DNA from: a virus
DNA: 41,994 nt
Reading direction: 5' to 3' (one strand)
IMG/VR virus record: IMGVR_UViG_3300033141_002362
Location: 1-41,994 of that record
Shown here: in pieces, positions 1 through 41,994 of the stretch
Layout of the letters: each line of letters begins with the position of its first letter
How positions within the stretch are numbered: the stretch's first letter is position 1
The notes under the pieces: generated by a model
Seen by the model: the letters and a program-made list of their open reading frames with translations, nothing else
Databases searched by the model: none
Told to the model about the DNA's origin: nothing
Made by a program: the position numbers and the translations under genes

Positions 1-174
1 AAATGTACTTTCAATTATAAAAGTTTCCCGTATCCAAATGGTATCATTAAGGGAATACGGAGAATACTTCTTTCTACTTTTTAATCTTCTTATTGGTAGA
101 ATAATCAAGTTTTTTCTATTTTTAAGAAACGCTTTAACTTCCCACTCGCGGGCATCATATAGATGGGTGTTCAT
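1..174 (-). CDS. ASCH-domain-like protein, N-terminal part (cut by window edge)
   Basis: Only the first 58 codons lie in the window; the gene runs off position 1. The start ATG at 174-172 is preceded by GAGG at a normal distance. The visible protein begins MNTHLYDAREWE, has a basic stretch around residues 18-37, and then reads SLNDTIWIRETF at about 42-53. The last segment resembles the 'GDxLWVRETW' motif of ASCH-fold proteins, which bind RNA or modified nucleotides and are common in phages. The match rests on this single motif, and the N-terminal half is not diagnostic. The gene follows the broken gene at 189-552 by 14 bp and is probably the last visible member of the left operon. Confidence 0.5.
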   Translation of the reverse strand, partial: MNTHLYDAREWEVKAFLKNRKNLIILPIRRLKSRKKYSPYSLNDTIWIRETFIIESTF

Positions 175-188
175 TCTGAGCCTCATTT

Positions 189-552
189 CTATTTAAATTT
201 ATATCTAGGTGATAATCCATGTTTCTTAATAATATCACATATTATATTTTCAAATTTTTCTTTACCAACAGAACTTAAATTAGCAATAGATTTCTCTATA
301 GCTTTCTTTTTAGTTCTTCCGCTACCCAAAGCCCCACCGGAGTAATTTTCAGATATTTTCAGATATTATATATCCTTTTATTGACTTTTTTCTTTTATTA
401 TCGTATACTGTTCTAATTGAAAAATCAAATTCTTCCCATCCTTTTAATTCTATTTGTTCGGCATCAACAAGTATAAGCTTTTTTCTATTTATAGTACTAA
501 TATAATATTCATCAGATACTTTTTCAAACTTTGAATTTAGTTTATTTTTCAT
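189..552 (-). pseudogene. Small gene of unknown function, frameshifted by a 10-bp tandem duplication
   Basis: The reading frame starts at ATG 552 behind a strong AAAGGAG site and stops after 67 codons at TGA 351-349. Immediately downstream, in the +1 frame, 53 further sense codons run to TAG at 191-189 (ENYSGGALGSGRTKKK... to ...LSPRYKFK). The stop lies inside a perfect tandem duplication of attttcagat (345-354 and 355-364). Removing one 10-bp copy fuses the two parts into one 117-residue frame with no stop. The downstream part is Lys/Ser-rich and reads like normal protein. I do not recognise the family. The disruption may be real, a reversible slippage variant, or an assembly error. Confidence 0.7.
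345..364. repeat. 10-bp tandem direct repeat (2 copies)
   Basis: attttcagat occurs at 345-354 and again at 355-364, with three further matching bases. It lies exactly at the point where the gene at 189-552 changes frame. Ten is not a multiple of three, so one copy explains the frameshift. Confidence 0.9.
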
Positions 553-608
553 TTCTTAAACTCCTTTATTGTTTAAAGCGCATATAAACGACCATTTTGA
601 AAATACCT

Positions 609-899
609 TTATTTTTCCTTCGTTGTATAACTCATAGATATTCCTCTATCTATTTCCTCTTTCAAACTTTCTAATAAAGTTTTAAAACGTAACATATGTT
701 CCTTCTGAAACCCAATTATAACCTCAGAATGTTTTTTGTTCAATAAAACATGATAAATCTCAAGAGACTTTTCAGCAAGAAACATACACTGTTGTATAGT
801 TGTATTTATATCATTATTTATGATACTTTTATTTACCATAAATAAATGATGATTAAGACTAGTTATTAACTCATATAATATTAATTCATCTCTGCTCAT
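609..899 (-). CDS. Hypothetical helical protein
   Basis: A 96-residue protein of unknown function. The frame can be extended to an ATG at 971, but that would overlap most of the zinc-ribbon gene at 886-1029. The ATG at 899 (MSRDELILYEL) gives the usual short overlap of 14 bp, so I prefer it; neither start has a strong ribosome binding site. The sequence looks all-helical, with alternating hydrophobic and charged residues (for example MFLAEKSLEIYHVLL and MLRFKTLLESLKEEI) and no membrane segment or Cys motif. It sits in the left operon downstream of the methyltransferase. Confidence 0.6.
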   Translation of the reverse strand: MSRDELILYELITSLNHHLFMVNKSIINNDINTTIQQCMFLAEKSLEIYHVLLNKKHSEVIIGFQKEHMLRFKTLLESLKEEIDRGISMSYTTKEK

Positions 900-1029
900 T
901 ATTAGTATCAATCCATTCTTGATAGTAATCGCGTGGATTACGGCATTCACAATCATATTGCATATATTCATCGGTATATGGATTGTATTTATAGATTACG
1001 CCAGTATCATTACATTTTTTACAATACAT
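886..1029 (-). CDS. Small zinc-ribbon-like protein (47 aa)
   Basis: The ATG at 1029-1027 overlaps the region of the methyltransferase stop codon (TAA at 1033-1031), and the frame runs 47 codons to TGA at 888-886. The protein starts MYCKKCNDTGVIY and has a second Cys pair, CECR, near residues 27-30. This CxxC...CxC pattern with a following Gly resembles DnaJ-type zinc knuckles or rubredoxin-like ribbons. The second half (NPRDYYQEWIDTNNEQR) is charged. Position and spacing indicate translational coupling to the methyltransferase. Function is unknown; metal binding is inferred from the Cys spacing only. Confidence 0.65.
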   Translation of the reverse strand: MYCKKCNDTGVIYKYNPYTDEYMQYDCECRNPRDYYQEWIDTNNEQR

Positions 1030-1030
1030 A

Positions 1031-2311
1031 TTAAAACTCTAGTTTAAGTTGATTCAATAATAGTTTTAACCTTTTTTCTGCTAACTTTATATATTCGGGA
1101 TTTAATTCAAACCCTATAAAACTTCTATTAGCCCGTAAAGCTACTAAGCCTGTTGTTCCTGAGCCGATGAACGGGTCAAGCACAATACCAGGTCGCCAAC
1201 CAGCATTACATCCGCAATCAGTCCACCCGATAGTTTTGTATTCGGACCTTATAGATAATGTTTTCTTTTGACTCAATCCTTTTCCCATATCATCCTTATG
1301 GTCATGAAATGATTTCCCTAATTTCTTTGCATATTCTTCACTTGGCTCTATTATTCTTACCCTTGCTTTCCCGCATTTCTTACATATCCATTCAGGGCAA
1401 GAAGATAATATAGGTTTCTTTAACAATTCTTGTGGAAATGTTGCAAAATGCGCCTCAAGATAGGGTTCTGTATTTATAGTCCACACATCACCGGGATTCT
1501 TGCCATATTCATTAAGTTTTACCATTACATCAGATTTTTTACCCGCTTTATTTGCCCCGGTTAACTTAACACCAGATTCCCCGTAAGCAGAATGTGAATA
1601 ACGGCTTCTTTCAAACGTAGCAGGTTTATATTTCTCCCGTATCGCATTCAAATCATACCAATACTTTCGGTTCTTGACAAAGTGATAAACAATTTCATAG
1701 GTGTTGTTTAATCGGTCTCTAACTGAAGAAGGCATACAATTAGACTTATACCATATTATTTGATTTCTGAGTATCCAACCCTTATCTTGCATAGCAATAC
1801 AAAATCTTGCAGGCATCATCATAAGCTGTTTAGGTTGCAGCCAAGCAGATTTTGTTTTTGTTTTTTGTCTTGGTTTATCAAAATGCCATTGGTTTTTGTC
1901 GGTCCATCCAATAGTACCATAGTACATATCGCCCATGTTAATATACAGGCTGCCTTCTTTCTTTAACTTTGGACGTATAGCCTCAAATATACTTATAAGA
2001 TGTTCAATATACATATTAGGATGTGGCTCTAACCCAAGTTGTCCACGCCATGCAGAACATTTAATGCAAGTATCATCACATTTATTGTTTGATAGTCCAA
2101 GCTTGTTATTTTCCGAAACAACCTTGTCAATGCTCCATTCATGCTCACAATCCTTGTCACCTCCCCATATTGCCGATACTGTATCACCATAATCTCTCAA
2201 ACCCCAATAGGGCGGGGAAGTTATACACATATCTATAGATTCATTAGGTAACTCCTTAACCAAATCTAAAGCATTACCCTGAATTATCTTGTTAACATAT
2301 TGGTCTATCAT
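1031..2311 (-). CDS. Site-specific DNA methyltransferase, beta class (N4-C or N6-A)
   Basis: A 426-residue enzyme transferring a methyl group from S-adenosylmethionine to an exocyclic amino group of DNA. The catalytic motif TSPPYW is near residues 31-36. The AdoMet-binding motif DPFIGSGTT lies near the C-terminus, followed by GFELNPEYIKLAEKRL. This order (catalytic motif before AdoMet motif) defines the beta group, Pfam N6_N4_Mtase. TSPPYW is often seen in N4-cytosine enzymes but also in some adenine enzymes, so the base is unresolved. Two Cys pairs (CIKC about residue 87 and CPEWICKKC in the C-terminal third) suggest zinc-binding inserts. An in-frame GTG at 2317 is an alternative start. No restriction endonuclease partner is visible, so it probably protects phage DNA or acts as an orphan. 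Confidence 0.92.
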   Translation of the reverse strand: MIDQYVNKIIQGNALDLVKELPNESIDMCITSPPYWGLRDYGDTVSAIWGGDKDCEHEWSIDKVVSENNKLGLSNNKCDDTCIKCSAWRGQLGLEPHPNMYIEHLISIFEAIRPKLKKEGSLYINMGDMYYGTIGWTDKNQWHFDKPRQKTKTKSAWLQPKQLMMMPARFCIAMQDKGWILRNQIIWYKSNCMPSSVRDRLNNTYEIVYHFVKNRKYWYDLNAIREKYKPATFERSRYSHSAYGESGVKLTGANKAGKKSDVMVKLNEYGKNPGDVWTINTEPYLEAHFATFPQELLKKPILSSCPEWICKKCGKARVRIIEPSEEYAKKLGKSFHDHKDDMGKGLSQKKTLSIRSEYKTIGWTDCGCNAGWRPGIVLDPFIGSGTTGLVALRANRSFIGFELNPEYIKLAEKRLKLLLNQLKLEF

Positions 2312-2327
2312 AATCACTTTTATATTT

Positions 2328-2699
2328 CTATATTATACTAATTGTTTCTCTGTTTTTTCCTTCGCTAAAAATCTTATAAACAAATAACTCTACTTTTTTA
2401 TTATATCTGTGAGCTTCTTTAATTTCATTTCTCATATTATTTGTTAACTGAATATCAAGACATCTAATATATACCCAAACTTCATCTACCATTTTTACCA
2501 TTTCAAGACAAATCTTTTGGGCTTCTTCTTCTGATTCTACAAATTGGTGTAAATATATTTGTGGAGCAATTGGTATAACATCTGGATTAGATTCCCTAAT
2601 AATTTTACATATCTTTATGATTATTTGTCTGTTTTCATAGGGTGTCAAATCGTGAGGACTACGTTTATTATATTTGTGACAAATGAATATACTTTTCAT
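2328..2699 (-). CDS. DUF4406/DUF7768-like (nucleoside deoxyribosyltransferase-fold) protein
   Basis: 123 residues. It opens with a beta strand and short basic turn (SIFICHKYNKRSP), followed by an Asn/Arg helix (ENRQIIIKICKIIRE), IAPQIYLHQF, a second amphipathic helix, then VDEVWVY and a final MRNEIKEAHRYNKKVELF. This order matches the small phage families DUF4406/DUF7768, which share the nucleoside 2-deoxyribosyltransferase fold. Biochemical function in phages is unknown, and the usual glycine-rich loop after DEVWVY is weak here. The start ATG overlaps the stop of the upstream ERCC4 nuclease gene (ATGA), so the two are translationally coupled. Confidence 0.65.
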   Translation of the reverse strand: MKSIFICHKYNKRSPHDLTPYENRQIIIKICKIIRESNPDVIPIAPQIYLHQFVESEEEAQKICLEMVKMVDEVWVYIRCLDIQLTNNMRNEIKEAHRYNKKVELFVYKIFSEGKNRETISII

Positions 2700-3214
2700 A
2701 TTTCTCCTTTTCTTATTTTCTTATAGAAATAAACAAGGTGACTTAATACATACATTTCAATATTGGTTCTGTCATTATCTATGTATATATGCATATTGTA
2801 CTTGACCGCTCTGCTAACAAGGAATGAATAAACCTGATTACATGTAACCCTACTACCAAAAGCGGGAATGAAAAGACTGTCCCTGTCACTTTCAATTACT
2901 AAAGCTTTCCACAAAAGGCTTTTCATAGCTTCACATTTAGTATCTGTGTTTTTTCTATCTTTGCCAACATATGAAATAAAATCACTTACCATTTTTCGCT
3001 CTATACAAACCTTGTTTTCCATACCCTCTATAGAATAATCACCATGCTTTAAACTACGCTCAACTATTCTTAATTTATTTTTCCATACACTTTTTTTATT
3101 ATTATCAAACAAAGGTTTCTGTTCACGAGTATCAACAATAAGAATAAAATCTTCAGGAATTATTATCTTATTAAACTTAATTAATCTACTCGGTTCGGTT
3201 TTAAATTTTTTCAT
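2696..3214 (-). CDS. ERCC4-family (XPF/Mus81-type) nuclease
   Basis: 172 residues. The ERCC4 nuclease core is readable: VDTREQ at 27-32, GDYSI at 58-62 and IERK at 71-74, giving the acidic and Lys residues of the metal-dependent active site (family motif GDxnERKx3D). Enzymes of this fold cut branched or flapped DNA. The phage form is a stand-alone catalytic domain without helix-hairpin-helix. It lies between the SSB-like/Sak4 genes and the methyltransferase, so a role in processing recombination intermediates is reasonable. The ribosome binding site before ATG 3214 is weak (GTGAG). Confidence 0.88.
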   Translation of the reverse strand: MKKFKTEPSRLIKFNKIIIPEDFILIVDTREQKPLFDNNKKSVWKNKLRIVERSLKHGDYSIEGMENKVCIERKMVSDFISYVGKDRKNTDTKCEAMKSLLWKALVIESDRDSLFIPAFGSRVTCNQVYSFLVSRAVKYNMHIYIDNDRTNIEMYVLSHLVYFYKKIRKGEI

Positions 3215-3240
3215 TATCTCACTTTACAGTAAAAATAAAG

Positions 3241-3288
3241 GTTAGAACCAAGCGGGGAATCGAACCCCGCCAAGAACCGTTTTGGTTA
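3241..3288 (-). ncRNA. tRNA T-arm-like hairpin directly after a stop codon
   Basis: Read on the minus strand, the bases just after the stop of the SSB-like gene form a perfect 6-bp stem GCGGGG/CCCCGC around the 7-base loop TTCGATT. That loop fits the T-loop consensus TTCRANY and closes on a G-C pair as in tRNA. The next bases TTGGTT can pair with AACCAA located 11 bases 5' of the stem, giving an acceptor-like helix of 6 bp. No D arm, anticodon arm or 3' CCA is present, so this is not a complete tRNA. It may be a captured tRNA 3' end (an attachment-site remnant), an RNA processing signal, or a weak terminator, since TTTATTTTT follows about ten bases later. Confidence 0.5.
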
Positions 3289-3834
3289 TTCTTCAAATAC
3301 ATCATCATCGCTATCAGATTCTTTTGACGAATGTTTCTCTTTGATTTTTGGTTTCTTATCAGTTTCAACTGCTTTAATTTTGTTCCATACTTGCCGTTTC
3401 CTATCACCGCTCGTATCATTGCGGAACATGATATAAACACGCTCACCGTTCAAACGTTTTGCCATAGTGTTAACAAAATCTCTCGCCAAAACATCACTCT
3501 CAATAAAATAATCGTATTCATCATCTTCATCAAGAGCATAAAAAGGTTTTAAGGATAATCCCGATTTCTTGATAATATTAAATATTTGTTTGTGACCTAT
3601 TTCGTTCGGTTCACCATTCGTATTTCGTACTGTAATGAATGCTCCGGGTAAAAGTTTTTCCTCAAACTCTCCTTCGGCACCAACAATAGGAATAACTACT
3701 TGAGCACTACCTGTGTCTTTCTCTTGCAATTTAATACCATCAGTAAACTCGCAAAGTATCCACTGGTCAACTGGAACCTCTTCAACACCACCGCCCATTA
3801 AATACTCTTCATTAGAAGTATCATATTTCTTCAT
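3286..3834 (-). CDS. Putative single-stranded DNA-binding protein (acidic C-terminal tail)
   Basis: 182 residues. The middle is beta-rich (WILCEFTDGIKL, AQVVIPIVGAEGEFEEKLLPG, RVYIMFRND), consistent with an OB-type fold, and the C-terminus is Lys-rich and then strongly acidic, ending SDSDDDVFEE. An acidic tail is the hallmark of phage and bacterial SSBs, which use it to recruit replication and recombination partners. The gene lies 1 bp downstream of the Sak4-like ATPase gene, the usual SSB/Sak4 pairing in phages. I see no diagnostic SSB signature, so the call rests on tail, predicted strands and neighbourhood. AAGGAG precedes the ATG. Confidence 0.55.
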   Translation of the reverse strand: MKKYDTSNEEYLMGGGVEEVPVDQWILCEFTDGIKLQEKDTGSAQVVIPIVGAEGEFEEKLLPGAFITVRNTNGEPNEIGHKQIFNIIKKSGLSLKPFYALDEDDEYDYFIESDVLARDFVNTMAKRLNGERVYIMFRNDTSGDRKRQVWNKIKAVETDKKPKIKEKHSSKESDSDDDVFEE

Positions 3835-3835
3835 A

Positions 3836-4699
3836 TTATTTCTCCTTCTTTTTTAGTTGTTGTTTGCGTTTATTTAATTCATCTTTACCTATTAATCCAG
3901 ATTGGTATAAAATAACATTTACGTCTAATGGTAACCAATCAACTTTAAGTTTTTCCTCAATATTTTGCCATTCTTCACCTGTCCATTTACAAAGTGCCTC
4001 TTCCTCATTAAAATATACCTTTGGAGGATATTTACGCACCTCTGAATCTTTTTCATATCTTGGTCTAACATGACCTATAAAATCAAACAAAGCAATGGAA
4101 TTTTCACCAAACTCTTTGCCAGTCCAATTTGGTCCAATCTTTATCTTTTGCTCAATTCTTTTTGCATATGAAGGATTTATTTTTTCATGAGCCGTAAAAT
4201 ATACATCTTTACCATGATGTAACTGCTCAACAATAGGCACAATAACCCGATTCATATGCGGTGTAAAATATTTGTAATCATACTCATCCATACGAGCCAT
4301 ATCAAGCACACTATCTTCTTTGCGTGTTTTGTTTTTCTCATCTCTACCTTTTTCACGCTCTAATGTTTTTTCATAGCTTTCCTTTTCTACTATTGTTCTT
4401 ATGCTAATATTCATGAAACTACTAATAGTATCAGCTAAAATTGTATTATACTTTTCAAAGTTTTCCGGAGTACCAACAAATTGATGAAGTTTATCAATTG
4501 ACGGTTTATCCTTAATGCTGAAGTATTTTACGTCAACTTCTAAATCAGAACGCATTCTTTTTGCTTTGTTTATATTAATCATGTAATTCCGCATCTCAAA
4601 CGGAATTATGAGTATAGGAGACTTTGCGGTAAGTAATATACTTAATGTTTTACCTATACCTCCCATACCATAAAATAACATAGACGTACCAAAATTCAT
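3836..4699 (-). CDS. Sak4-like RecA-fold ATPase (AAA_24), single-strand annealing/recombination
   Basis: 287 residues. Walker A GMGGIGKT is at residues 11-18, almost at the N-terminus. A Walker B-like strand ending in Asp (NTILADTISSF) lies near 85-95, and FTAHEK later fits the position of the RecA-type sensor. This compact arrangement matches phage AAA_24 / Sak4 proteins, which are Rad51/RecA-core ATPases that anneal single strands together with a cognate SSB. A Lys-rich tail ends the protein. The ATG follows AGGTGAT. The SSB-like gene is immediately downstream and a RecB/Cas4-like nuclease is upstream, making a coherent recombination cassette. Confidence 0.8.
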   Translation of the reverse strand: MNFGTSMLFYGMGGIGKTLSILLTAKSPILIIPFEMRNYMININKAKRMRSDLEVDVKYFSIKDKPSIDKLHQFVGTPENFEKYNTILADTISSFMNISIRTIVEKESYEKTLEREKGRDEKNKTRKEDSVLDMARMDEYDYKYFTPHMNRVIVPIVEQLHHGKDVYFTAHEKINPSYAKRIEQKIKIGPNWTGKEFGENSIALFDFIGHVRPRYEKDSEVRKYPPKVYFNEEEALCKWTGEEWQNIEEKLKVDWLPLDVNVILYQSGLIGKDELNKRKQQLKKKEK

Positions 4700-4707
4700 A
4701 AATCACC

Positions 4708-4947
4708 TCATTCTTTTATGTTGTTATATATTAATTCTGCAATACTAATATCAATTTCAGAAATAAGACAAAGTTTGTAAACGGCAGCAGGAAATTTACT
4801 ATTATTTTTGACAATCTCTCCAACATCGGAATATTGAGATTTACTGAAAACGTCATCAATATCTTTAATGATTTTCAAGAGTTTTGTTTTAGCTTGCCGC
4901 TTACTGTAAAGTTTAGGATTTTTGTATTTATTATTCTTTGCCTTCAT
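4708..4947 (-). CDS. Hypothetical basic protein (79 aa)
   Basis: The frame is open from 4977, but the ATG at 4947 has an excellent AAAGGAG site and is the likely start. The N-terminus is very basic (KAKNNKYKNPKLYSKRQAKTK), followed by helices LLKIIKDIDDVF and SIAELIYNNI. It overlaps the end of the nuclease gene by 17 bp and precedes the Sak4-like ATPase by 8 bp. I do not recognise a family. The basic start and the location suggest a nucleic-acid-binding accessory of the recombination cassette, but this is inference. Confidence 0.65.
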   Translation of the reverse strand: MKAKNNKYKNPKLYSKRQAKTKLLKIIKDIDDVFSKSQYSDVGEIVKNNSKFPAAVYKLCLISEIDISIAELIYNNIKE

Positions 4948-5809
4948 TAGATTTCTCCTTTCTTTGATACTTTTCATTGTTTATAAATCTTGGAGGATAT
5001 AACACCTTCCTGTTAACTTTACAAATATCCAGATAATCACATTGGTATCCAAACGCATGACACCCCTGATAATTCTGATAGAAATATTCATTATTGTTAA
5101 TGTTGTTCGTGATTTCATTGTAAACTTGAATATACTTATTAAGAAGAATATCAACTGGAAAATCGTCTCTTAAATATACAGTACCATAGTTTTGTTGTTT
5201 CTTATCATAATCTATAAAGTAAGTTTTAGGACGACTAACAATCGAAGCGTATACCCTCTCATAGAATTCATCTGAATCTTCATAATCATTCATTTTATGG
5301 TTTGGTATTTTTGTAATTTTAATTCTACAGGCTTCAAACTCTTCATTACATAAAAAATAAGTACCAACCTGCTGGAATACACTAAAATTGTCAATATAAA
5401 AGTCAGGCCGACTTGTTAATTTATATTCTTCAAACCACTTTTCACGCGCAATATCACACACTCCTTTTATTTTTAACATATTATTCTTATCGACCTGACT
5501 TATTCTAAACACTTCCTCTTGATAGGTTGCCCTATAATCTATTTTAACAAAATCTCTATAGGCATGGTATAAGGCTTTAACCTTTTGTATTGTATATTCT
5601 TTCAGCTCATGCTCTGTTTTATAGTTTTTAACATCATCTTTAGTTATACATTCATGAGCTAATCCAATAAGTTTATCCCAAAATCCGCCAGCTTTTAAGG
5701 GTTCTGATTTAAATTTCGGTTTAACTTCTAATCCAAGAATATAGTTTAAATAGTACTTGTAACGGCAAGTAAAATAAACATTGATTTGGGAATGCGACAA
5801 ATGTTCCAT
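4931..5809 (-). CDS. PD-(D/E)XK nuclease, RecB/Cas4-like, possible Fe-S cluster
   Basis: 292 residues from ATG 5809, which has GAGAG just upstream; a GTG at 5887 overlapping the RHH stop is an alternative that adds 26 residues. The RecB-type start LSHSQINVYFTC contains Cys15. A conserved His follows at about 52 (GLAHE). The active-site Asp is in KGVCDI (119), the E-x-K in EEYK (128-130), and the following Gln motif in FQQVGTYF. Three clustered Cys near the C-terminus (CHAFGYQCDYLDIC) together with Cys15 are the pattern of Cas4/AddB nucleases that hold a 4Fe-4S cluster. The spacing differs from classical CX2CX5C. Likely role: DNA end processing feeding Sak4/SSB. Confidence 0.82.
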   Translation of the reverse strand: MEHLSHSQINVYFTCRYKYYLNYILGLEVKPKFKSEPLKAGGFWDKLIGLAHECITKDDVKNYKTEHELKEYTIQKVKALYHAYRDFVKIDYRATYQEEVFRISQVDKNNMLKIKGVCDIAREKWFEEYKLTSRPDFYIDNFSVFQQVGTYFLCNEEFEACRIKITKIPNHKMNDYEDSDEFYERVYASIVSRPKTYFIDYDKKQQNYGTVYLRDDFPVDILLNKYIQVYNEITNNINNNEYFYQNYQGCHAFGYQCDYLDICKVNRKVLYPPRFINNEKYQRKEKSNEGKE

Positions 5810-5883
5810 ATCTCTCTCACATAAAAAGTTTTTTGGTTTTTTACAGAACCCTATGTTTTTATAGGGTATATAATTAATGCAAT

Positions 5884-6036
5884 TCACTTATTTTTGGTTA
5901 TTTTATCTTTTAAGAATTCATTAAGAATTATTTCAGTTTGGTCTTTAATACTACGCTTTACGAACTTACAATACTCAGCTAACCGCCCATGTAAACGAGA
6001 ATCAATTTTGATGTGTTTGTATTTTGTGTTTTTCAT
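5884..6036 (-). CDS. Ribbon-helix-helix regulator (50 aa)
   Basis: ATG at 6036-6034 with AAGGGA upstream, ending TGA 5886-5884. The sequence has the RHH plan: a basic strand (KYKHIKIDS), helix 1 (RLHGRLAEYCKFVK), a short turn (RSI), and helix 2 (KDQTEIILNEFLKDKI). Such Arc/CopG-type dimers insert the strand into the DNA major groove, usually at short repeated operators. It is the first gene behind the sigma70 promoter at 6067-6095 and the 10-bp-spaced repeats at 6104-6131. Autoregulation of the recombination operon is therefore likely but inferred. Confidence 0.75.
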   Translation of the reverse strand: MKNTKYKHIKIDSRLHGRLAEYCKFVKRSIKDQTEIILNEFLKDKITKNK

Positions 6037-6066
6037 CTTTTCAGTTCCCTTTTTGAGTGTGAGAAC

Positions 6067-6095
6067 AATATAAAAAAGTTTCTTTAGTTTGTCAA
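6067..6095 (-). promoter_or_regulatory. Sigma70-type promoter of the left recombination operon
   Basis: On the minus strand the sequence reads TTGACA (6095-6090), exactly 17 bases, then TATATT (6072-6067). The RHH gene starts about 30 bases downstream. Both boxes and the spacing are near consensus. Confidence 0.85.
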
Positions 6096-6103
6096 GTAAA
6101 AAA

Positions 6104-6131
6104 TTAACTTTTGTTAACTTTTGTCAACTTT
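6104..6131 (-). promoter_or_regulatory. Operator-like array of three 10-bp repeats upstream of the promoter
   Basis: On the minus strand, AAAGTTGAC, AAAAGTTAAC and AAAAGTTAA follow one another at exactly 10-bp steps, so they face the same side of the helix. They end 8 bp upstream of the -35 box. Short same-phase repeats are the usual RHH operator design. A link to the adjacent RHH gene is inference. Confidence 0.55.
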
Positions 6132-6157
6132 AAGGCTAAAATAAGGTTAAAAAAGAT

Positions 6158-6181
6158 AAAAAAGCCCCTGTATGAAAGGCT
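6158..6181 (-). terminator. Intrinsic terminator ending the late operon
   Basis: On the minus strand AGCCTT, loop TCATACA, GGGGCT (stem with two G-U pairs) is followed by six T and a second T-rich stretch. Part of the right arm can alternatively pair with 6258-6270 (AAGCCCTTGTATG) in a longer 13-bp stem with one mismatch. It lies between the holin-like gene and the promoter of the next operon. Confidence 0.7.
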
Positions 6182-6343
6182 GCTAAAAGATAAAAAAGGA
6201 GAATAAGAGGAATTAAAAAACTAATATAAGCATAAACAAAATAAGGGAACTTATATCATACAAGGGCTTACCTCCGTTATTATTATAATAACAAATACAA
6301 TATAAAGAATTATTTGTTAATTGTCAAGTAATCTTTCTTGTTA
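6182..6343. other. Intergenic region after the lysis genes
   Basis: No convincing gene. On the minus strand a GGAGG precedes a TTG at 6263 that opens a 16-codon hydrophobic micro-ORF to 6213 (MYDISSLILFMLILVF). This micro-ORF sits inside the loop of the long-range hairpin that reaches the terminator at 6158. Its expression is uncertain. Confidence 0.4.
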
Positions 6344-6544
6344 TTAATTATTTTTTTCAACCTTAGCTTTCTCTTTACCGGCATCGGCTACACCCTGACC
6401 GATAAGATATGCACTTGCAATTGCCATGATTGCCTCAATTATCTTTCCTACTAATTCAGGTGGCAATCCTATGAAATTCACCAATATAGTAGAAAGAATA
6501 GAAGTTATTGCTACCCACGATTTTTTTGATTTAAAGAAATCCAT
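6344..6544 (-). CDS. Putative holin (small membrane protein)
   Basis: 66 residues from ATG 6544, which has a perfect AAGGAGGT site; a longer frame to 6622 lacks one. The protein begins MDFFKSKKSWVAITSILSTI. It has one hydrophobic segment around residues 10-25 (VAITSILSTILVNFIGL) and a second at about 34-50 (IIEAIMAIASAYLIGQGV), then a charged Lys-rich tail. The 'K/R-S-K-K-x-W ... Y-x-x-G-Q-G-x-A-D' layout is seen in small phage holins. It is next to the SleB-like endolysin and forms the lysis cassette with it. Holin function is inferred from topology and position. Confidence 0.65.
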   Translation of the reverse strand: MDFFKSKKSWVAITSILSTILVNFIGLPPELVGKIIEAIMAIASAYLIGQGVADAGKEKAKVEKNN

Positions 6545-6597
6545 ACCTACCTCCTTAATTTGGTTATATATTCCATAAATTTTCCAGAGTAGTTTAA

Positions 6598-6801
6598 TTA
6601 ATTTCCATTTGCTGATTTCCATTTTGCTACTCTCCGTTTTTCAATACAATCCAATACGGAACAGTCCGTATCCATCATTATTCTACAACAATCCTCACAC
6701 AATCGAAACCCAAACGGACATTTAATATTATCCATAGGTTTTAAACGTTTATTGCATCGCTCACATCTATCCTCGATAAAATTTAAAATGTCGTGTTTCA
6801 A
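6598..6801 (-). CDS. Small zinc-finger protein
   Basis: 67 residues. The frame opens at a TTG (6801) inside the end of the endolysin gene, a 35-bp overlap; the first in-frame ATG would lose the first Cys pair, so the non-ATG start is preferred but uncertain. The Cys pattern is CERC (13-16), a CPFGFRLCEDCC block (about 28-39), then further Cys, consistent with a C4 zinc ribbon. The C-terminus is basic. Function unknown; it lies between endolysin and holin-like genes. Confidence 0.55.
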   Translation of the reverse strand: MKHDILNFIEDRCERCNKRLKPMDNIKCPFGFRLCEDCCRIMMDTDCSVLDCIEKRRVAKWKSANGN

Positions 6802-7195
6802 GAGTTAATACCATGTTATTAGTCCACTTTGGAGGTTCTTCTAAACTTTTGTCGTGATAGTGGTTTGCGCCATCGGTAAAATCATGAACAAACAAATTAA
6901 CAACAGAATACGCAATACCAAAACACTCCTGAAAATGTTCATTTTCCCATCGTACGTTTATTATTTTATCAAGATTAGGGTCATCCTCGTTCCAGCATGA
7001 GAACTGTTTTTTTTGTAAACAAACTTCTTTATGAGTATTTCCCCAGCGGTTTTTACTATCATGAACTCTATTATTTATTACATGTGCTATTGCTATACGT
7101 TCAGTGCGTGTGCAGATGTACCGGGCTTCACCATATAATGTTCTGGCAATAATATCACAGTCAGTTGAACCTTTATATTTACCGATTAGGTTCAT
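6767..7195 (-). CDS. Endolysin, SleB-like cell wall hydrolase (Hydrolase_2)
   Basis: 142 residues from ATG 7195, chosen because GGAGGT sits 7 bases upstream and the ATG overlaps the previous stop (ATGA). The motif ARTLYGEAR near residues 17-25 carries the catalytic Glu of SleB-type lytic transglycosylases. IAIAHVINNRV, KKQFSCW and the late GANHYH ... PPKW ... HFKFYRG follow the family order. The enzyme cleaves peptidoglycan between MurNAc and GlcNAc at the end of infection. There is no signal peptide or separate wall-binding domain, so release must depend on a holin. Neighbours are two small membrane proteins. Confidence 0.85.
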   Translation of the reverse strand: MNLIGKYKGSTDCDIIARTLYGEARYICTRTERIAIAHVINNRVHDSKNRWGNTHKEVCLQKKQFSCWNEDDPNLDKIINVRWENEHFQECFGIAYSVVNLFVHDFTDGANHYHDKSLEEPPKWTNNMVLTLETRHFKFYRG

Positions 7196-7413
7196 AATAT
7201 TAACCTCCACATTATATATCCTACGCTACTAACTAGCGCGGTCAGAACTACAATTACCACCTTCCTGAATATAGTATTGTAGATAACCTGCCTAACAATA
7301 CCACCATTGCTTTCCTTGTAAAGTGTCTCATGTATATTATTAATCTTATCCTTAATAATTTTTATATCAGCCTTAATTCCCGAAAGTAGTTCGGTATTAT
7401 CTTCTTTCGTCAT
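7192..7413 (-). CDS. Small membrane protein of the lysis cassette
   Basis: 73 residues. An N-terminal charged, probably coiled-coil helix (about residues 8-32, ELLSGIKADIKIIKDKINNI) is followed by one transmembrane segment near residues 50-72 (KVVIVVLTALVSSVGYIMW). This is the layout of XhlA-like/holin-accessory proteins. It is translationally coupled to the endolysin through an ATGA overlap. Either this protein or the 66-residue one could be the holin, with the other as accessory. Confidence 0.65.
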   Translation of the reverse strand: MTKEDNTELLSGIKADIKIIKDKINNIHETLYKESNGGIVRQVIYNTIFRKVVIVVLTALVSSVGYIMWRLIL

Positions 7414-7425
7414 TCTTTATTCTCC

Positions 7426-9339
7426 TTACCTTATGTTCTTTCCTCTAGCTGTAATTACATTCCTGCCACGAAAGGTTATAAACCTTCTCCATGTTGACCT
7501 TAGGATGTCCATTATAGACTGTTCCGAATCTGCCTGAGATTCACCCGCTGCTGTAACAACTATAAGTTTAGGCTCCTCCCCCGCAACATCATCAGAATAC
7601 CAATATATTCGACCATCTGCATCATTTTCTATCCCTATTCTGAGCCCAAAATTACCGTATGTTGCAATGTGTCCATCTATGTTTTTATATAGGTCTGTTA
7701 TATCTAATGTATCCTTGGTGCCGTTGGCAAAAAGGCTATAACTAAAAGTTTTGGAAATTCCTGCTATATAGTCTCCGCCCGATGAATCAGCACCTGCATT
7801 ATACCAAGCACTATCGGATGAAAGTGAATCATAATTAGCTACACCAGGTCCACCAACTTCAGTACCTTCTGTCCAGTTCCGCCTCAATGGTCTTATTTCA
7901 ACATATCCATTGTCAAAATTACTAATTCCTTCTGCGGGAATCGATAGCACTAGTTCAGCCCTTACAATAGTATCAGCACCAATATCACTAAACTGTATAA
8001 GTGAACGTTTTGAAGCTGCTGCATATATTGTTGTGGCGCCACCATAATTATAAGTAGTTGCTGCCGAATTTATCCATGTAGATTTCGAGCATGTATATAT
8101 GGTTGTGTCTAAATCTTCATAATACTCTACATATAATTTCGGAGGGTCGGTTCCATCATCAGAACACCAATTTACGTCTTCATCACCATCAATATCATTT
8201 CCAACCATCTGTAAATGAAACCCGTTATCAGCATAAACACTATCTGCGCCCCTTATTTTCTTATATAAATCAGTAACATCCAACGAATCCCAGGTGCTTG
8301 CATTAAAGATGTTTGTGTTAAAGGAGAGCGTGTCATTACCATATATATCATTATCCGGGTCTTCTCCTCCTGCTGTAGTCCAGTTACTGCCTGACTTCCA
8401 AGAATTCCACGTTGCCTCTGACTCAACCCAATTCCTACGAAGTAAGCTTATTTTCAGGAATCCATCATCTGCAGTTGTCCCGCCACAATATAACCTTAGT
8501 TCAGCTTTAGTAATAATAGAGTTAGAAGGAATAGAATCTGTATTAAATCTTATCAGACTATTTTGAACTGACGTCCCCACATCATTTCTTATTGAAATTG
8601 CCCCACTAGTTCCATAATTTGTAGTTGGGTTATTATCTATTATTCTTGTAGCATCTGTAGCCGAGCCTTCATCGTGTAATACAGATGGGTCAATATATGT
8701 AGGATAGTTTTTATGATTCACCTCTACAATTAGGGTGTCCTTATTAATACTTACTGAAACAGGCACGGGTGTTTTATCTTTGAGGTATGCATATATCGGT
8801 GTTCTGAATATATCCCCAAATATTATATTATTTCCTTGAAGTTTAAAATCTAGATTACTATCGATAAGCCACTTGTATACAGTCGGTGCACTACTATCCT
8901 TAATTGTAAGAACATTCTTAACACCATGACCAAGTATTTCATAGTCGGATTTAGTGCCTATCCAAAGCTCAGATATAGCTTGATTTTTATATACACTTGG
9001 AGATTTAACAGAAACATTGACAGCGTCATATGCTACATAATTGTTTTCATGTTCCACACGCAAACCCGTAAACCCGTTTTTAAACCTCACCTTAACGGGA
9101 TTCTTTGTAACGGCATAGTTGTATCCATATGCTTCATTAGGCTTTATATTCCTATCAACGGAAATCCATTTATTACCATACTTATAGTTAAGGTTATTCC
9201 CAATAAGTAATCCATATTTACCGCCCTTCTTGCGAAACTTGATTGTATGTCTTCCTCTTGAAATTATCGAGTCTTCCTGACTATACGCTACATTTAGAAT
9301 TGTGAGGAATCCTAAAAGTATTGTGATGTATTTAGGCAT
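7426..9339 (-). CDS. Exported DNRLRE-domain protein, fibre-like
   Basis: 637 residues behind AGGAGG. It starts with a signal peptide: a Lys, a hydrophobic core ITILLGFLTILNVA, and a cleavage site AYS|Q. A beta-rich N-terminal half (to about 220) precedes two related domains, roughly 225-408 and 415-600. Each has the DNRLRE hallmarks: TTNYG or TTYNYGG near the start, 'SLIRF'/'SLIQF', 'KAELRLY', 'LRRNW(V/T)E', 'LDVTDLYK'/'LDITDLYK', and closing '..W.SDD ..PPKLYVEYYE' or 'EEPKLIVVTA'. DNRLRE domains occur in surface adhesins and carbohydrate-binding proteins. A Sec signal is unusual for a virion fibre. Its last 30 residues are basic. Confidence 0.8.
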   Translation of the reverse strand: MPKYITILLGFLTILNVAYSQEDSIISRGRHTIKFRKKGGKYGLLIGNNLNYKYGNKWISVDRNIKPNEAYGYNYAVTKNPVKVRFKNGFTGLRVEHENNYVAYDAVNVSVKSPSVYKNQAISELWIGTKSDYEILGHGVKNVLTIKDSSAPTVYKWLIDSNLDFKLQGNNIIFGDIFRTPIYAYLKDKTPVPVSVSINKDTLIVEVNHKNYPTYIDPSVLHDEGSATDATRIIDNNPTTNYGTSGAISIRNDVGTSVQNSLIRFNTDSIPSNSIITKAELRLYCGGTTADDGFLKISLLRRNWVESEATWNSWKSGSNWTTAGGEDPDNDIYGNDTLSFNTNIFNASTWDSLDVTDLYKKIRGADSVYADNGFHLQMVGNDIDGDEDVNWCSDDGTDPPKLYVEYYEDLDTTIYTCSKSTWINSAATTYNYGGATTIYAAASKRSLIQFSDIGADTIVRAELVLSIPAEGISNFDNGYVEIRPLRRNWTEGTEVGGPGVANYDSLSSDSAWYNAGADSSGGDYIAGISKTFSYSLFANGTKDTLDITDLYKNIDGHIATYGNFGLRIGIENDADGRIYWYSDDVAGEEPKLIVVTAAGESQADSEQSIMDILRSTWRRFITFRGRNVITARGKNIR

Positions 9340-9348
9340 ATTTACCTC

Positions 9349-11196
9349 CTAATAAGCCAGCATTATCTTTGGTTTCCTAATATAGACCTTATGATTAATA
9401 TCATCCGAAACTACACGCATGCGGATTACAAATGTATTATGGGCTTGTGACATAGCAGAAAAGGCTCCTATATAAGTACCCTCAAAACCATTTACACCAT
9501 TACCATAACCTGATATAGCTTCAGTCCACGAAGTTCCGTATCTATAATTGGTTGAGTCATACCATATATAATTGTAAGTTGGGGCGCCATCTCCATCGTA
9601 TCCACGAGTACCCCACCATATCCTAACACTATTCTGTGTAGAATCTGCTGTACTCGTCTTATACTGGATATAAAAAGTCTCAAACCGGTTGATAGGTGCT
9701 TGCACATCATAGTATGTATAGAACTCACCTACAAGAGATTCACCATCATAACTATACATGACAAGAGTAGGTATATTGTCAATTCCCGCTATTTCAGCCG
9801 TTAAAGTATCTGCATTTCCTATAGTTGCAGAAGTATCAAGGAATGTATAATTAATTGGGACATTAATCATAAAATTATAACCATTAGACACAGCATCAAA
9901 ACTCATAAGATGACCACTTACAAGAACTATTCTATTACCCATGTTAAGCGCTCTATAATCATTAACACTCTCAAACAAAAAATCTGTACCTCCGTTATTG
10001 GGTGGATTTATATACAAATTAGCACGGTCAATACCAGTTCCAACACTAACATCAGCATTAAATATTGCAGTACTATCAAACACAGCCGGACCACCAACAT
10101 AAACAGTATCCGCTATATATACAGTATCAGCATTCAAAGTACCGTCTACTATCACTTTTGTATGCTCACTCGCCCCGAGAGCACCCTGTCCCGCTGTATC
10201 TGGAAGGTTGTTGCCTATTCTTCCAGTAAACAAATGGTAATTAGCAAAATTATACTGTGTATCAGGTGCATCCGTGTAAATTGAGTCAAGATGTACTCCA
10301 CCTTCAAGTCTGCTATAATCCAATGCCCTAAGAATATCTGTTCTAAGTTCCCCTTTTGGAAACCCAACCTCACTTTCAAGTTCGTCCGCAGCAGTCCCTA
10401 CAAATACATACCTCGATTGTAACATACTATTCCAACCTTTAATAAAAAGTGTATCTTGCTTATCGGCTGAGAGGTATACTGTATTCTCACCTATCGCTAA
10501 AGAGTCCTTCGCCCTAACTACATCCCCAACAATGGTCTCAGCAATTACCTTGCTATTCTCTGCATTAATGACACCTGTAGAGACGTAGATGGTATCATTC
10601 CTAATATAAAACCTTTGTATACCACCCGTATAAAAACCCATAAGGTCAGAACTATGTCTATACACTATCCCGCCAACGTTTGCCGTTGTATCGGAAAAGG
10701 AAAGCATAGCCTCCATATCTGGAGGACTAATTAACATAATATACATGTGAGTATCGGACTCTACAACAACTGGTCTTAAGTCATTGAATCCATATGAATA
10801 GGTAGCATCAGCATCTCCCGCATCTACCTTAAGGTGAAATAATGTTCTTGGGGCTTTAGTATTTACCCCAATTCTATGGTCACTCGCCCGCACATATAAA
10901 GTTGAATCATCAGCAAAAAGATAATCAACTCGAATAGTGTCAAAAGCACTATCATTCAATACAGCAACAATAGAATCCCTTAAAGCAGTCCAATCAGTTA
11001 ATGCTATCTTTAAAGCTGAATCACCGCTACTATATACAAGATTTAAAACCTCGCCTTCCGATAACATACCTTTTAAAGCATTGCCTACCAGTACATTATT
11101 AAGTATCTGCTGTACTGTTAAGTCCTGAGCTTCGACCTGTGGAACAGAACAAAAGAATACCAGCACAATTAAACTTATTGTTAAAAATCTATTCAT
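9349..11196 (-). CDS. Exported tail-fibre-like beta-rich protein
   Basis: 615 residues from ATG 11196 (TAATG overlap with the upstream stop, GGAGGT 8 bases before); GTG 11202 is less likely. A clear signal peptide, NRFLTISLIVLVFFCSVPQ, ends VEA|Q. After a short helical stretch the protein turns beta-rich, with the phrase DHRIGVNTKAPRTLFHLKVD near residue 110, resembling the 'VGIGTxxPxxxLHV' motif found in phage fibres and chaperone-tipped adhesins. Many short Val/Thr/Asp/Tyr strands follow (DTVYIADTVYVGG, FDSTAIFNADVSV), then a probable beta-sandwich C-terminus. Host-binding or surface role inferred. The first few hundred residues are Ala/Asp/Ser-rich. Confidence 0.7.
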   Translation of the reverse strand: MNRFLTISLIVLVFFCSVPQVEAQDLTVQQILNNVLVGNALKGMLSEGEVLNLVYSSGDSALKIALTDWTALRDSIVAVLNDSAFDTIRVDYLFADDSTLYVRASDHRIGVNTKAPRTLFHLKVDAGDADATYSYGFNDLRPVVVESDTHMYIMLISPPDMEAMLSFSDTTANVGGIVYRHSSDLMGFYTGGIQRFYIRNDTIYVSTGVINAENSKVIAETIVGDVVRAKDSLAIGENTVYLSADKQDTLFIKGWNSMLQSRYVFVGTAADELESEVGFPKGELRTDILRALDYSRLEGGVHLDSIYTDAPDTQYNFANYHLFTGRIGNNLPDTAGQGALGASEHTKVIVDGTLNADTVYIADTVYVGGPAVFDSTAIFNADVSVGTGIDRANLYINPPNNGGTDFLFESVNDYRALNMGNRIVLVSGHLMSFDAVSNGYNFMINVPINYTFLDTSATIGNADTLTAEIAGIDNIPTLVMYSYDGESLVGEFYTYYDVQAPINRFETFYIQYKTSTADSTQNSVRIWWGTRGYDGDGAPTYNYIWYDSTNYRYGTSWTEAISGYGNGVNGFEGTYIGAFSAMSQAHNTFVIRMRVVSDDINHKVYIRKPKIMLAY

Positions 11197-11819
11197 TACC
11201 ACGTACCTCCATTTATATCTTTAATTAAATAATAAGAGCTAATACTAAGCTCGGTAATATTAGCTAACGATACTTGCCATCCAGATAACGGTATTTTTAT
11301 ATCATTACCGGGCAATGGTATGACGTATCGTGTTTCATTATGTTCAGCAGACGTATCCCAGATTTTACCATACCGATTGTATGTATACCGCATACGCCAC
11401 GTAGTCATAAGAGCAGGCAATATTCGTATCTCACGCCTGTATAATCGTTTCCAATCAAGTTTACCCTGATATACATGCACAATAGACGTGCCTATACAAT
11501 AACCTTTAATTACAAGCCATAATCGAGCCATATTCTTGTGATAGTGCCAATTACCTAAATTGATATTTCCATTATAAAGGTTGCCACCCCCATAAAGCGT
11601 ATGCCACGTTATAGCGTCAGTATTAGCATCATATATTATATGAGCATAAGAACTAATATAATCCAATACGGCAATAAATTTAGGATGTGTTACAAGGCTT
11701 ATAGCTTTTTTTATTACTGCTGGTTGTGTTTTTCCTGTATCACAAATAAACACTAATACAAAAAAAACAGTTATAGCGATAACAAAAAAAGATATAACAT
11801 TTTCTTTCGTCTTATTCAT
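11196..11819 (-). CDS. Membrane-anchored or exported protein of unknown function
   Basis: 207 residues. N-terminus MNKTKENVISF is followed by a long hydrophobic stretch (about 9-26, ISFFVIAITVFFVLVFIC), then GKTQ, which could be an anchor or a signal peptide. The rest is aromatic- and Trp-rich (WHTLYGGGNLYNGN, RLWLVIKGYCIGTSIVHVYQGKLDW, MTTWRMRYTYNRYG), suggesting a beta-sandwich of the carbohydrate-binding kind. Stop and next start share TAATG with the downstream fibre-like gene. No family recognised. Confidence 0.6.
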   Translation of the reverse strand: MNKTKENVISFFVIAITVFFVLVFICDTGKTQPAVIKKAISLVTHPKFIAVLDYISSYAHIIYDANTDAITWHTLYGGGNLYNGNINLGNWHYHKNMARLWLVIKGYCIGTSIVHVYQGKLDWKRLYRREIRILPALMTTWRMRYTYNRYGKIWDTSAEHNETRYVIPLPGNDIKIPLSGWQVSLANITELSISSYYLIKDINGGTW

Positions 11820-11821
11820 TG

Positions 11822-12442
11822 CTATCTACTTCCGTGTATATGATAATACCAATCATACAATCCATACACCACTAAAACAAAGTTCGTTATTTTACTGTAA
11901 TTATGGTTTGCTGTATCTCCTGCCGTTTTTCTTATTCTAAACTGGTATTCTTCAAAGGGTTTAGTTATTCTTATATAACCATCATGGATTACAGTTGGTT
12001 CAGTAAGCGTATCAGTTATAGTATAAGTATCAACCGAATCAACACGTCCATAATATCCAAGAGCATTGCTTGTGTGTGTATACCATTTTGTAACGCCAGC
12101 ATGGTCAATTACTATGCGTGGATAACTACCATTAGAAGATAATCCAGAACCAGATGTATCATAAGAAAACCTGTAAAAAAGATAAGAATAAACCGAATCA
12201 GAATCATATACTGCCGTCGTATCAGAAAATCCATAGTTATAGTTCCAATCTTTGGGAGCATGAAACCACTTAAGTTCAGTAATATCAACATTATAGGAAA
12301 CAGTATCAAGTTTACCACCAGCTAAATAAGAAGGTTTACATGTAAGAGAATCAAATCTTTTTACCATTTCCCTGAATTGTGTATTACCAAGAACAGGCAA
12401 ACACAAGACAATTAGAACTGTAATAAAAATTAATCTTTTCAT
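11822..12442 (-). CDS. Exported protein of unknown function
   Basis: 206 residues. A textbook signal peptide (MKRLIFITVLIVLCLPVLG, cleavage near GNT|Q) precedes a Tyr/Ser/Asp-rich beta domain (YNYGFSDTTAVYDSDSVYSY, YPRIVIDHAGVTKWYTH, IRITKPFEEYQFRIRKT). It ends WYYHIHGSR. The ATG overlaps the stop of the long internal virion protein (ATGA). No family recognised. With its neighbours at 11196-11819, 9349-11196 and 7426-9339 it forms a run of four consecutive genes with Sec-type N-termini in the place where tail fibres are usually encoded. Confidence 0.6.
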   Translation of the reverse strand: MKRLIFITVLIVLCLPVLGNTQFREMVKRFDSLTCKPSYLAGGKLDTVSYNVDITELKWFHAPKDWNYNYGFSDTTAVYDSDSVYSYLFYRFSYDTSGSGLSSNGSYPRIVIDHAGVTKWYTHTSNALGYYGRVDSVDTYTITDTLTEPTVIHDGYIRITKPFEEYQFRIRKTAGDTANHNYSKITNFVLVVYGLYDWYYHIHGSR

Positions 12443-15400
12443 ATCCTTTTCCTTTTTAATTTGTTAAGATGTACCCTAAACGGTTTACTGTTAAATCCGG
12501 GCACTATATTTTTATATTTATGAAGCTCATGAATTTTATCAGTATTTCCTTTAGCTTTTTCTTCTTGTAATCTTAACCAAAACAACGTTGCACGCGCCTC
12601 AGGTGAAACATCACCAAGAGCAAGCCACCATGCTTTATCGGGTATACCAACAAGTTTACCATATCTCTTAAATCGAGACATAAGTCTATTTTTTTCACGC
12701 TCAGGTAATCCTTTAAGTATTTCTGCACGCATTTTACGTGCTTTTGCAACTTGTTTTGAAGGCAACTCATCCCCGGGTGTCGTATAATATATTCTCGCAG
12801 CTTCTTCTATTCTTTTGTTAAGTTTGAATCTTTGTGTATTTTCTTCCTTGCGTAACTCAAAAGCCTCACGTACTTTCTCTGCGCTTTTCGCTGCGGTTAC
12901 TTTAAGAAACCTACGAACATCAGGTATACCATCAATAATTTCACCCATGACTTTTTCTTGATTATCTTTTCCTTGAATTTGTCTAATAATAGACGTTATG
13001 CCTTCACCAACAAGATACGTGTATAAGTTACCATACGTTGTATATTGAGTGAGTGCAAACTTTAATCGCTCAGGTGATGCTTTTAACGCTTTACCCGCTA
13101 TGACAAAAGCAGGGTTAGTATAATCATTATATTCTTCCTCAGGTTTTATGTCATGGTAACCTTTCCATACTTTCTCATCACGCCAGAAATCATAATTAGA
13201 GGCATACCCAAGTATAGCATCAAGCAAAGGTGGTAAAGATTCAGTTGGCATAATAGGAATAATTTGTTTAGCAGCCTCAACAACATTTTCTATATCAACT
13301 TCTTCCCCGGTAAGCATTCTTGCAAAATTCTCAAACACTGCTGTTATTGCGCGTTGCCCCTGGTCTTTTGCTAATCTTATTATGTAATGACGTTTATTGC
13401 CATCTTTATCTGTAAAACTTAATCCAGTAGTAATATTAAAATAATTTGTTCTACTATGTTCACTTATTGCATCATAAGCCTCAGGGTTGCGGGATTTGTT
13501 AGCAAAATAAAGACCCATAGTTAATGCCCCAAGCTGTGCCACTTTAAACGCAAACTCTCCCGGTGTATATTTAGCCGCACGAAATATTCCGCGTGTACCT
13601 TGAACTGCAGCATTAAGATAAGGCATAGCAACATCAAGTGCTTTAGTCCATACTCCACCCTGTGAAAAATCAAGATAGTTTCTTGCAATAGCCGTAGCCT
13701 CAACTGAAGGTTTACCATTTCGCATTGCACGTTCTCGTAAGGCTAACCTTGTCCATATTTCCGAAGTTTCACCAACATACCCAAGAACTTTTTGAACTTT
13801 AGCAAGTTTACCAGTAAGTTTGTTGGTCAATGCACCTTGATGGGTAAGGAGTGACATGCCAATTCCTTCTTCTACTGCATTTTTATACCTTCCTTTACGA
13901 AATATAGCATCAGTAGCAACAGACGCTAAATCTCTACCCATCTGAAAAGCAGCCTTAGGTGCAAATTTCGAGTACTCAGAAGTTGTCAACCAAATGTGAG
14001 CAACATCACGGAAAAAGTTAGATATAGCAAACCCCGGATTTGTCCCAGTAGCCATCATTTTGAGAAACCGTGTTCCTGAAATATTACTAATCCAATGAGC
14101 AAGCTGTGAGTTGATATGCGGGTCATTCCATATCCATTCTTTTGCAAACCAATCAGGCGCTAAAATAGATTTCGTTTCACCTTCTAGTCTTACTTTTATT
14201 ACACTAAATCCGGGTGGTGGTTTAGACGTTTTTTTACCCGATTTTAATCCAATAGCATTTTTAGGGTCCTCTATAGTAAGTTCATACAATTTCTTGTTTG
14301 CTTTATTTTCCATAGAAACACGATATGCATGTGCAAACATTTGAGCTAATCCTTTGTTCCAATCACGGTCTACAACCGCCTCTGTACCTTCTTTAAGTTT
14401 TTTCAATAACCTTGGGTCCGTCATTGAGAGTTTTCTTCGATTCATTGCCGTATACCACTCAGAATCAATATAATGTAAAACCTTTGAAGGTACATAAAAC
14501 CCCTTAGATAAAAGGTTAGCTATTTGTTCATCATTATATACTTCAGCTTCTTTAAGAATATCTAATACTTCTCTACTTGCTTTTTTGAGAATATTAGTTT
14601 TTTCATAAACTTTATTGTAAAGTTCTGGATTATTACGCTTAAGGTCACTCATCCACGTTCTAGCCTCTTCCGGTGATTTAAACGATTTATATTTAGGTTT
14701 ATAATTTTCAATCGTAATTATTCTTAACGCCTCAGCAAATTCTCTAAGTGTAACTTCATCCTCTGGCGATAACCCTTTAATTATGCGTTTATAGTATTCA
14801 TTGTATTTTATCTCAGCGGCAGTTGATGCGCCTTTCATAGTAGTAAAATGATTGAGCGCCTCTTTGGCAAGATAATGGTCCTCACTAAGTAACGCGTTTT
14901 TTGCATTAGCACTCATATCAACTATTCTGGTTTTAAGTTTATCTAAAGCACGAAATAAACTCTTATCAGAATACGCCTCAATTATTGGGTCATCCATTAT
15001 GGTTTTTTGTTTATAGCTTTCACCTACAGATGACATTTTACCTTGTTTCTCATGGGCTCGCTCAATAATCCCACGTCTAAATGCTTTCGGGTTAATAATT
15101 GTAGCCTTAGGTAAATGTTTTGTTATTATGCCCAAATTCTTCTCAGGTTCACGTAAAATATTTTGTATTTGTCTTTTATCATATCCACCTTTTTCAAGTG
15201 CATACACTAAATCAGCAGGTCTAATATTAGTCTTATTATATACATTCTTTAATGATTTAACCATCTTAAACCCGCCAATTAAAACTGCAGCATCCATAAG
15301 CTCTTGTTTTGTTGGTGCTTTACCTTCAATTAATGATTGAGACGATACTAATGCCCCAACTTCACCGGCAGTTGTAGCCCCACGTGCTATTAATTCCCGT

Positions 15401-16017
15401 GCAAGAGTTTTCTTAGTTCCAAGTAATGCCTTGCCAAATATTCTTTCACCAGCACCAGCTGCTCCTTGTGTAACAATACCAACAACAAACGATTTAGCAG
15501 TTTCCTTAAGCACACCAGTTAACCGATTAATAAAATCGTCCATACCTTCAACATCACCCTCTGTATACATATTGATTAATGTCTCTTTAATAGCAGTTGG
15601 TAACGCAAACGAAGAACCCGCTGCAATAAACGGGGCAACGGGCGCACCCACACCACCAGTTGCTCCAGTAATAGCAGCACCACCTACTAAACCACCAATA
15701 GCCATAACAGGCAAATCAGCTAAAAGATTAGAAGCTTGCATTACTAATCGTTCAGGAGTGGAAAACTCACCAGTGACCGGGTCTGGCATTTTACCGCGTA
15801 TAGCTAACCCTAAGGCAGACGATTCAAGCCCTACCTTAATTGCATCCAAAAAATCTGGATTGTTATCAATATTTCCAAAAGTATTAATCTGAGCATATGT
15901 ATCCGATGGGGCTACTTCAGATAGTTTTTTCCTGCCAGATAAAATTTCATCTATTTTTTTCTTATCATAATACTTTCCACTTCCTGGCGGAAACTCATAT
16001 AAATTGTTGTTTTCCAT
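12439..16017 (-). CDS. Large internal virion/ejection protein with LPD38-type domain
   Basis: 1192 residues. The N-terminus has Gly/Ala-rich hydrophobic segments (about 100-150, AIGGLVGGAAITGATGGVGAP) that could insert into a membrane. The middle is helical and charged. Around residues 640-830 the sequence reads MMATGTNPGFAISNFFRDVAHIW, later LRERAMRNGKPSVEATAIARNYLDFSQGG, then MPYLNAAVQGTRGIFRA. This arrangement matches LPD38, the large polyvalent-protein-associated domain found in podoviral internal proteins. The C-terminus is Lys/Arg-rich helical. Likely role: packaged in the head and ejected with DNA. It is preceded by two smaller internal-protein candidates, as in other podoviruses. The ribosome binding site is weak. 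Confidence 0.75.
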   Translation of the reverse strand: MENNNLYEFPPGSGKYYDKKKIDEILSGRKKLSEVAPSDTYAQINTFGNIDNNPDFLDAIKVGLESSALGLAIRGKMPDPVTGEFSTPERLVMQASNLLADLPVMAIGGLVGGAAITGATGGVGAPVAPFIAAGSSFALPTAIKETLINMYTEGDVEGMDDFINRLTGVLKETAKSFVVGIVTQGAAGAGERIFGKALLGTKKTLARELIARGATTAGEVGALVSSQSLIEGKAPTKQELMDAAVLIGGFKMVKSLKNVYNKTNIRPADLVYALEKGGYDKRQIQNILREPEKNLGIITKHLPKATIINPKAFRRGIIERAHEKQGKMSSVGESYKQKTIMDDPIIEAYSDKSLFRALDKLKTRIVDMSANAKNALLSEDHYLAKEALNHFTTMKGASTAAEIKYNEYYKRIIKGLSPEDEVTLREFAEALRIITIENYKPKYKSFKSPEEARTWMSDLKRNNPELYNKVYEKTNILKKASREVLDILKEAEVYNDEQIANLLSKGFYVPSKVLHYIDSEWYTAMNRRKLSMTDPRLLKKLKEGTEAVVDRDWNKGLAQMFAHAYRVSMENKANKKLYELTIEDPKNAIGLKSGKKTSKPPPGFSVIKVRLEGETKSILAPDWFAKEWIWNDPHINSQLAHWISNISGTRFLKMMATGTNPGFAISNFFRDVAHIWLTTSEYSKFAPKAAFQMGRDLASVATDAIFRKGRYKNAVEEGIGMSLLTHQGALTNKLTGKLAKVQKVLGYVGETSEIWTRLALRERAMRNGKPSVEATAIARNYLDFSQGGVWTKALDVAMPYLNAAVQGTRGIFRAAKYTPGEFAFKVAQLGALTMGLYFANKSRNPEAYDAISEHSRTNYFNITTGLSFTDKDGNKRHYIIRLAKDQGQRAITAVFENFARMLTGEEVDIENVVEAAKQIIPIMPTESLPPLLDAILGYASNYDFWRDEKVWKGYHDIKPEEEYNDYTNPAFVIAGKALKASPERLKFALTQYTTYGNLYTYLVGEGITSIIRQIQGKDNQEKVMGEIIDGIPDVRRFLKVTAAKSAEKVREAFELRKEENTQRFKLNKRIEEAARIYYTTPGDELPSKQVAKARKMRAEILKGLPEREKNRLMSRFKRYGKLVGIPDKAWWLALGDVSPEARATLFWLRLQEEKAKGNTDKIHELHKYKNIVPGFNSKPFRVHLNKLKRKRI

Positions 16018-16049
16018 AGACTAAACTACCAAGTAAATAATCCTTTTCT

Positions 16050-16913
16050 TCATCTTTCAACATTTCTTTGATGTCTTGATTTAAGAAACTCCAAAACGTC
16101 TTTATAGAATGGAGTTTCTCTGGATTCCTGAAAAGATTTCATGAATTGTTGTCTTAGCATATTTCGTCTTTCAAGCTCTGACGTTAGCCCTTGTAAATCC
16201 GGATAATTCATAACTCCCGGACCATATGGTGCAATAGAACCACCGGGAGGTATCGTTTCGATTTTATCTCGTAATTGTCGCCTTCGTTTATATTCTTCAC
16301 GTTCCTCTGGAGTAACATTTAAAAAATCAATAACGCTCTCATATGCTTTTTTAAAAAATGATTCACCTTTAGTTTCTTTTTCGGTTTCAGATTCAGATTT
16401 TCTAGGCAAACTTTGTTTATATTCTCCAACCATTGTTCTATATGTTTGTAAAAGTTTAGTCAATGCACCAGCAACCGAAGTTTGACCTTCCTCAAGTCTA
16501 CCAAGTTCCGCATTATATGCGTCCATAAACTCAACAGGAAACCCGGGAAACTTGCTTAATACTTCAGTTGGTAACATACCAGTTCTTTCATAAAAAGCAT
16601 TAGACAAAACTTCTTCCGCATCAGCATACGGCATACCACCAATTCCCTCTCTTATTCTTCCTGTATTGCGAATTCTTTCTTGTTCAAGTAACGTCTTGTT
16701 TCGTTCTTCAGCTAGTTCACGTTCAAGTTTAAGTTGTTTCTCAAATTGTTCACGCTCCTCTTGAAACCTTTTACGTGCTAACTTTAATTCTTCTTCTTCC
16801 ATTTCCATTGCACGTTTTCTAAGTTCTTGTTCAAGTTGATACGCAGGTGAACGCTCCTTAAGTTTTTGCATATACCGTGCAGACAAAATTTGTTTAGTTC
16901 CTTCAAAAGCCAT
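16050..16913 (-). CDS. Putative internal virion protein, coiled coil
   Basis: 287 residues. Residues 15-85 form a highly charged continuous helix (YQLEQELRKRAMEMEEEELKL and on), a likely coiled coil. A globular section follows (about 90-170, GMPYADAEEVLSNAFYERTG, PVEFMDAYNAELGRLEEGQ), then another Lys/Glu-rich helical tail. Its start shares TAATG with the preceding gene's stop. Position between the adaptor/nozzle genes and the LPD38 protein suggests an ejection-complex component. No specific family was recognised. Confidence 0.6.
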   Translation of the reverse strand: MAFEGTKQILSARYMQKLKERSPAYQLEQELRKRAMEMEEEELKLARKRFQEEREQFEKQLKLERELAEERNKTLLEQERIRNTGRIREGIGGMPYADAEEVLSNAFYERTGMLPTEVLSKFPGFPVEFMDAYNAELGRLEEGQTSVAGALTKLLQTYRTMVGEYKQSLPRKSESETEKETKGESFFKKAYESVIDFLNVTPEEREEYKRRRQLRDKIETIPPGGSIAPYGPGVMNYPDLQGLTSELERRNMLRQQFMKSFQESRETPFYKDVLEFLKSRHQRNVER

Positions 16914-17548
16914 TAATACCTCCCCAGTCCAAAATTAAGATTAGAGCCTAATTGTGAACCGAATTGCTGACCGAGTTGTTTAGTAAATATATCCTTTGGT
17001 GCTCTAGTGCCAGACATAAAAAAAGTCAAAGCACCCATACCAAGCAAATCAAGAAGTTCCGTTACTGCACTATCAAACCTTCGTTGTGCGTTTAAATCAC
17101 CTTGATATTTCATCTGTGCGGATGCTAAATTAAATTCATTTATAGCGTCTGCTACTTTTAACCGTGTCTCAAGGTCCATTTGAGCTAATTGAGATTCCCA
17201 ATCTTGTATTCCTTCTATAGCTTGTCGTTGTAGTCCACCCATCGCACTTGCTCGTATACCGGGTGCGGTCGATGGTGTTAATCCAGAAGCAGCAAGGTTT
17301 AATCCAGCGGTACGTTGACTTTGCCCTAACTGTTCTCTTATACTACGAATACCAGCTGTCCGTTTAACCGATATTAAATCAGATAATGCTTTGGATGTCG
17401 TTTCAGGTATAGTCGCAGGTGTTACAAACTCAGGAATATCAGGTTTCGCAGATTTAGGAATACCTGTTCCTTTTCTACCCGCTAAATATGCCACCAAAGA
17501 TGGTAAAACATATTTAGCACCTATAGAGGCTATTGTTGCTACTGACAT
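16913..17548 (-). CDS. Putative internal virion protein, small
   Basis: 211 residues. A hydrophobic start (ATIASIGAKYVLPSLVAYLAG) is followed by a Gly/Ala/Ser-rich stretch with repeated Arg-Gln-containing helices (RSIREQLGQSQRTAGLNLAASG, RQAIEGIQDWESQLAQMDLETRL), and it ends in a Gly/Leu/Gln-rich tail (LGQQFGSQLGSNLNFGLGRY). Composition and position resemble podoviral internal core proteins that precede the very large ejection protein. No catalytic motif seen. Confidence 0.6.
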   Translation of the reverse strand: MSVATIASIGAKYVLPSLVAYLAGRKGTGIPKSAKPDIPEFVTPATIPETTSKALSDLISVKRTAGIRSIREQLGQSQRTAGLNLAASGLTPSTAPGIRASAMGGLQRQAIEGIQDWESQLAQMDLETRLKVADAINEFNLASAQMKYQGDLNAQRRFDSAVTELLDLLGMGALTFFMSGTRAPKDIFTKQLGQQFGSQLGSNLNFGLGRY

Positions 17549-17549
17549 A

Positions 17550-17651
17550 TTACAATTTCCTTTCTATGTATTCAAATATAAGTTTAAGCTTTCTTAAAAG
17601 CTCCCCATATGTTTCTTTGCCTGTTATTTTTATTGGTATTTTTTCTGCCAT
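17550..17651 (-). CDS. Small hypothetical protein (33 aa)
   Basis: ATG 17651-17649 to TAA 17552-17550, directly abutting the start of the next gene (TAATATG). Sequence MAEKIPIKITGKETYGELLR, then a hydrophobic-basic helix (KLKLIFEYIERKL). A ribosome binding site is weak. Supported mainly by tight packing between the preceding micro-gene and the internal virion protein gene. Confidence 0.4.
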   Translation of the reverse strand: MAEKIPIKITGKETYGELLRKLKLIFEYIERKL

Positions 17652-17652
17652 G

Positions 17653-17766
17653 TTAACATGATACCTTAATAATAAAATAAACTAAAAAAATCCAACATGC
17701 ACCACCGATAAATACGCCAAGCGGTGTTTCAAGCCAATGATTATCCTTGTTTTTCTTCTGTTTCAT
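17653..17766 (-). CDS. Small transmembrane protein (37 aa)
   Basis: ATG 17766-17764 lies within the last codons of the nozzle-like gene, and the frame ends at TAA 17655-17653. It has a basic N-terminus (MKQKKNKDNHW) and one membrane segment (TPLGVFIGGACWIFLVYFII). It fills the only gap between two virion genes in the same direction. Function unknown. Confidence 0.45.
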   Translation of the reverse strand: MKQKKNKDNHWLETPLGVFIGGACWIFLVYFIIKVSC

Positions 17767-20266
17767 AGTTTATTTCTAACCTTCTTAATCCAAAATCTGT
17801 TATTTTCGTTCCTTCTATACGTGCACTTATTGTATCCCCACGTTTTCCAAACGGGAGATTATAATTCTTTGTTATATATGTCGATGATTCAGGTAAATCA
17901 ACAGTAATAACATTAATAGTACCAGATGCAGTATTCAAATAATCAATATAAAGTTTAATAGTACCACCAGTATCATATGAGCAAAGGTATTCAATGGAAA
18001 TATAGTTTAACAATTTCTCATATGATATTCCCGGGTATATATAATCCTTAGTCTGGAACGATATTTTAATTTGTTGGCTATCAAATTCACTTCCCGAAGG
18101 AGCGTTAAATTCAACGATATAGTAATCCGAGCTATTAATATTATAAGCTACTGCTAATGTTCTGTCTATCATAGAAGCAGAAGAAAATAGTTTTATATTA
18201 GTATTATCACTACTGCCACCAGTAGCTATCTCTGACCATTGTCCATTTCTTAGACAAAAAACCATCATATTTCTTGTTGTTGATGTATCATACAATGTTA
18301 AATACAATCTATCATTGAACTTATCATAGACTAAAGCAGACGATTCAATTTGTGCATTCTGCTGTGCTTTGTCTATGACATTTCCTATAGGAATATCAAA
18401 ATCTTCTTCAAGAATTCCTCTGTTATATCGCTTTAAACCAACATCAGACAAAAAATAAGGAACATCGAGTGTCCGCTCAATAGCCCAATGACTTACTAAA
18501 CCCGTTTTGACGTAAAACTCTTCAAGCGTCCATGTGAATTCGTTTCCTGTGCCTAAATCAACAAGATAAAAATTAACACGTTTCCATATGATTAATTTAT
18601 CAAGATATGACATGATACTTTCGATTGAATCTTTACTTTCATGCTCAAGCAATAATGCGTTAGTATCAAGAAAAGAATCAACCTGAAAATTACCAAACTC
18701 ATCAGCCAAACAATATCTAACCTCGTCATCTTGTGCGGCAGTATTACCGATAAATGTTCTATCATTAACCGAAGTTATGTATTTATAATTGATTATATTA
18801 GACGATAAATTACTAACCGTTACGTCCGAACCAATACCAATATCGGCATACATTTCGTTATTACCAGATATATCAGCAGTATCATCAAGTATTCCTGTGT
18901 GAGACGTTGTTTTCGCCGCAGGAAACTTCGTATACCAGTATGTTACCAGTGTAGCATCATCACCATTAGCAGGTGTATCCCCTGTTATAAGAGTTACGGT
19001 TAATGCTGTAGCGTTGTTTGAGTTTACATAATACATTGAATTGTTACATCTCACACAAAAGTTAACCCACTGGTCACTATTCCATGATGCAGCACCTTTT
19101 TCAAACCTTCCTGTACCTGTATTATACGTTATTCCTGTTATTCCAATATTAACCGCGGAATCAATAGCCGATTGCCCTACCCAATTACTGTTAGCATACC
19201 CAAGATAATAAAACGTGGAATTATCAGTTGACCTATACACGCGAACAGCACTTATACGTTTAGAATCTGAGCTACTCCATTTAAACGTAATACATACCGC
19301 ATTATCACCTGCACCTACCGTAATAGATTTTGATGCAGACGGTAAAGAATACTGAAACGAATCATACTCAAATACAAACTTGTAATAATATGTATTACCC
19401 GCAGTCAGTCCACCACCGTCAACATAAGCAGATGTTAATGTTGCATTACCAGTATCAGGGGCAGTAAGTTCCGATTTACTTATATAAATACCATTGTTTC
19501 TGTAATCACGTATAACAGCAGATTCACCATCTTTTGTAGAAAAGTTACGTCCTGCACATTCAATCCAATCAGTACCAGAATCCGTTATATATCCATCTAT
19601 TGTGCCAGAATCACCAATCATAAAATAATATCCAATCCACTGGTCAGCATTCCATGATTGTCCAGAAAACTTCACACGGTCATTGCTACCATCATTATCA
19701 GGGTCAACATCTCCTGTGCCAGTAAATACGGAAGGCATGTTTATATTATTTTCAGTATACTTTGTGTCCGGACGTGGTTCTTGAATAACACCAATCCATA
19801 ATGGATAATTTGAATCACCAGTCCCAACACCTGCACGCAAAACACCTTGTCTTGTAAAGACAGAATACAATTCGTCTATATCTACGTCAACATTATCACT
19901 CACAAGTTCTGCCCATGATTCAATGAATGAGCTTGTTTCCGAATTCCATTGATGCGATACCCATACGCCATCATCAGCACCATCGTTACCAAACACTAAA
20001 ACAATTTCTTGTGTAGCAGGAGTATCAAGACTTAACACAGCAATTCCATACACCGTAGTTACGCTTGAAGGTATATTTTCGCCAGAAACAGCATTATATT
20101 GTGATATATAATTACGCAATCGTAACTCACCAAGCGTAACGTCAGGCATGAGATTAACAGATTTGAGATACAAATTGTCATTCATTTCTTGACGGCTAAT
20201 CAATTCGGGATACCCGGAAAGAGATTTTACTAATCCCGCTGGTTTGTCAAGCGTATAAACTGGCAT
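17741..20266 (-). CDS. Tail nozzle/stopper-like virion protein
   Basis: 841 residues. N-terminus MPVYTLDKPAGLVKSLSGYPELI, then a long beta-rich body without signal peptide. A fibronectin-like insert (about 265-365; NTYYYKFVFEYDSFQYSLPS, ISAVRVYRSTDNSTFYYLGY) is followed by propeller-like strands (ITSVNDRTFIGNTAAQDDEV, SIMSYLDKLIIWKRVNFYLVD, SSALVYDKFNDRLYLTLYD). This architecture is typical of podoviral nozzle proteins (P22 gp10/T7 gp12 position). The start shares TAATG with the upstream adaptor-like gene. The assignment is by architecture and order, not by a unique motif. Confidence 0.65.
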   Translation of the reverse strand: MPVYTLDKPAGLVKSLSGYPELISRQEMNDNLYLKSVNLMPDVTLGELRLRNYISQYNAVSGENIPSSVTTVYGIAVLSLDTPATQEIVLVFGNDGADDGVWVSHQWNSETSSFIESWAELVSDNVDVDIDELYSVFTRQGVLRAGVGTGDSNYPLWIGVIQEPRPDTKYTENNINMPSVFTGTGDVDPDNDGSNDRVKFSGQSWNADQWIGYYFMIGDSGTIDGYITDSGTDWIECAGRNFSTKDGESAVIRDYRNNGIYISKSELTAPDTGNATLTSAYVDGGGLTAGNTYYYKFVFEYDSFQYSLPSASKSITVGAGDNAVCITFKWSSSDSKRISAVRVYRSTDNSTFYYLGYANSNWVGQSAIDSAVNIGITGITYNTGTGRFEKGAASWNSDQWVNFCVRCNNSMYYVNSNNATALTVTLITGDTPANGDDATLVTYWYTKFPAAKTTSHTGILDDTADISGNNEMYADIGIGSDVTVSNLSSNIINYKYITSVNDRTFIGNTAAQDDEVRYCLADEFGNFQVDSFLDTNALLLEHESKDSIESIMSYLDKLIIWKRVNFYLVDLGTGNEFTWTLEEFYVKTGLVSHWAIERTLDVPYFLSDVGLKRYNRGILEEDFDIPIGNVIDKAQQNAQIESSALVYDKFNDRLYLTLYDTSTTRNMMVFCLRNGQWSEIATGGSSDNTNIKLFSSASMIDRTLAVAYNINSSDYYIVEFNAPSGSEFDSQQIKISFQTKDYIYPGISYEKLLNYISIEYLCSYDTGGTIKLYIDYLNTASGTINVITVDLPESSTYITKNYNLPFGKRGDTISARIEGTKITDFGLRRLEINYETEEKQG

Positions 20267-20955
20267 TAGATATAATCCTGCACTTTAAGTATTAACCCTT
20301 TTCTTCCTGACTCACGTATAGAATCTATTTCACTTTCCTCAATATCTTTTCTTGCAATATAATCTTGGTTCCTATCAGGTTTACCTAATACTTTAAGCAT
20401 TCTATCAACCGCCATAGAAACCAACGTTAAATCATCATCAACAGGTAAATCTGTAGTATCGCTGTCATCACTTAATTCATTGGGTTTATTAATGGTCAAT
20501 AAGTTAATCTCATAACTTGCCAATAAATCAGCACTAACTATATATATATTATTATCATAATAACACCAGTAATAATCATAAACTATACTTCCAGAACTTA
20601 CCGATTGAGTAGCAGTGTTATTGTTATTATATTCCCACTCAATATTTTTAAGCGTGGAATAATCCACTTCAACACCGGGATAATTTTTAACACGCAATGC
20701 AATCGGTAATCGTATGGATGATGTAGCGCTACTACCAACAAAACTTGAGAACGCAATAGTTGCTATGTATCCACTTATATCAGATGACGTTAAAGTATAC
20801 GTATACTCTTTGCGTAATCTTGCTGTTTTCTTAAACAACTTAATACGCATCTTATTAATTATTTCGTCTACTAATATTTGTGGAATTTTAGTTGTATCAA
20901 GCTGTCTGTTGCTCAAGTTCAGATAAACTAATCCCCTGATTTCTTCTAAGTTCAT
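20266..20955 (-). CDS. Putative head-tail adaptor protein
   Basis: 229 residues. Helical N-terminus (LEEIRGLVYLNLSNRQLD, QILVDEIINKMRIKLFKKTARLRKEY), a beta-rich middle with a Tyr-rich strand (SIVYDYYWCYYDNNIYIV), then a helical C-terminus (LVSMAVDRMLKVLGKPDRNQDYIARKDIEE). This is the helix-strand-helix plan of podoviral connector proteins (T7 gp11/P22 gp4 position). It overlaps the preceding gene by 59 bp and is preceded by GAGGT. It lies directly before the nozzle-like gene, as expected for an adaptor. Confidence 0.55.
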   Translation of the reverse strand: MNLEEIRGLVYLNLSNRQLDTTKIPQILVDEIINKMRIKLFKKTARLRKEYTYTLTSSDISGYIATIAFSSFVGSSATSSIRLPIALRVKNYPGVEVDYSTLKNIEWEYNNNNTATQSVSSGSIVYDYYWCYYDNNIYIVSADLLASYEINLLTINKPNELSDDSDTTDLPVDDDLTLVSMAVDRMLKVLGKPDRNQDYIARKDIEESEIDSIRESGRKGLILKVQDYI

Positions 20956-22633
20956 CGGTTACCTCAGCTACGAATTCAATGTTTTTTTTGTTTGCGAGTT
21001 TATCAAAAAAGCTTAAAAGTGAAAACCCTTGTTGTATTTTACCTTCTGCTTTATCACCTATAAGTATTATCGAAGATGCAAGAATAGTTAACAACTCATG
21101 GAGCGTTTCATTAAATTCACATGTCGTTGTCTGATATCCCGTCGCATTAGAGGATACGAGTTCCTTTGCTCTACGTATATATGACAAATAGGCAGAAGTT
21201 ATAGTGTTTGGTTTAATATGCAACGTATCCCCCATAATCCAGCACAATGGATGTGTAGTCCGAGCTCTCAACCAATAGTTTTCTTCATAATCCTGTATTT
21301 CAATAGAATCTACATAATCAGCATAAACGTATGAATCAGTGCGTAACGATAAAAATCGTAAAAACGCCCCCTCTTGGTTATCTAAAGCAGAAATGTCATA
21401 ATTCATACTTTGATGTGTTGAGATTGTTGATTTATACAAATTGCCACTATCACCAGTACCAATATACAAAGAATCAGAGAAACTAACAAGAGATAAACAT
21501 GAGGTATCGTTTAATACGCTATACACATCATAACCTGAACCATGAGCTCCTTTTATTCTTATAATTGTTGAAGGTCTACCTGTGAAATAAATCCATCCAA
21601 GATATTGTTCACAAGCATTAAGTTCTTTTATATTAGTTATAGTTGAGTATGTGCTCCATGTTGACCCATCATATGAATAAAAAATCACGGCATCGCTATT
21701 AGCTCCAGCATTCCAAACAGCAGTATACAAAACGTCATTAAAGTTTTTAATAAACCCACAGTTAGTATATTGTTCGGTGAATGAAGAAACCGTCGTACTA
21801 TCAGGTAACGTTATAGAGTTAGTATCAGACGCCTCATAGAAGGTTTTACTATCAGTCGTATAAATTATCATAGCACGTTTAAGCGATTGTGTCGGTCTTC
21901 GGCTTACGGAAGCATATACACGAATATTGTTATTAATAGGTATAGACGTAAACCCGGTTATTTCACCTGGTGTTTGTGTTAATCCGGAATACACTGCGGA
22001 TTTCCATGTTGAATCAGACGTCAATGGTGATTGTGCAATATAGATATGTCCATGCGTTGTGCCTGCATACATAACACCAGAATACGGGTCATAGAACAAT
22101 GTTGATATATACTCATTAACCGTAGTAATACGAAACAATTCCGTCAAAGTTGAGCCGTCCCATCTCCATATAGCTGGATAGTTATCATATCCACCGCCTA
22201 TATAAAGGTTTGTGCCATCTGTAGCAATACAATAAAACCGCTTGTTGTTATCAGTGTCTTCGTACTGAGCAGTTAATGTGTCTGAGGATAATTTATACAA
22301 CGTCGTTGCTGAGCCTAACCCCTGGTCAAGAATAACATACAATTCAGAATCCAGCTCGATAAACCCACGATAGTATGCCGTAGTACCATAAAAATAGGAC
22401 AGAGATATTTCACCCTGTCCTCTTCTTAATATATCTCCACTATATGGTATAATTTCCTTATCATAGACACCAAGTTCAACAAGATGCTCATTCTTTATAT
22501 TTGATTCCATTAACGATTGAGCCGTATTTAAAGCCCGTAATCGTATCGTTGAACTATACCTTCTAGTATCATCATCCGTGCTTGTATCCGCAAGAAAATC
22601 ACCCATTTGAGTAATTTGCTCACTTACATTCAT
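20897..22633 (-). CDS. Adaptor-like virion protein with inserted beta-propeller
   Basis: 578 residues. The first ~60 residues (RRYSSTIRLRALNTAQSLME) and last ~140 residues (YWLRARTTHPLCWIMGDTLHI, then helices ETLHELLTILASSIILIGDKA) resemble the two halves of a podoviral adaptor of the kind annotated DUF6682. Between them, about residues 75-430, is a run of repeated beta modules: LYIGGGYDNYPAIWRWDGS, MYAGTTHGHIYIAQSPLTSD, LYTAVWNAGANSDAVIFYS followed by YDGSTWSTYS, IYFTGRPSTIIRIKG and LYIGTGDSGNLYKS. These look like blades of a six- or seven-bladed propeller. The insert could decorate the neck and bind the host or a fibre. Confidence 0.55.
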   Translation of the reverse strand: MNVSEQITQMGDFLADTSTDDDTRRYSSTIRLRALNTAQSLMESNIKNEHLVELGVYDKEIIPYSGDILRRGQGEISLSYFYGTTAYYRGFIELDSELYVILDQGLGSATTLYKLSSDTLTAQYEDTDNNKRFYCIATDGTNLYIGGGYDNYPAIWRWDGSTLTELFRITTVNEYISTLFYDPYSGVMYAGTTHGHIYIAQSPLTSDSTWKSAVYSGLTQTPGEITGFTSIPINNNIRVYASVSRRPTQSLKRAMIIYTTDSKTFYEASDTNSITLPDSTTVSSFTEQYTNCGFIKNFNDVLYTAVWNAGANSDAVIFYSYDGSTWSTYSTITNIKELNACEQYLGWIYFTGRPSTIIRIKGAHGSGYDVYSVLNDTSCLSLVSFSDSLYIGTGDSGNLYKSTISTHQSMNYDISALDNQEGAFLRFLSLRTDSYVYADYVDSIEIQDYEENYWLRARTTHPLCWIMGDTLHIKPNTITSAYLSYIRRAKELVSSNATGYQTTTCEFNETLHELLTILASSIILIGDKAEGKIQQGFSLLSFFDKLANKKNIEFVAEVTDELRRNQGISLSELEQQTA

Positions 22634-22947
22634 TAAATATACCCAACAACTTTGAATGTTATCACGTCATTTGCCGTTCCGTTAATTGTAGCACTTGCAC
22701 CATCAGACGCAGGCACAATTGTTGGAACTTGATTTTCTACCGTCTGGTTAGCAACAAACTCAATGTATTTAATTGTCGTAATATATTTACAATGAGTTTC
22801 CGCAGTAAACGTGTAATCACCACTACCGGGCATTTTGAATGTAATGTATTCAACAAGCAAATCTCCGGGATGAACGGCTTCTCCACCATACCGTTTAAGT
22901 ACGTATGCATCTGCACTATAATCCTGTCTTTGTGATATTTCAGCCAT
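22633..22947 (-). CDS. Small virion-cluster protein of unknown function
   Basis: 104 residues with GGAGG before the ATG. It is beta-rich: GDLLVEYITFKMPGSGDYTF, TIKYIEFVANQTVE, then ATINGTANDVITFKVVGYI. Size, strand content and position between a capsid-proximal gene and the adaptor suggest a head decoration or connector cap protein, but no family is recognised. Its stop overlaps the next start (TAATG). Confidence 0.55.
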   Translation of the reverse strand: MAEISQRQDYSADAYVLKRYGGEAVHPGDLLVEYITFKMPGSGDYTFTAETHCKYITTIKYIEFVANQTVENQVPTIVPASDGASATINGTANDVITFKVVGYI

Positions 22948-22973
22948 TATACTTCCTCCGTTAAAGTTAACTA

Positions 22974-23966
22974 TTACCTAAAAAAGTCTACTAGCGCTTT
23001 TAATGTCCGAATGATAGCACTTCCATCGTCATTCTTGCAATACTCAAGAAACATTCCTCTGGATGAATCTGGTTTTGAGTTAAACATAGTGATTCCGCTT
23101 GATGCACGTGCAATATCAATTGCCGCTGAATCATAGTTAGTAACTGTCCATTTTGTAAACAATCCAGCAGTCGAAGTGCTTAATCTGACATAGTCGCCTA
23201 ATTTTATACTGTCCCCAGCAGCTATTTCCGTAGCTACTCTAAACACTCCTTGTATTCCTAACTGCCCAAAAGAACCATTAGAAATAGATTCGAGCGTTAC
23301 GGCTTGTGGAAGTTGTGTTACAGCAGCATATCTCCACACATTTGTCGGTTTAACAAATACTTTTATGGAATCGCCACTATAATACGGAGACGCATTTAAC
23401 CACTTAACAGAATCAAGCGTAAAATAATTATTAGGCAACGTGATTATTGTGTCCACCCAAGCTGAACCAGTGCCAGCAGAATCCGGAGTAACAAGCGTAT
23501 CGATAAATGTTATTCTGTTATCACTTGTTACTGACGTTGTATCAAGAACATCTCCATAGAATACGATACTATCATTTGCAGAACTATCACCTAAATCAAC
23601 GGTAACTTTCCATGTTAAACCCTGAACAACTCCACCAAGTCCACCAGTGCGCGTCAATCTATCCCATCTTAATCCTTTGTTGATGCCGAAATTAGTTGTG
23701 TCCCAACTGTAAGTTGTACTAGCATGAACAGTATCAAGTATCGTAATAGACGTATCATATGGCATAACGCCGCGTCCCGGGCTAAGTGAAGTACCAGTAA
23801 TGTTACCACCAAGAATTATTATACCACCCATATCACCGGGTGACCTGGTAAGTAATAGTTTATTCGTCGTTATTATTGTTCCCTTCTGTTGCGTTATGAC
23901 AGAACTATAACTAAAGAGAACAATAACCGATACTATAAACAAACAATAAAACATTTTTTTCTTCAT
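22974..23966 (-). CDS. Exported protein encoded within the head-gene block
   Basis: 330 residues behind AAGGAG. A signal peptide is clear: MKKKMFYC, hydrophobic core LFIVSVIVLFSY, cleavage near VIT|QQ. The mature part is beta-rich and Thr/Ser/Asp-rich (LLLTRSPGDMGGIIILGGNI, LTWKVTVDLGDSSANDSIVF, WRYAAVTQLPQAVTLESISN). Many 'D-S-I/T' turns resemble those of the exported genes at 7-12 kb. It ends with a short helix TLKALVDFFR. A Sec signal between capsid and adaptor genes is unexpected. Function unknown. Confidence 0.6.
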   Translation of the reverse strand: MKKKMFYCLFIVSVIVLFSYSSVITQQKGTIITTNKLLLTRSPGDMGGIIILGGNITGTSLSPGRGVMPYDTSITILDTVHASTTYSWDTTNFGINKGLRWDRLTRTGGLGGVVQGLTWKVTVDLGDSSANDSIVFYGDVLDTTSVTSDNRITFIDTLVTPDSAGTGSAWVDTIITLPNNYFTLDSVKWLNASPYYSGDSIKVFVKPTNVWRYAAVTQLPQAVTLESISNGSFGQLGIQGVFRVATEIAAGDSIKLGDYVRLSTSTAGLFTKWTVTNYDSAAIDIARASSGITMFNSKPDSSRGMFLEYCKNDDGSAIIRTLKALVDFFR

Positions 23967-23987
23967 TACTTTCTCCTTAAGTTATAA

Positions 23988-24389
23988 TTATGTCACAAAT
24001 AGCCAAATTAGTTCATCGCCATCTTGGACTTCAAAATCTAATATTATTTTTTCAGAACCTTCGGTACGAGTATAAGAAACCACGTTCCACATTGCTCCAT
24101 TTTGACGGCAGTCAACAATAGCAGACAAAACACCACCAACAAATAGAAATATTTGTCCAACATCTTTGTTTGGAACATTCATAGTTGTTATACCGTCGGC
24201 ATTATTACCATCAGTGGCAGTCACATCAGGAAATGTCCACGTATCGTTTTGTTTTGTGGTAGTTACCGTGGAAGCCGAACCGTATACTACGTTCCATTTA
24301 ATGAACTTGAAGGGATTTTTTACGTGCCCGGCTATTCCACCGAGATGTTCAAGCATACCTTGAACTATATTCTCATGTATTTTACTCAT
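23988..24389 (-). CDS. Small virion-cluster protein, possible capsid accessory
   Basis: 133 residues, AAGGAGGG before the ATG. After a short helix (HENIVQGMLEHLGGIAGHVK) the protein is beta-rich: FIKWNVVYGSASTVTT, VGQIFLFVGGVLSAIVDC, WNVVSYTRTEGSEKIILDFE, DGDELIWLFVT. The Gly-containing strands resemble an Ig-like or jelly-roll decoration domain, but no specific family is seen. It follows the major capsid gene by 12 bp, which fits a decoration or head-stabilising role. Confidence 0.55.
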   Translation of the reverse strand: MSKIHENIVQGMLEHLGGIAGHVKNPFKFIKWNVVYGSASTVTTTKQNDTWTFPDVTATDGNNADGITTMNVPNKDVGQIFLFVGGVLSAIVDCRQNGAMWNVVSYTRTEGSEKIILDFEVQDGDELIWLFVT

Positions 24390-24401
24390 TATAATCCCTC
24401 C

Positions 24402-25778
24402 TTATGATTCGGCTATTTCATTGATACCAACAATCGCAGAATGAGCTCTTACAAAACTAAACCCAAGAGTCAGGTAAGCCGTAAGTCCATATTTCAACGA
24501 TTTAGCATCATTGTGCTGTAATCCTTTCCCGTCTTTTCCTTTGTCTATATGGATGTCATATCCTTTAAGGTAACAGTATTTCAGGTATGACAAATCCATG
24601 ACAAAACAGTCGTAAGCATGTCCATCTTCCATTGAGTAATCAATAACAAAATTCATTTCTCCATGTCCCGCGTCAATCGTTGTGACATTCATGTTCCACT
24701 GTTTTGATTTCTCTGCATTGAATCGTGCTTTGTTGTCAAACAGTTCCTGAAGAATGTTATGAAACAACCCACCGCATATACATACTTTGTTTTCACTTCC
24801 ATACATAAAAGCATAATAGGCAAATTTTCTTATGTTTGCCACAGTCCATTGATTCCAATCAGTAACCCTCCAGATGCGTGAAGTTGCATTACCATTGATA
24901 AGGTCAGCGCCCGATGACCATGCAACTGTTTCTGAGTCGGCGTTTTGATTTCCATTAAGAAACCAGAAAAATCCACCCATAGTATCTCTCGGTTGGTCAC
25001 CTTCAAAATCTTTCTTAGTACGCAGATGATTATACAAAAACGCATACTCAACTTCTTGTGCAAACGCTTTTTGTTTTAACATTGCTTCATTTTGCATTGG
25101 GTCGGGTCCGTACATGTTCACAGCACGTCTTGTGTCGGTAACATTCCATGTTTTCTGGAATATCTGTATAGCGTTTTCTTCATATTCCATCGGTTTACTC
25201 AACGCAACGGGACTTCTTGAGTCTTGTGCCATAGCCATACCCTGCTTGAAGAACCTTAAAGATGAACCACTATCAGCAGTAAAGTTCGTGCTTGTATCTC
25301 CTGTACCGTTGTTACGTGCACATGTTACAATATAATTAGAAGTACCACTTAAAGCAGCAGCAGAAACAGATTCAACCCTTAACATTTCACCATGCAAAGG
25401 GAAAGTAGAATTAGTCTGTGGATTTGAACCGCCAGTCGTCTGTTGATAAGGTACATATAACATATCACCAGCTTGCAGAAACTCATTAGCATTAGCTATA
25501 ATGAAAGTTTTCAAACTTGTCGTTATAGCGGCAGCCGTTCCCGTACCATCACATCCGGTCAATGTACCTTTACGTTTCTCTTCAGCCTGCTCAAGCATCG
25601 TAGGTTTTGTATCAGTTACTGCTCGTTTATCGAGAGTATGCTGAGTTAAAAAATATATAAAAGGCATTTTTGCCCTCTGCCTGAAAACTACTTTATCAGA
25701 CAAATCATATATTCTACGCTTTGTGATTGGTTGGTCACCAGCAGCGTTATTTGTGGGTATTGCACCTCTAATAGCCAT
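24402..25778 (-). CDS. Major capsid protein
   Basis: 458 residues behind GGAGGA, located directly after the scaffold gene, the standard place of the major capsid protein. The N-terminal arm (RRIYDLSDKVVFRQRAKMPF) is followed by a Gly/Thr-rich region and the helix PMQNEAMLKQKAFAQEVEYA with FLYNHLRTKKDF, the 'TMGGFFWFLNG' turn, then strands and YLTLGFSFVRAHSAIVGINE at the end. The pattern resembles HK97-fold capsids of the SU10/DUF5309 type; the fold is inferred. No protease gene is visible, so maturation cleavage is not supported by the window. Confidence 0.75.
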   Translation of the reverse strand: MAIRGAIPTNNAAGDQPITKRRIYDLSDKVVFRQRAKMPFIYFLTQHTLDKRAVTDTKPTMLEQAEEKRKGTLTGCDGTGTAAAITTSLKTFIIANANEFLQAGDMLYVPYQQTTGGSNPQTNSTFPLHGEMLRVESVSAAALSGTSNYIVTCARNNGTGDTSTNFTADSGSSLRFFKQGMAMAQDSRSPVALSKPMEYEENAIQIFQKTWNVTDTRRAVNMYGPDPMQNEAMLKQKAFAQEVEYAFLYNHLRTKKDFEGDQPRDTMGGFFWFLNGNQNADSETVAWSSGADLINGNATSRIWRVTDWNQWTVANIRKFAYYAFMYGSENKVCICGGLFHNILQELFDNKARFNAEKSKQWNMNVTTIDAGHGEMNFVIDYSMEDGHAYDCFVMDLSYLKYCYLKGYDIHIDKGKDGKGLQHNDAKSLKYGLTAYLTLGFSFVRAHSAIVGINEIAES

Positions 25779-25792
25779 AGTTTATTCCTCCA

Positions 25793-26869
25793 TTATGAAC
25801 CATAACCACTTGGAATTCCAAAGTATTCCTGAAACTCTTTCTCTGAAGGTGATAATCCAACAGTATCGTCCGTTGTTCCCGGTGAAGAAGAAGCACTTTT
25901 CATTTCTGATTTTCGTGCATTAGATTTAATTCTATCCATGACGTTTTGTTTAATTTGTTTACTTCCATTTGATTTATTGAAAATTACTTTATTCAAATCA
26001 GTATCTTTTAACATATACAATGTAATTAAGTCACTTTCTTCTACATTCGGATTCTTACGGAACTCGGCATATTCATTAATTTTCCTGTTGACATATTGGT
26101 CGTGGTCAGGGTTACCTTTTTCAAGTCCAAGTGAATTATAAATTTTGTCTTTAAACTTTTCAGTTTCAGTTCTAAATTGAGATTCAACTTTAGAGTTTTG
26201 GTCGAACGCAATAAGCATATCAATCATTTCTTTGCGTACATCTTTTTTGAAATTATCTTTCAGAGCAGAAGAATAAGATGTTAAAATTTTCTTGACATCT
26301 TTACCTGTAAGTTCTGTTTCGTCATCTATATCGTGTAATTCAGGTATCGTAAATTCATCTGACTGTTGTTTACCTGACTGTTGTTTTTGTTGGTCTGTTC
26401 CCTGCAAAAAATTAGATAACAATGCTTGTTGATTAACTAATTGTTGTTCAAGTTGACTAATTTTAGTTTGCTGCTCATGAAATTTAGACTCAAAATCCTT
26501 ATGAGCTTTTTCTGCGGCTTCCATTGTTGCAAATTTACCAAAGATAAGTTTGTGTTTTTTGGGTTCATCTTCAGCAAGTTGGTCTTGCATGGAACTTCCA
26601 GATTTGTCTTCCTGCTCTTCATCGATTATTTCTTCTTCAGGTTGAATCTCATCAACTTGTTGAATATTTTGAGAATCATCATTATCAGCATCTTCTTGAA
26701 TATTTTCATCTGGTAATTCATCAAAATATCCAAGTATAGCTTTGTCCTCATCCGAAATATCATTTTCAGGTTGATTCTGGTTTTGATTATTCTCAAGATT
26801 TTCCATAGTGTCATCCTCGCTTGGTTTTACGAGTTTTCCTAAGACACCATCAATAGATTGTTTAGCCAT
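25793..26869 (-). CDS. Scaffolding protein
   Basis: 358 residues. It is very acidic in the first ~100 residues (DNDDSQNIQQVDEIQPEEEI), followed by a Gln-rich coiled coil (about 125-175, FHEQQTKISQLEQQLVNQQA), a Lys/Glu helical middle, and a C-terminal short basic-to-turn segment. Low hydrophobicity, coiled coil, size and place between portal and capsid genes are those of podoviral scaffolds, which leave the procapsid during packaging. The start has AGGAGG. The sequence is low-complexity in places. Confidence 0.75.
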   Translation of the reverse strand: MAKQSIDGVLGKLVKPSEDDTMENLENNQNQNQPENDISDEDKAILGYFDELPDENIQEDADNDDSQNIQQVDEIQPEEEIIDEEQEDKSGSSMQDQLAEDEPKKHKLIFGKFATMEAAEKAHKDFESKFHEQQTKISQLEQQLVNQQALLSNFLQGTDQQKQQSGKQQSDEFTIPELHDIDDETELTGKDVKKILTSYSSALKDNFKKDVRKEMIDMLIAFDQNSKVESQFRTETEKFKDKIYNSLGLEKGNPDHDQYVNRKINEYAEFRKNPNVEESDLITLYMLKDTDLNKVIFNKSNGSKQIKQNVMDRIKSNARKSEMKSASSSPGTTDDTVGLSPSEKEFQEYFGIPSGYGS

Positions 26870-26883
26870 AATTTGTTTCCTCC

Positions 26884-28974
26884 TTACCCTGAGGAGCTTC
26901 CCCGCGTAGTAGTTAAGTTCTTAATTTGATTTTCAATATTACCACGTGCGGAAGGTGTTCCTCTGAATTTCTTTTCAAGTTGAGCTTCTTTCTCTATCAT
27001 TTTAAGGTTGTTTAATGTATTATGTATTCCTTCTTTAAGCTTGCTTGCCATTGATTGAATATCTGCACCAAACTCAGCAGTCATTTCACGTTTTTTCGAT
27101 GTTAAAGCTTCATTAAACAGTTTATCTGCTGTCGCTTGGACATCTTCTAATTGTTCAGTTAATGCTTGTATTTGTTGTTGTTGCTGTAATAACTGACTCC
27201 TGCGCTGGATTATATCATCCCTATCAGGAAAATCTGTCCGCTGTAATACGGCAATTTCATCAATAATACCAAGCTCAAAGAATTTAAGTATTCTCAATAA
27301 TTCAGATACTTCGTTTGTTGGTGTTACTGAATCTTCAATTATTTTTATATCATATGAACCAACTGTTACGTCATTAAGTATTCTACCTGTTGATTCTTCA
27401 ATTTGATTAAGTTTGATACTACCATATTGTAAACTATCTTTACCTTCATAAAGTCTTATTGTCTTTGGTAAAGTATAATACCGCTGAATCCATCTGAACA
27501 CTTGTTCACCAAGAACTTCAAGTGGTTGTGTTACACCACGCATTTCTGGACGTTGCCTATCGATTGACCATTGTTTAAACAGTTTAGATTGTTCGGCAGT
27601 ATCTGGAGCTTGTGATGGGTCGCCCATAGAATGAGCAAACTGCCCAAGCTCATACTCCATTTGCATCATAAGTTCACGTGTAAGTTGGATAAATCCAGCA
27701 TTAAGAGGTTCGGCACTAACAATTTGTACTGATTTACCGTCTCTCATTGCTCCCGATTTAATAAAGTTCACTGACCCTATTTGATTGTACTTCTTTTCCC
27801 AGCTTTCTTTATATTCTTCAGGTATTGCATCCTCTTCCATTATGAGACGTGGAATTGAGGCAACAAGCGCAGATGCAACACACACGTTGAAAGCTTTATT
27901 GAGTGCTACTTGTTTACCTTTTTGAAAATCAACTTTAGACATTGGATATGGATTACCAAGATGTTTATAAGTAAAAAACGCCATCGGATACGTATTACAA
28001 GGTAAAATTTCAGAAGAAACCAGTTTTTTACCTTCACCAAGAAACGTTGATTTTACTATACGTTGTTCATAGGTTTGTTCTTTTCTGAAACCATACCCTT
28101 CATTCATAAGCTGTCCAACTGTACGCTTAAGGTCAAGGTCTTGATTAATAATATCATCCGGGTCTTGCTCAAACCTTGCCACAGCAACGGGATTTCCTTC
28201 ATTGTCAAGCTGAAACAAATAAAACACCTCTATACTAACCGGGAAATACCAATCAACAAGCAACAACTCATCTATTCCAGAGGCAGACAAATCAGTGTCC
28301 ACACTTACTCTATCTGGATTATAAGTTACACCATATCCAAAATCACCCTCAAGTGGACTATCGGATTCATCACGTATAGTAACGAGACTATCAAGTCCTC
28401 TAAACTTATTAAATATTCTTTTTGCATATTGTAAGGTTATATATTTATAAATATATATATCTTGAGCATCTCTGAAATTCCAATCAGAAGAAGTTGGGTC
28501 AATAACAATATATTTCGGGTCAACTTCTCTTAGTATAAGTTCGCCTTTACCATTATCTGCAAGAGGGTCCTCGTCACATAAGAAACATCCAAGTCCTTTA
28601 ATTTGTGCTTTAAATACAGCATTCTCAAACTCTTTTGTTGCTTTAGAAACATGCCAAATATGATGAAAAATAGAGTTCACGATTGAAGCATCAAGGTTAG
28701 CCCCACCCTTAGGAATCGCTTTAAACATAGGAATATTAGCTGTCAATATTGAAACTGACATATCAATTGCAGCTTGAATTCTATTAAAAGTCAAATCGGT
28801 CTGCCCACGCTCCTCGTTTCTATCTTTTTGAGACGAATCCCACTGATGTCCAAGATAAAACTTATGTGATTCCCTGCTGCGTCTATCAAAATCGATTCTA
28901 TCGGGATTACGTTTATACTTAAGAAACTTTCTAAACCCTTCTTCCAGACTTCTTTTGTTTATTGGATAATTCAT
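26884..28974 (-). CDS. Portal protein, P22-type
   Basis: 696 residues. The N-terminus (RRSRESHKFYLGHQWDSSQK, then RGQTDLTFNRIQAAIDMSVS and ILTANIPMFKAIPKGG) carries the family start: a residue run ending in a D/N-x-x-x-N-R-I turn before a 'P-x-x-x-x-P' hydrophobic strand. ELILREVDPKYIVIDPTSSD and MAFFTYKHLGNPYPMSKVDF are typical of P22-like portals. A Gln-rich C-terminal coiled coil (LLQQQQQIQALTEQLEDVQA) may be the barrel. The dodecameric ring is the DNA entry channel and packaging motor base. It lies between terminase and scaffold genes. Confidence 0.85.
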   Translation of the reverse strand: MNYPINKRSLEEGFRKFLKYKRNPDRIDFDRRSRESHKFYLGHQWDSSQKDRNEERGQTDLTFNRIQAAIDMSVSILTANIPMFKAIPKGGANLDASIVNSIFHHIWHVSKATKEFENAVFKAQIKGLGCFLCDEDPLADNGKGELILREVDPKYIVIDPTSSDWNFRDAQDIYIYKYITLQYAKRIFNKFRGLDSLVTIRDESDSPLEGDFGYGVTYNPDRVSVDTDLSASGIDELLLVDWYFPVSIEVFYLFQLDNEGNPVAVARFEQDPDDIINQDLDLKRTVGQLMNEGYGFRKEQTYEQRIVKSTFLGEGKKLVSSEILPCNTYPMAFFTYKHLGNPYPMSKVDFQKGKQVALNKAFNVCVASALVASIPRLIMEEDAIPEEYKESWEKKYNQIGSVNFIKSGAMRDGKSVQIVSAEPLNAGFIQLTRELMMQMEYELGQFAHSMGDPSQAPDTAEQSKLFKQWSIDRQRPEMRGVTQPLEVLGEQVFRWIQRYYTLPKTIRLYEGKDSLQYGSIKLNQIEESTGRILNDVTVGSYDIKIIEDSVTPTNEVSELLRILKFFELGIIDEIAVLQRTDFPDRDDIIQRRSQLLQQQQQIQALTEQLEDVQATADKLFNEALTSKKREMTAEFGADIQSMASKLKEGIHNTLNNLKMIEKEAQLEKKFRGTPSARGNIENQIKNLTTTRGSSSG

Positions 28975-28986
28975 TGAACTTCCATA

Positions 28987-30681
28987 TTATACATTACTAA
29001 TTAAACTATTATATGTTTCTTCCCAACTTCTTATATCGTATTTATCTAAAGATAATCCAAGTTTTCTTTTATAGGCATTTTCTCTTACTTTTTCAACACT
29101 GGGTGCGGGATAAGAATTCACATAAACAAGCGATAAAGCATCGGCTAAATCTACTGGAAAATCTTTTGATTTACGATTAACGTTTATTAAATGTTCCCCA
29201 AGCATCGTATGATGTTTCTTATGATATATGAGTCCACGCCTATATGCGCCTTCTAATGCCCCTTCAATTCTACCAAACTTTTCAGTATGTACTGACTGAA
29301 AATTAAGGTTTGCTACACGGTTAGTATTGTATTCAAGGTTTCTTTCTCTTTCATAATCTTCTAGAAATGGTTTAAGCAATGATTGTCCACCATTTTTCTC
29401 AACTACACTTCTACGTGGTTTATATATATAATCAAACTCAAGAAACTTCTTAACTGCATCAACTGAAGACAAATGGTCACAAATATAATCTATAATAAAA
29501 ACACGGTTATTAGAATCAACACCAATACATATAATGGCAGTAAATGCACCTAAATCTTGATTATATTCTGTATCTATTCCAATAAACGTATAAAGTGCAA
29601 TGTACTCATCGGTTTCCATTAAGTTTTGGTTACCATCATCAATAGCAGTTATTCTAAAAAGATTAGCACCAGGCATACGCTCATCATTTACGAAATATCC
29701 ATCATAATATTTAAAATATTTCTCCTGAAAAGTTTGTCTGTGCACAGCAGTAGTATCATGAAAATATTCAGCCCAAAACGAATGCAATCTGTTTCTTGCT
29801 TTAAGTTCATCGTATTTACGCCTGAGTTTATACGTTGGAAACCCAGATTCCCACGTAGATTTACCAAACGGATAACCATCAAGAGGTTTACGGTCAGCAG
29901 CATAGAACTTGATTTTCTTATATTCTATACTTTTATCCATTATATGTTTAATAAGGCATTTATCATGAGTATAATTAGCAATAAGCATAACTTTATGTTT
30001 GAATAATGATAATGAAGGTTCAAGAACACGGTCATGCCAATCAATATGTGAATCCCATTTTTCCCATGTCTTTACAGTATGCGGGTCTTGGACGTCATCA
30101 ATAAATACAAGTTCGGGTCTAAAATGCAACCATTTCGTTCCACGCATAGCCTGGTCAATTCCACGAGCACGCAGATAAGATTTAAATACCGTGCCATCAT
30201 GATTGATTGAATGTGTAGTTATTTCTTTTATGCTCCATTTCGAGCCTCCACGCCCACCATAAAGGGACGTATCGGTCGCCGAAACATCACCAAATATTGC
30301 ATGAATTTTCTCGTTTTCGCTAAGTTCTGTTTTGACTTCCTCAAGAAACAAAACAGCTTGACCACCCTGAGCCTCAGAGATAATAAGGATAAACTGATAC
30401 AGCTGATAAAGAATAGCATGAATCGAACACAAAAACGTGGAGTTTTCAGATTTTCCATAACCACGAGGCATGGCTATAGCTATGAATTCCGATTCATCAT
30501 CAAGGTATTCTTTATGAATAGTTCGATGGGCTTCAGAAAACTCACATAAAAACTTATTAGCAAAGAAAAACTTAGCAAAAAATTCTAAATCATATCTACC
30601 ATATTCAAGTACTTTTTGTCTTTCTTCATGAGTGAGTTCATCTTTGTCTTTGGCTATAAGGTTCTGTTGTTCTTCATTCAT
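28987..30681 (-). CDS. terL: Terminase large subunit
   Basis: 564 residues. N-terminal ATPase: Walker A MPRGYGKSE near residues 71-79, and Walker B LVFIDDVQD near 195-203. The C-terminal RNase H-like nuclease has FIGIDTEYN, then a YIYKPRRSVVEKNG segment, and a closing Asp in FPVDLADALSLVY. It pumps DNA through the portal and cuts concatemers. The portal gene follows by 12 bp. The small terminase subunit is not obvious; the candidates are the genes immediately upstream at 30808-31933. Confidence 0.92.
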   Translation of the reverse strand: MNEEQQNLIAKDKDELTHEERQKVLEYGRYDLEFFAKFFFANKFLCEFSEAHRTIHKEYLDDESEFIAIAMPRGYGKSENSTFLCSIHAILYQLYQFILIISEAQGGQAVLFLEEVKTELSENEKIHAIFGDVSATDTSLYGGRGGSKWSIKEITTHSINHDGTVFKSYLRARGIDQAMRGTKWLHFRPELVFIDDVQDPHTVKTWEKWDSHIDWHDRVLEPSLSLFKHKVMLIANYTHDKCLIKHIMDKSIEYKKIKFYAADRKPLDGYPFGKSTWESGFPTYKLRRKYDELKARNRLHSFWAEYFHDTTAVHRQTFQEKYFKYYDGYFVNDERMPGANLFRITAIDDGNQNLMETDEYIALYTFIGIDTEYNQDLGAFTAIICIGVDSNNRVFIIDYICDHLSSVDAVKKFLEFDYIYKPRRSVVEKNGGQSLLKPFLEDYERERNLEYNTNRVANLNFQSVHTEKFGRIEGALEGAYRRGLIYHKKHHTMLGEHLINVNRKSKDFPVDLADALSLVYVNSYPAPSVEKVRENAYKRKLGLSLDKYDIRSWEETYNSLISNV

Positions 30682-30701
30682 TTTAAGTTATACTTCCGCC
30701 T

Positions 30702-30824
30702 TTATTTCTTCTTTTTCTTACGTTTGGATTTTCTTATTGAACTCTTACATATTGCCCACGCACTTGACGTTGAATATCCTTTACGTTTAACTTTTCTTAC
30801 ACATCTTTCAAGTTTTTTCGGCAT
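30702..30824 (-). CDS. Small basic protein (40 aa) next to terminase
   Basis: ATG 30824-30822, TAA 30704-30702, overlapping the upstream gene by 17 bp. The protein is MPKKLERCVRKVKRKGYSTS, then SAWAICKSSIRK and a run of Lys/Arg. The 'P-K-x-L-x-R-C-V-x-K-V' start and 'AxAIC' helix match a tiny basic protein family often found in phages and their hosts, of unknown function. It is very likely nucleic-acid-binding because of its charge. Confidence 0.7.
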   Translation of the reverse strand: MPKKLERCVRKVKRKGYSTSSAWAICKSSIRKSKRKKKKK

Positions 30825-31128
30825 TTTCACTAGGCTCCTCTACTAAAACCTTTTTACTTTTAAGCCGTGTATTGCTTATTTTAAGGTTTTTGTTTTCTTG
30901 TTTTAATGAATCGATTTCCTTCTCAAGTTTTTCAATCTGAGATTGAAGTTTATCGGTTTCTTTAGAGGATGATTCTACAATAATATTTTGATTAACCTCT
31001 TTAATCAATAACTGATATTGAGCCCCACATTCACAAAACGTCCGTCCCGGACTAAACGTAAATGTTTTGCCACATGTACATTTCACATCAATAGCATAAT
31101 TATTAAAATAAGCCACTAAATTACCCAT
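30808..31128 (-). CDS. Zinc-ribbon plus coiled-coil protein
   Basis: 106 residues. The N-terminal part has two CxCG pairs (KCTCGKTFTF about 17-26 and FCECGAQYQL about 32-41), a four-Cys zinc ribbon. A long Lys/Glu coiled coil follows (LQSQIEKLEKEIDSLKQENK), then an acidic end. It overlaps both neighbours and sits one gene before terminase. A DNA-recognition role in packaging is possible but unproven. Confidence 0.65.
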   Translation of the reverse strand: MGNLVAYFNNYAIDVKCTCGKTFTFSPGRTFCECGAQYQLLIKEVNQNIIVESSSKETDKLQSQIEKLEKEIDSLKQENKNLKISNTRLKSKKVLVEEPSENAEKT

Positions 31129-31933
31129 TGATAGCCTCCTGCTGTTTACTTATTCTCTTTATGTTTAAATCACTTGTTGGCAAAAGATTACTATTCTTTT
31201 GTCTACCATTTGAATCTTTTTTACTTATTCCAACGGCGTTAACTATATACTTTATCATTTCATAGTCTTCTCTTTTGAGACTATCGTTTGAGGCTTTACG
31301 TGTAAGGCTTTTGAGTGTTGATTCAATAAGCTTACTCGTTTGTTCCATGTCTATTTCACACCCTGCCTGAATAACCATTTTAAATACCTCCGTATTAAAT
31401 TTTTCAGTGTACATAATCGGTTTAAGATACCGATAATAGTAATCATCGGTTGTATCTCTGATATATGGATAAATTTCCCCAAGAGCTTTGCGAAAAGCTT
31501 CTTCTGGTTTTATTCCATCTATATAACAATACTTGAAATAAATATGTAAGAACTTACGTTTATTTGGAGCAATTGGGCGCTTAGATTCCTTTATCCAATA
31601 TCTTAACTCAGATTTCACATGTAAAAGATTGTACTTAAACTCTTCCGTACCTCGTTTAAAATTATTGACCGTTGAGACCTTCACGGGACCAGCAGGTGTG
31701 GTAAATCGTTTTTGCACTAAATTGCGTCCACAATAGTCAATACCATATATTTGAACAACCTTACCATTATCGGTTTCTACCCAATCTCCAATTTTGGCGT
31801 CTTTATAATTATCATCACGCCTGAAAAACTTTATACCTAAACCTTCAGCTTCAACTTTATCATATATATTGAAATACTTGTACTCAAGCTTTCTGGTTTT
31901 TTTGTTGAAAACACGCCTGTAAATTTTATCCAT
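31121..31933 (-). CDS. First gene of the late operon, unknown (possible small-terminase-like role)
   Basis: 270 residues, the first gene behind the leftward promoter at 31966-31994. The N-terminal 90 residues contain a beta-rich part (IGDWVETDNGKVVQIYGIDY); the middle and end are helical (FLHIYFKYCYIDGIKPEEAF, TSKLIESTLKSLTRKASNDS), with a final basic tail. The 'GIKPEEAFRKA' and preceding helices could form an HTH resembling small terminases, but I cannot confirm it. Position immediately upstream of terminase large subunit is the main reason to suspect a packaging or DNA-recognition role. No strong ribosome binding site is seen. Confidence 0.5.
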   Translation of the reverse strand: MDKIYRRVFNKKTRKLEYKYFNIYDKVEAEGLGIKFFRRDDNYKDAKIGDWVETDNGKVVQIYGIDYCGRNLVQKRFTTPAGPVKVSTVNNFKRGTEEFKYNLLHVKSELRYWIKESKRPIAPNKRKFLHIYFKYCYIDGIKPEEAFRKALGEIYPYIRDTTDDYYYRYLKPIMYTEKFNTEVFKMVIQAGCEIDMEQTSKLIESTLKSLTRKASNDSLKREDYEMIKYIVNAVGISKKDSNGRQKNSNLLPTSDLNIKRISKQQEAING

Positions 31934-31965
31934 AAACAGCTAACCCATATTATGAATACTGTTAT

Positions 31966-31994
31966 AAAATACCGAACATTTGGACAACTGTCAA
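31966..31994 (-). promoter_or_regulatory. Leftward promoter of the late operon
   Basis: Minus strand: TTGACA (31994-31989), 17 bases, TATTTT (31971-31966). The -35 overlaps a short dyad gaca-ac-tgtc at 31983-31992, a possible repressor or activator site. The first late gene starts about 33 bases downstream. Confidence 0.7.
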
Positions 31995-32023
31995 TATATA
32001 CTATATAAAAAATATTTTTTCTA

Positions 32024-32052
32024 TTGACAAAACTATAGGTATTTATTATATT
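32024..32052 (+). promoter_or_regulatory. Rightward early promoter
   Basis: TTGACA (32024-32029), exactly 17 bases, TATATT (32047-32052), followed 35 bases later by the RHH gene. It diverges from the late promoter with about 30 bp between the -35 boxes, so one regulator could control both. Confidence 0.85.
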
Positions 32053-32086
32053 TGTATAAACAATGTATAAACAAGCTTGGAGCATA

Positions 32087-32248
32087 ATGGTTAAGCACAG
32101 TGAACTTATCATTATCAGAATAAACAAAGAACTAAAACGAGAAGTTAAGTTTATATGCAACAAGCTTAATTGTAATATCAGCGAGTTTATCAGAGAACTC
32201 ATAAGAAAAGAACTAAACAAAGGAGCAGAAAATGGCAACTTTCGTTAA
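32087..32248 (+). CDS. Ribbon-helix-helix transcription regulator (53 aa)
   Basis: Start chosen at ATG 32087 because TTGGAG lies just upstream; an ATG at 32063 would be close to the transcription start. The plan is strand (SELIIIRIN), helix 1 (KELKREVKFICNKLN), turn with Asn/Ser (CNISEF), helix 2 (IRELIRKELNKG), which is CopG/Arc-like. It is the first early gene and lies beside the divergent early/late promoters, so it is the best candidate for a switch regulator. No other DNA-binding domain is present. Confidence 0.75.
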   Translation: MVKHSELIIIRINKELKREVKFICNKLNCNISEFIRELIRKELNKGAENGNFR

Positions 32249-32414
32249 TGTCAAAACCGCCAATAAAACCGAAGTTATTATCAATATCGATAGCATTAAG
32301 TCTATCAAAACCGAAAAAGGACACAAACTAATCAATACCGGACAAGAAGAATTCAAAATCAGTAATGACGAGTATAATAAAATTAGAAAAATGTTCCACC
32401 CGAAGTTCTATTAA
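32232..32414 (+). CDS. Hypothetical small beta-rich protein (60 aa)
   Basis: The ATG overlaps the RHH gene by 17 bp and has AAAGGAG upstream. MATFVNVKTANKTEVIINID, then IKSIKTEKGHKLINTGQEEF, then KISNDEYNKIRKMFH. The alternation of short strands ending in a helix resembles FlbD-like or transglutaminase-unrelated small beta proteins, but no family is certain. Likely coupled in translation to the RHH gene and may be its partner. Confidence 0.65.
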   Translation: MATFVNVKTANKTEVIINIDSIKSIKTEKGHKLINTGQEEFKISNDEYNKIRKMFHPKFY

Positions 32415-33010
32415 AATATATACTCAAATATAGTTAATAAATATTAGTAAATTACGTATATAGTATACCACACATTAGTCCACATTAGATTGCATATGTA
32501 TCTAAATCTTTCACTTATGCTCACCCTATGGAAAAATTGTTGACCTATCTTTGTGTGATAATATATATAAGAAAAAAAATCGAAAAGACGCCTATACCCC
32601 TATTCACCCGCTGTATCGCATTATGCTTGCCAAGTTTACATAATGATTCTTATGTGCAATTGTATATCCAATAAAAACAACAACTTGGGACTTTCGATAG
32701 CCAATATGTGTCATATTGTCATAGCAATACAATACATATTCGGCTATATTCGGCTATTCGGGTACACCACATACGGCAATACATATACACACATACCACA
32801 CACACATATATAGAAGTATAGATATATATATATACACATATGCACATATGCGCATATATACATATTTGTCGTTACTGTTATTTCAATCCTTGTTTTCCAG
32901 CGTCATATCGGGGAATTGGGTTTCGCCCCTAGAGTAGTAATATATATACTCTAGGGTCCGGTCTAGATGCCGGGCTTGAGGAATTTTTTTTCATTTTTTT
33001 CATTTTTTCC
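32415..33010. other. Gene-free AT-rich intergenic block; possible origin or leader region
   Basis: About 600 bp without a credible gene on either strand. It holds a hairpin ACATAA/TTATGT (32639-32656), two direct copies of attcggctat (about 32737-32757), a stretch of alternating purine-pyrimidine TA/CA/CG steps around 32780-32870, then a GC-richer block of three candidate hairpins (32905-32973) ending in an eight-T run. The mix of an easily melted tract and inverted repeats between two early promoters is what an origin, or a regulated leader, would look like. Neither is proven. Confidence 0.5.
32927..32956. repeat. Perfect 10-bp inverted repeat
   Basis: CCCTAGAGTA (32927-32936) and TACTCTAGGG (32947-32956) are exact reverse complements with a 10-base AT spacer. 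The left arm's C run can also pair with GGGG/GGG just upstream (32910-32920), so two mutually exclusive hairpins are possible. Confidence 0.85.
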
Positions 33011-33039
33011 TTGACATTCACGGAACTATTGTGTATATT
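33011..33039 (+). promoter_or_regulatory. Strong rightward early promoter
   Basis: TTGACA (33011-33016), 17 bases, TATATT (33034-33039). A T-rich double tract (ttttttttcattttttttcatttttt) lies directly upstream, where an UP-element would be. The gene at 33078 follows behind AAGGAG. Confidence 0.85.
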
Positions 33040-33077
33040 ATGAGTGACAAGCATAAACAAAAATAAGGAGAAAAAAA

Positions 33078-33308
33078 ATGAAAGACAAAAAATATTCAAT
33101 CGAAAGTATCACGGGGACGGCGATGGTCTCAAATAAGTATGATGAGGGGGAATTTCCCTCACTTCATGAAGCAATGAAAAGCTTCATGAATGAGGAATTC
33201 TCTTTCATGGATAGTGAGGAGAAAATCCTCTATGACCCGGACGGAAAAATTGTTGCCGTTCGCTGGATAGAGGATGGTTACGAATTTTTTAGCTTGGGGC
33301 GCGACTAG
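33078..33308 (+). CDS. Hypothetical early protein (76 aa)
   Basis: Strong AAGGAG site. The protein is acidic, MKDKKYSIESITGTAMVSNK, then EGEFPSLHEAMKSFMNEEFS, then a beta pair KILYDPDGKIVAVRWIEDGY. No family recognised. The coding DNA is GC-richer than most of the window and contains a perfect 10-bp inverted repeat (33163-33172 with 33181-33190). Its last codons form the left arm of the terminator at 33291-33327, with the stop codon in the loop. First gene behind the promoter at 33011. Confidence 0.75.
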   Translation: MKDKKYSIESITGTAMVSNKYDEGEFPSLHEAMKSFMNEEFSFMDSEEKILYDPDGKIVAVRWIEDGYEFFSLGRD

Positions 33309-33327
33309 CGTCTCAAGCTTTTTTTTT
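33291..33327 (+). terminator. Intrinsic terminator overlapping a stop codon
   Basis: AGCTTGGGGCGC, loop gacta, GCGTCTCAAGCT: a 12-bp stem with two G-U pairs, then nine T. The loop holds most of the TAG stop of the preceding gene. Confidence 0.9.
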
Positions 33328-33344
33328 GAAAATAGGAGGGTAAG

Positions 33345-33518
33345 ATGAACGAAAAAGAAAACGTCATAGACCTCAATGAGTCCGCTGTGCTTACGGCGGA
33401 CGAAATAGAGGAATTGAGACAGGAAGGCTGGAATTGCCTCCTCATCAGATATGATGAGGAGTATCCGGCTGTTTTCCAGAATGGCAGGATAGTTACAATA
33501 GCCGCTTGTCACTTATAG
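33345..33518 (+). CDS. Hypothetical early protein (57 aa)
   Basis: ATG 33345 behind AGGAGGG, stop TAG 33516-33518. The protein is acidic, MNEKENVIDLNESAVLTADE, helix IEELRQEGWNCLL, strand pair IRYDEEYPAVFQNGRIVTIA. No family recognised. It shares size, acidity and overall layout with the 76-residue gene before it. The coding DNA contains a perfect 10-bp inverted repeat with a 4-base loop (33438-33447 with 33452-33461) and a 6-bp one (GTCCGC/GCGGAC). Confidence 0.7.
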   Translation: MNEKENVIDLNESAVLTADEIEELRQEGWNCLLIRYDEEYPAVFQNGRIVTIAACHL

Positions 33519-33565
33519 CGGCTATGGTTCAGCGGTACCGGTTGAGTGACCAGTACCGCTTTTTT
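33498..33565 (+). terminator. Tandem hairpins ending in an intrinsic terminator
   Basis: First stem ATAGCCGC/GCGGCTAT (33498-33505 with 33518-33525) spans the stop codon. Second stem AGCGGTAC/GTACCGCT (33531-33538 with 33553-33560) is followed by six T. The linking GCGGCTATGGTTCAGCGGTA looks like a tRNA 5' half (acceptor strand plus D-arm). Confidence 0.85.
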
Positions 33566-33572
33566 CGCAACC

Positions 33573-33608
33573 GCGAAAGATATAATTAATCAAAATGATA
33601 TCTTTCGC
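33573..33608 (+). promoter_or_regulatory. Early leader element, copy 1 (inverted repeat + ATGATATCTTT)
   Basis: GCGAAAGATAT (33573-33583) and ATATCTTTCGC (33598-33608) are perfect reverse complements with a 14-base loop. The right half contains the repeated element caaaatgatatctttc (33591-33606). The ATG in it opens a 10-codon frame (MISFAQTKGE) ending one base before the next gene's ATG. Confidence 0.75.
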
Positions 33609-33628
33609 ACAAACAAAAGGAGAATAAA

Positions 33629-34180
33629 ATGCAAAACAAAGAAAAGCTTAATCTTGTTTCCCCTAGTCGGGGAGAAAAATATACCATCGATGAGATTCTC
33701 CAGAAGGGGCTCGAAAGAGCGGGTCTCATTGTTGAGGAAATAGAAGTCATTGACCACAAAATCACTTGGAATAGAGACGTAGATTTGGCTCTACATATCG
33801 TATTTCACGTATCTGAATCGCAATGGTGCGATTCGGTGAACTTCAAATTTAATGGGGTCATACCGCTGCACATAACCCCAAAAGGAAAAATTTCCATCAG
33901 TTACAAGGCTGAGGGAAGTTCGTCAATCAATCCAGCGGCGCCAAACAAGCCCACTGGAGACGAACGTGTAGGAAAAGGAATAGTTTCCCCTTGTGGAATT
34001 ATGTATTGTTGGGTGGATGGGGAGAAAGACAAGGGCGTGGATATAGAAATAGAGAAAATCATCGAAAATCCTCTATTTCAAAAGATTTTAAATAGGCTAT
34101 TCGCCGAAAGGTTCATAAGTGGTCTGTTTAGTATCGAAAAAAATGAGTGTCTCAACCAGTATGAGGTTGAGATACTTTGA
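33629..34180 (+). CDS. Hypothetical early protein (183 aa)
   Basis: AAAGGAG before ATG 33629. N-terminus MQNKEKLNLVSPSRGEKYTI, a helix (DEILQKGLERAGLIVEEIEV), then beta-rich stretches (LALHIVFHVSESQWCDSVNF, GVIPLHITPKGKISISYKAE, SPCGIMYCWVDGE) and a helical end. I recognise no family. The coding DNA is packed with perfect inverted repeats: GAATCGCA/TGCGATTC at 33815-33834, GAAATAGAG/CTCTATTTC at 34046-34079, and a 12-bp stem with one G-U at 34146-34176. An alternative +strand frame in the first 100 bp is a shadow. Confidence 0.75.
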   Translation: MQNKEKLNLVSPSRGEKYTIDEILQKGLERAGLIVEEIEVIDHKITWNRDVDLALHIVFHVSESQWCDSVNFKFNGVIPLHITPKGKISISYKAEGSSSINPAAPNKPTGDERVGKGIVSPCGIMYCWVDGEKDKGVDIEIEKIIENPLFQKILNRLFAERFISGLFSIEKNECLNQYEVEIL

Positions 34181-34186
34181 GATTAG

Positions 34187-34220
34187 CGGCACTAGTCATT
34201 CGGCTAGTGCCGTTTTTTTT
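34187..34220 (+). terminator. Intrinsic terminator
   Basis: CGGCACTAG, 8-base loop, CTAGTGCCG (34204-34212), then eight T. It follows the 183-residue gene's stop by 6 bases. Confidence 0.9.
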
Positions 34221-34230
34221 CACAATTTGC

Positions 34231-34272
34231 GAAAGATACCATCAAACAAAATGATATCTTTCAAAATGATAT
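34231..34272 (+). promoter_or_regulatory. Early leader element, copy 2 plus partial repeat
   Basis: GAAAGATA (34231-34238) pairs with TATCTTTC (34255-34262). The element caaaatgatatctttc is at 34247-34262, and a second, shorter copy caaaatgatat follows directly (34262-34272). It lies between a terminator and the ribosome binding site of the gene at 34302. Confidence 0.7.
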
Positions 34273-34301
34273 AGTTCACAAAAAAATAAAGGAGCAAAAA
34301 A

Positions 34302-34613
34302 ATGGGAAAAATATATAAAATCTCAATGTATGATGCCCTGAAAAAGGGCGTCAATACTTATCACGAACTAACAGAAAACACGTTAGTTCATTATTCAAGT
34401 CCCCTAATAATAAATTCGGAAAATCCAACAATTAATAGAACAAGTTGGTTTTCCGAACCAATTCAAATTGAATGGACGGGGGACTTCCGTACGTGGATTG
34501 AATTGGCAATTAAATTTTGTGATGAACCGATTCTACACAAAAGCGAAATATATATGTCTGAAAAGTGGATTAGAAAAAGACCACACTGGACTAGATATTT
34601 CAAATTAGTATAG
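34302..34613 (+). CDS. Hypothetical early protein (103 aa)
   Basis: AAAGGAG before ATG 34302. MGKIYKISMYDALKKGVNTY, then beta-like strands, WFSEPIQIEWTGDFRTWIEL, and a Trp-rich basic end (MSEKWIRKRPHWTRYFKLV). No family recognised. The coding DNA holds GAACTAAC/GTTAGTTC (34365-34389) and a near-perfect 14-bp stem (34415-34429 with 34444-34457, one bulge). The stop codon is followed at once by the 11-bp tandem repeat and the tRNA-like minihelix. Confidence 0.7.
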   Translation: MGKIYKISMYDALKKGVNTYHELTENTLVHYSSPLIINSENPTINRTSWFSEPIQIEWTGDFRTWIELAIKFCDEPILHKSEIYMSEKWIRKRPHWTRYFKLV

Positions 34614-34630
34614 CTTGTCTATAGCTTGTC
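34609..34630. repeat. 11-bp tandem direct repeat (2 copies)
   Basis: tatagcttgtc occurs at 34609-34619 and 34620-34630. The first copy contains the TAG stop of the preceding gene; the second provides the 5' acceptor-like strand of the minihelix at 34623-34655. Confidence 0.85.
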
Positions 34631-34655
34631 TAGGTTCAATTCCTAGAACGGGCTA
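34623..34655 (+). ncRNA. tRNA acceptor/T-arm-like minihelix
   Basis: AGCTTGT (34623-34629), CTAGG stem (34630-34634), loop TTCAATT (34635-34641), CCTAG (34642-34646), one unpaired A, ACGGGCT (34648-34654), A. The T-loop fits TTCRANY, the T-stem has 5 pairs, and the outer stem 7 pairs including two G-U. This is the acceptor-plus-T-arm half of a tRNA with D and anticodon arms missing and no CCA encoded. Such minihelices are minimal RNase P substrates, so mRNA 3' processing is one possibility. No T-run follows, so it is not a normal terminator. Confidence 0.55.
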
Positions 34656-34663
34656 TTATTAAA

Positions 34664-34679
34664 CAAAATGATATCTTTT
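34664..34679 (+). promoter_or_regulatory. Early leader element, copy 3
   Basis: caaaatgatatctttt, nine bases after the minihelix. Its ATG opens a 7-codon frame MISFVQA that stops at TAA just before an ATG at 34692. Confidence 0.65.
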
Positions 34680-34697
34680 GTACAAGCATAAATGAAA

Positions 34698-34713
34698 CAA
34701 AATGATATGTTTC
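34698..34713 (+). promoter_or_regulatory. Early leader element, copy 4
   Basis: caaaatgatatgtttc, one base different from consensus, within the small dyad gaaac...gtttc. Its ATG opens an 11-codon frame MICFAQKRSIT whose TGA overlaps the start ATG of the gene at 34734 (ATGA), as in translational coupling. Confidence 0.7.
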
Positions 34714-34733
34714 GCACAAAAAAGGAGTATAAC

Positions 34734-35168
34734 ATGAAACTAAAAGGTCGATATATAGGGGAAAACTGGATTGATGAGGAATTTCTTTTCAATCCAAAGA
34801 TATACAAGCGGGACGGCAAAGTTTACGCTACACGGCGTGGATACGTTCCTTTTGAGATACATCCTGAATCAATCCACTTGGTCCAGGATGTATTGGACGC
34901 TAAAGAAAATGAGCTTGCCAAAAACCGTAAGGAATTCAACAAAATTATAGGAACTATACAAAAAGCCTCATATAGTTCTTATTCAAAAAGGTTTTCAACT
35001 AATGGAGTTCGTCTGTATTTGAAAGATGAATCTCCATTAAGAAAGCTTGGAAAATCTAAAGATGGCAATTTCACTTTTCAAGTAAAAATAACCGGAAGTA
35101 ACGCCCATAAATGGGAAAATTCCGATAGATGGGTATACTTCGGGGAAATAGTAAATATAGGAGGGTAA
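34734..35168 (+). CDS. Hypothetical early protein (144 aa)
   Basis: ATG 34734 behind AAAGGAG is preferred to the in-frame ATG at 34692, which lies in leader elements. MKLKGRYIGENWIDEEFLFN, then KVYATRRGYVPFEIHPESIH, a long helix (VLDAKENELAKNRKEFNKII), and a beta end (NGVRLYLKDESPL, FTFQVKITGSNAHKW, DRWVYFGEIVNIGG). No family recognised. The DNA has ATACATCCTG/CAGGATGTAT (34857-34866 with 34884-34893), GAACTATA/TATAGTTC and TAATGGAG/CTCCATTA. The stop overlaps the Shine-Dalgarno of the next gene. Confidence 0.7.
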   Translation: MKLKGRYIGENWIDEEFLFNPKIYKRDGKVYATRRGYVPFEIHPESIHLVQDVLDAKENELAKNRKEFNKIIGTIQKASYSSYSKRFSTNGVRLYLKDESPLRKLGKSKDGNFTFQVKITGSNAHKWENSDRWVYFGEIVNIGG

Positions 35169-35169
35169 A

Positions 35170-35544
35170 ATGTTTTTTAATATTTCAAATCACCCTAGTT
35201 CAAACTGGAGTGAGAAACAAATTTCCGCTGCTAAAAAACTAAACGGTGAAATAGTTGATATTCCTTTTCCTAATGTCAATCCAAACCTTAACAGTGATGA
35301 TGTTCGGAAATTGGAACAAGATATTTTGGATACAATACGGAAGTTTGTACCCGAAATATCGGGTCATTATTTCATGATACAAGGAGAATTTTCCTTGTGT
35401 TATTATTTGTTTCGGGAAATTTCTCAACTTGATGGTAACATAGTAGTCGCTACTACTGAAAGAAAAGTAATTGAGACCGTTAATCATGATGGGACGGTCT
35501 CAAAGATTACACAATTTAAGTTTGTGCAGTTCAGAAAAATATAA
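35170..35544 (+). CDS. Small Csx15/Csx20-like protein, candidate ring nuclease-type (cyclic oligoadenylate) phage protein
   Basis: 124 residues behind AGGAGGG. The opening MFFNISNHPSSNWSEKQISA is a strand, then an 'N-H-P-S' turn and a helix; IVDIPFPNVNPNLNSDDVRK follows, then HYFMIQGEFSLCYYLFREI, NIVVATTERKVIET and a final QFKFVQFRKI. I recall this order, including 'NHPSSxWSExQ', 'DIPFPxVxP', 'QGEFxLxxxL' and '(T/S)ERxV', from a widespread small Rossmann-like family. I associate that family, from memory and unchecked, with the CARF-like Csx15/Csx20 proteins predicted to be ring nucleases in type III CRISPR loci. A phage version could degrade a cyclic-oligonucleotide alarm. The DNA contains GAGACCGT/ACGGTCTC at 35473-35501. 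Confidence 0.5.
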   Translation: MFFNISNHPSSNWSEKQISAAKKLNGEIVDIPFPNVNPNLNSDDVRKLEQDILDTIRKFVPEISGHYFMIQGEFSLCYYLFREISQLDGNIVVATTERKVIETVNHDGTVSKITQFKFVQFRKI

Positions 35545-35562
35545 AAATAAAGGAGGGCTAAA

Positions 35563-35820
35563 ATGAAAGTAACGAATAATGATTGTACAAGCCGAATTTC
35601 GGCACAAAAAGGCATTCAGCTTGTATCGAAAATTAGCAAAGAATATAAAAACTCCTGTATTCTTTTCAACCCGTATAATTCTGGTGTAGCTGTTATGGTC
35701 GCGTGGAATAATGATTGTGCAGAATGTGAACCTAAAACATGGATTTTTGAATGTATTGGTAAAAATTTTGTTCGCAATATTCCCGGTCATATTCAGATTA
35801 AAACAGGTCGATTTTGGTAA
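35563..35820 (+). CDS. Hypothetical early protein (85 aa)
   Basis: AAAGGAGG before the ATG. MKVTNNDCTSRISAQKGIQL, helix, then strands NSCILFNPYNSGVAVMVAW, a small Cys pair (NNDCAECEP), and WIFECIGKNFVRNIPGHIQI. Cys pair plus Cys8 and Cys later could bind metal, but the pattern is not a known ribbon. The 5' end can form TACAAGC/GCTTGTA. Function unknown. Confidence 0.65.
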   Translation: MKVTNNDCTSRISAQKGIQLVSKISKEYKNSCILFNPYNSGVAVMVAWNNDCAECEPKTWIFECIGKNFVRNIPGHIQIKTGRFW

Positions 35821-35857
35821 AAATAAACAAACAATTACCAAACTTATGGAGGGTAAG

Positions 35858-36226
35858 ATGCAAGTAAAAAGTGATAACAAAACAATTGATATAAGTCATA
35901 TTATCGTTGAAGTAACAAAGTACGATAATGTAACTTATATCGATTTTGGGGCGTATGCAAAAACTATTAGGGGAAAAAAGTATCATCCATGCATGATAAA
36001 CTCTTTCGGTAAACTTGGATTAAGAATAGATTCACTGCACAATTACACAATTTCGCTCATAAAAATTCCAGATAATATATTTTCAAAAGTAAAAATAAAA
36101 GTAGTGAAAAGTCTCACAAGTTTAGATTTTTCGCTACAGGAAATAACTCCATTAATCATTAGAAAAATAAACCATATAACTAATATGGAATATGATATTA
36201 ACAGTTTAAATATGGAGATGAAATAA
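35858..36226 (+). CDS. Hypothetical early protein (122 aa)
   Basis: ATG 35858 is preferred (GGAGGG directly upstream) over the longer frame from 35711, which overlaps the preceding gene by 110 bp. MQVKSDNKTIDISHIIVEVT, then strands TYIDFGAYAKTIRGKKYH, LGLRIDSLHNYTISLIKIPD, VKIKVVKSLTSLDFSLQEIT, and a helical end. Beta-rich, slightly basic; no family recognised. Confidence 0.65.
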   Translation: MQVKSDNKTIDISHIIVEVTKYDNVTYIDFGAYAKTIRGKKYHPCMINSFGKLGLRIDSLHNYTISLIKIPDNIFSKVKIKVVKSLTSLDFSLQEITPLIIRKINHITNMEYDINSLNMEMK

Positions 36227-36255
36227 TTTTTAACCCTAAACAAAAGGAGAATAAC

Positions 36256-36549
36256 ATGAAAAACAAAGAATTAAAGTTTGTAACTGCAGGAGATAGTGAA
36301 CTAATTAGAAGTACAAACAAATTTTTCACTATTGCAAACAAAGAGGATGTTTTAGAACTAAAAAAGAAAATAGTCAACAAAACAACTAAAGGGCTAATTT
36401 ATGACGATAGTTTAACACCATTAGAAAACTGGTTAAAGTTTATTTGCGAATATAATGGATACAAGTTTACCTTGCCGGTGCACACTGAAATTGCAAGTGC
36501 AATTGAAAATAACCGTGAAATTAGAGAATTCGTGCACATGTTAGCCTAA
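36256..36549 (+). CDS. Hypothetical early protein (97 aa)
   Basis: AAAGGAG before the ATG. MKNKELKFVTAGDSELIRST, then an almost entirely helical remainder (EDVLELKKKIVNKTTKGLIY, PLENWLKFICEYNGYKF, TEIASAIENNREIREFVHML). No family recognised. The DNA includes ATAGTGAA/TTCACTAT near the 5' end and a palindromic TTGCA...TGCAA. Leader element copy 5 follows the gene. Confidence 0.65.
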   Translation: MKNKELKFVTAGDSELIRSTNKFFTIANKEDVLELKKKIVNKTTKGLIYDDSLTPLENWLKFICEYNGYKFTLPVHTEIASAIENNREIREFVHMLA

Positions 36550-36570
36550 AACAAAAGAACAAAAACTAAA

Positions 36571-36586
36571 CAAAATGATATCTTTC
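36571..36586 (+). promoter_or_regulatory. Early leader element, copy 5
   Basis: caaaatgatatctttc, immediately followed by AGGAG and then the ATG at 36600, so here the element abuts the ribosome binding site. Confidence 0.7.
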
Positions 36587-36599
36587 AGGAGATACCCTA

Positions 36600-37220
36600 A
36601 TGGAGTGCACAAAAAAACAAAAGTGGTATTTACACGTCTTAACAGGCGTTAATACTTCTAACCTAAAAGTATCAAAAAAAGAATGTAGCCGGTTAATAAC
36701 ACTTTCAAAAATTGACCGTAAAGAGGCAATACGGCAAACAAAAACTGCAGTCCGGGAAAGTGAAAGTATTGCTATTGTTTCAAGGTGGAATATATCTAAG
36801 CTATGGCAAGAATTTTCTCAGGCTAATGCTATACAGATTGAACAAGAGGAGTTTGTTTTTGAGCTTAGAGAATACTACAAGGAAAACCTTGCAAGCAGAA
36901 AACCGCGTATTAATTTAGAAAATCTTTCGTATACTGAACTATTAAAAAAATGTTTTTATCAAGCTATGAAAATAGAGTTTTGGGGCAAACTACTTGAGAC
37001 TATTCGGCAGCCCTTACACTTCCCGGACGGGTTTAACTGGTTTTTTCTTAATGAGCAGGAATTTCAGGAGATTCATAATGAATATGAGCATATGGAAAAT
37101 GAAAAAGAACTAACCGAAATATTAACTAATGTTAAAAACCTTATAGCGAACAATAATAAAGATAGTGCTATTAATATTATTGATAACCTTGTCAATGGTA
37201 TTGATGGTGCGCCGTTTTAA
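36600..37220 (+). CDS. Hypothetical early protein (206 aa), N-terminal 'TxKQ...LTG' module
   Basis: AGGAG before the ATG. The N-terminus MECTKKQKWYLHVLTGVNTS with SKKECSRLITL resembles a short helical module seen at the start of many phage and plasmid proteins ('T-x-x-Q-x-x-x-L-x-x-L-T-G ... S-K-x-E-A-S-x-L-I'). The rest is helical (KLWQEFSQANAIQIEQEEFV, YTELLKKCFYQAMKIEFWGK) with an acidic C-terminal half. No catalytic motif. Function unknown, possibly nucleic-acid-associated. Confidence 0.65.
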   Translation: MECTKKQKWYLHVLTGVNTSNLKVSKKECSRLITLSKIDRKEAIRQTKTAVRESESIAIVSRWNISKLWQEFSQANAIQIEQEEFVFELREYYKENLASRKPRINLENLSYTELLKKCFYQAMKIEFWGKLLETIRQPLHFPDGFNWFFLNEQEFQEIHNEYEHMENEKELTEILTNVKNLIANNNKDSAINIIDNLVNGIDGAPF

Positions 37221-37239
37221 CCAACAAAAGGAGGATAAA

Positions 37240-37371
37240 ATGACGTTCATACAACTTATAAACAATATTATTTTTCTCTTACAAAATCCAGAAAAGATTA
37301 AAGAAACGGACCCTAAAACCATTGAATACTATATTGATATGCTATATGCGTATCAGGAACAGACAAAATGA
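37240..37371 (+). CDS. Small hypothetical protein (43 aa)
   Basis: ATG 37240 behind AAAGGAGG, preferred to an upstream in-frame ATG at 37165 that lies inside the previous gene. MTFIQLINNIIFLLQNPEKI, then KTIEYYIDMLYAYQEQTK. Helical and slightly hydrophobic at the start. Its stop overlaps the next start (ATGA). Function unknown. Confidence 0.6.
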   Translation: MTFIQLINNIIFLLQNPEKIKETDPKTIEYYIDMLYAYQEQTK

Positions 37372-37622
37372 GAAACTATAAACTGTTAACCGTACAAAGT
37401 CAACTTAAGCTCAAGGGTAAACCCGTAAAGGATTATAAATTTGCCATTGAGCTTGAGTATAGGGAAAATAGCCCTCAAAATAATATCTTTTTCCCTAAAG
37501 ATAAACAAATAACAATAGGATTTAAACAAAAGGAGAAGCAACATGAACTTATCATCAGTAATCAAAAGAGAATTAAAAAGTATCTTTCCAAATCAAAAGT
37601 TTTCAGTAAAAACCAGAAATAG
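37368..37622 (+). CDS. Hypothetical early protein (84 aa)
   Basis: ATGA overlap with the preceding stop. MRNYKLLTVQSQLKLKGKPV, strand FAIELEYREN, then a Lys-rich C-terminus. The last ~27 codons overlap the next gene (start 37543) in another frame, so the basic tail may be partly a by-product of that overlap. No family recognised. Confidence 0.55.
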   Translation: MRNYKLLTVQSQLKLKGKPVKDYKFAIELEYRENSPQNNIFFPKDKQITIGFKQKEKQHELIISNQKRIKKYLSKSKVFSKNQK

Positions 37623-37704
37623 TAATATGAGCAGTTCAATTATGAAGCTACAGGAGAAATACTTTCAGGAGCAAATACTTATATTTTTTGTAACCGGAAT
37701 ATGA
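37543..37704 (+). CDS. LPD29-like short protein (53 aa), possibly frameshifted
   Basis: ATG 37543 has a strong AAAGGAG site although it lies inside the preceding frame. MNLSSVIKRELKSIFPNQKF followed by SVKTRN is the start of the small LPD29 domain ('R-x-x-L-K-x-x-F-P-x-x-K-F-S-V'), found in polyvalent phage and plasmid proteins. After about 30 residues the family pattern is lost in this frame. The -1 frame is open over the same bases and continues with FNYEATGEILSGANTYIFC, joining the next small ORF. Either two overlapping genes or one gene split by a -1 shift. Confidence 0.5.
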   Translation: MNLSSVIKRELKSIFPNQKFSVKTRNSNMSSSIMKLQEKYFQEQILIFFVTGI

Positions 37705-37814
37705 GTGATAAAGCTAAAGAGATAATAAAAAGAGAATTAAACTTAAGTATCGAAACACCAGAATGGGAATTAAACAACTTCATTAGAAGAAAATTCAACG
37801 AAACAGATTTATAA
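37701..37814 (+). CDS. Small ORF (37 aa), coupled to or fused with the LPD29-like gene
   Basis: ATG 37701 overlaps the preceding stop (ATGA). MSDKAKEIIKRELNLSIETP, then EWELNNFIRRKFNETDL, helical. The same frame is open 66 bp further upstream, to just after TAA near 37625, and reads sensibly there, so it may be the C-terminal half of the LPD29-like protein. Confidence 0.45.
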   Translation: MSDKAKEIIKRELNLSIETPEWELNNFIRRKFNETDL

Positions 37815-37835
37815 CAAAAAATAAGGAGACATAAA

Positions 37836-37928
37836 ATGTTTGAACTAAAGAATAGTTTCAAATTAGAAACCAACAAAAGAACAGCAAACATAAATCTTAA
37901 ACTAAACAAAATGATATCTTTAATGTGA
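37836..37928 (+). CDS. Micro-ORF (30 aa) containing leader element copy 6
   Basis: ATG 37836 behind AAGGAG. MFELKNSFKLETNKRTANIN, LKLNKMISLM; the last codons are the repeated element itself. After TGA 37926-37928 the same frame continues open for 32 codons to a Cys-rich segment (GICCTKCGELTK), so readthrough or an old stop mutation is conceivable. Confidence 0.4.
   Translation: MFELKNSFKLETNKRTANINLKLNKMISLM
37907..37922 (+). promoter_or_regulatory. Early leader element, copy 6
   Basis: caaaatgatatcttta, inside the end of the micro-ORF at 37836-37928 and in the same frame as it. Confidence 0.6.
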
Positions 37929-38025
37929 GAAATACTATTATTAACACTAATAAACTTCAGAAAAATTAATAGTAAGGAGGTCTACACAGAAGATGGTATA
38001 TGCTGTACGAAATGCGGGGAACTAA
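37929..38025 (+). other. Remnant with a Shine-Dalgarno site and zinc-knuckle-like fragment
   Basis: AAGGAGGTCTACA (about 37974-37986) closely resembles the AGGAGGTCTACC before the gene at 38071, but the ATG 12 bases later opens only 10 codons. One other frame reads VYTEDGICCTKCGELTK, a metal-knuckle-like fragment with no start. This looks like a decayed small gene. Confidence 0.35.
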
Positions 38026-38041
38026 CAAAATGATATCTTTA
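38026..38041 (+). promoter_or_regulatory. Early leader element, copy 7
   Basis: caaaatgatatcttta. Its ATG opens a 14-codon frame MISLNPNKPIGGLP whose TGA overlaps the ATG of the RHH gene at 38071 (ATGA). Confidence 0.7.
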
Positions 38042-38070
38042 AACCCTAACAAACCAATAGGAGGTCTACC

Positions 38071-38220
38071 ATGAAGAAAAGAATTAACCTGTATCTTGAA
38101 AACAAAATTACCGATAGCGCCAGAGAAAAACTTTCAAAAAATCCAGTTCAAAGAAGTTTATCATCATTAATTGAGGAGCTTCTCTGGAAATGGGCAAACC
38201 AAAAAACAGAAGGAGAATAA
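38071..38220 (+). CDS. Ribbon-helix-helix-like small protein (49 aa)
   Basis: ATG 38071 behind AGGAGG. A basic strand (KKRINLYLEN), helix 1 (KITDSAREKLSK), a turn (NPVQRSLS) and helix 2 (SLIEELLWKWAN) follow the CopG/MetJ plan. It is the third RHH-type protein of the window and lies near the end of the early operon. Probable DNA-binding regulator; target unknown. Confidence 0.6.
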   Translation: MKKRINLYLENKITDSAREKLSKNPVQRSLSSLIEELLWKWANQKTEGE

Positions 38221-38222
38221 CT

Positions 38223-38465
38223 ATGCAGTATTATGATGATATTGCCGATAACGAAACCATTAGTTGTCTTAATTCTGTTATCAGCGATTTGAGGAACGAA
38301 ACCGAACTAAGAAACATCCCAATAACTAACAAACTAATAACTAACATCGATATAGCTATCATTAGACTTGAACAAGTTAGAGAAAAATGTAAACGTATTA
38401 TTGGAATTGAATCGGAAACCTCAATGAAGAGTTTGATTAAACGATTAAGAAAAATCAAACCTTGA
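38223..38465 (+). CDS. Hypothetical helical protein (80 aa), last early gene
   Basis: ATG 38223 behind AAGGAG; an earlier in-frame ATG at 38190 is inside the RHH gene. MQYYDDIADNETISCLNSVI, then helices NKLITNIDIAIIRLEQVREK and MKSLIKRLRKIKP. Acidic start and basic end. No family recognised. The bidirectional terminator follows within 20 bp. Confidence 0.65.
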   Translation: MQYYDDIADNETISCLNSVISDLRNETELRNIPITNKLITNIDIAIIRLEQVREKCKRIIGIESETSMKSLIKRLRKIKP

Positions 38466-38483
38466 TATTTCGGTAAAATCAAC

Positions 38484-38530
38484 AAAAAAGCCCCTGAGAG
38501 CTATTCTAAGGAACTTTCGGGGGCTTTCTT
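38484..38530. terminator. Bidirectional intrinsic terminator between converging operons
   Basis: AAAGCCCCTGAGAG (38487-38500) pairs with CTTTCGGGGGCTTT (38514-38527) in a 14-bp stem with two G-U pairs. A T-rich tail follows on the plus strand, and the A-run at 38484-38489 gives a T-run on the minus strand. Confidence 0.9.
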
Positions 38531-38549
38531 ATATTCTGGTATAGCTTTT

Positions 38550-38756
38550 TTAAGAAATGCCGTTAGAATCAATTTTTTCATATAGAATATTATAATATTT
38601 CTCCGCGTCAACAAACCCTTCACATTCATTGCTTTTACCAATTAAACACATATCGGCATGCTGCATATCAACTCGATTGTTTTTGCATGCCACTAGTTCA
38701 GTTGCCATATTGTCCTCTTCGTAATATAGACATTTCTTACAAATAGTGTTTTTCAT
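38550..38756 (-). CDS. Small Cys-rich, probably zinc-binding protein (68 aa)
   Basis: ATG 38756 behind AAGGAG is preferred to the longer frame from 38807, which would overlap the helicase end. MKNTICKKCLYYEED has a CKKC pair; VACKNNRV, DMCLIGKSNECEGF provide further Cys. Spacing is irregular, like small phage Cys-rich proteins annotated as zinc-binding. Function unknown. Confidence 0.6.
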   Translation of the reverse strand: MKNTICKKCLYYEEDNMATELVACKNNRVDMQHADMCLIGKSNECEGFVDAEKYYNILYEKIDSNGIS

Positions 38757-38791
38757 ACTAGTTCTCCTTATCTTATAATTATGGTTATTGG

Positions 38792-40423
38792 TTATCTTAC
38801 TAAACATTTTTTAAAATGATTCCCGAAATTGTTCCAGTTGTCCAGTATTAATCGTTTTGCCGCGTCATCCAAGATATATATATCACATATATCGTTTTTA
38901 TGCCGATTACCACGCCCACACATTTGCTCTAATGTTAGAGACGCCTCACTAATATACCATTTGAATCCTTTTCTTGAGTATATACGAGCCGATACTTTCT
39001 TGTCCTTAACATTAAGAAACGGTGCTTTTGCTACAATTATAAATCTACATAGCTTATCGGGAAGGTCAATTCCACGCTCCATTGAAGGACTAATCAATAC
39101 TTTGTTATCGGTCTTGTTAGCCTTGAACTTTCTGAGTTTCTCATTTCTATCACTTGTATTATGTGTAATAAACCTATTCCTGTTATTGGAATCAATATAC
39201 CGTTTATCTTGTATTATCCTATCACGTAGCTTATAATTTGTACAATGTATCAATCCTTTATCATTTGGATACTTGTTCATAATATTGTTTATCTCGGTAA
39301 TTATCTTGTGAACATCAACCTCAAAAGAATTATAGCTCAAATCGCCAACCGCATTAAGATATATTGGTCTATTTGTCTTTGGGAAATCAGATGATATTTC
39401 ATAGTAACCTATCTCATCAAGCGTAAGTCCCGTCAGTTGTGATATAATCTCAACCGGATGAAATGTCGCACTCATAAACACAACCTTATCAGTTACATGC
39501 TTTAAAAAAAACTGCTCAACTAAACTACGAGTTAACCACGTCGGAGAAAACTTATGATATTTGCTCATATTATGCTCTATAACTTCATATAACCATGTTT
39601 TGTTTACATTGTTAATGAAAATTGTAAGTTTATTCTTAAGGCTTGTTAAATTTTCAAGCTCCTTTTTTAAACTATCAATATCATTGTTATTAATAAACTC
39701 AATATCAGATTTTATATCCTCTATCTTATCCTCTACGATTTTTAAGGTAGTCATTGCCCAATTATGCCAATCATCTATACTTTTATCACTACGGGTAGTT
39801 TTATACTTCGGCATCGATATTGAAAGATTGCGTACCATATTCTCACTAATAGTTAAACTTACAAAGTTCTCAAGAATATCAATAAACAAATCAGCCTCAT
39901 CACAAACAATAAACTTACGCCCCGAAAACATACCAACATAATTAGACTCTAATAAATAATAGTTATAGTTTAGTATGCCCATTGGACTTATGGCTACTCT
40001 ACGTTTTTGAATATTATAAGGACAAGCATAATTACATTCATTTGAATTAATCAACATACACTCATTGGCAGTTTTTCCCTTACGCGCCCCGCAAGGATAA
40101 TTAGACCGCCCTTTTAATAACGGTATCTCCGGGAAATCATTTCGTAATTGATGCTGCAACGCTTTTGAATGAACAACAATTAATGAATTATTATAATACC
40201 GCGATAAACATGCCGCCACTAAACTCTTTCCAAACCCAGTATCAGCTTTTAGAAAAATTACCTTTTTTTTGTTCTTTATGATTTCTTCAATTATCTCTTT
40301 TTGGTTGTTTCTGAAATTCTTGTTTTTGAACTTTGAAAAACTATTTTTGATTTTCTCAATTTCCATTTTCAGTTTTCCCGTTTTTTGGTTTTGCATTTTG
40401 GCAGTTTTTAAAACTTTTTTCAA
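38792..40423 (-). CDS. XPD/DinG-type SF2 helicase with Fe-S cysteines
   Basis: 543 residues from TTG 40423, which has AGGAA upstream; ATGs at residues 10 and 20 are alternatives. Walker A is ADTGFGKS (60-67). Four Cys (111, 122, 130, 134; in the stretch NYPCGARKGKTANECM and SNECNYACPYN) stand between motifs Ia and II, where XPD-family helicases carry a 4Fe-4S cluster. Motif II is CDEAD (174-178), motif III SATF near 330, motif VI QMCGRGNR near 505. Such helicases unwind DNA 5'-3'. As the only helicase in the window it may serve replication or recombination with the left operon. Confidence 0.9.
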   Translation of the reverse strand: MKKVLKTAKMQNQKTGKLKMEIEKIKNSFSKFKNKNFRNNQKEIIEEIIKNKKKVIFLKADTGFGKSLVAACLSRYYNNSLIVVHSKALQHQLRNDFPEIPLLKGRSNYPCGARKGKTANECMLINSNECNYACPYNIQKRRVAISPMGILNYNYYLLESNYVGMFSGRKFIVCDEADLFIDILENFVSLTISENMVRNLSISMPKYKTTRSDKSIDDWHNWAMTTLKIVEDKIEDIKSDIEFINNNDIDSLKKELENLTSLKNKLTIFINNVNKTWLYEVIEHNMSKYHKFSPTWLTRSLVEQFFLKHVTDKVVFMSATFHPVEIISQLTGLTLDEIGYYEISSDFPKTNRPIYLNAVGDLSYNSFEVDVHKIITEINNIMNKYPNDKGLIHCTNYKLRDRIIQDKRYIDSNNRNRFITHNTSDRNEKLRKFKANKTDNKVLISPSMERGIDLPDKLCRFIIVAKAPFLNVKDKKVSARIYSRKGFKWYISEASLTLEQMCGRGNRHKNDICDIYILDDAAKRLILDNWNNFGNHFKKCLVR

Positions 40424-40531
40424 AATCGATTCCTATATTATAGATATTACTTATGTAATATTGGTATACACCCCATTTGGCTGTATTACATTATTACATA
40501 TTACATTATGACAAAACAGTAAACAAAAAAG

Positions 40532-40571
40532 TGTCATAATGTAATACAAAAAACTGTATGACATTATGACA
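40532..40571. repeat. 40-bp imperfect palindrome, copy 1
   Basis: TGTCATAATGT, one mismatch, ATAC, 8-base centre, GTAT, one mismatch, ACATTATGACA: arms of 16 bases differing at one position. Confidence 0.85.
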
Positions 40572-40600
40572 AAAATCAGGGGAATAAAAATTAGGTTTTT

Positions 40601-40640
40601 TGTAATAATGTAATACAAAAAGTTGTATGACATTATGACA
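40601..40640. repeat. 40-bp imperfect palindrome, copy 2
   Basis: TGTAATAATGTAATAC, 8-base centre, GTATGACATTATGACA: same unit as copy 1 with one extra change. The start-to-start distance between the copies is 69 bp. Confidence 0.85.
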
Positions 40641-40668
40641 AATAACGATGGTTTGTTTACCATTGGTT

Positions 40669-41253
40669 TTAACTTTCTGGATTCAAATCTTTAACGTAAA
40701 TATCATTAATTTTTTGGTATTTTCTATCAACAGTTTCGGCAAGTCTATGTTTGTTTTTCATAGTGCTTTTTATGATTCTATCACTAATATCAATTGCCTC
40801 TCGCTCTAATCTGTTCTTTTCCTCTTCATACCCAATAGTGTTTAACTGGTCAAGAATCCTACAAACCTCTTGCCATTTTTTATAATATTTGTTTGATTTA
40901 TCCTTGTGAATATACATCAAAACATACACTCCAGCCGCCATACAACGCCTATACAGGTTGCTCATTGAATCTTTATAGAATGACGATGGGAATATCTTAG
41001 TCAGCGATAGTATCATATTCTTAAATACAGACCGACATCTAAACTGTATATTATCGTTTCTAGAATATTTCTCACCGCCTGAAATTCCATACATCATGTA
41101 TTCCATAACTGAATCTTTGAATTTAATCGATTCAGCCTGTAGTTGCTGAACCTGAAGTTTAAGCTTTTCATTTTCCCGTTTAAGCTCTGATATCGTTTCA
41201 TTTTCCTTTTCTTCAAATATGTAAACCTCAGAATCTTCACTAACTTTTTTCAT
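40669..41253 (-). CDS. Coiled-coil protein of unknown function
   Basis: 194 residues behind AAGGAG. The first ~45 residues are acidic and coiled coil (ENETISELKRENEKLKLQVQ), as in leucine-zipper-like segments. The middle is helical with a basic patch (NIQFRCRSVFKNMILSLTK, MSNLYRRCMAAGVYVLMYIH), and the end is charged. No catalytic motif. It lies upstream of the palindromic repeats; a DNA-binding or replication-accessory role is conceivable but unsupported. Confidence 0.6.
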   Translation of the reverse strand: MKKVSEDSEVYIFEEKENETISELKRENEKLKLQVQQLQAESIKFKDSVMEYMMYGISGGEKYSRNDNIQFRCRSVFKNMILSLTKIFPSSFYKDSMSNLYRRCMAAGVYVLMYIHKDKSNKYYKKWQEVCRILDQLNTIGYEEEKNRLEREAIDISDRIIKSTMKNKHRLAETVDRKYQKINDIYVKDLNPES

Positions 41254-41268
41254 GTTAACTCCTTATTC

Positions 41269-41433
41269 CTAAATAGTTCTATAACAATCGGCACAACAAA
41301 TTATCCATTCCTCCCTTGAAGGGTCATTGTAAATATACCCCTTCCCAGACGGAAGTTTCCTATGACAAATTTCACATGTATCGCTTATAGTGGTTCTTTT
41401 TATCTTATCGCTTTGAGTTTGTTCTCTTTCCAT
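41269..41433 (-). CDS. Small zinc-finger protein (54 aa)
   Basis: ATG 41433-41431 behind GAAAGGA, stop TAG 41271-41269. After a basic start (MEREQTQSDKIKRTTISDT) come CEICHRKL and ICCADC, a four-Cys ribbon with about 26 residues between the pairs. Function unknown. It lies between the coiled-coil protein and another zinc-ribbon protein. Confidence 0.7.
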   Translation of the reverse strand: MEREQTQSDKIKRTTISDTCEICHRKLPSGKGYIYNDPSREEWIICCADCYRTI

Positions 41434-41454
41434 GATTTTTCCTTTCTCTTTTAA

Positions 41455-41724
41455 TTAGTTTTCGCGGTTTCTCATCTTATATATTTTCGAGAATAACTTT
41501 ACTTTGAATGGTTTTCTAATTCTAACTACCTTATCACCAGTCTTACAATTTGGACATATAACGTCCTCTGTGTTCTTATTGTCAGTGATATATAATGAAT
41601 TTTCCCACGGTGCTTGAAGTGTAATGTTTTTAACCGTCCACCTTTTTGGGATATCTTTTTCAAACTCATTATAACAGTTACCACACCTGAAATACGCTTT
41701 CCATGTTTTTGTTTCCTTATTCAT
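41455..41724 (-). CDS. Zinc-ribbon protein (89 aa)
   Basis: AAGGA upstream of ATG 41724. The Cys pairs FRCGNCYNEF (about 13-22) and ICPNCKTGDK (56-65) frame a beta-rich middle (ITLQAPWENSLYITDNKNTE), the usual zinc-ribbon build, followed by a basic tail (KPFKVKLFSKIYKMRNREN). Similar ribbons occur in RNA polymerase and translation-related proteins. Precise function unknown. Confidence 0.7.
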   Translation of the reverse strand: MNKETKTWKAYFRCGNCYNEFEKDIPKRWTVKNITLQAPWENSLYITDNKNTEDVICPNCKTGDKVVRIRKPFKVKLFSKIYKMRNREN

Positions 41725-41744
41725 ATCATTAATCCTTTCTTCTT

Positions 41745-41954
41745 TTATTTCTCCTCATTATTTCTCCTACTTAAGCTTTCACAAAGAATTTGAATCACTT
41801 TTTCAAAATCTGACAATTTGTGTTTCAATTGAGATATTTCTTTTTCAAGCTTGTCAAGTTCTTTTGTCATCTCCTCATAGCAATCAACACATGTTCCAAT
41901 TTCATCCTCTGGCATTGGTTTATTACAATTCATACAAAGTATTTCTTCTTCCAT
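41745..41954 (-). CDS. Small protein with zinc-ribbon start and coiled coil (69 aa)
   Basis: ATG 41954 behind AAAGGAG, preferred to a longer frame reaching 41987. MEEEILCMNCNKPMPEDEIG and TCVDCYEE give two Cys pairs, followed by a long charged helix (KELDKLEKEISQLKHKLSDF). The layout (ribbon + coiled coil) mirrors the protein at 30808-31128. Function unknown. The gene is the last complete one before the right window edge. Confidence 0.7.
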   Translation of the reverse strand: MEEEILCMNCNKPMPEDEIGTCVDCYEEMTKELDKLEKEISQLKHKLSDFEKVIQILCESLSRRNNEEK

Positions 41955-41994
41955 TTTATTCTCCTTTACAATTTTCCAAATAACCAAGTATATT

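Follow-up and report, generated by a model that had tools for sequence, protein, structure and literature searches.

Codon choice packs hairpins into an early phage block with a putative Csx20-family ring nuclease gene

Why should the reading frames of a phage be packed with inverted repeats that close on short loops? The question is raised by positions 33078-35544 of a 41,994-nucleotide stretch of viral DNA (IMG/VR record IMGVR_UViG_3300033141_002362; the whole stretch analysed is called the window), in which a sequence-only reading had listed nine such repeats and suggested that the transcripts are selected to fold. All nine exist where they were placed, and two are longer or more complex than listed, 35471-35480/35494-35503 being a stem of 10 bp and 34415/34457 one of 9 + 5 bp with a bulge. 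The block holds 17 perfect stems of at least 8 bp (loop 3-30), against 1.4 +/- 1.2 in dinucleotide shuffles, and the stem count of the late genes equals the expectation from such shuffles. The density is real and exceeds what the sequence-only reading had put forward. None of the other 12 regions compared approaches it; they have at most 8 such stems each, the maximum (8 against 2.1 expected) lying in 35545-38485. Shuffled controls had been named beforehand as a refuting test, and they do not reproduce the stem density.

The six genes concerned are best explained as the early block that is transcribed first in a podovirus-like phage. The features of the block are given below; L021 is a different phage, to which we return.

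33011-33039, + strand: sigma-70-like promoter (TTGACA-17-TATATT, 11/12 matches, the best of the region); the structured block begins here
33078-33308, + strand: gene 1, 76 aa, hairpin-packed coding sequence (homologue L021:8791-9018)
33163-33190, + strand: perfect 10-bp stem, loop 8, within gene 1
33291-33327, + strand: intrinsic terminator, overlapping the end of gene 1
33345-33518, + strand: gene 2, 57 aa, hairpin-packed coding sequence
33438-33461, + strand: perfect 10-bp stem, loop 4, within gene 2
33531-33568, + strand: terminator-like intergenic hairpin, then a T run
33573-33608, + strand: 5'-UTR hairpin with one copy of the repeat AACAAAATGATATCTTT
33629-34180, + strand: gene 3, 183 aa, hairpin-packed coding sequence (homologue L021:10397-10939, 71% aa)
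34146-34176, + strand: 12-bp stem with one G-U, at the 3' end of gene 3
34185-34222, + strand: intrinsic terminator 3' of gene 3, retained in L021
34302-34613, + strand: gene 4, 103 aa, hairpin-packed coding sequence (homologue L021:11004-11315, 75% aa)
34734-35168, + strand: gene 5, 144 aa, hairpin-packed coding sequence
34857-34893, + strand: perfect 10-bp stem, 16 pairs when extended, within gene 5
35170-35544, + strand: gene 6, 124 aa, Csx20-family homologue and putative ring nuclease, hairpin-packed coding sequence (z -4.5 in the series for genes 1-6, -6.1 in the csx20 comparison)
35320-35360, + strand: 16-pair stem within gene 6, with one fully compensatory change against L021 (T-A to C-G)
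35471-35503, + strand: perfect 10-bp stem within gene 6, both arms in conserved Csx20 protein sequence

A handful of the 17 stems are intergenic and represent terminators and 5'-UTR hairpins. The intragenic hairpins have no common sequence and form no repeat family in a direct repeat search, where shared copies come mainly from leader/RBS sequences and from one UTR repeat. Scanning for that repeat, AACAAAATGATATCTTT, returns single, chance-like matches only. Rfam gives zero matches at the gathering score, and its sub-threshold matches all fall outside the block. The suggestion that the hairpins act as RNAs themselves is thus unsupported. Hairpin-forming sequence inside ORFs is also known from the Rickettsia palindromic elements, but those are copies of repeat families, whereas the hairpins described here share no sequence and arise mainly through codon choice. 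Similarity searches with the block DNA in phages and plasmids find no match, nor do pattern scans run with one protein at a time (gene 3, portal, TerL and helicase) bring up relatives. The TerL alignment is too divergent to be used as a search query.

Selection acts strongly on the synonymous codons of the block in favour of local hairpins, most of which span no more than about 40 nt, the length of a CRISPR target. In a sliding fold scan, z is about -2.5 across 33000-35500 and about -0.3 for the whole window. With codon-preserving shuffles, genes 1-6 have z = -3.8, -3.8, -2.3, -4.0, -4.9 and -4.5, respectively. A stricter shuffle, which preserves codons and also retains the dinucleotides at codon junctions, gives -8.9 for the six-gene block; elsewhere in the window it gives +1.3 for TerL, -0.9 for portal, +0.5 for helicase and -1.7 for the later + strand genes. 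The plateau sets in at the early promoter (~33,010) and reaches no further than gene 6 does. Hairpins are enriched 3-4.6x at spans up to 40 nt and 2.4x at 40-50 nt, with no enrichment above 100 nt.

A mutational process, such as template switching or quasi-palindrome correction in replication, could create local inverted repeats without any selection for RNA structure. Many of the stem arms are perfect, the island genes diverge fast and the structure in L023 is strand-symmetric, all of which suits such a process; a codon-register test, with enrichment mostly in the 1-3/2-2 register, does not cleanly separate selection from mutation. We nevertheless regard this explanation as very unlikely, since the edges are sharp and lie at a promoter and a gene end, hairpins are placed in conserved Csx20 motifs via synonymous choice, pairs are retained beyond a codon null, and the islands are tied to viral ring nuclease genes and not to cellular copies.

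Guide-length windows self-fold far above shuffles (z -7, -11 and -18), while overall pairing is little altered: the paired fraction of the window is 0.56, compared with 0.55 in shuffles, and the longest unpaired run is 25, compared with 20. The unpaired-nucleotide fraction was rejected as the selected quantity because it is hardly altered and only short-span hairpins are strengthened. These values bear on the idea that the hairpins shield early mRNAs from ribonucleases (cA4-activated Csm6/Csx1-type enzymes, toxin RNases or host decay enzymes), allowing them to survive for translation. Shielding would share the tie to ring nuclease genes and to an early block, and it is in keeping with selection at the mRNA level, where the window and L021 show some excess on the sense strand. 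However, neither the unpaired share nor the longest unpaired run is reduced in the window, and cleavage by an RNase that acts on loops or linkers would still take place; shielding therefore seems rather unlikely, and RNase resistance through less single-stranded RNA, offered by the sequence-only reading, is not favoured.

Pairing is partly maintained across the divergent relative L021, which has homologues of genes 1, 3, 4 and 6 and shows the same fold plateau although its gene order is rearranged. DNA identity is 67-80% in the island genes, compared with 91-98% outside the block. In either direction of comparison, pairs in genes 1, 3, 4 and 6 survive more often than a codon-redraw null predicts (p <0.002 to 0.018); for gene 8, outside the plateau, retention against that null is not significant. 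Between the window and L021, 23 stem pairs are altered on both sides yet still paired, and in the stem at 34146-34176 L021 retains the first 10 pairs despite 3 changes, with two G-U pairs. The homologous phage keeps part of the pairing as well as the proteins, and the second refuting test named beforehand does not refute the idea either.

In both the window and L021 the sense strand has the stronger energy, with a summed z of about -4.4 across 14 genes, and G-U outnumbers A-C at stem mismatches in the early region by 46:29, leaning to sense RNA. Sense RNA is not proven to be the acting strand, because in L023 the antisense structure is equally strong and, where pairs differ between L021 and the window, G-U shows no significant excess over A-C (64 vs 54, p = 0.4). 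The structure might instead act on DNA, as cruciforms or single-stranded hairpins for replication, packaging, entry or protein binding, and the antisense energy is indeed almost as low as the sense energy in several genes. Yet the hairpins have no sequence motif in common, the excess tracks gene content after the rearrangement in L021, and both phages show the sense excess, which makes a DNA-level role highly improbable.

Profile comparison identifies gene 6 as a member of the Csx20 family of type III CRISPR ring nucleases. Residues 1-123 give a full-length match to the PADLOC Csx20 profile (E 1.3e-27); the NCBIfam CAS_Csx20 match (2e-13, 50.7 bits) is under the curated cutoff of 70. All residues invariant among 34 aligned Csx20 members are present, gene 6 and 33 relatives having in common N4, N7, H8, P9, W13, Q17, F33, P34, G72, E73, R98, F118, F121 and R122. 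A structure model built with aligned input has a pLDDT of 97 (58 for the single-sequence model); its matches in the PDB are weak, none with E<=0.001, and include the CARF/SAVED proteins Cam1, Cad1 and Cap4. Ring nucleases of this class destroy cyclic tetra-adenylate (cA4), by which type III CRISPR systems raise the alarm. Another Csx20 member has been shown to degrade cA4, and the family is found in a few phage genomes (PMC12409355). We expect viral Csx20 members to be anti-CRISPRs against type III. Membership in the family accounts for the gene 6 protein but not for the hairpin-packed codons. No homologue of another ring nuclease family, AcrIII-1 (DUF1874, Crn2), was recognised in the window.

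In several viruses that are otherwise unrelated, hairpin islands like that of the block are centred on ring nuclease genes of two families; cellular genomes rarely have them around the same family, and ordinary phages are mostly without them. The z of csx20 averages -3.72 in viruses (n=10) and -0.77 in cellular genomes (n=84; p = 8e-6). Viral ORFs within 3 kb of csx20 average -2.76, compared with -1.28 for those farther off (p = 4e-6) and -0.84 around cellular csx20 (p = 3e-12). Among the cellular copies, the most extreme outlier, L131, lies in an island that lacks type III markers and has a gene matching phage families. AcrIII-1 is unrelated to Csx20 as a protein family but has the same presumed role, and bacterial phages that carry it likewise show islands (near-gene mean -2.2 vs -0.7 far, p = 1e-5, three phages); the patterns of the AcrIII-1 viral scan were poor, and of the two loci it returned, one belongs to the same phage as L047. 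Runs of four structured ORFs occur in 8/14 ring-nuclease viral contigs and 1/41 controls. Little or no island is seen in the ring-nuclease viruses L027, L051 and SIRV1, and likewise at the csx20 gene of L028. The Desulfofustis phage L137 has an island at 41.7-44.2 kb and no recognised ring nuclease; islands elsewhere may be under-counted because the search started from ring nucleases. Selection on the transcripts to fold thus passes the codon- and dinucleotide-preserving nulls and the codon-aware null with L021, and is further backed by recurrence in unrelated viruses.

The structure might instead tune early expression: it could slow translation, block Rho loading or provide processing sites in an array of genes set apart by terminators. 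Such tuning would fit the intrinsic terminators between the early genes, and hairpins along whole transcripts would impede Rho. The early operons of lambda, P22, T7 and c2 are nevertheless without such islands, and the hairpins run throughout the coding sequences instead of sitting at their starts, so we consider tuning quite improbable.

The sequence-only reading had proposed resistance to RNA-targeting defence. The location of the islands, on type III ring nuclease genes, strengthens this proposal, although the step from location to defence is one that we infer. There is roughly an even chance that the hairpins make the earliest transcripts harder to recognise for RNA-guided immunity until the phage has produced its ring nuclease. 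To detect a transcript, a type III complex must pair it with a guide of ~35-40 nt; were all stretches of that length to fold on themselves, the target would be occluded, and a guide copied from such a stretch would fold as well. The time gained could allow translation of the ring nuclease and its neighbour genes. Later transcripts would need no armour, which we propose as the reason for the sharp downstream edge. In vitro, the sensitivity of type III detection varies by orders of magnitude with the structure of the target RNA (PMC8682760); in the same work a structured target lowers signalling by VmeCmr, as an assay observation with no viral strategy described. For Thermus phage phiFa, protection by type III comes only from spacers directed at the early region (PMC7515739).

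More broadly, and with rather less confidence, unrelated phages may have convergently evolved an anti-CRISPR at the nucleotide level, in which the codons of immediate-early anti-defence genes make every guide-length stretch self-complementary, so that both transcript and derived guide fold and RNA-guided recognition is disabled ahead of ring nuclease production. The open-access literature searched holds no prior description of hairpin islands as a phage strategy. If the proposed role of the hairpins is right, phages evade RNA-guided immunity by fold-prone codons as well as by inhibitor proteins or point mutations, hairpin islands are a sequence-only signature for anti-defence genes of unknown family, and the wide differences in type III guide strength are accounted for.

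A further parallel is the GORS (genome-scale ordered RNA structure) of RNA viruses, a pervasive folding of coding RNA via codon choice that is suspected to evade RNA sensing. The block too has coding RNA folded through codon choice, but it belongs to a dsDNA phage and consists of many independent short hairpins in one early block; the pairing of GORS is genome-wide, whereas the plateau here is limited to 33000-35500. The islands also contain many unannotated small genes adjoining the ring nucleases.

The window is a viral record of 41,994 bases. Its late genes, including a P22-like portal and a TerL of phrog_38, lie on the minus strand, and the plus strand carries a cluster of small early genes. 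The sequence-only reading held that early coding sequences at 33078-35544 contain more inverted repeats than chance allows, a density not noticed in the late genes. All of the stems it named can be found in the sequence, and the excess is real: counting perfect stems of at least 8 bp with loops of 3-30, this block has 17, compared with 1.4 +/- 1.2 in dinucleotide shuffles, and the late-gene regions are at shuffle expectation. In the plus-strand region that follows (35545-38485), there are 8 stems, with 2.1 expected. A 100-nt fold-energy scan of the whole window likewise gives a plateau at about 33,000-35,500 with a z of about -2.5 (folding relative to shuffles, negative values being more folded) and values near zero elsewhere. 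The plateau starts at TTGACA-17-TATATT (33011-33039), the best sigma-70-like promoter in this region, and ends with the last of the six block genes, gene 6. Upstream of the promoter is a low-complexity ATATAC/CATATG tract (32740-32870); Rfam microRNA matches there are spurious, drawn by the tract.

When synonymous codons are shuffled within each gene, preserving both protein and codon usage, genes 1-6 retain z values of -3.8, -3.8, -2.3, -4.0, -4.9 and -4.5, and those of the late genes spread around zero. A stricter shuffle that also preserves codon-junction dinucleotides gives -8.9 for the block, compared with +1.3 for TerL, -0.9 for the portal, +0.5 for the helicase and -1.7 for the rest of the plus-strand genes. 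Composition, codon usage and protein sequence thus do not account for the hairpins.

Gene 6 (35170-35544) is the only one of the six assigned to a recognised family; genes 1-5 have none. It matches PADLOC Csx20 over its full length (E 1.3e-27), and has every residue invariant across a 34-member Csx20 alignment; its tblastn hits, at 30-33% identity, lie in type III CRISPR loci carried by plasmids of Rhodothermus, Runella and Aureispira. An AlphaFold model built from the alignment is confident (pLDDT 97); its best PDB matches are weak, with CARF/SAVED proteins among them. Because the NCBIfam score falls short of the curated cutoff, gene 6 is a divergent member of the Csx20 family. In type III systems, Csx20 has been demonstrated to act as a cA4 ring nuclease; it is rare in phages (PMC12409355).

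A Csx20 search of IMG/VR retrieved a related 49-kb contig, L021, in which no homologue of the window TerL was found. It carries homologues of genes 1, 3, 4 and 6, differently arranged and 67-80% identical at the DNA level, and a plateau (z to -4.5) covers them and no other part of the contig. For covariation, the null redraws L021 codons only at positions that differ from the window; predicted pairs are kept above this null in genes 1, 3, 4 and 6, in both directions (p <0.002 to 0.018), and gene 8, outside the plateau, has no excess of kept pairs. Within perfect stems, 23 pairs are altered on both sides yet still paired. In the stem at 34146-34176, the first ten pairs persist in L021 despite three changes, two of the pairs being G-U. 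Outside the block, window positions 1-188, 639-1039 and 35855-37816 are 91-98% identical to L021; the contrast with the structured genes may reflect either recent mosaic exchange or a faster-evolving island.

Clusters (islands) of genes with extreme z also occur on other, unrelated viral contigs with csx20, whose Csx20 proteins are 30-43% identical. The most striking is L023, with gene z values down to about -12 and ORFs that are perfect hairpins in succession; in some 500-nt stretches, up to 42% of bases lie in perfect stems of at least 7 bp, compared with 2% in shuffles. Its non-coding part at 9180-9330 holds a nested palindrome of ~150 nt, possibly a separate structured element. Viral csx20 genes have a mean z of -3.72 (n=10); in 84 copies taken from cellular genomes and plasmids the mean is -0.77 (p = 8e-6). 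Among mechanically called ORFs, the mean is -2.76 at distances up to 3 kb from viral csx20, -1.28 farther away and -0.84 around cellular csx20. The strongest cellular exception, L131, itself sits in an island with neighbours down to -9, where one gene matches phage families and type III markers were not found. In the ordinary phages T7, P22, lambda, JBD30, 2972, c2 and Mushuvirus, and in further viral contigs used as controls, such genes are rare and runs almost never occur. One viral contig, L022, has two csx20 copies, at 10001 and 14188, one structured (z -2.6) and the other not (z -0.4).

Phages with AcrIII-1 (DUF1874), a second ring nuclease family, were found with SIRV1 gp29 as the query and provide an independent check. 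Of the 61 ORFs in 50 kb of Fusobacterium phage phiKSUM, the strongest 4 are found at 1.2-5.0 kb, with the DUF1874 gene (z -5.7) among them; in Thermoanaerobacterium phage THSA-485A, DUF1874 is flanked by the 4 strongest of 55 ORFs; and in Hydrogenobaculum phage 1, DUF1874 is the strongest gene. Near and far ORFs in AcrIII-1 phages average -2.2 and -0.7 (p = 1e-5), and block shuffles give -8.7 for phiKSUM and -6.1 for THSA-485A. Ring-nuclease viruses with weak or no islands are L026, L027, L047, L051 and SIRV1. The absence of an island in SIRV1, a hyperthermophile virus, and in L051, a Hydrogenobaculum-phage-like contig, would fit a mechanism requiring hairpins stable at growth temperature, and is only suggestive. 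All of these islands were located by way of ring nucleases. In Desulfofustis phage LS06-2018-MD01, a run of four structured ORFs (41735-44215), with z -6.3 at a RecBCD inhibitor gene, has no recognised ring nuclease and is possibly a hairpin island tied to a different anti-defence function.

Type III complexes find transcripts through pairing with a guide of about 37 nt. Pooled over 34 island genes (gene ends set by hand in L022 fall short of the stop codon, with start and frame right), stems of at least 7 bp are enriched 3-4.6x at spans up to 40 nt, 2.4x at 40-50 nt, and show no enrichment above 100 nt. The overall paired fraction is hardly higher than in shuffles, and antisense windows of guide length (37 nt) fold more strongly than shuffles (z -7 in the window, -11 in L021, -18 in L023). 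Selection has therefore acted for strong, short, guide-scale hairpins rather than for less single-stranded RNA; RNase resistance, which the sequence-only reading had also raised, remains a rival explanation, as does tuning of expression. Target RNA structure shifts type III sensitivity by orders of magnitude in vitro (PMC8682760), and type III spacers against Thermus phage phiFa are protective only if aimed at the early region (PMC7515739). On the best reading, the hairpins would shield the first transcripts from pairing with guides for as long as no ring nuclease has been produced. As to strand, the evidence leans towards RNA for the window and L021, is neutral for L023, and is not significant at pairs changed between the window and L021. 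Because this evidence is mixed and symmetry would be tolerable for guides, an effect on guides is as likely as one on targets; a mutational origin and DNA-level roles also remain rivals.

Further elements of the window are as follows:

33291-33327, terminator-like hairpin between successive early genes
33531-33568, terminator-like hairpin between successive early genes
34185-34222, terminator-like hairpin between successive early genes, kept in L021
35884-35945, long imperfect stem (24-nt arms) inside a later plus-strand gene
37403-37458, long imperfect stem (26-nt arms) inside a later plus-strand gene, in sequence that is structured on the sense strand alone

The early genes are separated by these terminator-like hairpins, as if each were an independent cassette. 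A near-identical element, AACAAAATGATATCTTT, looked for in L021 and absent there, has about eight copies in the window (33589, 34245, 34261, 34662, 34696, 36569, 37905 and 38024). All are upstream of plus-strand early genes and their number is far above chance; the element is possibly a phage-specific promoter or operator.

Follow-up and report, generated by a model that had tools for sequence, protein, structure and literature searches.

A compact repeated element before early genes of a viral contig: a possible phage-specific transcription start

The window, a stretch of 41,994 nucleotides of viral DNA (IMG/VR record IMGVR_UViG_3300033141_002362), carries in its early region nine copies of one DNA element, a compact unit of about 18-21 bp (A-N2-AAA-CAAAATGATATCTTT), all of them on the plus strand. 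I propose, with a probability of roughly 0.45, that this is a phage-specific transcription-start element, a promoter or the core of one but not of the sigma-70 type, serving short units that lie behind terminators. Repeated elements in front of genes are a means by which several phages build regulons of their own, and here, in a phage that is otherwise uncharted, they provide a compact motif that can be tested.

The repeat and its distribution

The exact 15-mer CAAAATGATATCTTT occurs six times: at 33591-33605 (copy 1), 34247-34261 (copy 2), 34664-34678 (copy 3), 36571-36585 (copy 5), 37907-37921 (copy 6) and 38026-38040 (copy 7). It is accompanied by three degenerate copies, one with two mismatches at 34262-34276, directly adjoining copy 2, and two with a single mismatch, at 34698-34712 (copy 4) and at 37476-37490 (CAAAATAATATCTTT, within ORF 37368-37622). 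An earlier note on this DNA had the seven numbered positions right, and also the partial copy at 34262, but missed the copy at 37476. It was also right to place the element on the plus strand of the early region. With up to two mismatches allowed, the nine sites fall on that strand within 33001-38500 (33.59-38.04 kb), while there are none on the minus strand and none elsewhere on either strand.

The commonest 15-mer in any of 200 dinucleotide shuffles of the window, whatever its sequence, reached at most three copies. Sites with one mismatch or fewer number eight in the early region, against a shuffle mean of 0.005. It is only at three mismatches that the count in the window becomes unremarkable (11, with a shuffle mean of 6.6 and 4 of 100 shuffles reaching 11). 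Then there are the 171 fetched loci used as a control (1.37 Mb, not a random sample), of which three held any non-low-complexity 15-mer at four or more copies, the maximum being five.

Conservation takes the form of one sharp block that ends abruptly at +14 and is set in diverged flanks. What similarity there is outside the core varies by pair, extending upstream in copies 1 and 2 and downstream in copies 1 and 4. This might be read as the trace of recombination, the element being a stretch of homology or a junction where early genes were exchanged, spread with gene cassettes and doing no regulatory work, and ORFs around 37.84-38.03 kb do appear, by eye, to be truncated. Such a history is very improbable, since a sharp uniform core, diverged flanks and placement in gaps close to Shine-Dalgarno (SD) sequences resemble the work of selection on a site.

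Placement with respect to genes

Seven of the nine copies lie entirely outside coding sequence, a position expected of 10% of 15-mers; the two embedded in ORFs are those at 37476 and 37907. The five gene gaps that hold the element measure 50, 110, 120, 121 and 142 bp, whereas the ten that do not are 37 bp or less (Mann-Whitney p 3e-4).

Nearly all copies had been described in the earlier note as lying just upstream of a ribosome binding site. This is true of five, where 14-30 nt separate the end of the element from the ATG: 33591 (before gene 33629), 34262 (before gene 34302), 34698 (21 nt before gene 34734), 36571 (14 nt before gene 36600) and 38026 (30 nt before gene 38071). It is not true of 34247 (40 nt) and 34664 (55 nt before gene 34734), each of which stands behind a degenerate copy, nor of 37907, at the end of a 30-codon ORF (37836-37928), nor of 37476, inside its longer ORF and 52 nt before gene 37543. 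In both tandem pairs, 34247/34262 and 34664/34698, it is the gene-proximal copy that is degenerate.

The element contains an ATG, and one earlier suggestion was that the copies form a family of coupled leader peptides (MISF...). Frames from the element ATGs that end at or overlap the start of the next gene do exist in three copies of nine, but this is the frequency expected by chance (94/315). An SD run of at least 5 nt precedes none of the nine element ATGs, as against 15 of 16 early genes. The peptides would range from 2 to 25 residues, and conservation takes in third codon positions as well as the AAA that precedes CAAA on the untranslated side. Because the evidence fails on all these counts (SD, lengths, coupling and pattern of conservation), the leader-peptide reading is rejected as scarcely credible, and to describe the element as holding a mini-ORF start is misleading.

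Hairpins and the possibility of an RNA site

An upstream arm that pairs with the element had been reported for copies 1 and 2, with the ATG placed in the loop. The pairing is there, but predicted folds mostly pair the ATG in a small apical stem. Copy 1 (33573-33608, arm at 33573-33583) forms 11 of 11 pairs, with a fold z of -4.7, and copy 2 (34229-34276 with its adjoining copy, arm at 34229) forms eight consecutive pairs. Arm pairing elsewhere amounts to 8/11 at copy 3, 7/11 at 37476 and 4-5 in the other five copies (null 4.7). A general RNA hairpin as the element is rejected, being clear in only two of nine copies. Rfam gave no match to a known cis-regulatory RNA above the gathering score, only sub-threshold matches, and no tRNA was found.

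The element might instead act in the message, as a single-stranded site lying 14-55 nt ahead of the start codon. A protein of phage or host, or a small RNA, might bind it, or a nuclease might cut it, and several early mRNAs would thereby be tuned together in their translation or stability. The fixed orientation, the nearby SD (1 nt away at copy 5), the tandem copies and the hairpins of copies 1 and 2 speak for such a site. It is odd, however, that the gene-proximal copy should be the degenerate one in both tandem pairs if nearness to the SD matters, and the small number of clear hairpins and the lack of an Rfam family weigh further against this somewhat improbable reading. Among the functions put forward earlier, an RNA-binding site is less well supported than a promoter or operator, which draws on direct observations: the identity of the copies, their fixed orientation, their long gaps, the order terminator-element-gene, with hairpins before the first three copies, and the absence of sigma-70 sites there.

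A proposed promoter behind terminator-like hairpins

Hairpins lie directly before copies 1, 2 and 3, all on the plus strand. The one upstream of copy 1, at 33531-33565, is terminator-like with a T run (fold -18.0 kcal/mol, z -3.4); it was missed by the terminator scan and picked up by the fold calculation. That upstream of copy 2, at 34185-34220, is likewise terminator-like with a T run and was found by the terminator scan (fold z -8.5). The hairpin upstream of copy 3, at 34621-34656, has a fold z of -4.65 and only a poor T tail.

A sigma-70 promoter at the element (TTGACA and TATAAT, 16-18 bp apart) was considered and rejected, as no copy has such a site. The best sigma-70 score in the element gaps is no higher than in shuffles. 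By contrast, the rightward gene block has a strong sigma-70-like promoter at 33011-33039 on the plus strand, which scores 11/12, as does a site at 32024. The element itself lacks a -35 hexamer and offers only a weak extended -10-like TGATATCTT.

I propose that the first genes of the rightward block would be read from the promoter at 33011 and that terminators would then end the transcription begun there. Genes behind the terminators would be switched on by a form of RNA polymerase of changed specificity, starting at or just after the element. This form might be the host polymerase with a phage or alternative factor, or else a polymerase absent from the contig as seen. Searches with PF04542, PF00623 and PF04545 detected neither a sigma factor nor a domain of an RNA polymerase in the contig, which may be incomplete; PF00940 also gave no match, but its control was silent and the result is uninformative. 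A more far-reaching version, which I regard as doubtful, is that the element is read by a phage transcription (or translation) factor of an unrecognised kind, one that does not detectably resemble any known sigma factor or polymerase. The short early units insulated by terminators would then form a regulon of their own, defined by the element.

Not everything favors a promoter. Besides the sigma factor and polymerase not found, two copies (37476 and 37907) sit in ORFs, a strong terminator (33291-33319) stands before gene 33345, which nevertheless has no element, and the search for relatives described below showed no conservation of the element. Copy 5 imposes a restriction of its own: its SD, AGGAG, starts one base after the element, so that a transcript starting 7 nt past a -10 box would lack some of the SD. 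Transcription would therefore need to start at the 3' edge of the element.

Alternatively, a phage repressor or activator could use the element as its operator, acting at several units as happens with stoperators. Two small plus-strand genes might supply the protein. That at 32087-32248 matches RHH_1 (CopG-type) above the Pfam cut-off (E 1.3e-4) and is a candidate DNA-binding regulator; that at 38071-38220, directly behind copy 7, is possibly RHH-like, matching DUF6364 below the cut-off (E 0.0032). The element does contain an imperfect dyad, AATGAT/ATCTTT (5/6). This dyad is weak, however, the structure model of the 38071 protein is of low confidence, and a near-palindromic site need not hold one orientation, yet all nine copies do. 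I consider an operator unlikely.

Comparison with known systems

The promoters of single-subunit phage RNA polymerases, such as that of T7, are near-identical contiguous blocks of about 20 bp, present in many copies on one strand. The element is also a near-identical contiguous block, with many copies on one strand, but unlike those promoters it has no initiating G run, and no such polymerase was detected in the contig, by a test that was weak and had a silent control.

The promoter reading has two precedents. The sigma factor of phiEco32 reads a single 9-bp block, TAATGTATA, findable by its repetition between intergenic regions (PMC4331800). Like the phage-sigma promoters of phiEco32 and 7-11, the element forms a single AT-rich, compact block around an AATG core and precedes several phage genes; unlike them, it does not follow that 9-bp consensus, and where phiEco32 encodes its sigma factor, none was detected here (PMC4331800). 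The second precedent is the halovirus HF2, which lacks an RNA polymerase of its own and likewise has repeated noncoding sequences before genes; nine cloned copies were all promoter-active in reporter tests (PMC8707807). Those repeats, however, are archaeal promoters of 58 and 29 bp with BRE/TATA motifs, unrelated in sequence to the element (PMC8707807).

Together with the HF2 repeats, the closest published kind is the SAS of cluster K mycobacteriophages, a 13-bp asymmetric repeat with 11-19 copies in nearly all one orientation, which occurs only in the non-structural half, immediately ahead of start codons, and favors genes with more than 50 bp of upstream gap (PMC11373665, PMC12699233). About half of SAS sites have an inverted repeat upstream, the ESAS, which in Adephagia contains putative SigA promoters; the same papers term the role of SAS unknown or ill-defined (PMC11373665, PMC12699233). 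The present element is similarly asymmetric, held in one orientation and placed before starts in large non-structural gaps (save for the two copies in ORFs). An inverted repeat upstream is clear in two of its nine copies (1 and 2). The sequences are unrelated: SAS is GGGATAGGAGCCC and includes the SD (AGGAG), whereas CAAAATGATATCTTT has its SD separate and downstream. SAS stands 3-9 bp from the start and the element 14-55 nt; there are no sigma-70 hexamers at the element; and nothing in the window points to a mycobacterial phage. Ribosome binding site and regulatory site are two readings confounded in SAS, and an independent case such as this, whose SD lies beyond the element, separates them.

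The search for relatives

Single-protein scans of viral_contigs found no relative for the terminase, helicase, capsid or portal. Searching with a two-row terminase alignment brought up two loci, 25-26% identical and without repeated 15-mers. By tblastn in 'phages', terminase relatives reached at most 27% identity and helicases were distant, while the capsid, portal and 36600 protein had none. To judge by these comparisons, made in collections that may not include records very near the window, the phage is probably one without close known relatives, of a lineage otherwise unsampled.

No relative with repeated copies of the element appeared among the stretches and loci searched. The 11-mer CAAAATGATAT was present in two copies in only three of the loci checked (the window's own excluded) and in three copies in none. 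The exact 15-mer occurs in at least 119 stretches of viral_contigs, and the 18-mer in 8 stretches of viral_contigs and 38 of genome_contigs. Among the matches listed (80 of at least 119 for the 15-mer, and those of the 18-mer) there was one per stretch, in stretches of about 1-15 kb, so that further copies lying far off on one contig could have escaped notice. Many of the viral matches stand, by eye, in recurring sequence contexts that resemble coding chance.

A repeated element at the fronts of genes

The 15-mer CAAAATGATATCTTT is present as six exact and three near copies, at 33591, 34247, 34262 (degenerate), 34664, 34698, 36571, 37476, 37907 and 38026, all nine on the plus strand, and no further site with two or fewer mismatches exists elsewhere in the window on either strand. 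The commonest 15-mer in 200 shuffles had two copies in 192 cases, one in 7 and three in a single case, never more. The repeat described in the earlier note is real, though its list missed the copy at 37476. Column counts show conservation of A at -6, of AAA at -3 to -1 (lost at 34262 and 37476) and of the whole 15-mer, ending abruptly at +14.

The virus record of 41,994 bp carries terminase, portal and helicase genes, an SU10-type capsid, Sak4-like and exonuclease genes, and a holin and endolysin. The element lies in a plus-strand block (33.08-38.47 kb) of small genes, almost all without family matches, called early by position only. Seven of its nine copies are wholly noncoding, as against 549 of 5,374 15-mers (binomial 3.5e-6), by my own gene list, which assumes a frameshifted gene at 37543-37814 and takes 37836-37928 as a 30-codon ORF enclosing the copy at 37907. 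The five gene gaps with elements span 50-142 bp and the ten without at most 37 bp, a difference due in part to the element's own length (subtracting it leaves 35 bp before gene 36600). The element is real, orphan, phage-specific and placed at gene fronts.

By eye, the LPD29-like gene at 37543-37814 (match below cut-off) looks split, its second half continuing in another frame; sequencing error, pseudogene and programmed shift are possible alternatives. The host is suggested to be bacterial by the cell-wall hydrolase, strong AAAGGAG Shine-Dalgarno sequences and TTGACA promoters; a counter-signal is the methylase (1031-2317), which most resembles methylases of phiH, Blf4 and Drs3, all viruses of archaea. 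The same phage has a CBM96/disaggregatase-type repeat at 7426-9339 alongside its cell-wall-hydrolase endolysin.

Promoter, operator or leader peptide

I propose that the element is probably a non-sigma-70 promoter, a candidate site where transcription would restart behind upstream terminators. Hairpins directly precede the copies at 33591, 34247 and 34664 (z -3.4, -8.5 and -4.7), followed by a T run at the first two and a poor one at the third. Across the five gaps with elements, top sigma-70 scores do not rise above those of shuffles; the sigma-70-like promoters at 33011 and 32024 score 11/12. Since terminators lie upstream and these gaps share no other promoter-like candidate that recurs, restart is most plausibly assigned to the element. 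A fourth terminator (33291-33319), leading to element-free gene 33345, argues against a strict rule pairing the two. The main weaknesses of the promoter reading are a Shine-Dalgarno close by at 36571 and the lack of a sigma factor or RNA polymerase match in profile searches of the contig, one of which had a silent control.

The hairpin before 34664 (34621-34656) has a T-arm-like shape, CTAGG-TTCAATT-CCTAG, and is possibly a tRNA remnant; no tRNA is predicted there.

The earlier note had offered promoter and operator together. An operator might be bound by RHH proteins, the RHH_1 gene at 32087 encoding a candidate binder and gene 38071 perhaps another (RHH-like match below cut-off), but all copies point the same way, which makes a promoter or an RNA element likelier than a palindromic operator. 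The interval 31980-32087, which separates the RHH_1 gene from the leftward structural block, holds divergent sigma-70-like promoters and is likely a regulatory switch region.

The earlier note also placed the element's ATG in a hairpin loop at the copies 33591 and 34247. GCGAAAGATA lies exactly 18 bp 5' of the copies at 33591 and 34247 and pairs with them at 11 and 8 of 11 positions; the ATG is mostly paired in predicted folds, not free. Elsewhere the arm pairs at 8/11 (34664), 7/11 (37476) and 4-5 (the other five), against a null of 4.7. Clear pairing in so few copies means that the hairpin is not common to all.

That ATG is not credible as a mini-ORF start. A Shine-Dalgarno run of at least 5 nt precedes none of nine element ATGs versus 15 of 16 genes, and their ORFs range from 2 to 25 codons. 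Of 315 frames opened at each point 20-40 nt ahead of 15 genes, 94 stop no more than 3 nt from the gene start; three of nine element frames meeting the next start is therefore what chance would give. Absent Shine-Dalgarno, scattered lengths and chance-level coupling argue against coupled leader peptides.

Relation to published elements

The nearest published pattern is SAS/ESAS of cluster K mycobacteriophages (PMC11373665, PMC12699233). Nearly all its positional features recur here: asymmetry, one orientation, the non-structural half and gene fronts with gaps above 50 bp. SAS differs in sequence and contains the Shine-Dalgarno, which here lies outside; its extended form may be likened to the upstream arm at 33591 and 34247. 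A later study read the ESAS of Adephagia as holding putative promoters. Halovirus HF2 repeats have been demonstrated to be promoters (PMC8707807), and for the phiEco32 sigma factor one AT-rich block can suffice (PMC4331800). Full-text search of open-licence PMC found the core AAAATGATATCTTT in no relevant paper, the one match being a plant paper. The element is not categorically new as a kind, and is moderately interesting.

Other repeats

The helicase gene is separated from gene 40669-41253 by a cluster of direct and inverted repeats, TGTCATAATGTAATACA / TGTATGACATTATGACA, at 40474-40646, which may be an operator or an origin of replication. By eye, some 600 bp at 32415-33000 have no convincing gene and many AT/CA dinucleotide runs. 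Two other viral loci, L017 and L130, hold four copies of the 15-mer ATAAAGGAGAAAGAA, with the Shine-Dalgarno inside the repeat, which may be another gene-front element; the L130 version is the complement, TTTCTTTCTCCTTTA, offset by about one base.
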